Positions 1 through 52,322 of a stretch of DNA of 52,322 bases are shown here, piece by piece. Source of the stretch: an uncultured Nitrospiraceae bacterium (GTDB lineage Bacteria > Nitrospirota > Thermodesulfovibrionia > Thermodesulfovibrionales > Dissulfurispiraceae); assembly GCA_903822005.1 (NCBI GenBank), contig CAIJNL010000020.1:1-52322 (forward strand), given 5' to 3'. The notes beneath the pieces are model-generated. The model saw only the letters and a list, made by a program, of their open reading frames with translations. It was not told the DNA's origin and searched no databases. How positions within the stretch are numbered: the stretch's first letter is position 1; each line of letters starts with the position of its first letter. The position numbers and the translations under genes are program-made.

Positions 1-74
1 CCCTCAAGGACAAGCTTGACCGCCTCTTCCTTAAACTGCTTGTCGTACTTCCTCCGACCTCCGTGTTCCTGCAT
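1..74 (-). CDS. IS3-family transposase OrfA, N-terminal fragment
   Basis: The frame opens with ATG at 74 behind GGGAGG and encodes a basic start including GGRRKYDKQFKEEAVKLV, typical of the N-terminal helix-turn-helix of IS3-type OrfA proteins that bind the element ends. Only about 24 codons are present before the window edge. The catalytic DDE part (OrfB) is outside. It lies 64 bases inside the element end at 140. Confidence 0.6.
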   Translation of the reverse strand, partial: MQEHGGRRKYDKQFKEEAVKLVLE

Positions 75-140
75 GTGACACCTCCCAAGGTTATATTTTA
101 CCTAACCTTTCGATGTGTCCGTCATTTCGGGGCAGGATCA
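1..140 (-). mobile_element. IS3-type insertion sequence, left-edge fragment
   Basis: The minus strand starts at 140 with TGATCCTGCCCC, a TG-starting end as expected of an IS terminus. It then runs through a short leader with a GGGAGG ribosome site into a transposase-like ORF that leaves the window. The rhs reading frame stops exactly at base 140, so the element appears to have inserted into that gene. Only one end is visible, so target duplication and inverted-repeat pairing cannot be checked. The family assignment rests on the first 24 residues of the ORF and is moderately sure. Confidence 0.65.
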
Positions 141-728
141 TAGTTTATTGTCAGGGTCATATGTGAGTGTTGCTGTATTGCCTCTCGGGTCTTTTACGGC
201 TGTAAGCTTGCCAAAAGTATTGAATATATATGTGTTTTCTCCGCGTTTGAGGAGTTCATAGCCGCTTGTTGTCTTTCTGAGCACCAGGCCTGCAGGCAGA
301 TTGGGCAGATAGTTTACTCCTCCTGAGTCTTTTGTGAAATAGAAATAGCGGCCGTCGGCATTTACATAGGCATCGCCCTCTATTCTTATAAACCAGGGAC
401 TTGACCACCCATACCCTAAAGGCCCGTCGCTCATCTCTCCATAGCTCCATGTAGTGCTGGTGCTGCTTCTTTTCACTATTTTGTTGGAGCGATATGACCT
501 TTCCCATACCATGGGGATGCTTCTGGCCGCTACCTTCAGATCTGTCTCTTTGAAATAGTAGGTGCCTGAGGTATAAAAGACTTCACTGCCTGTGGCAACA
601 ACTGGAGCAGCGCCACTTTCACTATAGGGGATAACGATCTGTTCGGCGGCATACACTGTGCCGGTGAGAAAAAAGACGGACATAAACGCCAACAATATTC
701 TTCCGATAATATGTTCAGATCTTTTCAT
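138..728 (-). pseudogene. Rhs/YD-repeat protein, truncated by insertion sequence
   Basis: Encodes 196 residues with a signal peptide (about residues 1-27, ending VYAA). An N-terminal region typical of Rhs/wall-associated proteins follows (DUF6531-like: WERSYRS near 75, YGWSSPW near 105), then the start of YD repeats (LTAVKDPRGN, TLTYDPDNKL). Full Rhs proteins are usually well over 1000 residues and end in a variable toxin; here the frame stops at 138-140, where the TGA is supplied by the TG end of the IS3-type element. The start at 728 has an AGGGGAC ribosome site. The product would be an exported fragment without a toxin tip, so it is very probably non-functional. Confidence 0.75.
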
Positions 729-798
729 CTGTCCCCTCTCGAATGAAGTTATTAATTCTATTGACGGCTCAGGCTCCTAATTCAAAAATCATCTCAAT

Positions 799-842
799 AA
801 AAAAGCCGAACCAACAAAGGACTTTTCCTTTGCCGACCCGGC
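799..842 (-). terminator. rho-independent terminator, minus strand
   Basis: On the minus strand GCCGGGTCGGCAAAGGA pairs with TCCTTTGTTGGTTCGGC through a 4-base loop. All 17 positions pair if G-U is allowed, and six T follow. It lies two bases past the stop codon at 845-847 of a short minus-strand frame, so it marks the 3' end of a former or present transcript. Confidence 0.7.
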
Positions 843-844
843 CA

Positions 845-1006
845 TTACATCATCACCTTAAGACTTGCCGCCCTCTCCCTGAAGCGTTCCCACTCGTCTT
901 CAAATAAATGAATAAACTGCATGTTACCATTACACGAACATGATGTAATTTCACCTATCGGAGACGTGCTTGACAGACAGCACAAAACAGGCAATTTTAA
1001 TGCCGG
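845..1006 (-). other. Short open frame, possible gene remnant
   Basis: A 53-codon open stretch with no good ribosome site ends at 845 immediately before a strong terminator. The last 25 codons begin at an ATG at 922 and read MQFIHLFEDEWERFRER and onward. The FIHLFEDEW motif recalls a conserved segment of some phage or homing-endonuclease-like proteins, but I cannot verify this. The placement against the terminator suggests the C-terminal end of a decayed gene. No function is assigned. The rest of 1007-1280 is AT-rich and holds only a TCTGCCTAA/TTAGGCAGA dyad near 1145-1205. Confidence 0.3.
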
Positions 1007-1280
1007 TCATCACCATATTGAAAAAAAAGGATAATTCAGAGCATGCGTACCCTTTTTATGTAAAAAATACATGCTTATATGTAATTTATACAGGGTGGAA
1101 ATAGGCTCAGGTCTCGAACCGACATAATGTTTTAACTCCTGCCAGTCTGCCTAAAGCAGAATCAGATTGTTTCTTTCGATAATTAGCAATTCCTGGTTAG
1201 GCAGATTTGTTGATTATCACCTTTTGTAATAGACAGGATGGCGCGTTTACAGAACTTTACTGAATCCTGCAATAATCATG

Positions 1281-1309
1281 TTGACATTTCAAAATTTTAC
1301 ACGTATAGT
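1281..1309 (+). promoter_or_regulatory. Sigma-70-type promoter for the RpiR regulator gene
   Basis: TTGACA at 1281-1286 and TATAGT at 1304-1309 are separated by exactly 17 bases. This is close to the housekeeping consensus and lies about 75 bases before the regulator start. It is the best promoter-like sequence in the window and probably drives the regulator and perhaps the whole operon. Confidence 0.7.
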
Positions 1310-1382
1310 AACAAAACTACTGAACATTGACCTAATGCGTTAAAAAGCAACGCTGCCTTTAAAAGACAGGGGGATGGCTAAA

Positions 1383-2231
1383 ATGCCGAACGGAATCCTT
1401 GCCTCAATGCGGACCAAATACCACACACTCTCCGCGGTCCAGAAGGTCATAGCAGACTATATTTTCAAGCATACCTCCGAAGTAATCCTCCTGCCGATCA
1501 GCGAACTCGCGGCCAAATGCGGAACCAGCGAGACTACCGTAATGCGCTTCCTCAGGAAGCTGGACTTCGATTCATACCAAGTCTTTCGGGTTAATATTGC
1601 ACAGGAAATCCCGCACGAACACCTTGAGTCCATATACGGTGAGATAGGCCGCGGGGATTCCATCGAGACAATCATGAAAAAGGTGATCGCCTCTACTGCC
1701 CGTTCCATAAAGGACCTGCAGCAGCTCGTTACCGGCGATGATATAAAGAAGGCCGTTGCATTGATGAAAGCGGCCAGACAGATTCTTTTCATCGGAGTGG
1801 GCTCTTCCTCTTATATAGCTTTTGACGCATACCACAAATTCCTGCGTCTCGGCATGCATGTAACTGCCACTGCCGACTCTCACCTCATGAACATGATAGC
1901 AAGCCATGCAACCGATAAGGACCTGGTAATCGCCGTCTCCCATTCCGGGGAAAGCAGGGACATTATCGACTGCGTAAAGATCGCAAAAAAAAGCGGGGCA
2001 AATCTGATCGTATTTACAAGCTACAGGAACTCGAGCATCACAAAATACGCGGATGTCACCCTGCTGACTTCTTCTAATGAAACGAAATACCGCTCTGACG
2101 CGCTTGTTTCCCGCATCCTTCAGCTCGTCATCATAGACATGCTTTATGTCTCAACCGTTCTCGGAATGGGTTCGGAAGGCGTAGAAAGGATAAACAGGTC
2201 GAGGCTCGCCGTTGCGGGCAAAAAGCGTTAG
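1383..2231 (+). CDS. MurR/RpiR-family transcriptional regulator
   Basis: A 282-residue regulator with an N-terminal RpiR helix-turn-helix (about residues 1-75; AAKCGTSETTVMRFLRKLDF is the recognition region) and a C-terminal SIS sugar-phosphate binding domain (about 115-245; FIGVGSSSYIAFDAYHKF and VIAVSHSGES). Such proteins sense phosphosugars and control adjacent catabolic genes. The AGGGGG at 1368-1373 abuts an ATG at 1374 but is nine bases from the in-frame ATG at 1383, so 1383 is chosen. It precedes the permease, dehydrogenase, aldolase and kinase genes on the same strand, so a phosphorylated intermediate of that pathway is the likely effector (inference). Confidence 0.9.
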   Translation: MPNGILASMRTKYHTLSAVQKVIADYIFKHTSEVILLPISELAAKCGTSETTVMRFLRKLDFDSYQVFRVNIAQEIPHEHLESIYGEIGRGDSIETIMKKVIASTARSIKDLQQLVTGDDIKKAVALMKAARQILFIGVGSSSYIAFDAYHKFLRLGMHVTATADSHLMNMIASHATDKDLVIAVSHSGESRDIIDCVKIAKKSGANLIVFTSYRNSSITKYADVTLLTSSNETKYRSDALVSRILQLVIIDMLYVSTVLGMGSEGVERINRSRLAVAGKKR

Positions 2232-2369
2232 CAACCCAAGCGCATTATATTGCGTAACCCGCAGGATTGAAAGGAGGAAAGCACAGCAGGATATTGGCGG
2301 TTAAGCACTTTTTTTGCGATAAATCTTACTGAAGCAGCTGTATTAACCTAAAACTGCAGGAGGTGCGGT

Positions 2370-3707
2370 ATGTATGATGTAACAACAATGTTGCTTATTT
2401 TAGTTGCCTCAATCGCTATGATCATCTTTCTGATTATGACTGTCAGGATGAGTGCTTTTCTGGCCTTAATCATCGCCTGTCTGTTCCTTGGCATTGCCAC
2501 AGGCATGCCTTTGGGTAAAATTGCGTCATCGATCGAGGCGGGCATGGGAGGAACGCTCGGTTTTCTAGCGACAATCCTCGCCCTCGGCACCATCCTCGGC
2601 AAGATGCTGGAAGTCTCCGGCGGGGCCGAACGTCTGGCCAGGACCCTTATCGATGCTTTCGGCAAAGAGAGGGCCCACTGGGCAATGATGTTCGTAGGGT
2701 TCCTCTGCGGCATACCTGTTTTTTTCCAGGTCGGCTTTGTCCTGTTAATACCCCTGGTATTCAGCGTCGCCCTCGAAGCGCGGATGTCGCTGGCTAAAAT
2801 CGGCATCCCCGTCGTGGCCGCCCTGATAACAGTCCATTGCATCGTACCGCCGCATCCTGCTGCCATGGCAATCACAGCCACTCTCCATGCCGATGTAGGA
2901 AAAGTTATCCTGTATGGTTTACTTGTAGGCTTGCCTGCTGCAGCCATAGCCGGTCCGATTTATGGTAATTTCATTTCAAAGTGGGTAAAGCTCGATCCTC
3001 CGGCGCATCTTTTCAAGACAGAACGCACCCCTGACGAAAAGCTCCCGCCCTTCGGCATGACACTCTTCACCGTCCTGCTCCCCCTGCTCATCATGGTGGG
3101 AAAGACAGTCGCCGAACTTTATCTGCCAAAAGACGCTGCTTATATGCCTTACGTCTCATTTTTCGGCAACCCGATCACCGCGCTGCTTATTTCCACATTC
3201 TTCGCTTACTGGACCCTCGGTTTCGCAAGGGGGCTGAACAGGGAAGACCTGTTGAAACTGACTGATGGCAGCTTCGGCCCTGTGGCAGGCATCATGCTTA
3301 TCATCGGCGCCGGCGGCGCGTTCAACAAGGTCATCCTTGACAGCGGTATGGGCAAGGTCATTGGCGCTGTTCTGGTAAGCCTGGACATGAGCCCGCTGAT
3401 AATGGCATGGGTAATCGCTATCGCGATGAGATTCTCTGTGGGTTCGGCAACGGTTGCGATGATGACTTCAGCAGGAATAATCCTGCCGGTACTGGCCGTG
3501 TATCCCAACCTGGACACCGCGCTGGTCTGTGTCGCGGTCGGAGCAGGGGCGATCGGCGCTTCGCATGTGAATGACTCTGGCCTGTGGATCGTAAAGGAAT
3601 ACTTTGGCATGTCCCTGACCGATACATTCAAGACCTGGACAGCCTCGACTACTATAGCCGCTGTCATAGGCCTGATAGGCACATTGATACTCGCACAATT
3701 TGTTTAG
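2370..3707 (+). CDS. GntP-family sugar-acid permease
   Basis: A 445-residue, very hydrophobic protein with about twelve membrane segments. It has family features such as LGKMLEVSGGAERLA near 73-87, GIPVFFQVGFVLLIPL near 114-129, VPPHPA near 163 and the C-terminal GASHVNDSGLWIVKEYF. GntP transporters import gluconate and related sugar acids or hydroxy acids with protons. The start at 2370 has a GGAGG ribosome site. It is the only transporter in the operon, which points to a sugar acid rather than a neutral sugar as substrate. The exact substrate cannot be read from sequence. Confidence 0.92.
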   Translation: MYDVTTMLLILVASIAMIIFLIMTVRMSAFLALIIACLFLGIATGMPLGKIASSIEAGMGGTLGFLATILALGTILGKMLEVSGGAERLARTLIDAFGKERAHWAMMFVGFLCGIPVFFQVGFVLLIPLVFSVALEARMSLAKIGIPVVAALITVHCIVPPHPAAMAITATLHADVGKVILYGLLVGLPAAAIAGPIYGNFISKWVKLDPPAHLFKTERTPDEKLPPFGMTLFTVLLPLLIMVGKTVAELYLPKDAAYMPYVSFFGNPITALLISTFFAYWTLGFARGLNREDLLKLTDGSFGPVAGIMLIIGAGGAFNKVILDSGMGKVIGAVLVSLDMSPLIMAWVIAIAMRFSVGSATVAMMTSAGIILPVLAVYPNLDTALVCVAVGAGAIGASHVNDSGLWIVKEYFGMSLTDTFKTWTASTTIAAVIGLIGTLILAQFV

Positions 3708-3736
3708 CAGCTGACGCTGTTGTGCATACGAACAGG

Positions 3737-3777
3737 ACGGGACCCTGACACATGGGTCCCGTCGCAAAGTTTTTTTT
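3737..3777 (+). terminator. Intercistronic hairpin with T-run
   Basis: ACGGGACCC (3737-3745) pairs perfectly with GGGTCCCGT (3754-3762) around an 8-base loop, and eight T follow at 3770-3777 after a 7-base gap. The gap makes it a weak terminator. It may attenuate transcription or protect the 3' end of the permease message, separating permease from enzyme expression. Confidence 0.5.
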
Positions 3778-3795
3778 CACGGAAGGAGAGAAAAA

Positions 3796-4878
3796 ATGAA
3801 AATACTTATATCGGGTGATGCAATGATCCCGGGAGCCGGCTTCAAAAAAGCCTGCGATGAACTCATGGTCAAAGATAAAAACATCGTGGTCAACGACTGG
3901 GAGAGCGACCCCGTCAACCTGCAGAACCGGCGTCTCCCAATCGAGAAACAGGGACCGACCGCTGAACCGGTTCTGTCGGTCTTCCAGAATGCGGACAAAG
4001 ACACAGAGATGCTGCTCATACTGTTCGCACCTGTATCTGCAGCTACCATGGATGCCATGCCGAACCTGCGGCTTGTAGGAGCCGCCCGCGCCGGGCAAGA
4101 AAATGTTGATGTAGCGGCAGCAACCGAACGCGGAATCGTGGTGCACAACATCATGGGCAGAAACGCTCATGCCGTATCGGATTTTGCCATCGGACTTCTT
4201 TTTGCGGAGGCCAGGAACATTGCCAGATCGCACCATTCACTCAAGCAGGAAGTATGGCAAAAGAAGTTCGCAAATTCAGAATTCACGCCAGAGATAACGG
4301 GCAAGACCCTTGGACTGGTAGGTTTCGGATACATCGGAAAACTTGTTGCCCAGAAGCTTGCGGGGTTCAACCTTAAAATACTGGTATATGATCCGTATGT
4401 TTCGGAAGAGACCCTCCGTGAGTCCAACGCGATCAAGGTTTCCAAAGAGGAGCTATTCAAACAGTCTGACTTTGTCTCTATCCATGCCAGGCTGACTGAA
4501 GACACAAAAGGACTTATCGGCAAAGCCGAACTCAGCCTCATGAAGCCGACCGCCTTACTTATCAATACTGCCAGGGCCGGCCTTATCGATGAAGACGCAC
4601 TCTTTGATGCGCTCAAAAACAGACGCATCGGCGGCGCGGCACTCGACGTGCATTCTTCGGAGCCCCTGCAAAAGGGAAGCAAATGGCTCGAACTCGACAA
4701 TGTCACCCTCACCTCGCACATCGCGGGTACGACTGCCGAGGCGCTCACTAATTCGCCCTATCTTCTGGTCCGCGACATCAATAAACTGCTGACCGGAGGA
4801 TCGCCGCAATTCGTACTGAATCCGAAGGTGCTCGAACATCCGAAGGCAAAGGCGTGGCTGGCCTCTCTGAATAAGTAA
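3796..4878 (+). CDS. D-isomer-specific 2-hydroxyacid dehydrogenase family protein
   Basis: A 360-residue NAD(P)-dependent dehydrogenase of the phosphoglycerate dehydrogenase-like family. The substrate domain is split around a Rossmann fold (GLVGFGYIGKLVAQ at about 173-186). The catalytic triad is visible as Arg260 in INTARAGLIDED, Glu289 in HSSEP and His308 in SHIAG. The N-terminus is somewhat longer than usual. GGAGAG precedes the start. Located between a GntP permease and an aldolase, it probably oxidises the imported hydroxy acid, or the reverse, before phosphorylation and cleavage. It is not serA: no ACT or intervening domain is present, and the context is catabolic. Confidence 0.88.
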   Translation: MKILISGDAMIPGAGFKKACDELMVKDKNIVVNDWESDPVNLQNRRLPIEKQGPTAEPVLSVFQNADKDTEMLLILFAPVSAATMDAMPNLRLVGAARAGQENVDVAAATERGIVVHNIMGRNAHAVSDFAIGLLFAEARNIARSHHSLKQEVWQKKFANSEFTPEITGKTLGLVGFGYIGKLVAQKLAGFNLKILVYDPYVSEETLRESNAIKVSKEELFKQSDFVSIHARLTEDTKGLIGKAELSLMKPTALLINTARAGLIDEDALFDALKNRRIGGAALDVHSSEPLQKGSKWLELDNVTLTSHIAGTTAEALTNSPYLLVRDINKLLTGGSPQFVLNPKVLEHPKAKAWLASLNK

Positions 4879-4931
4879 ATCAGCCGGCATTATGGGCGTA
4901 GAACGAATCGAAAAGACTGGAGGAGTTCATT

Positions 4932-5774
4932 ATGTTAGTCAATATGAATCAGGTCCTTGTGCCTGCCAGGCAGCAGGGCATAGCCATTGCAGCATTTAAC
5001 ATCTACAATCTCGAAACTGCCGAAGCGGTTTACCGCGCAGCCGTTGATCTAAATTCGCCTGTGATCTTTGCCTTCGGCGAACAGTACATCAAAGTCGCTA
5101 ACATAAAGATCATTGCTACAATTGTGCAGGAATTTGCGGGCCGCACCGGCCTTCCGATGGTGCTGCATCTCGATCACTGCAAGTCAATAGATGTGATATA
5201 CAAGGCCGTACAGGCCGGGTTTACTTCTGTGATGTTCGACGGCTCGAAACTCTCGTTTGCCGACAACCTCGCGCAGACGAAAGATGTGGTCAAGTTCGCC
5301 CACAGCGTCGGCGTAACGGTCGAGGCCGAATTGGGCTCAGTGCCTTTTGATCATAAGCAGAGCGAAATCCCTGAAGAGTATCTTACTAAAGTTGATGAGG
5401 CGGTGCGTTTTGTCTCTGAAACCAAAGTGGATGCCCTGGCAATTGCGGTCGGGACCGCGCATGGCGAGTACAAGGGACGCCCCAAGATTTTTCATGACCG
5501 GATAGAGGAAATTGCCGCAAAGGTTTCGATACCCCTTGTGCTGCATGGAGGCTCGGGTGTTCCGGATGAGGACATCCAGAAGGCAATGCGCCAGGGTGTG
5601 TCGAAAATAAATGTGAACACACAGATATCTTCGGTTGCCGTAAAAAAACTGAAGGCCCTTTGCGCCAAAGAAAAGCCGGGCCATCTCTCGGACCTTATGC
5701 ACGAAGCCGAGGAGGCCATGGTCGAAGAGGTAAAGCTCTTTATCAAACTCTTCAGGAATGACGCGGGAGCATAA
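4932..5774 (+). CDS. Class II (zinc) ketose-bisphosphate aldolase
   Basis: A 280-residue class II aldolase of the GatY/KbaY/FbaA type. Zinc ligands and catalytic residues are visible: HLDHCKS at 79-85 (Asp81, His82), EAELG at 131-135, His177 in GTAHGEYKG and His205 in LHGGSG. The phosphate-binding INVNT motif lies near 222. It cleaves a phosphorylated ketose or keto acid to a triose phosphate plus an aldehyde or pyruvate-like product. A GGAGGAG ribosome site precedes the start. Its place between dehydrogenase and kinase makes it the cleavage step of the operon's pathway. A role in glycolysis is less likely in this setting. Confidence 0.9.
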   Translation: MLVNMNQVLVPARQQGIAIAAFNIYNLETAEAVYRAAVDLNSPVIFAFGEQYIKVANIKIIATIVQEFAGRTGLPMVLHLDHCKSIDVIYKAVQAGFTSVMFDGSKLSFADNLAQTKDVVKFAHSVGVTVEAELGSVPFDHKQSEIPEEYLTKVDEAVRFVSETKVDALAIAVGTAHGEYKGRPKIFHDRIEEIAAKVSIPLVLHGGSGVPDEDIQKAMRQGVSKINVNTQISSVAVKKLKALCAKEKPGHLSDLMHEAEEAMVEEVKLFIKLFRNDAGA

Positions 5775-5815
5775 TTTGCTCCTGTTTCATCAACCATAAA
5801 ACAAGGGAGATTATC

Positions 5816-7384
5816 ATGTCAGAAACCAAATATATTGCATGTCTTGATGTGGGAACAACCGGCTGCCGCACCATAATTTATTCGAGCAGGGGGAAGATCT
5901 GCAGCGAGGCCTATGAAGAATACGCCAGCATTTTCCTGTCGCCAACATGGATTGACCATGATCCGGCCACCTGGCTCAAGGCAATGCGCAACACCATGAA
6001 GCAGGCGATCAAGCTCTTCCCCGGCGAGGCAAGTGATATCGCTGCAATCAGCGTGATCTCGCAAAGGTCAACTTTAATCCCTGTTGACAAGGATGGAAAT
6101 CCTCTCGACAACGCGATCCTCTGGCAGGACAAGCGTGCCATAGGCCAGGCCGATTTCATTCGCAAGGAACTCGGTCCAGAATATGTTTATCAGAAGACCG
6201 GCCTGCGTATCGATGCTTATTTTTCGCTGCCTAAACTCTTATGGATGAAAGAGAACAAGCCACATGTATTCAAGGATGCCTTTAAACTCCTTACTGTCAG
6301 CGATTTCATCATACATCACCTGACGGGCGAATTCATCACCGACTGGACCCAGGCATCACGAACCATGCTGTTCAATATCAGCGAACTGAAATGGGACGCG
6401 GAACTCTGCGCAAAGTTCGGAATCCCGATAGAAAAGCTGGCAAAGGCTGTACCCTCAGGTACAATTGCCGGCACTCTCAAAAAGTCTTTTCAATCAGAGT
6501 TTAACCTGAGGGCTGACATCCCTGTAATATCCGTGGGCGGCGATCAGCAGTCAGCGGCAGTTGGACTCGGGGTGGTCGTTCCGGGACTGATCTGCGCCAA
6601 CACCGGCACTGGCTCCTTTATTCTGGCCCATTCAGAGCGCCCTGCCTTTGACAAGCAGCAGCGGGTGGTCTGCACAGCCTCGGCAGTTGCCGGAAAGTGG
6701 TTGATGGAAGCCGGCATATACACTTCAGGGTCAGTCTACCGCTGGTTCCGCGACAACTTCTCCATGGTCGAAACCAGCGCGGCGAAAGAGCTGAACATCG
6801 ATGCGTATGATATTCTGAACAGCGAGGTAAAGAATACGCGCCCCGGCGCAGAGGGAATTCTTATGATCCCTCATTTCGCGGGCTCTGCCGCACCATACTG
6901 GGACCCGACTGCTGTCGGTCTCATCTTTGGTTGCACCCTCGGTCACAAGCGCTCGCAGGTCATACGCGGACTGCTTGAGGGGATCTGCTTTGAGATATGC
7001 AAAAATATCCGCATCATCGAGTCCCTGACAAACGAAATCACAGAGATCCGGGTCAGCGGCGGCGCGACTCGTTCCACAACCTTTAACCAGATACAGGCTG
7101 ACGTTTACGGCAAAACAGTGCTGAGGAGCGTTTCCGAGCAGTCTTCTGCCCTTGGGGCCATGCTTGTGGCGGCCACCAGCATCGGTTTGTATCCGGACAT
7201 TGCAACGGCTGTGCGTGAGGGCGTCTCGTTTGACAACCACAACAAAAAAATGCCCGATGCAGAGACACATGAGCTTTATGATAAAATGCTCGATCTGCAT
7301 AATGAGCTTTATTTGGCGCTCGCTTCGCACAAGATCTATGACAAGGCGCGTGAGCTCAGGGAATTTATAAAGAGCAAGGGATAG
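5816..7384 (+). CDS. FGGY-family carbohydrate kinase
   Basis: A 522-residue sugar kinase with the ASKHA fold. The N-terminal phosphate loop is DVGTTGCRT (11-19); the first domain has ILWQDKRA near 102-109. The second domain carries ANTGTGSFIL near 260 and RVSGGATRS near 408, followed by SSALGAMLVAA. Closest in type to xylulokinase or the LsrK/lyxulokinase branch, but the substrate residues cannot be assigned. GGGAG precedes the start. As last gene of the operon it would phosphorylate the substrate before the class II aldolase acts. Confidence 0.88.
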   Translation: MSETKYIACLDVGTTGCRTIIYSSRGKICSEAYEEYASIFLSPTWIDHDPATWLKAMRNTMKQAIKLFPGEASDIAAISVISQRSTLIPVDKDGNPLDNAILWQDKRAIGQADFIRKELGPEYVYQKTGLRIDAYFSLPKLLWMKENKPHVFKDAFKLLTVSDFIIHHLTGEFITDWTQASRTMLFNISELKWDAELCAKFGIPIEKLAKAVPSGTIAGTLKKSFQSEFNLRADIPVISVGGDQQSAAVGLGVVVPGLICANTGTGSFILAHSERPAFDKQQRVVCTASAVAGKWLMEAGIYTSGSVYRWFRDNFSMVETSAAKELNIDAYDILNSEVKNTRPGAEGILMIPHFAGSAAPYWDPTAVGLIFGCTLGHKRSQVIRGLLEGICFEICKNIRIIESLTNEITEIRVSGGATRSTTFNQIQADVYGKTVLRSVSEQSSALGAMLVAATSIGLYPDIATAVREGVSFDNHNKKMPDAETHELYDKMLDLHNELYLALASHKIYDKARELREFIKSKG

Positions 7385-7394
7385 CAAATCTCCT

Positions 7395-7446
7395 AAAAAA
7401 CGGCAAGTGTGGCTGACTCTATCTAAAGAGTCGGCTGCCCTTGCCG
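7395..7446 (-). terminator. Terminator hairpin built from repeat-family arms
   Basis: CGGCAAGTGTGGCTGACTC (7401-7419) pairs with GAGTCGGCTGCCCTTGCCG (7428-7446) around an 8-base loop: 19 positions with one mismatch and some G-U pairs. On the minus strand it is followed by six T (7395-7400), so it can end transcripts coming from the gene at 7725-8393; on the plus strand it lies just after the kinase gene. The arm matches the terminal arm of the larger repeats at 9384 and 42810. Confidence 0.65.
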
Positions 7447-7564
7447 GTTCACACCGGAGATCTTCCGGATATAGTTCTCTGTTTGCTCATACCTGGCTTT
7501 CTCACAGCTATACGTAACAGCCGACAATCTTAGGATTGGTCCACGATCACGTGTTCAATTTGTA

Positions 7565-7621
7565 AATTGCACACACTGTGAAGATGTCCAGAGTCACATC
7601 TTCAGGAAGCACAGTGCAATT
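7565..7621. repeat. Long imperfect inverted repeat
   Basis: AATTGCAC at 7565 and GTGCAATT ending 7621 enclose GAAGATGT and ACATCTTC with an 8-base loop. CACTGTG-type segments between the inner and outer stems also pair with a bulge. No T-run follows on either strand. It is one of two hairpins in the 340-base gap between the kinase stop and the convergent gene ending at 7725; the rest of that gap shows no gene. Confidence 0.5.
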
Positions 7622-7724
7622 ATCAAGTTGTCGCCGCGCAGCATCGGCCTGGTAACCGTTGTCAGGTGCTCTTCTTTGAAACACCGCCACGGGAACGATC
7701 TGCTATCGCACTTGAGCGCAGCGT

Positions 7725-8393
7725 TTATTTGAGTTGCCGCAACGGCGGCTTGACGCCATCCGGCAGCGGAGAGCGATCAACGTTCAATACCATCGACACC
7801 AGCACGTAATAGCCGTTAACCGCGATCAAGTCCATCACGCCCTGCTCGCCGAATCTGTCGACTACCGCCTTGTAGGTTGCATCGCTCACTGCATGCTTCG
7901 TATGCAACTCCTGTGAGAAGTTGTATATTGCCGCCTCGTCGTAGGACATGCCGGTGGGTCGCCTGCCTTGGGCAAGATCTTCCGCTAATGCCGGGTTCAA
8001 TCCAGCCTTCAATGCGAGGCGATGATGCGCAAACCACTCGTATTGCGAACCCCATTGCCGCGCAGTAATCAAAATGGCAAATTCATTCAGTTTCGTCGGG
8101 AGGGAGCTCTTGAAACGGATATGCTCGGCGACCTTGCGTAATTGCTCCGCCAGCAACGGGCTGCGCAGGTACACATTAAAAGGGCTGCCGATGGTGTTCG
8201 CACCCGGTTTCAACGCGGCGCTGCCTGTCGATGACGTCGGACCTGCCATCATGCCTTCGGCATACTTGCGTTGGTCGGGGGTCATCTCGGTAAAAGGAAT
8301 CAGTTTGAAACGACGCTGGTCTTCCTGCCCCATCGCAGGGCAGGTGACGGCAAACAACGCAGCCACCAGTACAAGGGCTTTCCATGTCATCAT
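7725..8393 (-). CDS. Exported carboxymuconolactone decarboxylase-family protein
   Basis: A 222-residue protein with a signal peptide (about 1-22, cleavage after CPAMG). A carboxymuconolactone decarboxylase/AhpD-type helical domain follows (roughly 85-210; LNEFAILITARQWGSQYEW and GLNPALAEDLA). The CxxC of AhpD-type peroxidase partners is absent; the domain keeps the EW...H arrangement of the CMD type (YEWFAHHRLALKAG). The reaction is unknown: relatives include decarboxylases and oxidoreductase-like proteins. It stands alone, convergent to the kinase operon. A secreted CMD protein is more typical of soil proteobacteria, so transfer is possible but not shown. Confidence 0.82.
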   Translation of the reverse strand: MMTWKALVLVAALFAVTCPAMGQEDQRRFKLIPFTEMTPDQRKYAEGMMAGPTSSTGSAALKPGANTIGSPFNVYLRSPLLAEQLRKVAEHIRFKSSLPTKLNEFAILITARQWGSQYEWFAHHRLALKAGLNPALAEDLAQGRRPTGMSYDEAAIYNFSQELHTKHAVSDATYKAVVDRFGEQGVMDLIAVNGYYVLVSMVLNVDRSPLPDGVKPPLRQLK

Positions 8394-8651
8394 ATTTGCT
8401 CCTCCAAGTTTTTACGACGGCGCTGTCAGCACCGTGCTTCTTCTCCACTCGTGCATAAATTGAAAGGAGAATCAGTGATTAGATAAGCGGTAGTTTAGCA
8501 TGTGATATGCACTAAATCAATGCGTTGGCAGAGAAAAAACGCCGATAGAATGGCAAAGAATTTTGACGATTATTTCCGGAAATAATGAAATGTCTGACAA
8601 TGGCAACTATTAATGTTATCAGTGGTAACGAGAACGGAAGACAGTACTCCG

Positions 8652-9032
8652 TTATTTGGAACGGGCCGCTTTATTCTTGTCCGGATCTTTTTCCTGATAA
8701 TCCAGGTGGAATTTATGCAAAAAACGGTGATAAACCGGCGCAAAAAGAACACCGACAAAGGTAAGAAAAGCGACACCGCTGAACAAGGCATAAAATGACG
8801 CAAAGAGTTTACCTTCAGTAGTTTCGATATGATCGGCAGGGCCCATTCCGGTGAGTATCATTGATGCATTGAGTATCGAGTCAATCCATGAAAACCCGCC
8901 GAATAAATGGTACCCGATAATGCCAATGCCGATGGATATTGAAAGAATGATGAGAGAAAAGAAAAGATACTTCAATTGCCTGATTGCTAGAGTATTGCGA
9001 CTGGCCAGTTTTTCTTTTTTATGTTCAAACAT
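8652..9032 (-). CDS. Small two-helix membrane protein, ion-channel-like
   Basis: A 126-residue protein. ATG at 9032 is preferred over an upstream TTG because GGGAGG lies eight bases before it. TM1 is about residues 20-45 (YLFFSLIILSISIGIGIIGY), a re-entrant-like segment covers about 48-70 (FSWIDSILNASMILTGMGP) and TM2 about 78-103; the tail is charged. This TM1-P-TM2 layout with Trp, Ser/Thr and Gly in the loop resembles two-helix potassium channels, but TGMGP stands where TVGYGD would be, so potassium selectivity is doubtful. It stands alone, and its role is unknown. Confidence 0.65.
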   Translation of the reverse strand: MFEHKKEKLASRNTLAIRQLKYLFFSLIILSISIGIGIIGYHLFGGFSWIDSILNASMILTGMGPADHIETTEGKLFASFYALFSGVAFLTFVGVLFAPVYHRFLHKFHLDYQEKDPDKNKAARSK

Positions 9033-9383
9033 CAGTTTACCTCCCAGGATCAATTAACCTTATTATAACAAGGCATGTCTGATGTCTGTATAAATCTTAT
9101 AATAGCGTAAGCTCATGTTGTTATTATCTGCTATATTGCAGTACTTGGTGGAAGCCGGCAAGGGCCGGCATATCCCAGCACTTTAGTCGATATGAAATCA
9201 TAACTGTCTTCTGCGGCTCCGAATCTCCCCTCGCCAAATAAGCTCAGTAACACTGTGCAATACAGTTTAAAAAAGAAACAGCGCCACTTTTCTGATTAGC
9301 AACTCAACGACCGCGGCGAGTCTTCGATTCTATCGCCACAGAATACAGTTTACTATCACACACACAATCGCCATCATATGCAA

Positions 9384-9530
9384 GTCGGCAAGGACAGCTG
9401 ACTCGATGTCTCGGTGTGACCTTCCTTGCGATCCCAATCAGACGGAAATATTATGCGTTTTTCAGATAATGCGGTTATTTATGTCGAGTGATCTACTTCA
9501 GCGAGACAAGAGACGGTTGTTCTTGCCGGC
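9384..9530 (+). repeat. ERIC-like palindromic repeat, copy A
   Basis: A 147-base intergenic element. Left arm GTCGGCAAGGACAGCTGACT and onward, and right arm (read inverted) GCCGGCAAGAACAACCGTCT and onward, match at about 24 of 31 positions and end in TGTCTCGsTG. The internal core contains TTTTCAGATAATGCGGTT. The same arms and core occur at 42810-42954 (inverted) and 29555-29695. It occupies much of the 558-base gap between 9033 and 9590; the remainder (9033-9383) has no recognisable gene, only an 11-bp AATACAGTTTA repeated near 9258 and 9343. Confidence 0.75.
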
Positions 9531-9543
9531 ATGATCATAAACA

Positions 9544-9572
9544 AAAAGAGGCCGATCAACTCGGCCTCTTTT
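9544..9572 (-). terminator. Terminator of the kor-suc-icd-acn operon
   Basis: GAGGCCGA (9548-9555) and TCGGCCTC (9561-9568) form a perfect 8-bp stem with a 5-base loop, flanked by A-run and T-run so that it can work on both strands. It lies 19 bases after the stop of the aconitase gene and closes the minus-strand operon. Confidence 0.85.
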
Positions 9573-9590
9573 CTACAAGTGAATCCAGAT

Positions 9591-11930
9591 CTATTTAGCG
9601 TAGTAATTAATGAGACATCCGGCCAATATGATGTCTCTGTCTTCCTTTGTAAGCCTGCCCAGGCTCAGTTCTATTGGCTTCTTTCCGCCTTCATTGATAA
9701 TATACGCAGTCACCTTTTCAGCGCTGTCAGCCACCGCCTTGCGAATGCCCGGGATAAAGATGTAATCGTCCACCTTGAAACCGGACTGGTCCCCGTCCTT
9801 GATCGTGAAAGGCAGCATGCCCCAGTTGACAAGATTGCTCCGGTATCGCTTGGTCGCATAATCGACCGCCATATTCGCCTGGCCACCAAGAACCTTCTGG
9901 CATGAAGCCGCCTGTTCCCTGGCAGATCCGTCGCCCGGCTTGACCGCAAATATCACGCTGCCAAAGCTTGTGTCCTTCATGAACTGGCGCAGCTGTTCAG
10001 CGTTCTGGCCCTTTTCAGCCGCCTTTGAAAAAATATCCTTCAGATCGTCTGTCAGGTCCCCGCCTTCAACCATCTTCCGCCGTTTTAATTCGAGCTCATA
10101 CACAGCCTTGGCCCTGCCGACATAAGAGGGATCTTTGCGCGAGAGCGTATACTCTGCCATCCTGAGAGGATTAGAGCGATATGATGATGCCTCTCCTGAC
10201 GGTATCAGCTCGTCGGTTGTCGTGACCGGATCGTTGATGACCGTTACCATCCTCAGCAGCATGTTGTCATGCAGGGGCAGAATCGTCGGCCAGTCAGCAA
10301 TGTTAGGCCCGAATTTCAGTTCCTCTCTCATCTTTGCCTTGCCGAAGCCCTGATATACCTTGTTCTCATAAACATGGCTGTCAAAGAAATATTCCGGGAC
10401 AACGGAAGGGACATCGACCTCTGTCGCAGGAGTCAGGATACCTTTGTTCAATGCCGTGGCAGCTATTGAGCGGGCATCCATCAACGCGACTGAAGCTATC
10501 TGACCGCTTGAGGGTTTTGACCCTTCCCTGTTGGGGAAGTTTCTCGTTACATGCCGTATGCTGAGTTCATTATTGGCAGGCGTGTCGCCGGCCCCAAAGC
10601 ACGGGCCGCAGAATGCCGTCTTTATAACAGCACCGGCGGTCATCAGTTTCTCTATCGACCTGTTCTTGATCAATTCGAGGTAAACCGGCTGGCTCGCAGG
10701 ATAAACATTAAGGGTAAAATTCTCGTTGCCGACCGACTTGCGGTCGAGTATACCGGCCATGGCCACGATATTTTCAAAAGTACCTCCGGCGCAGCCGCCT
10801 ACCACCGCCTGCTCTACCTTGAGGCGTCCATCGACAAGCTTATTTGAAAGCCGGAACTCGATCTTTTTGTTTTCCATCTGCTTCTGCCCTTCGGCCTCAA
10901 CTCCCTTGAGGATTTCCGCGGCATTTTTATTCAGTTCCGAAATGGTCCAGACATTGCTGGGATGGAAAGGCAGGGCGATCATTGGCTCTACCTTGCTCAA
11001 ATTCACCTTCACCATGCCATCATAATAGCTGACTGCGTCAGGCGCCAGCTTGCTGTATGCTTTTGCCCGCCCATGCATCCTGAAATATTCCTCTACCTTT
11101 TCATCGGTAATCCAGATCGATGACAGGCAGGTAGTCTCGGTGGTCATAACGTCAATGCCGTTTCTGAAATCGACCGATAGACCTGCGACCCCAGGGCCCA
11201 CAAACTCCATGACCTTGTTATTGACAAAAGAATTCTTGAAGACCGCCTTGATGATTGCGAGGGCAACGTCCTGCGGTCCCACACCCAAAGCCGGCTTCCC
11301 TTCCAGGTAAACTGCAATTATTTCAGGATTGGCAACATCATAACTCTTTTTCAGGAGCTGCTTTACGATCTCGGGTCCGCCTTCTCCTATGCCCATAGTG
11401 CCAAGCGCTCCATACCGGGTATGGCTGTCAGAGCCGAGCACCATAGTTCCGCAGCCGGTCATCATTTCCCTGACAAACTGATGAATGACGGCCTGGTGCG
11501 CGGGGACAAAAATGCCGCCGTATTTGCGCGCTGCCGAGAGCCCGAATACATGATCATCTTCATTTATGGTGCCGCCCACGGCGCAGAGGCTGTTATGACA
11601 GTTGGTCAGTGCAAAGGGTACCGGAAACTCCTTAAGCCCGCTGGCACGCGCCGTCTGGATTATTCCGACAAACGTAATATCATGCGATGCCAGCGCGTCG
11701 AACCTGAGCTTGAGATTTTTGGGATCTCCCGAACCGTTATGAGCGGTCAATATCCTGTAAGCCATGGTGCCTGTGCGGGCATCGTCCACGCTGATCTTCT
11801 GTTCTGTCAGGGGCACATGTCCGGCGCTCTTCAGGCGGTTGTTTACTTCGCCAACGCCGAGTTTATCAGCGTCTTCAAGAACCACTTCCCCTCTTAACAG
11901 AAATACGCCTCTGTTTACCAGTTCTACCAT
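9591..11930 (-). CDS. Aconitase-superfamily hydratase (YbhJ-like aconitate hydratase)
   Basis: A 779-residue hydro-lyase. Aconitase signatures are present: SDSHTRYGALGTMGIGEGG near 176-194, one cluster cysteine in VVGGCAGGTF near 388, two more in FCGPCFGAGD near 445, and a C-terminal swivel domain. The motifs differ from canonical AcnA/AcnB (for example GGC instead of the usual SCTN) and resemble the E. coli YbhJ-type hydratase. Citrate-isocitrate interconversion is inferred from its place as last gene after icd, sucD and sucC; it could also hydrate cis-aconitate made by the neighbouring Tcu system. The start at 11930 has GGGGTG at suitable distance. Confidence 0.85.
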   Translation of the reverse strand: MVELVNRGVFLLRGEVVLEDADKLGVGEVNNRLKSAGHVPLTEQKISVDDARTGTMAYRILTAHNGSGDPKNLKLRFDALASHDITFVGIIQTARASGLKEFPVPFALTNCHNSLCAVGGTINEDDHVFGLSAARKYGGIFVPAHQAVIHQFVREMMTGCGTMVLGSDSHTRYGALGTMGIGEGGPEIVKQLLKKSYDVANPEIIAVYLEGKPALGVGPQDVALAIIKAVFKNSFVNNKVMEFVGPGVAGLSVDFRNGIDVMTTETTCLSSIWITDEKVEEYFRMHGRAKAYSKLAPDAVSYYDGMVKVNLSKVEPMIALPFHPSNVWTISELNKNAAEILKGVEAEGQKQMENKKIEFRLSNKLVDGRLKVEQAVVGGCAGGTFENIVAMAGILDRKSVGNENFTLNVYPASQPVYLELIKNRSIEKLMTAGAVIKTAFCGPCFGAGDTPANNELSIRHVTRNFPNREGSKPSSGQIASVALMDARSIAATALNKGILTPATEVDVPSVVPEYFFDSHVYENKVYQGFGKAKMREELKFGPNIADWPTILPLHDNMLLRMVTVINDPVTTTDELIPSGEASSYRSNPLRMAEYTLSRKDPSYVGRAKAVYELELKRRKMVEGGDLTDDLKDIFSKAAEKGQNAEQLRQFMKDTSFGSVIFAVKPGDGSAREQAASCQKVLGGQANMAVDYATKRYRSNLVNWGMLPFTIKDGDQSGFKVDDYIFIPGIRKAVADSAEKVTAYIINEGGKKPIELSLGRLTKEDRDIILAGCLINYYAK

Positions 11931-11948
11931 CTGAACACCCCTTTCAGT

Positions 11949-13160
11949 TTATAATGCCTTTTTCAGTCTTTCAGCAACTGCGTCTATAAACTCACCTGTC
12001 TGAGCATACTTGGATACTGCAGGGCTGGCGATCAGCATCAGGTCTTTTGTCATTATGCCGCTCTCTACGGTGTCAACTATGGTCTGCTCCAGTGTCCTTG
12101 CGAACTTGACCACAGCAGGGGTATTGTCCAACTCCCCTCTCTTGGCGATCGCACCGGTCCACGCAAAGATCGAAGCAATTGAATTGGTAGAGGTGGTATT
12201 GCCTTTCAGGTGCTCATAATAGTGCCGGGTAACGGTGCCGTGTGCGGCCTCATACTCGAACTTTCCGTCGGGTGAAACCAGGACAGATGTCATCAGGCCC
12301 AGGCTGCCAAATCCGGTAGCGACCATGTCGGACATTACGTCACCGTCATAGTTCATGCAGGCCCACATCATGCCTCCGGGGGACTTTACAATCTGGGCAA
12401 CAGCGTCATCAATCAGGAGATAGCGGTAGCTGATCCCCGCCTTCTCGAACTGGGCCTTTGCTTTTGATACTTCATCAGCAAAGACATCCCTGAAAAATCC
12501 GTGGTAAAGCTTAGAAATGGTGTCTTTTGTGCCGAACCAGATATCTATCTTTTCGGACAGGGCATAGTTAATGCAGGCCTTTGCAAAACTCCTTATGGAT
12601 TTTTCGGTGTTGTGCATTCCCATGACAACGCCGGGGCCTTCATAGCGGTGAATAAGCAGGCTCTTTTTTTCTCCGCCGTCTGCGGGCGTGAAGACTATCT
12701 CGGCAGTCCCGGCTCCGGGCACAACATATTCAACGCATTTATAAATATCGCCGTAGGCATGACGCCCGATTGTTATAGGCTTCTTCCATGCCGTTACTCC
12801 AGGCGGGATATTTTTCATGATTATCGGTTTCCTGAATACTGTTCCGTCAAGGATAGAGCGGATGGTGGCATTGGGGCTCACCCACATTTTCTTCAGGCTG
12901 TATTCTTTTACGCGGTCGGCATTAGGGGTTATGGTTGCACATTTTACACCCACACCATATTCCGTTATCGCATTGGCCGCGTCTACGGTCACCTTATCGT
13001 CAGTGTCGTCCCTGTGCTTCATGCCGAGATCGTAATACTTCAGGTCAATATCGATAAATGGGAAAAGCAGTTTCTCCTTGATCATCTGCCAGATGATCCG
13101 TGTCATCTCGTCCCCATCCATTTCAACAATCGGGTTCTTTACTTTAATCAGTTCTGCCAT
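11949..13160 (-). CDS. icd: Isocitrate dehydrogenase (NADP-type, class II)
   Basis: A 403-residue enzyme of the eukaryotic-like homodimeric class. The chosen ATG (13160, MAELIKV) has AGGAG upstream; a longer frame to 13205 lacks one. Motifs: [11 protein letters not shown] near 14-24, the Ser-containing substrate loop [12 protein letters not shown] near 93-104, [10 protein letters not shown] near 270 and [11 protein letters not shown] near 305, where NADP-class enzymes bind the 2'-phosphate. It interconverts isocitrate and 2-oxoglutarate. In this operon it joins the ferredoxin-dependent 2-oxoglutarate synthase to aconitase and could run in the reductive direction. Confidence 0.95.
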
Positions 13161-13231
13161 ATCGTCTCCTTTTCGGTAATTTATATAAAAGGAAAGCTTC
13201 CACAAACCATTTCCAGAAGTGCAGTGGTCCT

Positions 13232-14104
13232 CTACCCGCGCAGGGTCTTTGCCACTATTGCGCCAAAATCTCCAAGATTGCGGATTACAGTCATCCCGGC
13301 GCGTTCCATTGCATCGATCTTGTCCGAGGCCTTTCCTTTTGAACCGCTGATAATCGCACCCGCGTGGCCCATCCGTTTGCCGGGAGGAGCGGTAATGCCT
13401 GCAATAAACCCGAATACCGGTTTCCTGAAATGGTCTTTTATATACTGAGCAGCCTGCTCTTCGGCATCACCGCCGATTTCACCGATTAAACAAACGGCTT
13501 CTGTTTCGTCGTCTTCCGCAAAGAGCTTCAGGAGATCGATAAAGTTCATTCCGCCTATCGGATCGCCGCCTATGCCAATACATGTGCTTTGCCCAAGGCC
13601 CACACCGGTAAGCTGATGCACCGCTTCATATGTCAGGGTGCCGGAACGGCTGATGATGCCTATCGAACCCTTTTTGTGGATATAACCCGGCATGATGCCA
13701 AGTTTGCATTCTTCAGGCGTGATAATTCCGGGGCAGTTCGGACCGATCATCAAAGTACCTCGGTCTTTCAGAAAATTCTTGACAAGCAGCATGTCGGTGA
13801 CAGGGATGTGTTCGGCGATTACTACCACCAGCCGGATGCCTGCCTCGCTCGCCTCGCAGGCCGCATCAGCCGCAAACCGGGCAGGCACGAAAATTATGCT
13901 GACTTCGGCCCCTGTCTCCCTGACCGCATCAAACACATTATTGAAAACCGGCACATTCATAAAGGTTTGACCGGCTTTCCCCGGGGTAACGCCGGCAACA
14001 ATATTGGTCCCATACTCGAGCATCTTCTCGGTATGGAACATCCCTTCCCTGCCCGTAATACCCTGCACGACTATTTTTGTTTTTTTATTGACTAATATGC
14101 TCAT
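13232..14104 (-). CDS. sucD: Succinate-CoA ligase alpha subunit
   Basis: A 290-residue subunit with the CoA-binding Rossmann domain ([16 protein letters not shown] near 13-28) and ligase domain ([14 protein letters not shown] near 160-173). The active-site phosphohistidine segment is [14 protein letters not shown] near 250-263. It couples succinate plus CoA and NTP to succinyl-CoA. It follows sucC by 21 bases with a GAGG site. Length and motifs are complete. Confidence 0.96.
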
Positions 14105-14125
14105 AGCTATTTCCTCACTTTATAA

Positions 14126-15295
14126 TCAGCCCTTGGCCGCGGCGACTTTGGCAATCTTCTCGGCCGCCTCTTTCATGGAGGAAGCCATCTCAAAATTGAG
14201 CCCGCTCTTTTCGAGTATAGCGCGCCCCTCAGCCACATTGGTGCCCTCAAGCCGGATAATCATAGGCACCTGCCGCTTGACCTTCTTTGCAGCTTCCACT
14301 ACCCCGGTTGCCAGGTTGTCACAGCGCAGAATGCCTCCGAACACATTAAACAGAATGGCGTTTACGTTCTTGTCGCTCAGAATAATCTCAAAGCCCTTGG
14401 CTATCCTTTCAGCGCTTGCGCCGCCACCCACATCCATGAAATTGGCCGGCTCGGCCCCTGCCATTTTGATTACATCCATGGTCGCCATCGCCAGACCCGC
14501 GCCGTTAACCATGGTCCCAACATTGCCCTCCAGCCGGACGTAGTTGAGTCCGTGCTTTTGCGCTTCAAGCTCCAGTTCATCCGTCTGCTCCCGGTCCTCC
14601 ATGGCAGCAATGGCCGCCTGCCGCGGAAGGGCGCTGTCATCAAAATTCATCTTTGCATCCAGGGCTATCAAATCACCTGCGCCGGTCACGGCAAGAGGAT
14701 TGATTTCAACAAGCGATGCTTCCTTTTCCCAGGCCAGACGCAGCAGGTTCCGGATAATGCTCTCTCCTGCCTTCATCTGTTCCGCATTAAGCCCGCAGCC
14801 GCAAAGAAGCTTTTGTGCCTGGAACGGCCAGAGTTTCTGGCCCGGGGCCACGTGTGTGCGGAAGATGAGTTCGGGATTTGAGGCTGCCACTGCCTCGATG
14901 TCCATACCACCCATCGGGCTTACTATAACGGCAAGTTTTTGGGCTGTCCTGTCCAGGACGACTGCCAGGTAGAGTTCGCGGGCAATATCAGTAGCTTTCT
15001 CGATCCAGACTTTTCGCACGATTTTGCCGGAAGGCCCCGTCTGGTGGGTAACAAGGGTCATGCCGATCATCTGCTTCGCGAATTCCGCAGCCTCTGTTGG
15101 CGTAGCAGCTACCTTGACTCCCCCTGCCTTGCCGCGGCCGCCCGTATGGGCCTGCGCCTTGACAACATACTTCCCTGATCCTAATGAACCTGCAGCCTGC
15201 AAAGCCTCTTCCGGTGTTGCGGCCACGCCGCCTTCAGGAACAGAGATGCCATATTCTTTCAGCAGCTGTTTTGCCTGATATTCATGAATATTCAT
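14126..15295 (-). CDS. sucC: Succinate-CoA ligase beta subunit
   Basis: A 389-residue ATP-grasp subunit. ATG at 15295 (MNIHEYQAKQLLKEYG) is used because it matches the universal SucC start and has AAGGAG upstream; the open frame back to 15379 is overlap with the preceding gene. KAQAHTGGRGKAGGVK (about 45-60) is the nucleotide-binding loop, and the C-terminal domain has NVFGGILRCDNLA. It pairs with the alpha subunit just downstream, and sits between the oxidoreductase that consumes succinyl-CoA and the rest of the pathway. Confidence 0.96.
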   Translation of the reverse strand: MNIHEYQAKQLLKEYGISVPEGGVAATPEEALQAAGSLGSGKYVVKAQAHTGGRGKAGGVKVAATPTEAAEFAKQMIGMTLVTHQTGPSGKIVRKVWIEKATDIARELYLAVVLDRTAQKLAVIVSPMGGMDIEAVAASNPELIFRTHVAPGQKLWPFQAQKLLCGCGLNAEQMKAGESIIRNLLRLAWEKEASLVEINPLAVTGAGDLIALDAKMNFDDSALPRQAAIAAMEDREQTDELELEAQKHGLNYVRLEGNVGTMVNGAGLAMATMDVIKMAGAEPANFMDVGGGASAERIAKGFEIILSDKNVNAILFNVFGGILRCDNLATGVVEAAKKVKRQVPMIIRLEGTNVAEGRAILEKSGLNFEMASSMKEAAEKIAKVAAAKG

Positions 15296-15308
15296 TACAG
15301 AACGCTCC

Positions 15309-15905
15309 TTAACTCTTCTTGATTTTGGCTGCCTCTTTTTGCGCAGCAACGGGTCCGAGGCTCGCCCTCCACTTTTCACCCATATCCAGCCCGAGCTTAA
15401 GGGCCTTGCTGTTCATATCAACATATTTGGGCGCTATCTTGGTCTTCAGGGCACTGAGGACCGAATCAGGCGTGACCACCCAGGTAAGGGCAAGGACGCA
15501 GCCAAGCACGCAAATGTTGAAAACGACCGGATTCCCGATCTCCTTTTTAGTTGTTTCATACATCGGCAGCATCACCTGGCGCGCCTCGGTATTCTTTGTA
15601 GCTCTTACATACAATGAATCTACTATAAGCAGTCCGCCGGGCTGAACGATGCGGCCAAACTTGTCGTAAGCTTCCTGGGTCAGACAGACCAGCACATTTG
15701 CGTTGACCACCTTCGGAAAGTGAATCGGCTCAGTCGAAATAATCACATCGGCACGAGTGGCTCCGCCCCTCGCTTCAGGCCCGTATACCTGGGTCTGCAC
15801 CGCATTAAGACCTTCATGAATCGCTGCCGCTTCGCCGAGGATGATTGCCGCTGTTATGACGCCTTGGCCTCCGGATCCGGTAAACACAAAACTCTGAGTA
15901 TTCAT
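15309..15905 (-). CDS. korC: 2-oxoglutarate:ferredoxin oxidoreductase gamma subunit
   Basis: A 198-residue gamma-type subunit beginning FVFTGSGGQGVITAAIILGE, with YGPEARGGATRADVIIS near 41-57. This domain is found in all multi-subunit 2-oxoacid:acceptor oxidoreductases and helps form the CoA pocket. It is the fourth gene of korDABC and lies 13 bases before sucC. Substrate assignment to 2-oxoglutarate rests on the alpha and beta subunits and on the neighbouring sucCD and icd. Confidence 0.92.
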   Translation of the reverse strand: MNTQSFVFTGSGGQGVITAAIILGEAAAIHEGLNAVQTQVYGPEARGGATRADVIISTEPIHFPKVVNANVLVCLTQEAYDKFGRIVQPGGLLIVDSLYVRATKNTEARQVMLPMYETTKKEIGNPVVFNICVLGCVLALTWVVTPDSVLSALKTKIAPKYVDMNSKALKLGLDMGEKWRASLGPVAAQKEAAKIKKS

Positions 15906-15930
15906 AACATTTCCATCCTTAATCGAAATT

Positions 15931-16734
15931 TTATTTTTGTTTCCGCATCTGGTTTATCATTTCACAATAGCTGCTCGCATATTCGGTCCGTTCCTGGTCA
16001 ACGAAAACACCCCGTTCGATCAGTTCCGGATTTTCCTTTTTCTTCGGAGATCCGATCGAGGTGGTCGTCGTCGCGAATTTTTTCATCATTTCGGTGGGAG
16101 AGACCCCTTCGTTCTTGCGGCCGTAGTAAGTCGGACACTGTGTAAGCACCTCAACAAAGGAGAACCCCTTGTGGTTTATCGCCTTGACAAACATATTCTG
16201 CATCTCTTTCGAATGATAAGTCGTGCTGCGCGCTACAAAAGATGCCCCCGCTCCCTTCGCCAGCTCAACAAGGTCAAAGGCAGGATCTATATTGCCCAGA
16301 GGGGCTGTCGTGGATTTGGCAGCAACGGGAGTAGTCGGTGAGCTCTGCCCTCCGGTCATGCCGTATATGTTGTTGTTCATGACTATTGCGGTTATGTTTA
16401 TGTTGCGCCGTGCAGCATGGATCAGGTGGTTGCCGCCGATGGCAGAGGCATCCCCATCTCCCATAGGCACGATGACATTAAGTTCCGGCCTTCCCATCTT
16501 GACTCCGGTTGCGAACGCCAGCGCGCGGCCATGCAGCGTATGCAGCGTATGAAAATCGAGGTAGCCCGGCATCCTTGAAGAACAGCCAATACCTGATACT
16601 ACTACAACATTATTCTTCTGCAATCCCAGCTCCTCTATGGCCCTGATCAGGCTCGCCATGATCTGCCCGTGGCCACAGCCTGCACACCACAGCTGCGGGA
16701 AAAAACGCTGTCTTAAATATCTCTTGACCGGCAT
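15931..16734 (-). CDS. korB: 2-oxoglutarate:ferredoxin oxidoreductase beta subunit (TPP-binding)
   Basis: A 267-residue subunit with the iron-sulfur/TPP start CAGCGHGQIMASLIRAIEEL (17-36), GIGCSSRMPGY near 48-58 and TLHGRALAFATGVKMG. The TPP motif starts GDGDASAIGGNH near 92 and continues to NNNIYGMTGGQ. With the alpha subunit it decarboxylates 2-oxoglutarate using ferredoxin, or fixes CO2 onto succinyl-CoA in reverse. A GGGGG site overlaps the end of korA; the genes are four bases apart. Confidence 0.94.
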   Translation of the reverse strand: MPVKRYLRQRFFPQLWCAGCGHGQIMASLIRAIEELGLQKNNVVVVSGIGCSSRMPGYLDFHTLHTLHGRALAFATGVKMGRPELNVIVPMGDGDASAIGGNHLIHAARRNINITAIVMNNNIYGMTGGQSSPTTPVAAKSTTAPLGNIDPAFDLVELAKGAGASFVARSTTYHSKEMQNMFVKAINHKGFSFVEVLTQCPTYYGRKNEGVSPTEMMKKFATTTTSIGSPKKKENPELIERGVFVDQERTEYASSYCEMINQMRKQK

Positions 16735-16738
16735 TTAT

Positions 16739-17899
16739 CTATACCCCCTTCCCCTGAATCAGGTTAAGCACTTTGCCAATATCATTATGCGAGATGAAGA
16801 TACCGTCGAACCGGTTAGCCAGGTAAACGCGCTCCGGGTTCTGGACGGCCTTTTTGACTTCCTGGTATATCTGTCCCATATTCATCTCGACAACCAGAAT
16901 ATAATTCTTCCCCGCGCTGTTCCTGCGGACCGCTTCGGCCGGAAAAGGCCAGAGTGTATTCAGCTCAAGAAGTCCCATCTTTACTCCCTGCTTGCGGCGG
17001 TCTTCCACAACCTGCAGAGCGCTGCGGGCCGAGCTGCCGTACGAGATAAGAAGGATTTCGGCATCTTCAGTGAAAAATTCCTGGTAACGTGCGATCTCAA
17101 GCTCCATATTTTCGATCTTGTCTACAAGATGATGAATGAGATTATATGCCACCGCAGGATCAGTGGACGGGAAGCCCCACATGTCATGAATGAGACCGGT
17201 GACATTATAGCGGTGAACTCCGCCGAAGTCGCTCATCGGAAGCCGTCCGTCTTCACGCGGCAGGTAAGGATGATAATCAATCCCCGAGGGCACTGACGTA
17301 AGCAGCCTGTCCACCACCTGATACTCACCCGGCGCGGGTATGGTAAGCTTTTCCCTCATATGTCCAACCACTTCATCAATAAGCAGGATCACGGGCGTGC
17401 GGTACGTTTCGGCCATATTGAAGGCCTCGACAGTTATCCTGAAAAGGTCCTGAAGGTTTGAAGCCGTAAGTGCGATGATGGCATGATCGCCATGAGTCCC
17501 CCAGCGGGCCTGCATAACATCTGCCTGGGCCACGGTGGTGGCTATGCCGGTGCTCGGTCCGGTCCTTTGGACGTTCACTACAACGCATGGTACTTCAGCC
17601 ATAACCGCATATCCCAGGGCTTCCTGCATAAGCGAAAAGCCCGGGCCGCTCGTAGCGGTCATTGTCTTTTGCCCTGTAAGAGCGGCACCGATGATGGCGC
17701 ACATGGAGGCTATCTCGTCCTCCATCTGGATAAACTTGCCCCCTCTTGCGGGGAGCTTTTCTGCAAGCTGCTCGGCAATTTCGGTCGAAGGAGTAATCGG
17801 ATAACCGGCATAAAACCCGAGCCCGGCATAAAGCGCTCCTTCCACTACGGCCTCGTTGCCCTGAATGAATTTTTGCGTCGCTACGTTACTCCGTTTCAT
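16739..17899 (-). CDS. korA: 2-oxoglutarate:ferredoxin oxidoreductase alpha subunit
   Basis: A 386-residue subunit with the pyrimidine-binding domain (AGLGFYAGYPITPSTEIAEQ at 25-44; QMEDEIASMCAIIGAALTGQ near 58-77; SGPGFSLMQEALG near 84-96) and a C-terminal transketolase-like domain. The YPITPSTEI pattern is typical of 2-oxoglutarate and branched 2-oxoacid enzymes rather than pyruvate synthase. Its ATG overlaps the korD stop (ATGA at 17896-17899), so the two are translationally coupled. Confidence 0.94.
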   Translation of the reverse strand: MKRSNVATQKFIQGNEAVVEGALYAGLGFYAGYPITPSTEIAEQLAEKLPARGGKFIQMEDEIASMCAIIGAALTGQKTMTATSGPGFSLMQEALGYAVMAEVPCVVVNVQRTGPSTGIATTVAQADVMQARWGTHGDHAIIALTASNLQDLFRITVEAFNMAETYRTPVILLIDEVVGHMREKLTIPAPGEYQVVDRLLTSVPSGIDYHPYLPREDGRLPMSDFGGVHRYNVTGLIHDMWGFPSTDPAVAYNLIHHLVDKIENMELEIARYQEFFTEDAEILLISYGSSARSALQVVEDRRKQGVKMGLLELNTLWPFPAEAVRRNSAGKNYILVVEMNMGQIYQEVKKAVQNPERVYLANRFDGIFISHNDIGKVLNLIQGKGV

Positions 17900-18120
17900 T
17901 CTTCCTCCTCTGCTTCCTGCAAAGTAATTGCAAGATCGGGACAGCGCAATTCACACAGTCCGCAGCGAATGCATTTGTCCGGATACTGCCAGACCGCCTT
18001 GTCCCTGTTGTCTCTGCCTAAGGCGCCTTTCGGACAGAGATCGATGCAGATTCCGCAGCTCTTGCACCATCCGGCATTGATAACTACCTGCAGGTTTTTT
18101 TTATCCTTGATTGCTTCCAT
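17896..18120 (-). CDS. korD: 2-oxoglutarate:ferredoxin oxidoreductase delta subunit (2x[4Fe-4S])
   Basis: A 74-residue ferredoxin-like subunit with two clusters: CKSCGICIDLCPKGAL near 19-34 and CIRCGLCELRCPDLAI near 50-65. It passes electrons between the TPP site and external ferredoxin. It is the first gene of the eight-gene minus-strand operon and overlaps korA by four bases. The GGAGG before it is 13 bases from the ATG, longer than usual. Confidence 0.93.
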   Translation of the reverse strand: MEAIKDKKNLQVVINAGWCKSCGICIDLCPKGALGRDNRDKAVWQYPDKCIRCGLCELRCPDLAITLQEAEEEE

Positions 18121-18278
18121 GATTAGAATTGAACCTCCTTCTCTTAAAAGCCCTCAGGGGTATTCCTTACATTCCCACACTTTGGGAACTGGTTTCTGAG
18201 GCTGTTTTTTTTATTTTACCTTCCATATGTTCTGAATTTCGATCGTATTCATTGTCTCGCAGGTCAAGCAAGTCCATT

Positions 18279-18307
18279 ATTGTATACCGCCGCGGAATAT
18301 CTGTAAA
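18279..18307 (-). promoter_or_regulatory. Candidate promoter of the korD operon
   Basis: On the minus strand TTTACA (18302-18307) and TACAAT (18279-18284) are 17 bases apart, about 160 bases before korD. The leader in between holds small hairpins (TTCCCA/TGGGAA near 18170-18185). The 310-base gap 18121-18430 otherwise contains only this promoter and the terminator of the preceding gene. Confidence 0.5.
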
Positions 18308-18369
18308 TATTGTAGCTAATAATTTATTATTATTAATATTCTTTATTTTGGCTATATTAACAATGAACT

Positions 18370-18412
18370 CTTTGGGGGCACGGCAGGAATCTTCCTGGCC
18401 ATGCCCCCAAAG
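18370..18412 (-). terminator. Terminator-like hairpin after tcuC
   Basis: CTTTGGGGGCA (18370-18380) pairs with TGCCCCCAAAG (18402-18412), with a second inner stem AGGAA/TTCCT. It lies 18 bases past the transporter stop. The following T-run is poor, so efficiency is uncertain, but the stem is long and perfect. Confidence 0.65.
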
Positions 18413-18430
18413 GCATTTTCCCTGCGATGA

Positions 18431-19732
18431 TCAGGTCAGGGCCTGATCAGACTTTACCGAGGCTATGGTCTTTTCCCTGTGCCTGAGACAGATCACAGCT
18501 ATCAACCCGAGTATGGCTGCCAGCGACAGCCACAGGGCGGGCGTCGCACGGTTGCCTGTCTCATGTATCAAAAACGTCGATACCGCGGGCGTAAAGCCCC
18601 CGAAGATTGCAGTCGCCAGGCTGAACGCAAGGGCAAAACCCGAAGTCCTCACTTCAGGCGGCATCACTTCCGCCAGATACGGAATCATCGCCCCGTTGTA
18701 TGTGCCAAAGATGAATGAGAAGAACAGCTCCACTATCAATAACCTCGCGAATGACGGGTCATTCGTCAGCCACAGCATTAATGGATATGCTGTAAGCGGT
18801 GTCATGATCTGGAAGAAAAGCAGCATTTTACGACGCCCTATCCTGTCAGAAAGCGCACCACCTATCGGCAGCCACATAAAGTTAGATAGGCCAACACAAA
18901 GCGTCACGAGCAGGCTGTCCTGCATCGTCAGATTAAGTACTCTCTTGCCAAAGGTTGGAGTATACGCAGTTATCAGATAAAAACATGTTGTCGTCAGTGT
19001 GGACATCATCGCCCCGTACAGTACAACCTGCCAGTTGGCCGCAACAAGTCTGAAGACCTGCTTTGTGCTCGGTCTCTGGGTGCGCGCCTTAAAGACATCT
19101 GTCTCCTGAAGCGAACGCCTGAGTATCAATATCAGCGGGATGATGAGACATCCTATGATCAGCGGTACTCTCCAGCCCCATACTGTCATCTGCTCGACCG
19201 GCAGCATCTGGTTAAGCACAACCCCCAGCACTGCCGCGAACATTACTGCCACCTGCTGGCTGGCTGACTGCCACGCACAATAAAAGCCCCTGTTGCCGGG
19301 GGTCGCGATCTCTGCGAGATAGACGGATACTCCGCCCAGCTCCACTCCCGCTGACAAGCCTTGCAGCAAACGACCTATTACCACTACAGCAGGGGCAAGA
19401 AAACCTATCTGCTCATAACTGGGTGTGCAGGCAATGGTGAAGGTGCCTATGGCCATCAGGGCAAGGGTCAGGATCAGTCCCTTTCGCCTGCCGTGACGGT
19501 CCATATACGCGCCAAGAACTATCGCCCCAACAGGGCGCATCAGAAAGCCCGCCCCAAAAGTGCCAAGAGAGAGCATCAGCGAGGCATACTCATTGTCCAT
19601 CGGAAAGAAGGTCTTGGCAATGTATATCGCATAATAGCCATAGACCATAAAATCATACATCTCCATGAAATTGCCGCTGGCAACCCGGATGATAGCTTTG
19701 ATCTTTTCCCTGCGTTCTGACGGTGTTAGCAT
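18431..19732 (-). CDS. tcuC: MFS tricarboxylate:proton symporter (TcuC/CitA-like)
   Basis: A 433-residue member of the metabolite:H+ symporter branch of the major facilitator superfamily with twelve predicted helices. Family motifs: [16 protein letters not shown] near 19-34, [13 protein letters not shown] near 73-85, the cytoplasmic [10 protein letters not shown] near 285, and [15 protein letters not shown]. CitA and TcuC proteins take up citrate or tricarballylate. It lies downstream of tcuB and tcuA on the same strand, which favours tricarballylate or cis-aconitate. The gap to tcuB is 112 bases. Confidence 0.88.
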
Positions 19733-19844
19733 TTATCCCTCCCGTGTTAGTAAATGCCGGTCTTGCGTCCGGCCATCTACAGCCTCGATCATACTTTCAG
19801 CTGCCATGCATGTTTCGCGATAGGGGCCTGCGAGACCTGCATTG

Positions 19845-20978
19845 TCACTCCGCGCCAAGCTGCGGCATATGGCGTTTCTCATACGCGTTACGAATAAGAG
19901 CGGCAAACCTGTATATGGCATGCGCAAACTTCCCATATGGCAGTGTAACAAAGAGGGCCATTACCATGCCAAGATGCGCGCCGAGCAGCACTCCCATTGC
20001 CGGAGTCTCGCGGAAAGCAAGCAGCAATAATCCGCTGAGACTTGTCAGAAAGAGAAGTACAAGAAATCCGATGTCCATGCCTGTCTGCTTCGGGTCCGAC
20101 AACGCGGAGTTGCGCATACCCTTAAGCCAGAGCAGTCCGGCCGGGCCGACCAGAAGACCGACGCCGCCTATGGTACCTGCCATAACAGGCAGGCTGAAGA
20201 ATTTATATGGTGCCGGCCAGCCGAATACGTAGGTATAAATTACGCCGAGTGAGGTCGCGAGAAAACAGAGCGCAAATCCGTAAAATGTCATATGATGGAA
20301 CCATCGCCTGGCATTGGAAGGCACATCAGCCGGATAAGCGCATCCATCGCCTCCACCATCCAGATACCTTAGCTTCAGAGTGTCAACCACCGCCTGCCCC
20401 ACTGATACAGGGTTCATCAAATCGCCGAATTTCCCCCCTGTGTCGCGCCAGAAGCGCACACATCCCATGACGAATGACGCAATGACAAAAAGGAAGACGG
20501 CGGCAAAGGGATATGTCATCGCATCATGATGCATGACCGCATAGAAAGCGCCATCAGCATCGCTGTGCGCAGAGAACATTACAGACGGCTTTATGAAGGC
20601 AAACATGAAAATGAAGAAAAGCGCCAGACTTGCCGCTGTGACAAGACTGACGACCAGCCCGTTGCGGCTGAAGAGTCCGGCAAGGAATCCTGGCCAGGCA
20701 TATTTCTGGTATGTCTCACCCCTGATTTCGGCCATCGTCTTCGGGAAATTCAGCTCGAACTCCTGGGGCGGCGCATACTGGCATGCGTAGTAACACTCAC
20801 TGCAGTTATGGCAAAGGTTGGCCAGATAGTTCAGATCGGCCTCCCCGAAAGTAAGCCTTCTTTCCATGGCCGGGAATACTGCGCAAAAACCCTCGCAATA
20901 GCGGCAGGCATTGCAGACCCTCATTACCCGCTCGCCTTCCTCTATAAGTTCTTTTGGTATTGATTTAAGCGATGACAT
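19845..20978 (-). CDS. tcuB: Tricarballylate utilization protein B (4Fe-4S, membrane electron carrier)
   Basis: A 377-residue protein with two N-terminal cysteine motifs (CNACRYCEGFC near 23-33 and CHNCSECYYAC near 57-67), each C-x2-C-x2-C-x3-C. A membrane part with about six helices and several histidines (HHMTFYGFALCF) follows. TcuB reoxidises the flavin of TcuA and passes electrons toward the quinone pool. ATG at 20978 has AGGAGG upstream and overlaps the end of tcuA by 14 bases; a TTG at 21011 is less likely. Complete compared with the family. Confidence 0.9.
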   Translation of the reverse strand: MSSLKSIPKELIEEGERVMRVCNACRYCEGFCAVFPAMERRLTFGEADLNYLANLCHNCSECYYACQYAPPQEFELNFPKTMAEIRGETYQKYAWPGFLAGLFSRNGLVVSLVTAASLALFFIFMFAFIKPSVMFSAHSDADGAFYAVMHHDAMTYPFAAVFLFVIASFVMGCVRFWRDTGGKFGDLMNPVSVGQAVVDTLKLRYLDGGGDGCAYPADVPSNARRWFHHMTFYGFALCFLATSLGVIYTYVFGWPAPYKFFSLPVMAGTIGGVGLLVGPAGLLWLKGMRNSALSDPKQTGMDIGFLVLLFLTSLSGLLLLAFRETPAMGVLLGAHLGMVMALFVTLPYGKFAHAIYRFAALIRNAYEKRHMPQLGAE

Positions 20979-22359
20979 TGCGTGCTGCCTCCTCTCCTGC
21001 GATTCTTCCAAAAACAGTCCCGATGGTCATCCCGAAGCCCGCAAGATAGCCCTTGCCCAGGATGTTGCCGGCCATGATTTCTCCTGCAGCATAGATGTTC
21101 TCGGCCGGTTTATCGTCCTGCATAATTGCCTGTGCCTTCTCGTTTACGTTGACACCCAGATAGGTAAACGTGATTCCGGGGCGCAGAGGGTAAGCGTAAA
21201 ACGGAGGTGTGTCCAGCTGGCGCGCCCAGTGCGTCTTGGGAGGTTCCAGATTGACAGTCTCGCAATCATCCATTACAGTGTGGTTGAAAGTACCGGGCTT
21301 AACAGATGCGTTGAACTTCGCAATGGTCTTTTCGAGGGCCTGAGGATCGAGTTTGAGTTCAAGCGCGAGTTCGCGGATTGAGCCGGCCTTGATGGGCGGG
21401 AATACTGGAGGCATGAACGCGCCCATCGGCTTGGCATCAATAATGGAGTAGGCAATCTGGTCAGGCTGCGCGGCAACAAGCCTGCCCCATATGGCATACC
21501 GCTTGGGCCAGAAGTCCTCTCCTTCGTCATAAAATCTTTCGGCGTTTTTATTCACTACTATTCCGAGAGAGACGCTGTCGACCCTGGTAATAATGCCCCC
21601 GTCAAAACGCGGGGCCCTTGCATCGATCGCGACGGCATGGCACTGCTTGGGGTCGCCGATGGTCTTTATACCGTGGTCCATAAGCAGCTTGAGGATCAGC
21701 CCTTTATCATAGGGCGTACCGCGAATGATGAAGTTGTTTGCGGCATCCCCCCAGGCTTCCTTCAGCCAGTCAATATTGGACTGAAAACCGCCCGAGGCGG
21801 CGATCAGCGTCTTTGCCTTCACCTCCTGCGCAAAACCCTTTCTCGAAAAGACCGCGGAATAGAATTTGCCGTCGCGTATCTTCAGTTCGCGGACCTCGGA
21901 GTTGCACTCGATATCAACTCCCATCTTCCCGGCAGTCCGGTAATAGGCATTCATAAGGGCCTTGCCACCACCAAGAAAGAAAGCATTGGTACGTGACAGA
22001 TGAAGCGTGCCGCCGAGTGCCGGCTGGAACCTGGCACCGTGCTGTATCATCCAGTCCATACAGGTGCCGGATTCGTGAATCGTCATTTTCGCAAGACGCT
22101 CATTCGTCTGCCCGCCCGTTACCTTCAGAAGGTCATTCCAGTACTCGTCCTCCTGGTATGAGTCGGTGAGCACCCCGGTCGGATGCTGGTGCATGCAACG
22201 CAGATTGCGAGTATGCCTGCTGTTCCCGCCCCTGAAGTCTACCGGCGCCCCCTCAAGTACAAGCACACTCGCCCCTGCGCGGCGCGCAGTCATCGCAGCG
22301 CAGAGCGCCGCATTTCCGCCGCCTATAATCAGGACATCGTAAGTTTGAGACAGGTCCAT
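20965..22359 (-). CDS. tcuA: FAD-dependent tricarballylate dehydrogenase
   Basis: A 464-residue flavoprotein of the fumarate reductase/succinate dehydrogenase family. It has the dinucleotide fold DVLIIGGGNAALCAAMTARR (8-27), the substrate-site segment GGNSRHTRN near 46 and a C-terminal FAD cap (AAGEIMAGNILGKGYLAGFG). TcuA oxidises tricarballylate to cis-aconitate. GGGAG is eight bases before the second ATG (22359) but only two from the first (22365), so the former is used. The gene is divergent from the LysR regulator and upstream of tcuB and tcuC. Confidence 0.9.
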   Translation of the reverse strand: MDLSQTYDVLIIGGGNAALCAAMTARRAGASVLVLEGAPVDFRGGNSRHTRNLRCMHQHPTGVLTDSYQEDEYWNDLLKVTGGQTNERLAKMTIHESGTCMDWMIQHGARFQPALGGTLHLSRTNAFFLGGGKALMNAYYRTAGKMGVDIECNSEVRELKIRDGKFYSAVFSRKGFAQEVKAKTLIAASGGFQSNIDWLKEAWGDAANNFIIRGTPYDKGLILKLLMDHGIKTIGDPKQCHAVAIDARAPRFDGGIITRVDSVSLGIVVNKNAERFYDEGEDFWPKRYAIWGRLVAAQPDQIAYSIIDAKPMGAFMPPVFPPIKAGSIRELALELKLDPQALEKTIAKFNASVKPGTFNHTVMDDCETVNLEPPKTHWARQLDTPPFYAYPLRPGITFTYLGVNVNEKAQAIMQDDKPAENIYAAGEIMAGNILGKGYLAGFGMTIGTVFGRIAGEEAARNVIA

Positions 22360-22842
22360 AATCATTACTCCCTTCTTGTCGTTCTATTTGCCTGAAGCCG
22401 TCAGAAAGCTATGGTTTTATCAGAATTCGCCCTTTTTGCAGATTAAATAGCTGATATTAAAGTATATCTTTGTTTTATAAATAAATATAATACTAATATT
22501 TTATCGCATTCAATCAATTTTTCTTATCGATTAAGGAGATTGCCTGGCAAATGGGCCCGCCTGCCGTCGCGTCTGACTCCTTTAAGACATCAGGATATAA
22601 AATTGCTCATAAAATATTTTAGTTATTTCATTAGGTTTTGCATTGCGGCAAATGTCACTTATTTTATGGGTGATTATTGAAACCCTGTTGCAGTCTATAG
22701 TCATCAGAAAAATAGCTATAATTCAGAGTCATTCAATAATTTTTATCCCCATATTATCCTTATATCCAATAATCTTTTTTTATGGTAAAATCTGATTAAA
22801 CAAAACAATTCTCACTTCTTATAGACTTGACCGGGGGAGATA
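22360..22842. promoter_or_regulatory. Divergent tcuA / LysR-gene regulatory region
   Basis: This 483-base intergenic stretch is much richer in A and T than its neighbours, with runs such as ATAAATATAATACTAATATT and small dyads (AAAATATTTT at 22611-22620). LysR-type regulators bind T-N11-A dyads in just such divergent gaps. Several weak candidates exist but none stands out. No ORF or RNA gene is visible. Confidence 0.5.
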
Positions 22843-23706
22843 ATGAACGAACGCGATTGGGAAATATTAAAGACACTTTACGAAAAGAAGAACCTGACCC
22901 AGACTGCAAAGGCCCTGCATGTTTCGCAGCCGGCCCTGACTTTCCGCCTGCAACAGATAGAAGATGAATTCGGCATAAAAGTCGCGCATCGAGGGAGACG
23001 GGGAGTGGATTTTACCGCGCAAGGCGAACAGCTTGTGCTCTATGCGAAAGAAATGCTGTTGCAGCTGCGAAAAACAAAGGAACTCCTGTGGAATATGGAA
23101 GGCAGCTTAAGAGGGATATTGAGACTCGGTGTCGCCGGATCATTCGCCTGCTATAAACTTCCCGCGGTCCTGAAGCAATTCAACATTCAGTATCCGGACA
23201 TTGAATTCAATGTGACTACCGGCTGGAGCGCCGAAATGGTAAGTTTGCTGTTGAAGCAGGACACTCACGTTGGAATCATACGCGGAGATCACAATTGGGC
23301 GGACCAGAAACTCCTTTTAATGGAAGAACCTCTGCTTATCGCATCGAAAAAAGAGATTCAACTGGATAAATTGCCTTATCTGCCGAGAATAGATTACAAG
23401 ACAGACCCCACCCTGAAAGACGCCATTGATTCCTGGTGGCTCGAAACCTATCCGCAGGCCCCATTGATCAATATGCATGTAGACAAACTCGAGACCTGCA
23501 AGGAGTTTGTCCTTAACGGATTGGGTTATGCTGTTTTCCCGAGTATTACCCTGAGGAACAATGAGGATTTATTTACCATTAAAATATTGTCCAGGGACAA
23601 TGTGCCGGTCGTAAGAAGAACGTGGCTTATTTATCGAAAGGAGTCACTTGAGATATCGATCATAAAGATATTCATTGATTTCCTGAAGAACTACAGTTAC
23701 AAGTGA
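22843..23706 (+). CDS. tcuR: LysR-family regulator of the tcu operon
   Basis: A 287-residue LysR-type regulator. The winged helix covers residues 1-60 (LTQTAKALHVSQPALTFRLQ at 17-36) and the periplasmic-binding-like effector domain about 88-285. GGGGGAG precedes the ATG. Its divergent position to tcuABC parallels the Salmonella tcuRABC arrangement, in which TcuR activates on tricarballylate. The symbol is by position and family, not by diagnostic residues. Its 3' end overlaps the convergent hypF by ten bases. Confidence 0.82.
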   Translation: MNERDWEILKTLYEKKNLTQTAKALHVSQPALTFRLQQIEDEFGIKVAHRGRRGVDFTAQGEQLVLYAKEMLLQLRKTKELLWNMEGSLRGILRLGVAGSFACYKLPAVLKQFNIQYPDIEFNVTTGWSAEMVSLLLKQDTHVGIIRGDHNWADQKLLLMEEPLLIASKKEIQLDKLPYLPRIDYKTDPTLKDAIDSWWLETYPQAPLINMHVDKLETCKEFVLNGLGYAVFPSITLRNNEDLFTIKILSRDNVPVVRRTWLIYRKESLEISIIKIFIDFLKNYSYK

Positions 23707-26036
23707 GGACGCGGTCCGCTCTCAGCTTTTATTGCCTGTCTTAATATATACGCCTGTCCGAGAGACATGCAGCCGTCGTTGCATGGCAGTTCTTCATTGG
23801 TAAATACGCTGTATCCCCCTGCAGAAAGACTTGAAGTAACGTCTTCGAGCAGCCTGGCGTTCTGAAAGCAGCCGCCGCTGAGGGCAACTGCATTCAGCCC
23901 TGTAAGCTCCTTTATTCGGCAGACCGAGTCGCTAATGACCTTTACCATAGTATTATGGAAGCGTAGCGAGACTATGCCGGGATGCACTCCTGTTTTGACG
24001 TCATCACATATTTCAACGATCATGTTCGAAAAATCTATCACAAAAGGAGATGTGTCCGATATTTTAAAGCCGTAGATCTTCTCATCACCTTCGCCTTCAG
24101 GCATTGCGCTTTCGAGCGCAACCGCAGCTTCGCCTTCATATGTGCTTTCATGGCAGATGCCTGCAAGCGCAGAGACCGCATCAAACAGTCGTCCGGCACC
24201 TGATGAGAGAGGGGATAGGTCTTTGTTCTTTATGATCTGAATGATAAGATCGATCTTCTTTTTCCCGAATTTTTCAATGAACCCGATATCAGAAAGATAT
24301 TGATCAAGCCTGTCCGCTCCAATCGAATGCTGCAGGCAGCTTACTGCAATGCGCCAGTTTTCCCTTATGGCTGCCTCTCCGCCAGGGAGCGGTATATATG
24401 CCAGATGCCCTGCACGCTCAAACCCTGATGCATCGCATATCAGGAACTCTCCTCCCCAGAGATTGCCGTCTGTGCCGTACCCGGTGCCGTCCCATGCGAC
24501 GCCTATGACCTTGCCGCCGATCTTTTTTTCTGCCATCACGGCTGCTATGTGCGCGTAATGATGCTGAATGCCAAACCCTTTCAGCTTTCCATCTGCAATT
24601 TTTTCCAAAGCCCACTGGGTAGCAAGGTAGCCGGGATGCAGATCATATCCTATTGCGACCGGATTTGAGCGATAGACCTGTTTGAGGTTTTCGAGGGTCT
24701 CTTCGTAAAAGCGGAGTGTTTCGAGGTTTTCCATGTCGCCGATATGCTGGCTCATGATCGCGGTATCGCCTTTGGTGATGGTAAAGGTATTCTTGACTTC
24801 CGCCCCGCTGCCGAGCACATCGGGCCCGTCTTCATCCAGCATGATTGCCTGGGGCGCATATCCTCGCGAACGGCGTATGAATAGTGTCTTTCCATTGCTT
24901 ACCCTGACGACTGAATCGTCCACCCTCATGAATATGTCGCGGTTATGGATGAGAAACGCGTCCGCAATCCCCGAAAGTTTTTCGATTGCTTCATCGTTAT
25001 CAGTGACAATAGGCTCTTCCGAGAGGTTGCCGCTCGTTGCAACCAGGGCCCTGAAATGGGGCGAGTCCGATGCACCGCCTCCTGTGCCGTAATGAAAAAT
25101 CAGATAGTGGAGCGGCGTATACGGCAGCATAAAACCAAGATATCTGTTTTTTGGCGCAATCGCCTCGGCAAGAGAGGTTGCACCTTTTTTTCTGAGAAGC
25201 ACTATGGGCCTGCGCATGTCGATTAATACCTTCGCTTCGTCAGGAGAGACACGGCAGTAGTTGCTGATCGAATCGAGATCGGGCGACATCAGGGCAAAGG
25301 CCTTGTTCCTGCGCCTCTTTCTTTCGCGCAGCAGCCTGACAGCATCTTCATTATCGCCGTCACAGCAAATATGAAAGCCACCTATGCCCTTGACCGCAAC
25401 AATCGCCCCCTGCTTCAGCAAATGGATGGCCGCGGCTATCGGATCGCTTTCACAGCATCTGAATTCACTATTTGTAAGTCTGAACTCCACCTGCGGTCCG
25501 CAGACCGGGCAGGCATTCGGCTGCGCATGAAAACGCCGGTTTAAAGGATTATCATACTCGGCCAGGCATTGTGGGCACATAGGGAATATGGACATGGTTG
25601 TATTAGGCCTGTCATATGGTACTTTTTTTGTGATGCTGTAACGGGGGCCGCAATTGGTGCAGTTTATGAACGGATACTGGTGCCGCCTGTCACCAGGATC
25701 GAGCAGTTCCTTCAGGCAGTCACCGCAAATCGATATGTCAGGAGATACATGCGTGAAGCCGCCTTCATCCATGCTGTGGAGTATACGGAATTCCTTGTCT
25801 CCCGTTACCGGAATCTCTCTTGCTTCGATAACTTCGACGCGGGCAAGAGGGGGCAGGTTGGCCTTCAGTAACGAAGCAAATTCCTCGGCCTTATTGCCTT
25901 CGACCTCGATTATCACCCCATCAGCGGTATTGGTCACATAGCCCGTGAGTCCCTGTTCCATTGCAAGGTTATAAACAGCAGGCCTGAAACCAACCCCCTG
26001 GACAATGCCTTTTACGCAGATATTATAACGAGTCAT
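23697..26036 (-). CDS. hypF: Carbamoyltransferase HypF
   Basis: A 779-residue hydrogenase maturation enzyme. Domains in order: acylphosphatase-like (1-90; VKGIVQGVGFRPAVY), double zinc finger (CGDCLKE, CTNCGP, CPQCLAE and CPVCGP between 108 and 185), YrdC-like ATP-binding domain (about 200-380) and a Kae1-like carbamoyl transfer domain with HHYAH near 485. It makes the thiocarbamate on HypE, the cyanide precursor for [NiFe]-hydrogenase. Length is normal. No other hyp or hydrogenase gene is in the window, so it is detached from its usual partners. Confidence 0.95.
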   Translation of the reverse strand: MTRYNICVKGIVQGVGFRPAVYNLAMEQGLTGYVTNTADGVIIEVEGNKAEEFASLLKANLPPLARVEVIEAREIPVTGDKEFRILHSMDEGGFTHVSPDISICGDCLKELLDPGDRRHQYPFINCTNCGPRYSITKKVPYDRPNTTMSIFPMCPQCLAEYDNPLNRRFHAQPNACPVCGPQVEFRLTNSEFRCCESDPIAAAIHLLKQGAIVAVKGIGGFHICCDGDNEDAVRLLRERKRRRNKAFALMSPDLDSISNYCRVSPDEAKVLIDMRRPIVLLRKKGATSLAEAIAPKNRYLGFMLPYTPLHYLIFHYGTGGGASDSPHFRALVATSGNLSEEPIVTDNDEAIEKLSGIADAFLIHNRDIFMRVDDSVVRVSNGKTLFIRRSRGYAPQAIMLDEDGPDVLGSGAEVKNTFTITKGDTAIMSQHIGDMENLETLRFYEETLENLKQVYRSNPVAIGYDLHPGYLATQWALEKIADGKLKGFGIQHHYAHIAAVMAEKKIGGKVIGVAWDGTGYGTDGNLWGGEFLICDASGFERAGHLAYIPLPGGEAAIRENWRIAVSCLQHSIGADRLDQYLSDIGFIEKFGKKKIDLIIQIIKNKDLSPLSSGAGRLFDAVSALAGICHESTYEGEAAVALESAMPEGEGDEKIYGFKISDTSPFVIDFSNMIVEICDDVKTGVHPGIVSLRFHNTMVKVISDSVCRIKELTGLNAVALSGGCFQNARLLEDVTSSLSAGGYSVFTNEELPCNDGCMSLGQAYILRQAIKAESGPRPHL

Positions 26037-26152
26037 AAGAAACAGTATATTGGGGAAAGAGCATATGGGTCAATGAGGAAAACAGAAAGTGATATAGATC
26101 AAGCTCGCGTCCAACCTGCATATTTCAAATAGTAATTTATTATGAAACTGAC

Positions 26153-26172
26153 GCCGCCGGCTCAGCGGCGGC
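26153..26172 (-). terminator. GC-rich hairpin downstream of katG
   Basis: GCCGCC (26153-26158) and GGCGGC (26167-26172) form a short GC-only stem 84 bases after the katG stop. No clear T-run follows on the minus strand, so it is a weak terminator candidate. Confidence 0.3.
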
Positions 26173-26255
26173 ATATCGCCGCCACTGAACCGATTGTCAG
26201 GTGAACATTTTCTCTGCCGCAATATCAGAAGCCTCAGCACAAGCTTACACTACGA

Positions 26256-28806
<2,551 letters not shown>

Positions 28807-29133
28807 TTAATTCTCAAGAAGTCTTCGCTGCAATAGCGTTTGCATATCGCGACGTCCATCGACAATCAGCAAGACGTAAACAGTGTCACCCATAATCCGG
28901 TAAATCAAACGGTAGGGCTTAAAAAAGACCTCGCGATAATCTCTGATTCCTAAGGACATCAGCTCTTTCGGATAAGCGCCGCGTTCGGGCGTCTCGGACA
29001 GGCTTGTGCAAGTCTTCTCGATCTTGGCAAGAACGTGTTCAGCCTTTCCCGTCACATCGTGCCTGACGATGTATTGATAGAGTTCTTCAAGGTCTCTGGC
29101 TGCGTCGGCCGTCAGGAAAACCTTAAAGGACAT
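28807..29133 (-). CDS. RelE/ParE-family toxin
   Basis: A 108-residue basic protein of the ParE/RelE fold: FLTADAARDLEELYQYIVRH near 6-25, GIRDYREVFFKPYRLIYRI near 62-80 and VLLIVDGRRDMQTLLQRR at the end. ParE members poison gyrase and RelE members cut mRNA; the ParE-like LEELYQYI start favours the former, without proof. Its ATG overlaps the antitoxin stop (TGATG at 29131-29135), so production is coupled to the antitoxin. Confidence 0.85.
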   Translation of the reverse strand: MSFKVFLTADAARDLEELYQYIVRHDVTGKAEHVLAKIEKTCTSLSETPERGAYPKELMSLGIRDYREVFFKPYRLIYRIMGDTVYVLLIVDGRRDMQTLLQRRLLEN

Positions 29134-29408
29134 CAGCGCTTGCCCTTGTTAGCACGCACGCGCGCGATCACAGCAGAGGCAGTCTCAACGTTGCCTGCCT
29201 CTATTTGACGGTTGCCGAGGGCCAATATCTTCAACAGGGCCATTGCTTCCAGTGTTTGTTCGTAGCTTTCAATGTTCTGTATGACCACTTTGGCTTCGCC
29301 ATTCTGGGTGATGACAAGCGGTTCCTGCTGCGCGCCCATATTGCGGACTATTTCGGCAGCGTGGGCCTTCAGGTAGCTGATTGGTTTGATTTGACTCGCT
29401 AATTTCAT
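29133..29408 (-). CDS. Phd/YefM-family antitoxin
   Basis: A 91-residue antitoxin with the Phd/YefM N-terminal DNA-binding part (QIKPISYLKAHAAEIVRNM at 6-24; EPLVITQNGEAKVVIQN near 28-44) and a C-terminal tail that would wrap the toxin. GAGG precedes the ATG at 29408. It is the first gene of the pair and has a promoter and operator dyad 26-60 bases upstream. Confidence 0.88.
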   Translation of the reverse strand: MKLASQIKPISYLKAHAAEIVRNMGAQQEPLVITQNGEAKVVIQNIESYEQTLEAMALLKILALGNRQIEAGNVETASAVIARVRANKGKR

Positions 29409-29433
29409 AAGGCACCTCGCCTCGCGTTGATAA

Positions 29434-29468
29434 GACTAAATATAGTCCATAAACAGGTCAATTGTCAA
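29434..29468 (-). promoter_or_regulatory. Toxin-antitoxin promoter with overlapping operator
   Basis: On the minus strand TTGACA (29463-29468) and TATATT (29439-29444) are 18 bases apart. The -10 box lies inside the dyad GACTAAATATAGTC (29434-29447; arms GACTA and TAGTC), as expected for an operator through which the antitoxin represses its own operon. Confidence 0.65.
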
Positions 29469-29554
29469 CACCATGCTTGCCCTTACTGGGTGGCGGGGTT
29501 GAAGCGCGATGTCTGGGTCCTCACGGGAGCAAGAGAAATGACGACTTATGAAGA

Positions 29555-29695
29555 GATGGCAAGGGTGGCCGTGTCACGGCTCGGTACTGCCGTTTTGGCA
29601 CTAATCAGTAAAATTAGCCTGCGGTTTTTTGAACATGCGTTAATTGCTGATAATAGTCTAATTTAGCGAGACGTGATGCGGTTGCCCTTGCCGTC
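29555..29695 (+). repeat. ERIC-like palindromic repeat, copy D
   Basis: A 141-base element. Left arm GATGGCAAGGGTGGCCGTGT and inverted right arm GACGGCAAGGGCAACCGCAT match at 24 of 32 positions. The 3' half (TGCGGTTTTTTGAACATGCG to TTTAGCGAGACG) aligns with the cores of the other copies. It lies in the 340-base gap between the toxin-antitoxin promoter and the DtxR gene; the rest of the gap is empty. Confidence 0.65.
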
Positions 29696-29748
29696 TCGTT
29701 ACTTATATGCCTATGCCAATCCCACCATGCACTTGCTTGGTGTTTGGA

Positions 29749-30396
29749 TCAGACTTTCTTTACAAAAATCTCTTTTGCGAGCTCTGGATCAATCGCTATG
29801 GTCGTCTCATCCATCTGGAGCACTATGGAAGGCATCCTCTGCAGCAGGCGCACGACCGTACCCGGAATAATGCCTATAGAACTCAGGCGCCCTATGCGCG
29901 AAACATCGGCTGGGGTTATGAACACAATCTTCCCTGACTGGCCAACCTCAAAGTCATTAAGCCTGACAACCAGTGGCTTCATGTCAGAGCTGTATTTTTT
30001 GCAGCATTCGCCGCGAGGAATCGCTTTGCCGTGCGGGCAGAGAGGCGGATGTCCCAGAAAGGTGCATACACTATCAGTCAGTTCCCCGCTCAGTATATGT
30101 TCAACCCTACAGGCGTCTTCCTCCGCTGCATTGTTCGAAAGATCGAATACGTCGGTGAAAAGTCTTTCGGCCAGCCGGTGCCTCCTGATCAGCTCCTTGG
30201 CCTGTGCTGCCCCCTTATCTGTGAAACTGACCCTGTCATCTTCTATTTTAGCGAACCCCTCGCTTTTGAGTGCCTTGATGAGCGCATCAGGGTCCTTGTC
30301 ATCCAGGGCTTTCCTGAAACTTGCCAGATCATGCGTATTGGCTTCATCAAGCCCCCATATAAGCTCAAGGGCTTCGTCTATTCTCTCTTTCTCCAT
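29749..30396 (-). CDS. DtxR/MntR-family metal-dependent regulator with FeoA domain
   Basis: A 215-residue regulator. The N-terminal winged helix (about 1-65) is followed by the metal-binding dimerisation domain (HRLAERLFTDVFDL near 73-86; EEDACRVEHILSGELTD). A segment HPPLCPHGKAIPRGECCKKY and a C-terminal FeoA/SH3-like domain (about 140-215) complete it. Such proteins sense Fe2+ or Mn2+ and repress uptake genes. ATG at 30396 has GGAGG and lies 15 bases after rnhB, so it is probably cotranscribed with the ribosomal and RNase HII genes. Target genes are not in the window. Confidence 0.88.
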   Translation of the reverse strand: MEKERIDEALELIWGLDEANTHDLASFRKALDDKDPDALIKALKSEGFAKIEDDRVSFTDKGAAQAKELIRRHRLAERLFTDVFDLSNNAAEEDACRVEHILSGELTDSVCTFLGHPPLCPHGKAIPRGECCKKYSSDMKPLVVRLNDFEVGQSGKIVFITPADVSRIGRLSSIGIIPGTVVRLLQRMPSIVLQMDETTIAIDPELAKEIFVKKV

Positions 30397-30410
30397 AGCG
30401 CCTCCGTGTT

Positions 30411-31013
30411 CTAAAAAAAAGCCTGACTCTTGACCGGCTCGAAACTCCTCCGGTGTATCAGGCATGGCCCGTGCTCCCTGAGCCTGTCCATATGTTCTTT
30501 TGTACCATACCCCTTATGCTTGTTAAAACCATACGCCGGATATTCGGAATGATATTCCTGCATTATCCTGTCCCTGGTGACCTTCGCTATGATAGAGGCC
30601 GCCGCTATGCATGCGCTCTTATTGTCGCCCCTGATAAAAGCCGCCTGCTGAATGGAAATGCCGGGAATGGTGACAGCATCTACAAGAAGGAGTTCGGGTA
30701 CCACCCCAAGACAGTTCACTGCATCGAACATCGCCTTTTTGGTAGCATTGAGGATATTGATGGAGTCTATGATATCCGCGCCGGCTGTTCCGATGCCGAC
30801 GCGGCATGTTGACATTATCTGACTGAAAAGCTCTTTTCTTTCGGCCTCGGGTACTTTTTTCGAGTCTCTCAGACCATCTATCCTGGTACTGCCGAGTATA
30901 ACTGCTGCTGCTACCACCGGCCCGGCAAGAGGCCCTCTGCCCGCTTCGTCAATCCCCGCGATTATCGAATATTCGCCGTTACTAACAGACGCATCGAACG
31001 CGTAGGGATCCAT
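30411..31013 (-). CDS. rnhB: Ribonuclease HII
   Basis: A 200-residue RNase HII that cuts RNA in RNA-DNA hybrids, including single ribonucleotides. The GIDEAGRGPLAGPV motif (about 20-33) has the catalytic Asp-Glu pair, with further acidic residues in LLVDAVTI and in the C-terminal half. It follows rplS by six bases in the conserved trmD-rplS-rnhB order. Confidence 0.95.
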   Translation of the reverse strand: MDPYAFDASVSNGEYSIIAGIDEAGRGPLAGPVVAAAVILGSTRIDGLRDSKKVPEAERKELFSQIMSTCRVGIGTAGADIIDSINILNATKKAMFDAVNCLGVVPELLLVDAVTIPGISIQQAAFIRGDNKSACIAAASIIAKVTRDRIMQEYHSEYPAYGFNKHKGYGTKEHMDRLREHGPCLIHRRSFEPVKSQAFF

Positions 31014-31019
31014 TGAGTC

Positions 31020-31388
31020 TTAACTGGCAACAGGCGCTTTCCTGATGTCCCTGGCTTTTTCCTTTATCTTGGCGTCCTTGCCCTTCTTGTGCCTGATGTA
31101 ATAAAGCTTGGCCCTGCTGACGTCGCCCCTCTTCAGCACCTCTACCTTGTCGATAGAAGGCGAGTGGACCGGGAATATCCTTTCAACGCCGACTCCAAAA
31201 GAAATCTTCCTGACCATGAAGGTCTCGTTGACGCCCTGGCCTTTTCTGGCTATGACAACGCCCTCAAAAGGCTGCAGTCTTTCCTTGTCACCTTCGACGA
31301 CCTTTACAAAAGTCCTTATGGTGTCGCCGACCCTGAAACTGGTCACTTTTTTTCTAAACTGTTCCTCTACCGACTTTATCAGGTCCAT
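31020..31388 (-). CDS. rplS: 50S ribosomal protein L19
   Basis: A 122-residue L19 with its typical [20 protein letters not shown] (about 18-37), [16 protein letters not shown] and [20 protein letters not shown]-like C-terminus (here SRAKLYYIR). It sits at the 30S-50S interface. The start lies inside the 3' end of trmD (35-base overlap) behind GAGGAG, implying coupled translation. Confidence 0.96.
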
Positions 31389-32151
31389 CGTTCTCCTCCG
31401 AGATAATAATTTCCTTTTGAGAGCTAAGCTCCTGCAGCATCCTTCTATCTGCAGCGTCGAGGGCAGCCGTCTTCAGGAGGTCAGGCCTGTTTGCCATGGT
31501 CCTCTTCAATGCCTGCATCCGCCGCCATTCAGCTATTTTTGCGTGGTTCCCAGAGAGCAACACCTCTGGAACCGCCCTCCCCATAAACTCAGGGGGCCTT
31601 GTATAATGGGGATAATCGAGTATTCCCCACGAAAAAGATTCTTCTTTGGAGGATTCGTCATCCCCCAGCACTCCCGGACATAGCCTGGCAATGCTGTCTA
31701 TTATAACCAAAGCTGCCAGTTCTCCACCAGTTATAACATAGTCGCCGACCGATATCTCTTCATCGATCAGGCTTTCCCTTACCCGTTCGTCTATACCTTC
31801 ATACCTGCCGCATACAAGCAAAATCCGTCTTTTTTCGGCTGCAAGCTCTTCTGCAAGAGCCTGGTTGTAAGTCCTGCCTTGCGGACTGAGGAGAATCCTC
31901 CTCCGTTCCTGCCCGTCAGAGCTGATCGCCCTGATGGCGTTATACATCGGCTCCACCTTCATAACCATGCCTGCTCCGCCGCCATACGGAGTGTCGTCGA
32001 CCGACCTGTGCCTGTCGGTCGTGTATTCGCGAAGGTCATGCGCCATGACATCAAGCAGCCCGTTCAGAACAGCCCTCTTCAGGATGCTCTCGCCAAGGTA
32101 GGCATTGATGATCGACGGAAATATTGTTACTATGTCGAACCGCGTACCCAT
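31354..32151 (-). CDS. trmD: tRNA (guanine37-N1)-methyltransferase
   Basis: A 265-residue SPOUT methyltransferase that methylates G37 of tRNA to prevent frameshifting. The N-terminus [20 protein letters not shown], the Asp-rich loop [12 protein letters not shown] near 52-63, and the knot region [12 protein letters not shown] and [16 protein letters not shown] near 110-150 are all present. It precedes and overlaps rplS. Unusually, no rimM lies upstream; the preceding 128 bases instead hold a terminator. Confidence 0.96.
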
Positions 32152-32226
32152 AAACCCAATGCCCCTGCCTCAGTCGTCCGGCCAGACAACGCCGGATGAA
32201 AGACTGAAAACAACTGCCCTGAATAA

Positions 32227-32250
32227 CAAAAGGCGTTCTCGACGAACGCC
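32227..32250 (-). terminator. Terminator between khpA and trmD
   Basis: On the minus strand GGCGTTC (32244-32250 side) and GAACGCC (32232-32238 side) form a perfect 7-bp stem with a 5-base loop, followed by TTTT. It divides the ribosomal block between rpsP-khpA and trmD-rplS-rnhB, exactly where rimM is normally found. Confidence 0.7.
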
Positions 32251-32279
32251 CCGTTAACGTTTGTCGCTTGTACTTCTCT

Positions 32280-32510
32280 CTACTCCATTATCTCAAGCAC
32301 GCAGCGTTTTCCCATCTTTGTTCCCGCAGCGCCGAGTATGGTCCTCATGGCACGCGCCGTCTTGCCCTGCTTCCCGATTACCTTTCCCAGATCGCCTTGT
32401 GAAACCCGCAACTCATATACCGTTGTCTTTTCTCCCTCAATCTCACTGACCTTGACCTCTTCAGGCTTGTCTACAAGTGCCCGTGCCATCGTCTCTATCA
32501 ACGCCTTCAT
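32280..32510 (-). CDS. khpA: KH-domain RNA-binding protein KhpA
   Basis: A 76-residue single KH domain protein with the GxxG loop in [16 protein letters not shown] (about 44-59). KhpA forms a complex with KhpB and binds many RNAs in bacteria; it follows rpsP in many genomes, as here (54 bases). Length is normal for the family. Confidence 0.93.
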
Positions 32511-32564
32511 GTTGCACCTCCGCAGGATGGAGTCTAAAGAAGAAAAAAAGTATAGAACGCCGGC

Positions 32565-32810
32565 TTATATGCCGGATTTCTGAAGCAGCTTTTGTACCGT
32601 AACAGTAGGCAGTGCGCCCTTGCTGATCCAGTATTTGGCACGCTCCAGATTGACCTCTACCTTAGAGGGTTCGATCTTTGGGTCATAGGTCCCCAGGATC
32701 TCAATGAACGGTCCATCTCTTCTCGCCTTCGAGTCGGCAACAATAATCCGGTAAAAGGGCTTCTTGTGCGCCCCTATCCTTGTCAATCTGATCTTAACCA
32801 AACTGCTCAC
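32565..32810 (-). CDS. rpsP: 30S ribosomal protein S16
   Basis: An 81-residue S16 starting SLVKIRLTRIGAHKKPFYRI, with ADSKARRDGPFIEILGTYDP near 25-44 and the C-terminal AKYWISKGALPTVTVQKLL. It is a core small-subunit protein. GGAGGTGAGC precedes the start. First gene of the block after ffh. Confidence 0.96.
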   Translation of the reverse strand: MSSLVKIRLTRIGAHKKPFYRIIVADSKARRDGPFIEILGTYDPKIEPSKVEVNLERAKYWISKGALPTVTVQKLLQKSGI

Positions 32811-32946
32811 CTCCTGAACTGAATCTAATAGACAGAGATTTTAATATATTTTGCCTAAATAATTCAATAAGAAATATCTTAAATCAGGGCAGCGAACCCT
32901 GCAACCCCATAAAATTCCCTGCCGTAGTTTATAATATTATACGCTT

Positions 32947-34269
32947 TTACATGAAGTTAGGCATCCTGAAGCCCTTTTTGCCGCCGCCTTTCATCATTTT
33001 CATCATCTTCTGCATCTCGAGGTACTGCTTTAGAAGCCTGTTCACATCGGCAACTGTGGTTCCGCTTCCCATGGCTATACGCTTTCTTCTGCTGCCGTTG
33101 ATAATTGTGTGGTCATTGCGTTCTTTTCTGGTCATGGAATTGATGATCGCGTCGACCTTGATGAACTCCCTGTCGTCAACCTTTATCCCCTTCATAGCCT
33201 TGCCCATGCCGGGCATCATGCCGAGCAGGCTTTCGAGCGAACCCATTGAACGGAGTTTTTTTAGCTGGTCCTTGAGATCATCAAAGGTGAACTTTTCGCT
33301 TACTAACCTCTCCTGGAGCTTCTCCGCTTCTTTATGGTCAAATGCGTCCTGGGCCTGTTCGATTAGGGTGAGCATGTCCCCCATGCCGAGTATCCTTCTC
33401 GCCACCCTGTCAGGATGGAAAGCTTCGAGCATTTCGATCTTTTCGCCCATGCCTATGTACTTGACCGGTTTGCCTGTCACATGTCTGATGGAAAGTGCTG
33501 CACCGCCACGTGCGTCACCGTCCATCTTGGTCAGTATTACTCCGTCAAGCCCGATCTGCTCATTAAAACTCTTTGCGATATTGACCGCATCCTGTCCTGT
33601 CATGGCATCCGCAACAAAAAGGACTTCTTTGGGCTTAATGCCGTCTTTCAATCCCTTCAGCTCGCCCATCAGTTCTTCATCTATATGCAGCCGTCCGGCG
33701 GTATCCACTATCATTATGTCTCTGGCGTCGAGCTTTGCCTGCCTTAGCGCATCGGAGCACACTAGCCCCGGGTCCTGGGTCTCACGGGAATAGAAAACCG
33801 GTATGTCGAGCTGCTTGCCGAGCGAAATCAGCTGCTCGATCGCAGCAGGTCTCTTCAGGTCGGCGGCGACAAGCATTGGCCGCCTGCCCTCTTTTTTAAA
33901 GAGACGCGCAAGCTTTGCCGATGTGGTCGTCTTTCCTGAACCCTGAAGGCCTACCATCATTATTATCGTGGGCGGGTTAGGGGCAAGATGTATCCTCTCG
34001 TTGGTGCTGCCAAGCAGCGTCGTAAGCTCTTCGTGAACAATCTTGATTACCTGCTGTCCAGGTGAAAGGCTCTCAAGCACATCCTTGCCGACAGCCCTCT
34101 CACGCACAAGCGCTACAAAATCCTTGACTACCCTGAAATTGACATCAGCTTCGAGAAGGGCCAGCCGTACCTCTTTAAGGGCGGCATCAACGTCCTCTTC
34201 CTTGAGAAGCCCCCTGCCTCTCAGTTTCTTGAATATGGATTCGAGCTTATCGCTCAGACTTTCAAACAT
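32947..34269 (-). CDS. ffh: Signal recognition particle protein Ffh
   Basis: A 440-residue SRP GTPase. N domain residues 1-90; G domain with GLQGSGKTTTSAKLARLF (about 108-125), DTAGRLHIDEELM and TKMDGDARGG; methionine-rich M domain from about 300 (LLGMMPGMGKAMKG, KRIAMGSGTT, QMMKMMKGGGKKGF). It targets membrane proteins cotranslationally with the 4.5S RNA, whose gene is not in the window. It lies just upstream of rpsP, a common order. Confidence 0.97.
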   Translation of the reverse strand: MFESLSDKLESIFKKLRGRGLLKEEDVDAALKEVRLALLEADVNFRVVKDFVALVRERAVGKDVLESLSPGQQVIKIVHEELTTLLGSTNERIHLAPNPPTIIMMVGLQGSGKTTTSAKLARLFKKEGRRPMLVAADLKRPAAIEQLISLGKQLDIPVFYSRETQDPGLVCSDALRQAKLDARDIMIVDTAGRLHIDEELMGELKGLKDGIKPKEVLFVADAMTGQDAVNIAKSFNEQIGLDGVILTKMDGDARGGAALSIRHVTGKPVKYIGMGEKIEMLEAFHPDRVARRILGMGDMLTLIEQAQDAFDHKEAEKLQERLVSEKFTFDDLKDQLKKLRSMGSLESLLGMMPGMGKAMKGIKVDDREFIKVDAIINSMTRKERNDHTIINGSRRKRIAMGSGTTVADVNRLLKQYLEMQKMMKMMKGGGKKGFRMPNFM

Positions 34270-34400
34270 GCCTTCCCCCGTATAACTGCAGATATAATAT
34301 TATGCGCTTGCGGAATCAATAATCAAACCGTGGTTTTAACAGAGAATCCCTCCACGTTTCACTGACACATTACGTTCGGACGGGAATACGTCACAAAAGC

Positions 34401-34976
34401 TTAAAGCTTCTGCAACCGCTCAATATCTGCCATGAGTTTCTTTGAGTAGTCTGGAATGATACCGAAATGCCTTTTTGCTATCCTTCCGTCACGGTCAACA
34501 ATTATGGTCGTCGGCAGGGCATAGACATTATACTGTTTTTTTACCAGACCGTTGTCTATCACCACCGGATATTTCATGTTATGCTGCCTCATGAAGGTCT
34601 TCAGCTTTGACGGTACCTCATCCCCTTCGTCAATGGACACGCCAAGAACAGCAACCCCTCTGTCCCTGTAAGTCTCCGAGATCGACTGCAGCATCTGTGC
34701 CGTATGTTTGCATGGTTCACACCATGTGGCAAAAAACTCGATGACAACAATCTTTCCACGGTAATCGGCCAGGGCCATGCTCTTTCCGTCAGTGTCGGGG
34801 AGCACGAAGGAGGGCGCCAGAGCATTGTCAGCTGTTTTGTCCTCTCCGCTCTTTGCGCAGGACACCGCTCCAGCAATAAGCATGGCAAGACATAAATATG
34901 GAAACAGCCATTTGGTTGCGCCGCAAATCCGTTTTTTCAGTTCAATACCAGAGCCGGTATTATGCCAGAAGCGCAT
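34401..34976 (-). CDS. TlpA/ResA-like thioredoxin-fold lipoprotein
   Basis: A 191-residue protein with a lipoprotein signal (hydrophobic region about 22-39, lipobox AGAVSC) and a thioredoxin-like domain with the redox motif [16 protein letters not shown]. The [10 protein letters not shown] start and [12 protein letters not shown] segment match the TlpA/ResA family, which reduces disulfides outside the cytoplasm, often for cytochrome c maturation. The ATG at 34976 lies within the end of trxA (overlap about 17 bases) with no strong ribosome site, so translational coupling to trxA is likely. Confidence 0.88.
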
Positions 34977-35289
34977 CAATCTTGGACTTCAGCTGCGGTT
35001 TGGGCACAGCACCCACAACCTGGTCAACCTTCACTCCATCCTTGAAAAAGAGAATGGTGGGAATACTCATTATCTTGAACCTGCCGGCAATGTCCGAGTT
35101 CTCATCAGTATTCACCTTGCCAATCTTGGCCTTGCCCGCATACTCGGCTGCCAGCTCTTCGATGGTAGGGGCTATCATCCTGCAGGGACCGCACCACGGA
35201 GCCCAGAAATCCACAAGAACCACGCCTTTGTACTGAATGACTTCTTTCTCCCATACACCACTGGTTAAATTGACGACTCCCTCAGCCAT
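34960..35289 (-). CDS. trxA: Thioredoxin
   Basis: A 109-residue cytosolic thioredoxin with [14 protein letters not shown] (about 28-41), the cis-proline [12 protein letters not shown] near 72-83 and the C-terminal GAVPKPQL. It reduces protein disulfides. It forms a two-gene unit with the TlpA-like lipoprotein, pairing a cytoplasmic and an exported thiol protein. Confidence 0.95.
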
Positions 35290-35369
35290 TTAATGCCTCC
35301 TTGGTAATATTACAGCTTTATTCTCTCACTACTAATGTTAATGTAACTCCCCCTGTTTGTCAATTTAGT

Positions 35370-35403
35370 GAAAAACAGGGCCATGAGTACAAATGCATGG
35401 CCC
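35370..35403 (-). terminator. Terminator downstream of the TAXI gene
   Basis: On the minus strand GGGCCATG and CATGGCCC (35378-35385 and 35396-35403 on the plus strand) form a perfect 8-bp stem around a 10-base loop, followed by TGTTTTT. It lies 47 bases past the stop of the gene above and before trxA. Confidence 0.75.
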
Positions 35404-35449
35404 GGCACATGCCGCTGACATCAGAAATCGTCTCTGCTTTGTCTGGTCC

Positions 35450-36799
35450 TCAGCGCTGATGTTCGCCCGCCAGAAGCCTGCTGCGTACAAAACTGATATG
35501 TCCCCGCAGTGCATAGAACTGGTCGGCAAAAGACGAGGGCACTTTCATCTTGTTGACCGCATCCTCGATATTGTCAATCCTCACAAGCAGCCCTTCTTTG
35601 GTCTCCGCCGTCAATTGGGGGGTGAGGTCCTGCTCAATAAACATCAAGGCCTTGTACCATTTGAATATGCGCGACTTTATCCGCCAGCTATAGACGGCCG
35701 GAATCAGTCGCAGACCGGGCAGCAGCACAATGATCATGGGCACGAGTACCAGCAGGATACGGCTTACCAGGCTCGCAAGGGTATAAGGCAGGTACCTGTA
35801 GAGAAACCCCTTGCCTGATTTATAGAAACGGGCAGCGTCCTCGCTTATACGGTATTCATGCTCGACCGGAGAAGGGAAATCCCCCCTGCGCTGAAGTATT
35901 GTAGCGCGATTGTGGACCTCTATCGCGGCCTCTATCAGCAGATCGGAGAGGGCCGGATGCAGGTCCCGCCGTGCTATAATCTCAACCGTCGGGCCGATCA
36001 GCAGGACATCCTGCGGCGGCAGGTTATTGCCGAAATCTATGACTCCCCGCGGAAGCACCATCTTGTTCAGATACTTGACCTTTCTGGTATATCCATCAGC
36101 CTGCGCAAGGCTCAACAGCTTTACCCCCGGCGTCCTCAGGAGTTTTCTTATCATTTCGGAAGAAACGGAATCTCCCATCAGGAAAACCGCGTCCAGCTTG
36201 GCGTCAAGCATATCCTGTGCTGCCTGATCAGAATCTATTTCGAGCAGTCTCGTCGGACCGCCCGACTCAATGCCGTTAAGCTTGAGCAGTTCCAGGGACA
36301 AGGTATGCGTGCCGCTGCCGGCCTCGCCAACAGCAATTTTTTTACCCTTCAGCTGTGCCAGCGTATCTTCGGTCCCCGAATTGCGATAAAAGATAAAAAG
36401 CGGCTCATTAAAGACGCTTCCGAGTGACATGAGTTTGTCTATCTTTGCATCACCCGCCACACCGCCCTGCACGAACCCGGCATCAACTTTAAAGGCGGGA
36501 TCAAGAAGTCGCTTCAGATTTTCGACCGAACCTTCGGATGGAACAAGCTTCATCGTAACCCCGTTGCGCTTGAGTATTTCAACATACTTCAGGGCATTAC
36601 GCTCGAACATACTGCCTTTTGGACCGCTGGACATGATAATTGTAGTAGGCGGGGCCAGGTAGATGAAAAGGACAATAGCTCCTATAACAACCGCTGTCAC
36701 CAGTCCCACGGCCGATATAGCTGCGGCGCGGCTGAGTCCGAAAACTTCCCTGAACATTGCCTGGACCTTGTCAAGACTGACTATTTTGCCTGTTTTCAT
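35450..36799 (-). CDS. Membrane-anchored TAXI-family substrate-binding protein
   Basis: A 449-residue protein. An N-terminal membrane segment (about 27-48) is not followed by a cleavage site. The TAXI/TRAP-type binding domain comprises about 50-330: MSSGPKGSMFERNALKYVEI, QGGVAGD, KKIAVGEAGSGTHTLSLELL and DSDQAAQDMLDAKLDAVFLM. Further membrane segments (about 345-380, SRILLVLVPMIIVLLPGL) and a cytoplasmic tail end it. TAXI proteins normally hand substrates to TRAP permeases. None is nearby, and the extra C-terminal membrane part suggests a sensor or stand-alone binding protein. GAGG precedes the start. Confidence 0.8.
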   Translation of the reverse strand: MKTGKIVSLDKVQAMFREVFGLSRAAAISAVGLVTAVVIGAIVLFIYLAPPTTIIMSSGPKGSMFERNALKYVEILKRNGVTMKLVPSEGSVENLKRLLDPAFKVDAGFVQGGVAGDAKIDKLMSLGSVFNEPLFIFYRNSGTEDTLAQLKGKKIAVGEAGSGTHTLSLELLKLNGIESGGPTRLLEIDSDQAAQDMLDAKLDAVFLMGDSVSSEMIRKLLRTPGVKLLSLAQADGYTRKVKYLNKMVLPRGVIDFGNNLPPQDVLLIGPTVEIIARRDLHPALSDLLIEAAIEVHNRATILQRRGDFPSPVEHEYRISEDAARFYKSGKGFLYRYLPYTLASLVSRILLVLVPMIIVLLPGLRLIPAVYSWRIKSRIFKWYKALMFIEQDLTPQLTAETKEGLLVRIDNIEDAVNKMKVPSSFADQFYALRGHISFVRSRLLAGEHQR

Positions 36800-37012
36800 G
36801 GATTACACCTCGCCCTCTGCTGAAATTATTTCAACTCCGGTTTTTAATACCGGCAGACATGCCGTGATGCTTCAAGTATACGCATTATTTCTTTCACCCG
36901 GGATTTTACCACACCGAAATGTAAACCGCAAAGAGAACGCACAATTGCCGAAAAACCTGCTTTTCGGGCAGGCACTTTACAAAATAAACTTATATTAATA
37001 AACTTAAAGTCT

Positions 37013-38248
37013 ATGAAACATCTGATAATCGGAAACGGGGTTGCGGGAACAACCGCCGCCCAGAACATACGACGCTTCGAGGAAGCTGCTGAAATAACCA
37101 TCGTGACCGAAGAAGCCAAGCCCTTCTACAGCCGCATAAGGCTGCCCGAGTTTATGTCCGGCTCTCTTGAGGAAAGCAAGCTCGTAATCTACAGGGATGA
37201 ATGGTATGAAAACAACAGGATCAATCTCATTACCAATAAAAAAGCGGTCTCGATAGAACATGCCGACAAGCTGGTAGTTCTTGACGGTGAAGTAAAACTT
37301 CCTTATGACAGACTGCTCGTTGCAACCGGCGGCAGGTCAATCGTGCCGCCGATACCCGGTATCGACCGAAGAGGGGTATTCACGCTTCGCACCATAGAAG
37401 ACGCCCGGAGGATCAGGGAATATGCCGAAGATGTTGTGTCGGTGATAATACTTGGCGGAGGGGTACTCGGGCTCGACCTCGGCAATGCCCTGCGCAAACT
37501 CGACAAATCGGTAACCTTTGTAGAATATTTCGACAGGCTCCTGCCCAGACAAATTGACCCCGCAGGATCCGCAGTCCTTGTAGAAAAACTCAAGACCCTG
37601 GGCATGAACTTTGTGCTGGGTGCCAAAGCCGAAGAGGCCCTTGGCAAGGACGTTTTTGAGGGGATCAGGCTTCATGATGGTTCATTGATCTCCGGTCAGA
37701 TGCTTCTCATCTCTGCCGGCATGGCCCCGGATGTCACTTTGTTCAAGGAACTAAACATCCCACCGCGCAGAGGCATTCCTGTAAATGACCGCATGGAGAC
37801 AGAACTGCCTGATGTTTACGCGGCAGGCGATGCGGCGGAGCATGAACAGAAGATTTACGGGATCTGGCCCGCAGCAGAAAAGCAGGGCGAGACTGCCGGA
37901 GTGAATATGGCCGGCGGCAACGCGCTTTATGGCGGCACTACTCCCGCCAACTTTGTGAGCGTGGCAGGGGTCGACATTTTTTCAGCCGGGGAGATCGATG
38001 CCGAAAACCTGCTGACTTCATTTGCCTATGAGGACAGGGACAGCGGCATCTACAGAAAGATTGTGGTGCGGGATGATGTTGTTGCCGGCTGTATTCTGTG
38101 CGGCGACACCAGTGGAAGAAGAGAAGTGCATTCTGCAATTCAGGAAAAACGCCCTGTCTCGGACATACAGGAGACCATTGACAGGCTGAAACTTACCCGT
38201 TTATCCGGGTCCCCTCAAAAAAACCGGCGCCAAATATCGAAACCCTGA
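37013..38248 (+). CDS. FAD/NAD(P)-dependent oxidoreductase (NirB-N / rubredoxin reductase-like)
   Basis: A 411-residue pyridine nucleotide-disulfide-type oxidoreductase. The FAD fold is IIGNGVAGTTAAQNIRR (4-20), the NAD fold SVIILGGGVLGLDLGNALRK near 142-161, and the second FAD motif DVYAAGDAAEHEQ near 265. It resembles the flavin part of NirB nitrite reductases and NADH:rubredoxin reductases, without the siroheme or BFD domains. The partner is unknown; no rubredoxin is adjacent. It is divergent from the TAXI gene and convergent with the VWA gene, three bases apart. Confidence 0.85.
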   Translation: MKHLIIGNGVAGTTAAQNIRRFEEAAEITIVTEEAKPFYSRIRLPEFMSGSLEESKLVIYRDEWYENNRINLITNKKAVSIEHADKLVVLDGEVKLPYDRLLVATGGRSIVPPIPGIDRRGVFTLRTIEDARRIREYAEDVVSVIILGGGVLGLDLGNALRKLDKSVTFVEYFDRLLPRQIDPAGSAVLVEKLKTLGMNFVLGAKAEEALGKDVFEGIRLHDGSLISGQMLLISAGMAPDVTLFKELNIPPRRGIPVNDRMETELPDVYAAGDAAEHEQKIYGIWPAAEKQGETAGVNMAGGNALYGGTTPANFVSVAGVDIFSAGEIDAENLLTSFAYEDRDSGIYRKIVVRDDVVAGCILCGDTSGRREVHSAIQEKRPVSDIQETIDRLKLTRLSGSPQKNRRQISKP

Positions 38249-38250
38249 AC

Positions 38251-40365
38251 CTAGGTTTTTTTCTCCTGCTCCTTTTGCTCCTGTTCCTGCTGTTTTTGCG
38301 CGTGGTACAGGATCATATACTCCTTGTCCAGACTTTCAAGCTGGCGCGTCAGATCGGCTATGTTCTCTTCCTTTGCCTTTAGCAGTTCCACCTTTTCGTG
38401 CAACTGTGCCTCAATGTCTGCCACATCGTCCGAGGCAGGCATAACCTCGTCCTGCATCAGACGCTTAAGTTCTTCCTCCCATTTACTGAACTTCTCGGCC
38501 AGATTGTTCTCCTCACTCTCGATTACCGCAACATATTCCTCGATCCCTTTATTCTCATCATCGACCGCCTTCACCGCCTCACTCATATCTTCCTTAAGGT
38601 TATATGTTTCGGAAAGGGTCTTTATATTGTTATTCATTTCTGTGCTTCGCTGTTGCAGGTTTCCGAGCTTTTTCCGGACCTCCTCAAAGATGTCCTTTAG
38701 TGTCATCATCTCACATATCTTGCCCTTCTGGAATTCGATGACCCCGATAAGTTTCTTTATGCGGTTCGAATCAGGCCCGTCATCATGCCCTGCCGGTATC
38801 ACGATTGTCGGAAGCTCTTCTCCTATGACACTATCGGGCTTCCCGCCTGCTGCTGAAACCTCTCTCAAGGGCTCTGGAACAGGCCTCGCCTTTGCTTCCA
38901 GATAGAGCCTTTTGTACCGTCTTGCCTGTACATGGACCAGCAGGATCAGAAGGAGAAGCAGGGCATTGGCCGCTATGGCCAGCATCAGAGACATCTCGGG
39001 ATCAATATCTCCAAAATACTCCATAACTGATGGGTCCCTCTTTGCCGCAGGCTGCGCCGGAACTGCCGGCTGCGGCCTATCGATCGAATTAAAATAAAGC
39101 TCTTTCGTTCTGTTGAACGTCTTGCCTTCCGCGGTTATCTTTATGGAATAATCACCCTGTCGTTCTGCGTTGAATTCAGCGGCATATGTGCCAGCAGCGG
39201 GCGCGGACTTTAATGTAAGCGGTAACTTGAACGATTTTCCGTCAGGCCCTGAAATCTCCGCCTCAAATGTCACCTGATCCAGCACTTCCCTGTCAGCTAT
39301 CTTCTGCTCATCCCTTTCAAGCCAGGCATCGATAACTACCTTGTCGCCCTTGTTGACTGATGCAGCCGAAAACGAACTCTTCAGCTTCAGATCGGTCAGG
39401 ACAAATATCCTGTTGCCCTCACGGCGGCTAAGACTGACCTTCCACTTGCCGCTCGCCGGAGAATGGATCGTGATCATATCAAAGATGTCGGAGCCGTACC
39501 ACCTGACATTTTTCGCAGTTTTCTTCTGGGAGATTTTATTCCCGCGGGGATCAACAAGCACGGTCGATGTGCCAGTCTGTTTTGTTATTAAAAGAACCGC
39601 CTCCTTGACATCCCTGTCTATCGCAAACGTATCGCCCTTCAGCGCAACAGAGTCCGGCGACTTTATTTTCTCGAATATGGCGGCAAACATGACATGGATG
39701 TCCCGGTCCGTTTTTGCGTACCTGAAAAGGCCGCCGGTCTTTTCGGATATATTGCCCAGCAGTTTGGGATCTGAAAGCTCGGAGAAGGCTATCGAATGGA
39801 CCTTAATGCCCGCCTTCTGTATCTCAGGAAGCATCCGGACCAGTTCAGCGTTTGAGTCTTTATCCTTCTTTGGGTCTCCGAGGGCAAGTTTGCCGTCTGA
39901 CATCAGGATAAGTGCCCTGTTTTTCCTGCTGGATGATCCGAGTTCCTCCATGCCTTTCGTGAGTGCTCCGGTTATGTCGGTCGAAAATTCCTTCGACGTT
40001 ATCTTTTTTGTGGCCCCGAAAAGCAACAGTCTGTTTTTCGGGCTGTTTATCGTAAGAGGAATCAATTGCCTGGCGGAATCTCCAAAGCTGACCACGCCGA
40101 CACTGTCTTCAGTTCCCAGCAGGGAAATAAAAAGACGTGCCGCCTCTTTCCGGTAATCTTTGGGATCTGTTTTTTTCATGCTGCCGGAACTGTCAATCAG
40201 AAGCACTATATCGGCCCCCTGCTCTTCGGGTCCGGCCTGGGCAGCTGGTGCAGGTGCTTGAGGATTTTCTTTGGCAGGTACGGCTGGGTCAGCAGAAAAA
40301 GAACTCGCATTGAAAATGAAAAGAGCAAGTATGAGCGCGACAAATGAGATCAGCCTGTTCTTCAT
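38251..40365 (-). CDS. VWA-domain membrane protein with C-terminal coiled coil
   Basis: A 704-residue protein. A signal peptide or anchor covers about 1-24. A von Willebrand A domain follows (about 45-225) with a complete MIDAS (VLLIDSSGSMKKTD; MSDGKLALGD). Then comes a beta-rich middle part, a membrane helix near 480 (MLAIAANALLLLLILLVHVQ), and a long coiled coil ending in a Gln/Glu/Lys-rich tail. This suggests an extracytoplasmic metal-dependent adhesion or assembly domain linked to a cytoplasmic coiled coil. ATG at 40365 has GGGAG; the frame continues to 40461 without a site. Function unknown. Confidence 0.82.
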   Translation of the reverse strand: MKNRLISFVALILALFIFNASSFSADPAVPAKENPQAPAPAAQAGPEEQGADIVLLIDSSGSMKKTDPKDYRKEAARLFISLLGTEDSVGVVSFGDSARQLIPLTINSPKNRLLLFGATKKITSKEFSTDITGALTKGMEELGSSSRKNRALILMSDGKLALGDPKKDKDSNAELVRMLPEIQKAGIKVHSIAFSELSDPKLLGNISEKTGGLFRYAKTDRDIHVMFAAIFEKIKSPDSVALKGDTFAIDRDVKEAVLLITKQTGTSTVLVDPRGNKISQKKTAKNVRWYGSDIFDMITIHSPASGKWKVSLSRREGNRIFVLTDLKLKSSFSAASVNKGDKVVIDAWLERDEQKIADREVLDQVTFEAEISGPDGKSFKLPLTLKSAPAAGTYAAEFNAERQGDYSIKITAEGKTFNRTKELYFNSIDRPQPAVPAQPAAKRDPSVMEYFGDIDPEMSLMLAIAANALLLLLILLVHVQARRYKRLYLEAKARPVPEPLREVSAAGGKPDSVIGEELPTIVIPAGHDDGPDSNRIKKLIGVIEFQKGKICEMMTLKDIFEEVRKKLGNLQQRSTEMNNNIKTLSETYNLKEDMSEAVKAVDDENKGIEEYVAVIESEENNLAEKFSKWEEELKRLMQDEVMPASDDVADIEAQLHEKVELLKAKEENIADLTRQLESLDKEYMILYHAQKQQEQEQKEQEKKT

Positions 40366-40491
40366 AGCCCAGCTCCCGTCTGCGTTATTGTTGCGTCTAT
40401 TTAAGTATACAATAAAAAAGCTGCCTTGCGAATTGGCAGGCATTGCATCTCTCTCGTCCACTCATTCGCATCGAATAGGTTAAAATAGTGC

Positions 40492-42366
40492 ATGTCAACT
40501 ACAACACTCTCTCAGGCCTCTGCCGAGTTTCTCGAAAAGATGGTCGCCGACTCCATGGAATATTACGAACCTCGGGCATGCCAGCTCGGGATGATGCAGG
40601 CCTGCGCCCGGGCCATAGAGGAAGGCGGCATAATGATGGCAGAGGCGGGCACCGGCACGGGAAAAACATTTGCCTATCTGATCCCGATCATTATCTCGGG
40701 TAAAAAGGCGATTATCTCTACCCGCACCATTAACCTGCAGGAGCAGCTCGCACACAAGGACCTGAAGTTTCTATCATCCATAGTTGACTTCGATTATGCC
40801 GTGGCAAAAGGGCGGGGGAATTATTTGTGTCTGCGGAGGCTGAATGCGTTCAGGCATGACAGCGATGAAGAAGACAGGGAATACCGCAATATATTGCAGT
40901 GGGCCGCTGAAACCAGGACGGGAGATATCGAGGACTATGGTTCCGTGCGCCTTTCATTCTGGGACAGGCTCTGCGCGGACGCTGATGCCTGCAAGTGGAA
41001 AAAGTGCGGCCACTTTGGCCAATGCTTTTATTTCTCTGCCAGGCGAAGGTGGGAAGCCGCCCAGATAATCGTGGCCAATCACGCCATCGTATGCATTGAT
41101 GCCATGCTGCCTGATGAATCGAGACTCTTCCCGGAAACGGAGATACTAATATTTGATGAAGGACATGCCCTGGACGCTACTCTTACGGACCAGGTCGGGC
41201 TTACGATCTCGAACAGGGTCTTCGACTACATATTAAACAAATTACTGAAAGTCGGTGACAGAGGCGTCTACAAGGGACTCCTCTCGCAATCGCCGCAGCT
41301 CTTCCCTGCAGTGGAATCCCTGAGGAGCGAGATAGAACTCTTCTGGATGCTGCTGCGCAGGGCGCATAACGATCAGGAGATCATCAGGGGCGTATTCGAA
41401 CTGCGGGAGCCCCTGATGAAGATTGCCGAGTCCGTAGTTGAACTAATCGAAAACATGAAGGGTGCCACTTCAGGTCTTTTTGAGGAAGATGACGAGCTTG
41501 AGCTGAAGGCAGTCATGATGAAACTGAGGGACATAGCTGCTGCAATCACACAATTCCCTGAAGGGCTTCCAGACTATGTTCGCTGGATCGAGATCGAGGA
41601 GAGGCGCACTGCGCTGCGCATGTCGCCGGTCTATCCCAGGGATTTTGTCAGGAAGAACATCCTTCCTTTTCACGAAGCGGTGATAATCACATCCGCCACT
41701 CTCTCGGTTGCCGGGGATTTCAGTTTCAATGAGCATCTGCTCGGCCTGGAGGATTGCAGCAAAGCGGCCTTCCCATCGCTCTTTGACCTCGCGCGTCAGA
41801 CAACAGTCGAAATCAGAAACGGGATTGACCTGCGGAACAATCCGGAGAGTATCCGAAAACTTTCCGAAGTTATTATCGGAGAGGCGGCAAAAAAAGATGG
41901 CGGTATCCTCGTGCTTTTCACATCAAGGGACGCGATGAAGAAGACATGGGAAATAACAGAATCGGCCCTTTTGCTTATGCACCTGAAACCGATGATGCAG
42001 GGAGAACAGCTCAAGAACAGGTACATGCTCGACATAATGAGGGAGAGCGACAACTCAGTCATCTTCGGGCTCGACTCTTTCTGGGAAGGCGTCGACATAC
42101 GCGGCGACGCGCTGAAATGCCTTATCATCACAAAGCTGCCCTTTGAGGTGCCGACCGCCCCCATTACTCTGGCCCGCACCGAGGACATAGAAAAAAGAGG
42201 GGGCAATCCCTTTTATGAATATTCCCTGCCGCGAGCTGTCATCAAATTCAGGCAGGGGTTCGGCAGGCTCATCAGATCAAAGACGGATACCGGGCGGGTC
42301 ATCATCTGCGACGACCGGATAGAGACAAAGAGGTACGGGCGGAAGTTTCTGGAGAGCATTTATTGA
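40492..42366 (+). CDS. dinG: DinG-family ATP-dependent helicase
   Basis: A 624-residue superfamily 2 helicase of the XPD/DinG type. Walker A is AEAGTGTGKTFAYLIP near 48-63 and the DEAH-like box IFDEGHALDA near 220. Cysteines between them (NYLCLRR near 104; DADACKWKKCGHFGQC near 163-178) fit a 4Fe-4S cluster. The second motor domain ends with FGLDSFWEGVDIRG and FRQGFGRLIRSKTDTGR. It unwinds 5'-3' and acts on R-loops or forked DNA. Little ribosome-site signal precedes the ATG at 40492. Divergent from the VWA gene. Confidence 0.93.
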   Translation: MSTTTLSQASAEFLEKMVADSMEYYEPRACQLGMMQACARAIEEGGIMMAEAGTGTGKTFAYLIPIIISGKKAIISTRTINLQEQLAHKDLKFLSSIVDFDYAVAKGRGNYLCLRRLNAFRHDSDEEDREYRNILQWAAETRTGDIEDYGSVRLSFWDRLCADADACKWKKCGHFGQCFYFSARRRWEAAQIIVANHAIVCIDAMLPDESRLFPETEILIFDEGHALDATLTDQVGLTISNRVFDYILNKLLKVGDRGVYKGLLSQSPQLFPAVESLRSEIELFWMLLRRAHNDQEIIRGVFELREPLMKIAESVVELIENMKGATSGLFEEDDELELKAVMMKLRDIAAAITQFPEGLPDYVRWIEIEERRTALRMSPVYPRDFVRKNILPFHEAVIITSATLSVAGDFSFNEHLLGLEDCSKAAFPSLFDLARQTTVEIRNGIDLRNNPESIRKLSEVIIGEAAKKDGGILVLFTSRDAMKKTWEITESALLLMHLKPMMQGEQLKNRYMLDIMRESDNSVIFGLDSFWEGVDIRGDALKCLIITKLPFEVPTAPITLARTEDIEKRGGNPFYEYSLPRAVIKFRQGFGRLIRSKTDTGRVIICDDRIETKRYGRKFLESIY

Positions 42367-42437
42367 TGCTATGCCGGCTGAAGCCGTCATTGTGTAAGCG
42401 GAATAAATAATAAAATAATCCTTTAGCGGAGGACGTG

Positions 42438-42641
42438 ATGAACATAGTTATCACAGATGGTGGCCGCACGCTGGTAGACTTTGAGGTAACGAAAGACTCG
42501 CACGTATACGTGAGCGACGGGGTATCGGAGTTTTACAGCGAATGGGATGAGCTGGATGAGGCACGGCAGATGGCATATATCAAACTTGCCGGGCTCTGGT
42601 TTGACACGCTGAAGACAGAGCTGGCGAAACTCACAAAATAG
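42438..42641 (+). CDS. Small acidic protein of unknown function
   Basis: A 67-residue protein with a good ribosome site (GGAGG, seven bases before ATG 42438). It starts NIVITDGGRTLVDFEVTKDS and ends with an amphipathic helix (ARQMAYIKLAGLWFDTLKTE). Its spacing of 71 bases after dinG suggests cotranscription. I do not recognise a family. It ends two bases before the 3' end of the convergent tRNA-Ser gene. Confidence 0.6.
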   Translation: MNIVITDGGRTLVDFEVTKDSHVYVSDGVSEFYSEWDELDEARQMAYIKLAGLWFDTLKTELAKLTK

Positions 42642-42643
42642 AC

Positions 42644-42733
<90 letters not shown>

Positions 42734-42809
42734 AAACCCGCCGGCAGACAGCTAAATATTATACATGAATGATTTTTCCCCGGTCTACTTACTGATTAAC
42801 CGAGCAATT

Positions 42810-42954
42810 GCCGACAAGTATATCTGCCTCTTGTCTCGCTGAATAAGATCACCCTGATTTAACAACCGCATTATCTGAAAGACGCAGATTACTTTCACCT
42901 GTTTAGAATCGAAAACACGGACAGCGAGACATCGAGTCAGCTATCCTTACCGGC
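42810..42954 (-). repeat. ERIC-like palindromic repeat, copy B
   Basis: A 145-base element in the opposite direction to copy A. Read on the minus strand it begins GCCGGTAAGGATAGCTGACT and onward, has the core GTCTTTCAGATAATGCGGTT, and ends with CAGCGAGACAAGAG and CTTGTCGGC. Most of GATAGCTGACTCGATGTCTC and the core are identical or nearly so to copy A. It is 21 bases from the next copy at 42976. Confidence 0.75.
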
Positions 42955-42975
42955 TACTCTGGATACTATGGCTCT

Positions 42976-43140
42976 CAATTGAGAGACGTCGATGGCGGCT
43001 GGGTCGACAGCGCAGCGTCGCCGTTATTGTTTCAAAGTCAAAACAAGGCATCATGCGGTTTTACATATCGAGCGTTAAACATGGGAACCCACAGTGATTC
43101 AGCAAGCCGAGATACGGCTGCCATTGATGGCTCCAATTGA
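42976..43140 (+). repeat. ERIC-like palindromic repeat, diverged copy X
   Basis: Left end TCAATTGAGAGACGTCGATG and inverted right end TCAATTGGAGCCATCAATGG form terminal inverted repeats. The core ATCATGCGGTTTTACATATC and right arm CAGCAAGCCGAGATACGGCT align with copy A at about 19 of 25 and 22 of 32 positions. Together with copy B it fills the 411-base gap between tRNA-Ser and tadA, in which no gene is visible. Confidence 0.5.
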
Positions 43141-43144
43141 TAAA

Positions 43145-43624
43145 TTATTCCTTGTCCTCTTTATTACCCCTGCGTTCCGCAAAAAATCTTTTCAAAAGCT
43201 GTCCGCACTCGTCTTCAAGTACCCCTGAAACAACCTCAACCTGATGGTTCAGCCTGCTGTCAGAAAGCAGATGATAGAGATTCGCCACCGCCCCGCCCTT
43301 CACATCCCCGCAGCCATAAACAAGCCTGCCGAGACGGGCGTTGATCATAGCCCCCGCGCACATAGGGCATGGCTCCTTTGTCACATATAGGGTTCCATCC
43401 GTAAGCCGCCACCTTTTAAGCTTTTGAGCGCCCTCCCGGATGGCTGACAGTTCCGCATGGCCGGTCGGATCAAAGGCCGTTTCCCTGGTATTCCGGGCAG
43501 ATACCACTACTTCTCCGTCAACAACCAGCACAGCCCCAACCGGCACCTCGGCCTCATTGGAGGCCTTTTCAGCTTCCTTTAGTGCCAGCCTCATAAAATT
43601 AATATCCTGCTCTACGGTATTCAT
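43145..43624 (-). CDS. tadA: tRNA-specific adenosine deaminase
   Basis: A 159-residue zinc deaminase that converts A34 to inosine in tRNA-Arg(ACG). The zinc and proton-shuttle motif HAELSAIREG (about 57-66) and KEPCPMCAGAMINARLGRLVYG (split here: PCPMCAGAM near 87-95) are complete. ARNTRE and the C-terminal LLKRFFAERR match TadA rather than a nucleoside deaminase. Alone in its unit. Confidence 0.93.
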   Translation of the reverse strand: MNTVEQDINFMRLALKEAEKASNEAEVPVGAVLVVDGEVVVSARNTRETAFDPTGHAELSAIREGAQKLKRWRLTDGTLYVTKEPCPMCAGAMINARLGRLVYGCGDVKGGAVANLYHLLSDSRLNHQVEVVSGVLEDECGQLLKRFFAERRGNKEDKE

Positions 43625-43658
43625 AGTCCGGTCGTCACCAAAATGAACAGCGAGTCAT

Positions 43659-43694
43659 AAAAACGGGGCATCCGGCATTGTACCGGATGCCCCG
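43659..43694 (-). terminator. Terminator of the YtxH/DUF948 unit
   Basis: On the minus strand CGGGGCATCCGG and CCGGATGCCCCG form a perfect 12-bp stem with a 7-base loop (43664-43675 and 43683-43694), followed by TTTTT. It lies 21 bases past the stop at 43716, separating this unit from tadA. Confidence 0.9.
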
Positions 43695-43715
43695 CAATTC
43701 ATCGCAAAGGCCATT

Positions 43716-44021
43716 CTACTTCTTTGCTTCTTTCTGGTAAGCCTGTTTTCCGGCATCTACAGCCGCTGCAACCGCAGACTTCTGTTCTTCATACATGTCC
43801 TTTGCCTTGTCAATGGTAGAGGCAACCTTTGCCTTGGTGCTGCCGGCAAATTCCGTCGCCTTTTCCGTTGCCTCATCAGCAAGCTCCTTTATCTTCCTGC
43901 GCGTCTCAATGCCCGACTGGGGGGCGACGAGAAGCGCTATCCCGGCGCCTACAATCCCGCCAAGAACGAATGCCAGTAAAACCGAACCTGAACTGAAACC
44001 TTCATCATAATGACTGCCCAT
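43716..44021 (-). CDS. YtxH-domain protein
   Basis: A 101-residue protein with one membrane helix near the N-terminus (about 12-33, VLLAFVLGGIVGAGIALLVA). The YtxH motif APQSGIETRRKIKELADEA follows, and then a long Ala/Lys-rich amphipathic helix. Such proteins are stress- or envelope-associated in various bacteria, but the function is not established. GGAGG precedes the start and the DUF948 gene is five bases upstream. Confidence 0.85.
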   Translation of the reverse strand: MGSHYDEGFSSGSVLLAFVLGGIVGAGIALLVAPQSGIETRRKIKELADEATEKATEFAGSTKAKVASTIDKAKDMYEEQKSAVAAAVDAGKQAYQKEAKK

Positions 44022-44026
44022 ATGTG

Positions 44027-44425
44027 TTACCTCCTGTCTGCCGCATTTTTTATTAACATCCCAAGCGCGGCCTGCACCCCAGCCTTGATCCCGAGCGCCT
44101 TGAGTGAGACCTGTTCCCTGACGTCTCCTATAAGTGTGCCTATCGCCCTTATATTAACCGCAACATCGGATACTGCGTCACTGACTTCCCGCACATTGCC
44201 GGTTATCGCGCCGACATCATCCGTTATAACCCGCAGGCTCCTCAGCGTTTTTTCAGTCTCCACAAGCACGGGAGAAAGCCTTGCGTCGGTGTCCCTGCAA
44301 AAAACCGTAACGGCATCAGTCACCTTTTTTATCTGGACCGCGCAATATACGAAAAAACCTGCGGCCACCATCAGGGCGATAACCATTACAATGAATCCGG
44401 CGGTTATAAGAGCATGCACTTCCAT
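44027..44425 (-). CDS. DUF948-domain membrane protein
   Basis: A 132-residue protein with one N-terminal membrane helix (about 6-28, ITAGFIVMVIALMVAAGFFV). A helical region (DTDARLSPVLVETEKTLRSL, VREVSDAVSDVAVNIRAIG) typical of DUF948 follows. DUF948 and YtxH proteins are commonly paired, as here. A GGGGGG run lies 8 bases before the ATG. Role unknown; probably a peripheral envelope or chemotaxis-like helical protein. Confidence 0.8.
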   Translation of the reverse strand: MEVHALITAGFIVMVIALMVAAGFFVYCAVQIKKVTDAVTVFCRDTDARLSPVLVETEKTLRSLRVITDDVGAITGNVREVSDAVSDVAVNIRAIGTLIGDVREQVSLKALGIKAGVQAALGMLIKNAADRR

Positions 44426-44546
44426 CTAACTACCCCCCTTAACGCATAATGAGAAAATAATATCAAAAAACATCTTATCGAGACATTTAAAGTATATCTT
44501 AACGGATACCAAGTTACAAGCGCAGAATAAAGATTGTTAATCGCGT

Positions 44547-45116
44547 TTACTCCCTGCGAAGCCGCTTTTGGACGTGAAGGATGCGCTGTATAACGGTAAC
44601 GTGACTCAGGATGAAGATAATGACCATCGCGGGGAACAGCAACCCGGTAATACATCCGGCTGATATGAGAACTACCCGTTCGGGCCGTTCGAGTATGCCG
44701 ACATTGCAGTCCAGGCCCAGTCCCTCTGCGCGGGCCCTTGCATAGCTCGTCACAAGTGATCCCACTAATGCACCTGCCGACACGCACAGCCCGGCAACAT
44801 CTCCGGCAGCATAAAAATACCACGCCGCGCCCATGATCATAAGAGAGTCGGAATAACGATCGAGTGTCGAATCGAGAAATGCCCCGAACCTGGTCCTTTT
44901 GCCGTTGGTGCGGGCAACAAGCCCGTCGAGTATGTCGAAAAGCCCTCCGACAGCTATGAAAATGCCGCCGAGCAGGAGGTCAAAAGGTATGAATGCTGAT
45001 GCAGCAGCTGTAATAAAGAGGCCTGTAATGCTTATAAAATTCGGACTGAAAGGTATATGTCTGGCGAGAGGCGCAAGCGGTCTGTCGAGAAAATGGCCGC
45101 ACCATTCGCTCAGCAA
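44547..45116 (-). CDS. CDP-alcohol phosphatidyltransferase (probable phosphatidylinositol phosphate synthase)
   Basis: A 189-residue integral membrane enzyme with about six helices. The full signature D-G-x2-A-R-x8-G-x3-D-x3-D is present as DGLVAR (about 64-69) to GAFLDSTLD. It transfers a phosphatidyl group from CDP-diacylglycerol to an alcohol. The gene directly follows ino1 (one base gap), so inositol 1-phosphate is the likely acceptor, giving phosphatidylinositol phosphate. The start is TTG at 45116 with GGGAG six bases upstream; no nearer ATG gives a complete first helix. Phosphatidylglycerophosphate synthase is the alternative. Confidence 0.85.
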   Translation of the reverse strand: MLSEWCGHFLDRPLAPLARHIPFSPNFISITGLFITAAASAFIPFDLLLGGIFIAVGGLFDILDGLVARTNGKRTRFGAFLDSTLDRYSDSLMIMGAAWYFYAAGDVAGLCVSAGALVGSLVTSYARARAEGLGLDCNVGILERPERVVLISAGCITGLLFPAMVIIFILSHVTVIQRILHVQKRLRRE

Positions 45117-46220
45117 TTACTTCTCCCTTTTCGCCGCAATAAACTCCTCGACCATCACCCTTGCTTCTTCATCCGGGAACTGCCTAAACGGGTGTTTCAT
45201 GAAGTATGAGGAGGGCGAGATCAGCAAACCGCCGATCCCCCTGTCGCGGGCTATTTTGCAGCAGCGGATGGCATCTATGACCACACCACCGCTGTTCGGC
45301 GAGTCTTCTACCGACAACCGCAGCTCAAGGTTCATGGGAATGTTACCGAAACCGTGGCCTTCCATCCTGATAAAACAGACCTTATTGTCATTGAGCCACG
45401 GCACAAAATCCGACGGGCCTATATGCACATCTTCATCAGCAACATCATGGCTGATCTGTGAGGTGACTGCAGCGGTCTTTGAGATCTTTTTCGACTTCAG
45501 ACGCGAATAATTCAGCATATTAAGGAAATCCGTATTGCCGCCAACGTTCAGCTGGTAGGTATGGTCCATCTTTATACCGCGGTCCATAAAAAGCTTAGTG
45601 AGCATGCGATGTATTATGGTCGCGCCTATCTGGGACTTCACGTCGTCGCCTATAATAGGTATCCCTTTTTCTTCAAAGCGCTTGATCCACGCCTCATCAG
45701 AAGCGATAAAGACCGGTATGCAGTTTACAAAGGAAACGCCTGCCTTGAGGCATTCCTCGGCATAATATCTTACTGCCTTCTCGGAACCGACCGGCAGATA
45801 GTTCACCAGGATTTCAGCCCCGCTGTCAGCCAGCACCTTTGCGACATCGCACGCCTTTGCATCGGAGGCAATGAACCGCCTGTCGTCAGGATAGTCCGCC
45901 ATATGGGGAGATATGCCGTCATGGATTTCGCCCATGCTGACCTTTACGGGAAAATCGGGCAGCTGCGGGAAAAAGACCCTGGTGCAGTTAGGTTTGGCAA
46001 AGAGGGCCTCTTTCAGCGGCTTATTGACCTTGCGCAGATCGATGTCAAAGGCTGCCACCACCTCAATGTCTCCGGGGCGATAACCTCCAAGGTCAAAATG
46101 CATAAGTCCCAGCGCAACTTTTTCTGCATCTTTTCCCAGAGATTTGTAATACTCTATCCCCTGTATCAATGAACTGGCGCAGTTTCCCACACCCGCAATA
46201 GCAATCTTAATCCTGGCCAT
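45117..46220 (-). CDS. ino1: Inositol-3-phosphate synthase
   Basis: A 367-residue NAD-dependent enzyme that cyclises glucose 6-phosphate to inositol 3-phosphate. NAD fold [20 protein letters not shown] (6-25), the [10 protein letters not shown] segment near 138, catalytic-region [15 protein letters not shown] near 191, and [13 protein letters not shown] near 222. It is the compact prokaryotic type known from actinobacteria and archaea. Together with the next gene it forms a two-gene pathway to an inositol phospholipid, uncommon outside Actinobacteria. Confidence 0.94.
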
Positions 46221-46405
46221 CCCTGTCAGTCTCCTGTCATGATTTAATCTTGAAATCCACTATGTCCTGCTATTTGCGGCCGTCTGTTGTAATTTGGCTT
46301 TTCCCTCTGCCCCGCAAACGAAAAGTCAAACAGAGTTTTATAAATTAATTCAGTCTGTTCTGTCAAGCTATCCGACGGACGGATTTGGCCGCAGTGACCT
46401 GTACG

Positions 46406-47167
46406 CTACCGCTTTAAGGGCCCTTTCCCCCCGTTAAAAGCTGCCGTTTTCAGGGGCCTCGACATGATATATTTTATATGGGCGTCTATAAGCCCGGCTA
46501 TCTCGGACACCAGCGGCGCGGGCGCCTTGACCCTGTCGATGTTCGAAAAGTTCCACTTCATGAAACTCAGATAAAATCTCAGGGCGCTTTGGGAGAGGGT
46601 TATTGCTGCCGCCCCGTCCGTCTTGCAGGCATCACAGATAAGCGCGCCGTGCGAGACATAAAACCTGCCGCCCGCCCCTTCCAGGGTCTGCTTTGAGCAC
46701 CGCCCGCAAGCATCCAGTTTGGGCAGATATCCGGCCAGGCCCAAAAAGCGGACCTTGCAATAAAGGTAATACAATTCGTTGCCTTCCCCCGGCCTGATCT
46801 TTGACAGCAGCTTGTGAAGAAGCGAAAACATGCCGGCATTGGGGTCTCTCTCTGGGAGAAAGTGCATCAACAGCTCGAGGATCTCGCAGAGACTGACGAA
46901 TGAGTTGTAATCATCCCTGAGCGCGTAGAAAGGGGTGATTATGTCCGACTGGGTAAGCCTGGGCAGATTTGCGTCCTCTTTCCCGATAAAAGATATTTTC
47001 GAGTAAGTGAACGGCTCCAGGCTGCTGCCAAAGCGGCTTTTCATCTTTCGCGGGCTCTTGGCAAAGACCTTGACCAGTCCATAGTCAGTGGTCAGATAGG
47101 TGACTATGAGGTCTGCCTCCCCGAAAACTGAACTCCTGAGGACTATTCCTTCGGTTCTGCTAAGCAC
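46406..47167 (-). CDS. recO: DNA repair protein RecO
   Basis: A 253-residue RecO with an N-terminal OB fold (TEGIVLRSSVFGEADLIVTY at 5-24), a helical middle part and a zinc motif (CGRCSK near 152; ICDAC near 180). It helps RecR load RecA onto SSB-coated DNA. The start is GTG at 47167, overlapping the stop of the preceding gene as TAGTG. End of the aminotransferase-era-nuclease-recO unit. Confidence 0.92.
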   Translation of the reverse strand: MLSRTEGIVLRSSVFGEADLIVTYLTTDYGLVKVFAKSPRKMKSRFGSSLEPFTYSKISFIGKEDANLPRLTQSDIITPFYALRDDYNSFVSLCEILELLMHFLPERDPNAGMFSLLHKLLSKIRPGEGNELYYLYCKVRFLGLAGYLPKLDACGRCSKQTLEGAGGRFYVSHGALICDACKTDGAAAITLSQSALRFYLSFMKWNFSNIDRVKAPAPLVSEIAGLIDAHIKYIMSRPLKTAAFNGGKGPLKR

Positions 47168-47619
47168 TACATGATGTTCCCGAAGTCTTCGGGTTTAAGA
47201 TTTTTAAGCCATTCCTCAAGTTCGTCTGCCTTCCTTACTTCCAGAACGCCCTCCTCCACGAAGATCGGCACCTGCGCCCTCAGGGCCACAGCCACGGCAT
47301 CAGAGGGCCTCGAATCTATAGTTATTTCCTTTTTGCCGTCATAAACATAGATAAGCGCAAAATAGGTGTTCTCAACAATCTCGGTAATCACAACGCGATG
47401 GGCCTTGACCTCGAGGGAATCAAAGACATTCTTTATCAGGTCATGCGTAAGCGGCCTTGGAGTCACAACCTTGCCGATAGCGAGCGCTATCGAGTCGGCC
47501 TCGGGCTTGCCTATCCATATCGGGAGCGTGCCGTCACCGTTTACCTGCTGCAGGAGCAGTATGTACATACCGCTCCGGGGATCGAACAAAAGCCCCTCTA
47601 CCTTCATCTGTATAAGCAC
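47167..47619 (-). CDS. Bifunctional nuclease family protein (DUF151)
   Basis: A 150-residue protein from the GTG at 47619, whose first residues (VLIQMKVEGLLFDP) match the usual start of this family better than the upstream frame. Motifs: YILLLQQVNGDGTLPIWIGK, EADSIALAIG, RPLTHDLI and ITIDSRPSDAVAVALR. Members bind or cut nucleic acids, with RNase and DNase activity reported for some. GTG overlaps the era stop (TAGTG) and its own stop overlaps recO in the same way. An alternative ATG is at 47607. Confidence 0.88.
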   Translation of the reverse strand: MLIQMKVEGLLFDPRSGMYILLLQQVNGDGTLPIWIGKPEADSIALAIGKVVTPRPLTHDLIKNVFDSLEVKAHRVVITEIVENTYFALIYVYDGKKEITIDSRPSDAVAVALRAQVPIFVEEGVLEVRKADELEEWLKNLKPEDFGNIM

Positions 47620-48503
47620 TATTTGAACCCCAATTCCCTCAGCGCGCGTTCGTCTCCGCGCCAATCTTTTTTTATCTTGACCCACAGTTCCAGAAAGACC
47701 TTGGTGCCCAGCAGCCCTTCGATATCATGCCGGGCCCTCGTGCCGATCGACTTTAACCGCGATCCGTTTTTACCTATAATTATACCCTTCTGCCCGTCTC
47801 TTTCAATATAAATATTCGCCCGTATAAAGACAAGCCCCTCTTCCCGTTCGGTCCATTCCTCGATCTCGACAGCTGCCGAGTGAGGCACCTCTTCCCTCGT
47901 ATTCTCCATGATCTTTTCCCTGATGATCTCGGACGCCATGAAGCGTTCCATCTGATCAGTTACAATATCACCGGGGTAGAATTGCGGTCCTTCGGGAAGG
48001 TATTTCAGGATGGCCTCGATCAGTACGTCGACCCCTTCGTTCCTCAGGGCTGAGACAGGAATGACCTCTGCAAACGGACAGAGCTTGTTGTATGCATCGA
48101 TAACCGGCAACAGTTCTATCTTTTTGACGGTGTCTGCCTTGTTGATGACGAGGAATACCGGCTTGGAGATCTCTTTGAGCTTCTCGAGTATGAATATGTC
48201 GCCACTGCCGGGGGCTTCAGGTTCTACCATGAACAGCACCACCTCAACCTCATCAAGCGATGCGTAAGCCAGCCGGTTCATTGTCTCGCCGAGCATCTGG
48301 CGCGGCTTGTGTATGCCGGGTGTGTCGAGAAAGATGATCTGGGAGTCAGGCTGCGTCCTGATACCGGTGATCCTGTTGCGGGTCGTCTGGGGCATGGGTG
48401 TGACTATCGAGACCTTTTCCCCCAGAATAGTATTAAGCAGGGTTGATTTGCCTACATTGGGACGTCCTACAATTGCTGCATATCCGCTGCGAAATTTCTC
48501 CAT
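47619..48503 (-). CDS. era: GTPase Era
   Basis: A 294-residue GTPase for 16S rRNA and 30S maturation. G1 is GRPNVGKSTLLN, G2 TTRNRITG, G3 DTPGIHKPRQ and G4 NKAD; the C-terminal KH domain has the GxxG loop IIIGKNGSRLKSIG. ATG at 48503 starts four bases after the aminotransferase stop; a TTG at 48515 would overlap that gene. Confidence 0.95.
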   Translation of the reverse strand: MEKFRSGYAAIVGRPNVGKSTLLNTILGEKVSIVTPMPQTTRNRITGIRTQPDSQIIFLDTPGIHKPRQMLGETMNRLAYASLDEVEVVLFMVEPEAPGSGDIFILEKLKEISKPVFLVINKADTVKKIELLPVIDAYNKLCPFAEVIPVSALRNEGVDVLIEAILKYLPEGPQFYPGDIVTDQMERFMASEIIREKIMENTREEVPHSAAVEIEEWTEREEGLVFIRANIYIERDGQKGIIIGKNGSRLKSIGTRARHDIEGLLGTKVFLELWVKIKKDWRGDERALRELGFK

Positions 48504-48507
48504 TTGA

Positions 48508-49698
48508 TCAGGCAAGTCGCGCGACCGCCTCCCTGAGACGCTTTATGGCCTTGTCAATGGTCTCCATCGAAGTCGCGTATGAAATCCTTATATAATTGTC
48601 GTCTCCAAAGACCTCGCCATGCACGAGCGCGATATTCGCCTCTTCCAGCAGATAGAGCGCAAAGTCACGAGAGTTGTTTATCGGCCTCGATCCTGCTTTT
48701 TTCCCATAAAGCGCGGAAACGTTCGGGAAGGCATAGAATGCTCCGGCCGGGGTAAAACAGCTTATTCCGTCAATGCTGTTCAGGCCCTGGACCAGGAACT
48801 TCCTTCTCCTGTCGAACTCGTCGCGCATCATGCCTACAGAATCCTGGGGTCCCGTAAGAGCCGCTATTGCGGCCTTCTGGACCATTGATGCCGGACTCGC
48901 GGTAGACTGGCTCTGTATGTTGGTCATTGCCTTTACGATGTCCTTCGGGCCTGCTGCATAGCCCATGCGCCAGCCGGTCATGGCATATGACTTTGAAAAA
49001 CCATTCACCGCTATCGAAAGTTCCTTTATCTCTTTACCGAGTGTGCCTATGCTCACATGCTCATGGCCGTCATAAACGAGCTTCTCATAAATCTCATCCG
49101 CGACGACCAGGATATTGTGCTTGACAGCAATCTCTGCGACAGCCTGGAGGGTCTTTCTGTCATATATGCCGCCTGTAGGATTAGAAGGCGAATTCAGAAT
49201 CAGCGCCTTTGTCTTCTTTGTTATCTTGGCCTCCAGGGCTTCCGGCCTGAGCGCGAACCCGTCTTTCTCTTCAGTCTTCACAAAAACCGGGACCGCGTCG
49301 TTTAAAAGCACCTGGTCAGGATATGAAACCCAGTAAGGCGAAGGGATCAGCACTTCATCGCCGGGACCATAGCATGCCTGCGCAATGTTATACAGAGAAT
49401 GTTTTGCCCCGCAAGAGACGATTATCTGTTCACGCGTATAATCAAGGCCATTGTCCTTTTTGAGCTTCTCAATAATCGCATCCTTGAGCGGATCAATGCC
49501 GCCAACTGCGGTATATTTGGTGAAGCCATCCCTGATCGCCTTTATGGCTGCCTCTTTGATGTGATCGGGCGTGTCAAAATCGGGCTCGCCAACGCCAAAA
49601 TTGACGATATCTATGCCCTCGGCCTTCATCGCCTTGGCCTTTGTATCCATGGCAAAAGTCGGAGACGGTTTGATCTTCCCTACTCGTTCAGAAAGCAT
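48508..49698 (-). CDS. Class I aspartate aminotransferase
   Basis: A 396-residue PLP enzyme of the thermophile-type (Ib) aspartate aminotransferase group. GVGEPDFDTPDHI near 37-49, SPSNPTGGIYD near 168-178, the Schiff-base lysine in VNGFSKSYAMTGWRMGY (about 230-246) and the C-terminal substrate arginine in YIRISYA. It exchanges amino groups between aspartate and 2-oxoglutarate and may also act on prephenate. First gene of the unit with era, DUF151 nuclease and recO. Confidence 0.93.
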   Translation of the reverse strand: MLSERVGKIKPSPTFAMDTKAKAMKAEGIDIVNFGVGEPDFDTPDHIKEAAIKAIRDGFTKYTAVGGIDPLKDAIIEKLKKDNGLDYTREQIIVSCGAKHSLYNIAQACYGPGDEVLIPSPYWVSYPDQVLLNDAVPVFVKTEEKDGFALRPEALEAKITKKTKALILNSPSNPTGGIYDRKTLQAVAEIAVKHNILVVADEIYEKLVYDGHEHVSIGTLGKEIKELSIAVNGFSKSYAMTGWRMGYAAGPKDIVKAMTNIQSQSTASPASMVQKAAIAALTGPQDSVGMMRDEFDRRRKFLVQGLNSIDGISCFTPAGAFYAFPNVSALYGKKAGSRPINNSRDFALYLLEEANIALVHGEVFGDDNYIRISYATSMETIDKAIKRLREAVARLA

Positions 49699-49932
49699 AA
49701 AATCCTCCAGGCAATAAAATGGCTAAAATATTCATGAAGGGGCGGAAACTGCCACGATCACACGGTTTCATTATACACGATTTTGGGAAAAGAGGTCTCC
49801 CGGCCCAACAGCCGCTTTTATACATTCCTTTGCTTCTATTATACTTAAATATGGCTATTTTTAAAGACGACCTTATTGTTATGCAGTGGTCCCTAAGTGT
49901 AAATTCAAAATCCGTCAGCAAGCTCGGCACGA

Positions 49933-50265
49933 ATGGATAAGAAACTGATAGACAGGGCAAGGGAATTCGGGTTCGTAGCCCTTTGGTGGGCATGGCTCAT
50001 GAGGTATCAGGACGACGCTTCTGTGACTGCGCCTCCTGCGCCGCCTTTTCCGCACCTCGGGTTCGGATACCGCGCAGGGCAGTTTTGGCCGCGAGGCGCG
50101 TCAAGCGAAGATTCGACAGAAGAATGGGAGCTTTTTTCTGACACCATGGCTGTAGAACATCAGCTTGAGGGTTTAAGCATAAATGCGCTCTTCTGCTACA
50201 TAGAGTATCCGTCTTGCAGACTCTTTATCGATTCCGGCGGCACAGATTACAAGTTTCCAGGCTGA
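49933..50265 (+). CDS. Hypothetical protein
   Basis: A 110-residue protein I do not recognise. It begins DKKLIDRAREFGFVALWWAW, has a Pro/Gly/Phe-rich stretch (APPAPPFPHLGFGYRAGQFW) and an acidic Ser/Glu segment, and ends CRLFIDSGGTDYKFPG. The ribosome site is weak (no clear GGAGG). It lies 42 bases before the radical SAM gene on the same strand, so the two may be one unit. The 234-base gap before it, shared with the divergent aminotransferase, shows no other gene. Confidence 0.5.
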   Translation: MDKKLIDRAREFGFVALWWAWLMRYQDDASVTAPPAPPFPHLGFGYRAGQFWPRGASSEDSTEEWELFSDTMAVEHQLEGLSINALFCYIEYPSCRLFIDSGGTDYKFPG

Positions 50266-50307
50266 GATGATGCGTTATAATGTCCCATACATATCAATGA
50301 GTTTGAC

Positions 50308-51546
50308 ATGCTGAAGATCATTGCCGGCAATTTATATGTCGAGCTAACCACAGGGTCTCCATACGAGACCGGCAAGGCGCCGAAATACTTCCTGAAATTT
50401 CCTGACAAGTCAATTGCCGTTGTCTACAGATCGGGGATCATCAAGGGTGTGGGTGATATAAGCTCGACGACCCTCAGGACGCTTGGCGGCTCGTTTGTCA
50501 CAATAGAGCCTGATGTCAAGACCGGCGGGTATATCACGCTCAGCCCTGCCAAACAGGAACTTGACCAGTTTGACAAGACCATGGGTGACCTCGAATACCT
50601 GAAAGATTTTGTAACTGCCGGGAACCGGATATCGGTCTCCAGGCATGCTCGGCTCGAATATGAACCCTTTGTTCCGACTGATAACGATATCGTAGATTTC
50701 TTCAAAAAAATAAAAAGCCGGACTGAACTGGCTGCACTATCAAATGAACTGAATTCCCTTCTTGGCGCCATGGATATAATCCACCCGGCCATCGGGGACC
50801 TCGACTATCTGGCTTTTTCTCTTTCGCAGGGCTGCGATGGAGGATGCCTAAAATGCAACTTTCAGCATAACAGGAGCCTGCGTCCAAGGTCGGAAGACGA
50901 AATCAGCACGCAGATAGATTTTTACAAAAAATTATGTTCTTCGCACGAACGGGAAAAATTCGAGATCTTTGCGGGCAACCACAGGGGACTCGGCATTGAT
51001 TTTGAGCTCTTCACGGCCCATATCAGCAAGATCAGGAATGAGGCCGGCATGAGAAGCGGCAAGGTCTTTGCGTTCTGCAATGCTGAAGACATACTGCGGC
51101 TGAATGACCAATACGGCACTGCCAGGATGGAGTCGAGGATGCTGGGCCTGGGAATGCATCTGAATATCGGGGTGGAGAGCGGATCGCGCGCCGGACTTAA
51201 GGCATACGGCAAGAACCTCAAGATAGAAGCTATAAGAGAGGCCCTTAAAATACTCAAAAGCACGACAATGCCATACTCGGTGAATATCCTTGCAGGCGTT
51301 GAGTGGGAAAACCACCCTTTTGAGACGGTGCAGCTCTTTCGCGCCCTTTACCGTCCCGGCGACAACAGGCCGTCTGTATTCTCTTCAAAATTCATGAATG
51401 AAAAGGGCAAAGTAAATACCACGCTTGAGGCGGAACATTACAAGATATTCCGCAATACCCTTAATGATTGCGGCATTCATGTCTTCAGATATACCTTTAT
51501 ACCGTTCAATAAGGTCGCTGCCAAAACGCAGAAGGTGAAATGCTGA
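50308..51546 (+). CDS. Radical SAM protein of unknown function
   Basis: A 412-residue protein. The radical SAM cluster motif is Cys176, Cys180 and Cys183 in SLSQGCDGGCLKCNFQ (C-x3-C-x2-C). LGMHLNIGVESGSRAGLKAY near 282-301 corresponds to a SAM-binding strand. The C-terminal half resembles the TIM-barrel of B12-binding/Elp3-like members. The first 165 residues do not look like a B12 domain and are unassigned. No substrate protein or partner is evident besides the 110-residue protein upstream. The product is likely a cytosolic modifying enzyme; substrate unknown. Confidence 0.82.
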   Translation: MLKIIAGNLYVELTTGSPYETGKAPKYFLKFPDKSIAVVYRSGIIKGVGDISSTTLRTLGGSFVTIEPDVKTGGYITLSPAKQELDQFDKTMGDLEYLKDFVTAGNRISVSRHARLEYEPFVPTDNDIVDFFKKIKSRTELAALSNELNSLLGAMDIIHPAIGDLDYLAFSLSQGCDGGCLKCNFQHNRSLRPRSEDEISTQIDFYKKLCSSHEREKFEIFAGNHRGLGIDFELFTAHISKIRNEAGMRSGKVFAFCNAEDILRLNDQYGTARMESRMLGLGMHLNIGVESGSRAGLKAYGKNLKIEAIREALKILKSTTMPYSVNILAGVEWENHPFETVQLFRALYRPGDNRPSVFSSKFMNEKGKVNTTLEAEHYKIFRNTLNDCGIHVFRYTFIPFNKVAAKTQKVKC

Positions 51547-51667
51547 CGGGCAATACTTTTAAAGGCTTTTGCGCTTCTTTCAGACGACCACTACGTTTAA
51601 CTCCAAGAAGTATATTCACTTCATGCAGTTTTACAGAGTACGTACTGTGCGGATATGACATGCGCTC

Positions 51668-52182
51668 TTAATATCCAACTTCTCGCCCTGTCTCGCCCTC
51701 GGATCTCGGCAAGTAATTATTTATGCATTTGCTGTTAATGCGATAGATGCCGCTATTTTGTTTAACAAATTCCACACTGGTTCCAAGAATATGATTAACA
51801 AAGCCTAAGGATAATTCCTCGCCACCTGCTCTATTTCTCAAAACTTCATAGACAAGGAAAGCTGAGATGTCTCTTTCTTTAAGTAGGGACCATGATTTGG
51901 CAAACTCAATAACATTATTTTTTTTGGATACATAATCATCAATGTTGTCCTTTACAGTATATGTGGCTGGCGCAGTCCTAATAAATTCGAGACTATTAGA
52001 TAATCTTTGAGCAATAGTATATTCAGGATATTCTCTGTTCTTTCGTATCTCTTTGAGTACATCTCGAACATGCATGGGTTTCTTGGAGTGGGCAAGTATT
52101 TCATTAATTATCTCATCCAGTGATAACCTATCCGTGTTACTGCTGTTCTCCTTAACAGTCCCAATCTCAAACTTTTTATAAC
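51668..52182 (-). pseudogene. HARE-HTH-like protein, 5' end lost at a mobile element
   Basis: The frame is open from the right-hand repeat array to the stop at 51668. The first in-frame ATG is at 52075 and lies within a recognisable unit: LSLDEIINEILAHSKKPMHV, then VLKEIRKNREYPEYTIAQRL and ATYTVKDN. This resembles the HARE-type winged helix found with restriction and chromatin-like proteins. The C-terminal 80 residues are unassigned. There is no start codon or ribosome site before the domain, and the sequence upstream of about 52183 belongs to the periodic array, so the gene is probably truncated. Low GC against its neighbours suggests acquired DNA. Confidence 0.5.
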
Positions 52183-52187
52183 TGTTA

Positions 52188-52313
52188 CGTCCCAGCCACT
52201 CGGTACCGATTTTAGGGGGGCAAATCCCACCTAACCGGTACCAGTTCTAAGGTATCCAATCCCACCAAAACGAGACCAGTTTATCAGGGTTTAATCCCAG
52301 GCAAACGAGACCA
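52188..52313. repeat. Array of four 21-bp units at 35-bp spacing (IS21-type end)
   Basis: Units begin at 52188, 52223, 52258 and 52293, exactly 35 bases apart: CGTCCCAGCCACTCGGTACC, AATCCCACCTAACCGGTACC, AATCCCACCAAAACGAGACC and AATCCCAGGCAAACGAGACC (each plus one more base). The outermost is the most diverged. Spaced direct repeats inside one end are a known property of IS21-family elements, where they bind the transposase. A TG at 52183 could be the tip. No transposase is in view. Confidence 0.6.
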
Positions 52314-52322
52314 CCTGTAAGA

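Follow-up and report, generated by a model that had tools for sequence, protein, structure and literature searches.

The junction at the right end of the window

We analyzed a 52,322-bp stretch of DNA from an uncultured Nitrospiraceae bacterium (hereafter, the window), which constitutes contig 20 (C20) of a 48-contig, 3.23-Mb assembly (the window genome, G000). Close to its right end, a minus-strand coding sequence is cut by 140 bp that carry an array of short repeats and that run up to the last base of the contig. The features at this locus are:

51668..52182, minus strand: C-terminal gene fragment, cut by the element at 52182/52183
52183..52322, plus strand: IS21-type element, left (istA-side) end, with TG at 52183 as its first bases and cut by the contig end
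52183..52195, plus strand: terminal inverted repeat TGTTACGTCCCAG, with the right-end counterpart TGTCACGTCCCAG
52188..52208, plus strand: array unit L1, more diverged but in register
52223..52243, plus strand: array unit L2, from the repeat finder
52258..52278, plus strand: array unit L3, from the repeat finder
52293..52313, plus strand: array unit L4, from the repeat finder

The initial annotation of this DNA had described four 21-bp units at exactly 35-bp spacing, located on the 5' side of a HARE-HTH-like frame that lacks a start, and both statements were confirmed. The units begin at 52188, 52223, 52258 and 52293. At a period of 35, the four 21-bp segments reach a column score of 69, whereas dinucleotide shuffling of the 140 bp, repeated 500 times and scored at any period from 22 to 39, gave at most 56 (0/500 reached 69). 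When a matrix derived from 18 units (taken from both ends of the element in three genomes) is used to score both strands of the window, the array units are the four top sites (30.0, 29.6, 27.7 and 22.4, with the next site at 17.6), a result that is partly circular, as four of the 18 units are the window's own. Nine of the 21 positions are invariant among the 18 units: TCCCA at positions 3-7, A at 11, G at 15 and CC at 19-20. Identity among three left ends is 83-89% within the units and 74-81% within the spacers, a modest difference. A promoter scan of the junction returned three promoter-like sites versus 2.0 in shuffled sequence, a terminator scan at the same place found none, and the 140-bp end had no match in a search of plasmid DNA.

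Contig ends, right ends and relatives of the element

A search of the window genome with the 140 bp at 52183-52322 gave five matches, all identical in sequence and every one at a contig end:

C20 (the window), end: 140 bp
C21, end: 140 bp
C22, end: 140 bp
C25, start: 140 bp
C26, end: 139 bp

Over the 60 bases that precede the TG at 52183 and its equivalents, 9-23 of 60 positions agree between pairs of these copies, so that the five flanks are unrelated. The outermost 250 bases at each of the genome's 96 contig ends were compared, and we found nine families of ends with 138-141 bp in common (two diverged members share less, 39 and about 50 bp), which together make up 59 of the 96 ends. Overlaps of 139-141 bp suggest a de Bruijn assembly, presumably with k = 141, that breaks at repeats. 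The window would therefore stop at 52322 because the assembly broke at a repeat, 140 bp into the element, and the element thus explains the abrupt end of the window.

By their appearance, the shared families other than the array-bearing one look like insertion-sequence ends. The first 140 bp of the window (1-140) also resemble such an end, with 140-141 bp common to five contig ends, and read into a frame, MQEHGGRRKYDKQFKEEAVKLVLE, which we take to be an IS3-type orfA. The two largest families, with 15 and 13 ends and one diverged member each, look as though they belong to a single additional IS21-type element, one family for each end, in which the repeats read ATCGGCGT...TTGACCCACC. One locus on C24 (L122, G000:C24 15000-21463) contains, at about 3916-6391, a distant istA-istB pair, both genes above the Pfam cut-off, and a copy of a large-family end at 6327; as listed, the istA frame continues across this end, and the locus apparently consists of nested elements.

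The counterpart of the array-bearing end is a right-end family of six contig ends of the window genome, which begin with TGTCACGTCCCAG (versus TGTTACGTCCCAG at the left) and share TGT(C/T)ACGTCCCAG. This family holds two units, 25 bp apart. Read inwards, the right end encodes FKGRSYRLKGKIEVKNVDLKIRKQ and then a stop, and all six ends encode an IstB C-terminus that is 87% identical, over 23-24 residues, to residues 230/231-253 of the IstB of a related genome, G025. In keeping with the IS21 family, the element has inverted repeats at its TG...CA termini as well as subterminal direct repeats.

Two genomes from the window genome's family, G025 and G017, carry elements of 2573 and 2568 bp in which istA and istB are located directly beyond the same array, and the left end in the window is 85% identical to theirs. 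Besides the left array and the right pair, they carry istA (525 and 530 aa) and istB (253-258 aa, depending on which start is used); it is in these relatives that the istA-istB order is observed. The G025 IstB scores above the cut-offs of PF01695 and NF038214 in a family search. The G025 IstA is above the cut-off of PF22483 (Mu-transpos_C_2), slightly below that of rve (30.2 versus the Pfam cut-off of 32.6), and reaches 158.5 versus a cut-off of 160 with the NCBIfam IS21 model NF033546; a search of solved structures at E 0.001 matched it to two entries alone, 8q4d and 8b4h, both of the IS5376 transposase (E about 1e-18). With istA and istB beyond the same array in two relatives and an IstB C-terminus at six of six right ends, the earlier reading of the array as an end of IS21 type holds up. 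In the assembly itself, no transposase gene comes after the array, as the contig ends at that point.

When 115 stretches of the window genome (a part of the whole) were searched with the G025 IstA and IstB, the element interior was not found, and the only other match was on C24, to a distant copy of IS21 type (25-30% and 37%, respectively). Of the matches from family searches of the whole window genome, one to rve and three to PF01695, none adjoins the array. As the interior is not seen in this genome, the end could in principle belong to a larger composite transposon or to a Tn7- or Mu-like transposon with cargo rather than to a simple insertion sequence, and Mu and Tn7 do have comparable arrays of three to five sites on one end. 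However, in two relatives a single contig holds both ends, with istA and istB within 2.57 kb, and we consider a cargo-bearing transposon very improbable.

Target duplications in the IS21 family measure about 4-8 bp. We compared the junctions in all 30 combinations of left and right ends (5 × 6), among which about 0.007 pairs sharing at least 6 bp are expected. Four pairs share 6-7 bp and the remaining 26 share 0 to 3 bp, which assigns a partner right end to three of the five left ends:

C22/C17: 7 bp
C25/C3: 6 bp
C21/C9: 7 bp, or C21/C16: 6 bp

At the empty site obtained from C22/C17, the junction is spanned by a stop-to-stop frame of 232 codons, presumably DUF4145-like; at the other joins, no frame was judged to be restored. 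Among the six right ends, no matching partner was found for the left ends of the window (best 1 bp) and of C26 (best 3 bp). The relatives' copies with both ends on one contig, four of four, share 0, 0, 0 and 1 bp (two of them are internally deleted); rearrangement between copies, decay or mis-joining by the assembler may account for these missing duplications.

With its left end unpaired and the 5' part of the cut gene not found, the window might be thought to contain a binning or assembly artefact in which an element end was joined to a foreign contig. Yet four other contigs end alike, and breaks at repeats would be the ordinary cause of such ends; there is, in our estimate, only a slight chance that the junction is artefactual.

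The cut gene and the neighbours of its intact homologues

The fragment at 51668-52182 matches the HARE-HTH model PF05066 with E = 4.5e-4 and 21.0 bits, below the Pfam cut-off of 25.9, whereas an intact homologue reaches 37.7 bits, above the cut-off. This homologue, a 647-aa protein with two alpha-CTD stretches, a sigma-70 region 4 and a HARE-HTH domain, is encoded by Nitrospirae bacterium DP16D_bin.35 (SCQE01000048.1, here G026:C84), where the gene is whole, unlike the fragment in the window. The fragment (151 residues kept) is 45-46% identical to residues 493-645 of the homologue, so that roughly three quarters of the gene would lie beyond the insertion; judged from this alignment, the fragment is the C-terminal quarter of a protein of about 650 aa. 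The homology stops no more than one codon short of the element edge. The minus-strand frame is open across the junction into the element, where it ends at a stop without a start; its first ATG, GTG or TTG occurs only at 52075, and that ATG is inside the HARE-HTH match. The gene is therefore truncated by the insertion, as had been proposed, and we looked for an intact start within the array and found none. A protein search for the front part of the cut gene did not find it in the assembly; besides the window, this search matched only three sigma-like sequences and one alpha-CTD in the window genome. At E 0.001, Pfam gave no HARE-HTH match in that genome.

We rejected, as less credible than either of the two rivals above, a reading in which the array is native to the HARE locus, as a regulatory or CRISPR-like repeat, and the frame is a short, separate gene with its own start (the in-frame ATG at 52075 yields a 135-aa frame), since an identical 139-140 bp abuts five unrelated flanks, the homologues align up to the element edge while the intact one extends far upstream, and the ATG falls within the HARE match.

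The initial annotation had also called the host gene AT-rich and suggested that it came from a restriction or defence locus. The first part stands: the fragment has a GC content of 37% versus 51% for the window, and 0.5% of 515-bp segments of the window (step 50) are as low or lower. The second part is possible, with no nuclease domain found by Pfam in the intact homologue and no whole known defence system found. At E 1e-6, the fragment has a match in 4 of 395 genomes of a phylum sample, the window genome included. Neither the intact homologue (P0001, E limit 1e-20) nor the fragment matched plasmids, and a scan of the genome collection with P0001 returned only its own record. In one of the four genomes (L129, G123:C104), the HARE homologue at 1480-3248 is split into two frames of 410 and 165 aa.

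The intact homologue and its neighbours, which the earlier annotation had proposed to look for, were found in G026, where the whole gene is located between a putative ATPase gene and a Fic gene:

G026:C84 (L116, 8000-27000), 4648-9911: 207-aa protein; 648-aa protein, presumably a GHKL-like ATPase; alpha-CTD/sigma-4/HARE-HTH protein; Fic

We take the 648-aa neighbour to be GHKL-ATPase-like from its motifs. It had no match among Pfam, PADLOC or NCBIfam models, its best hit among solved structures (E 0.064) was not convincing, and plasmids gave one partial match of 26%, from Ensifer. This neighbour is present in 2 of 395 genomes, both of which carry the HARE gene. The second is G123, where a C-terminal part, 73% identical, is located upstream of the HARE homologue and the remainder is on another contig; small genes that we take to be nucleotidyltransferase-like and HEPN-like are also nearby. 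No match to the ATPase was found in G278, the third genome with the HARE gene, or in the window genome.

The Fic protein, which is a neighbour in G026 and not a gene of the window, matches the PADLOC models SoFic and PDC-S04. The cut fragment itself matched no PADLOC model at E 0.001, and its homologues matched only MzaA/PglW, through their alpha-CTD and sigma-4 stretches. Fusions of HARE-HTH to restriction nucleases are described in PMC10853773 and PMC12839542. Together with the patchy distribution and the low GC content, this literature fits a possible role of the cut gene in conflict. The gene row in G026 is possibly an undescribed conflict system, part of which is present in G123; in the accessible portions of the HARE-HTH literature that we searched, we found no description of a pair formed by a GHKL-like ATPase and an RNA-polymerase-like/HARE-HTH protein. 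It is to this patchy gene pair that the cut gene points.

Unit spacing and comparison with known IS21 elements

A match to the left end is present in 4 of the 31 genomes of the family and in 11 of the 395 genomes of the phylum sample, for which up to two candidates were scored in each genome; both counts include the window genome. The searches behind these counts yielded 18 loci outside the window genome, 17 of which were scanned with the 18-unit matrix (L145 overlaps L142 and was left out); five of the scanned loci belong to G025 or G017, both of which contributed units to the matrix. In 13 of the 17 loci, three to five neighbouring units follow one another at intervals of 35 bp; the weakest of these 13 (L144) includes one unit of only 11.3 bits. 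L110 has two units at 35 bp, and three loci have a single unit, two of which a contig end cuts off at 55 bp. A right end was found at two loci, L110 and L135, and both carry a right pair at 25 bp, as do the three genomes used for the matrix.

Both of these loci are internally deleted relatives. L135 (G345:C71, 1459-2947) measures 1489 bp and has five left units, and its istA-like and istB-like sequences are fused in a single 402-aa frame. L110 (G022:C66, reverse strand) measures 1274 bp and retains both ends; the only frame of at least 100 aa in its interior is a 115-aa istA-like remnant.

We are confident that an IS21-type element has interrupted an accessory gene for an alpha-CTD/sigma-4/HARE-HTH protein by inserting within its coding sequence, that the window ends 140 bp into this element, and that the four 21-bp units are most likely binding sites of IstA. 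We see here ordinary insertion-sequence biology combined with a break in the assembly, and a presumed array of transposase-binding sites that is neat and unusually regular. The element would resemble that of its relatives, i.e., about 2.57 kb with terminal TG...CA, a putative DDE transposase (istA) and a putative AAA+ helper (istB), and the window genome holds at least six copies. We infer such an interior for these copies, as well as their current mobility and the loss of function of the cut gene. By analogy with IS5376, IstA would bind two or more units per end and pair the ends, and IstA with IstB would then join them to target DNA, leaving the 6-7 bp duplications.

The spacings of 35 bp at the left and 25 bp at the right differ by about one helical turn, which would place the sites on the same side of the DNA. 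We tentatively propose, as a possibility we hold to be rather unlikely, an IS21 subgroup with strongly asymmetric ends, in which a left tandem of three to five IstA sites at 35 bp stands opposite a right pair at 25 bp, and in which extra IstA loaded at the left in one helical phase serves as an orientation signal. If true, this would be a signal like that of Mu or Tn7 and would go beyond the two-plus-two repeats of the prototype. The third and fourth left units may serve to load further subunits, to control istA or to signal orientation. The conserved spacing also yields a testable idea on the number of transposase subunits loaded per IS21 end, and a spacing of 35 bp at the left with 24-25 bp at the right offers a simple handle for annotating this subgroup in fragmented genomes.

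PMC10122671 describes IS5376, the IS21 prototype, as having two repeats per end (L1/L2 and R1/R2; elsewhere "usually at least two") and target duplications of 5 bp, with IstA requiring two complete repeats per end and integration requiring IstB. The element at our locus is like IS5376 in its istB gene (an AAA+ helper), its terminal CA, its direct-repeat ends and its short target duplications and, judged from its relatives, presumably also in an istA gene for a DDE transposase; the G025 IstA matches the solved transposase of IS5376 in sequence. Unlike IS5376 as that paper presents it, it has four left units at 35 bp, two right units at 25 bp and duplications of 6-7 bp; the left-end units are more numerous than in the prototype as described there. 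A left array at 35 bp may already have been described in the IS21 literature. Also close is an IS21-like element on the Bdellovibrio plasmid AP029178.1, with an IstA 43% identical and an IstB annotated as ISMac3 family, in which the left units (AATCCCACG...) are spaced at exactly 35 bp and the right repeats at 24 bp, and in which three left units were detected versus the four found here.
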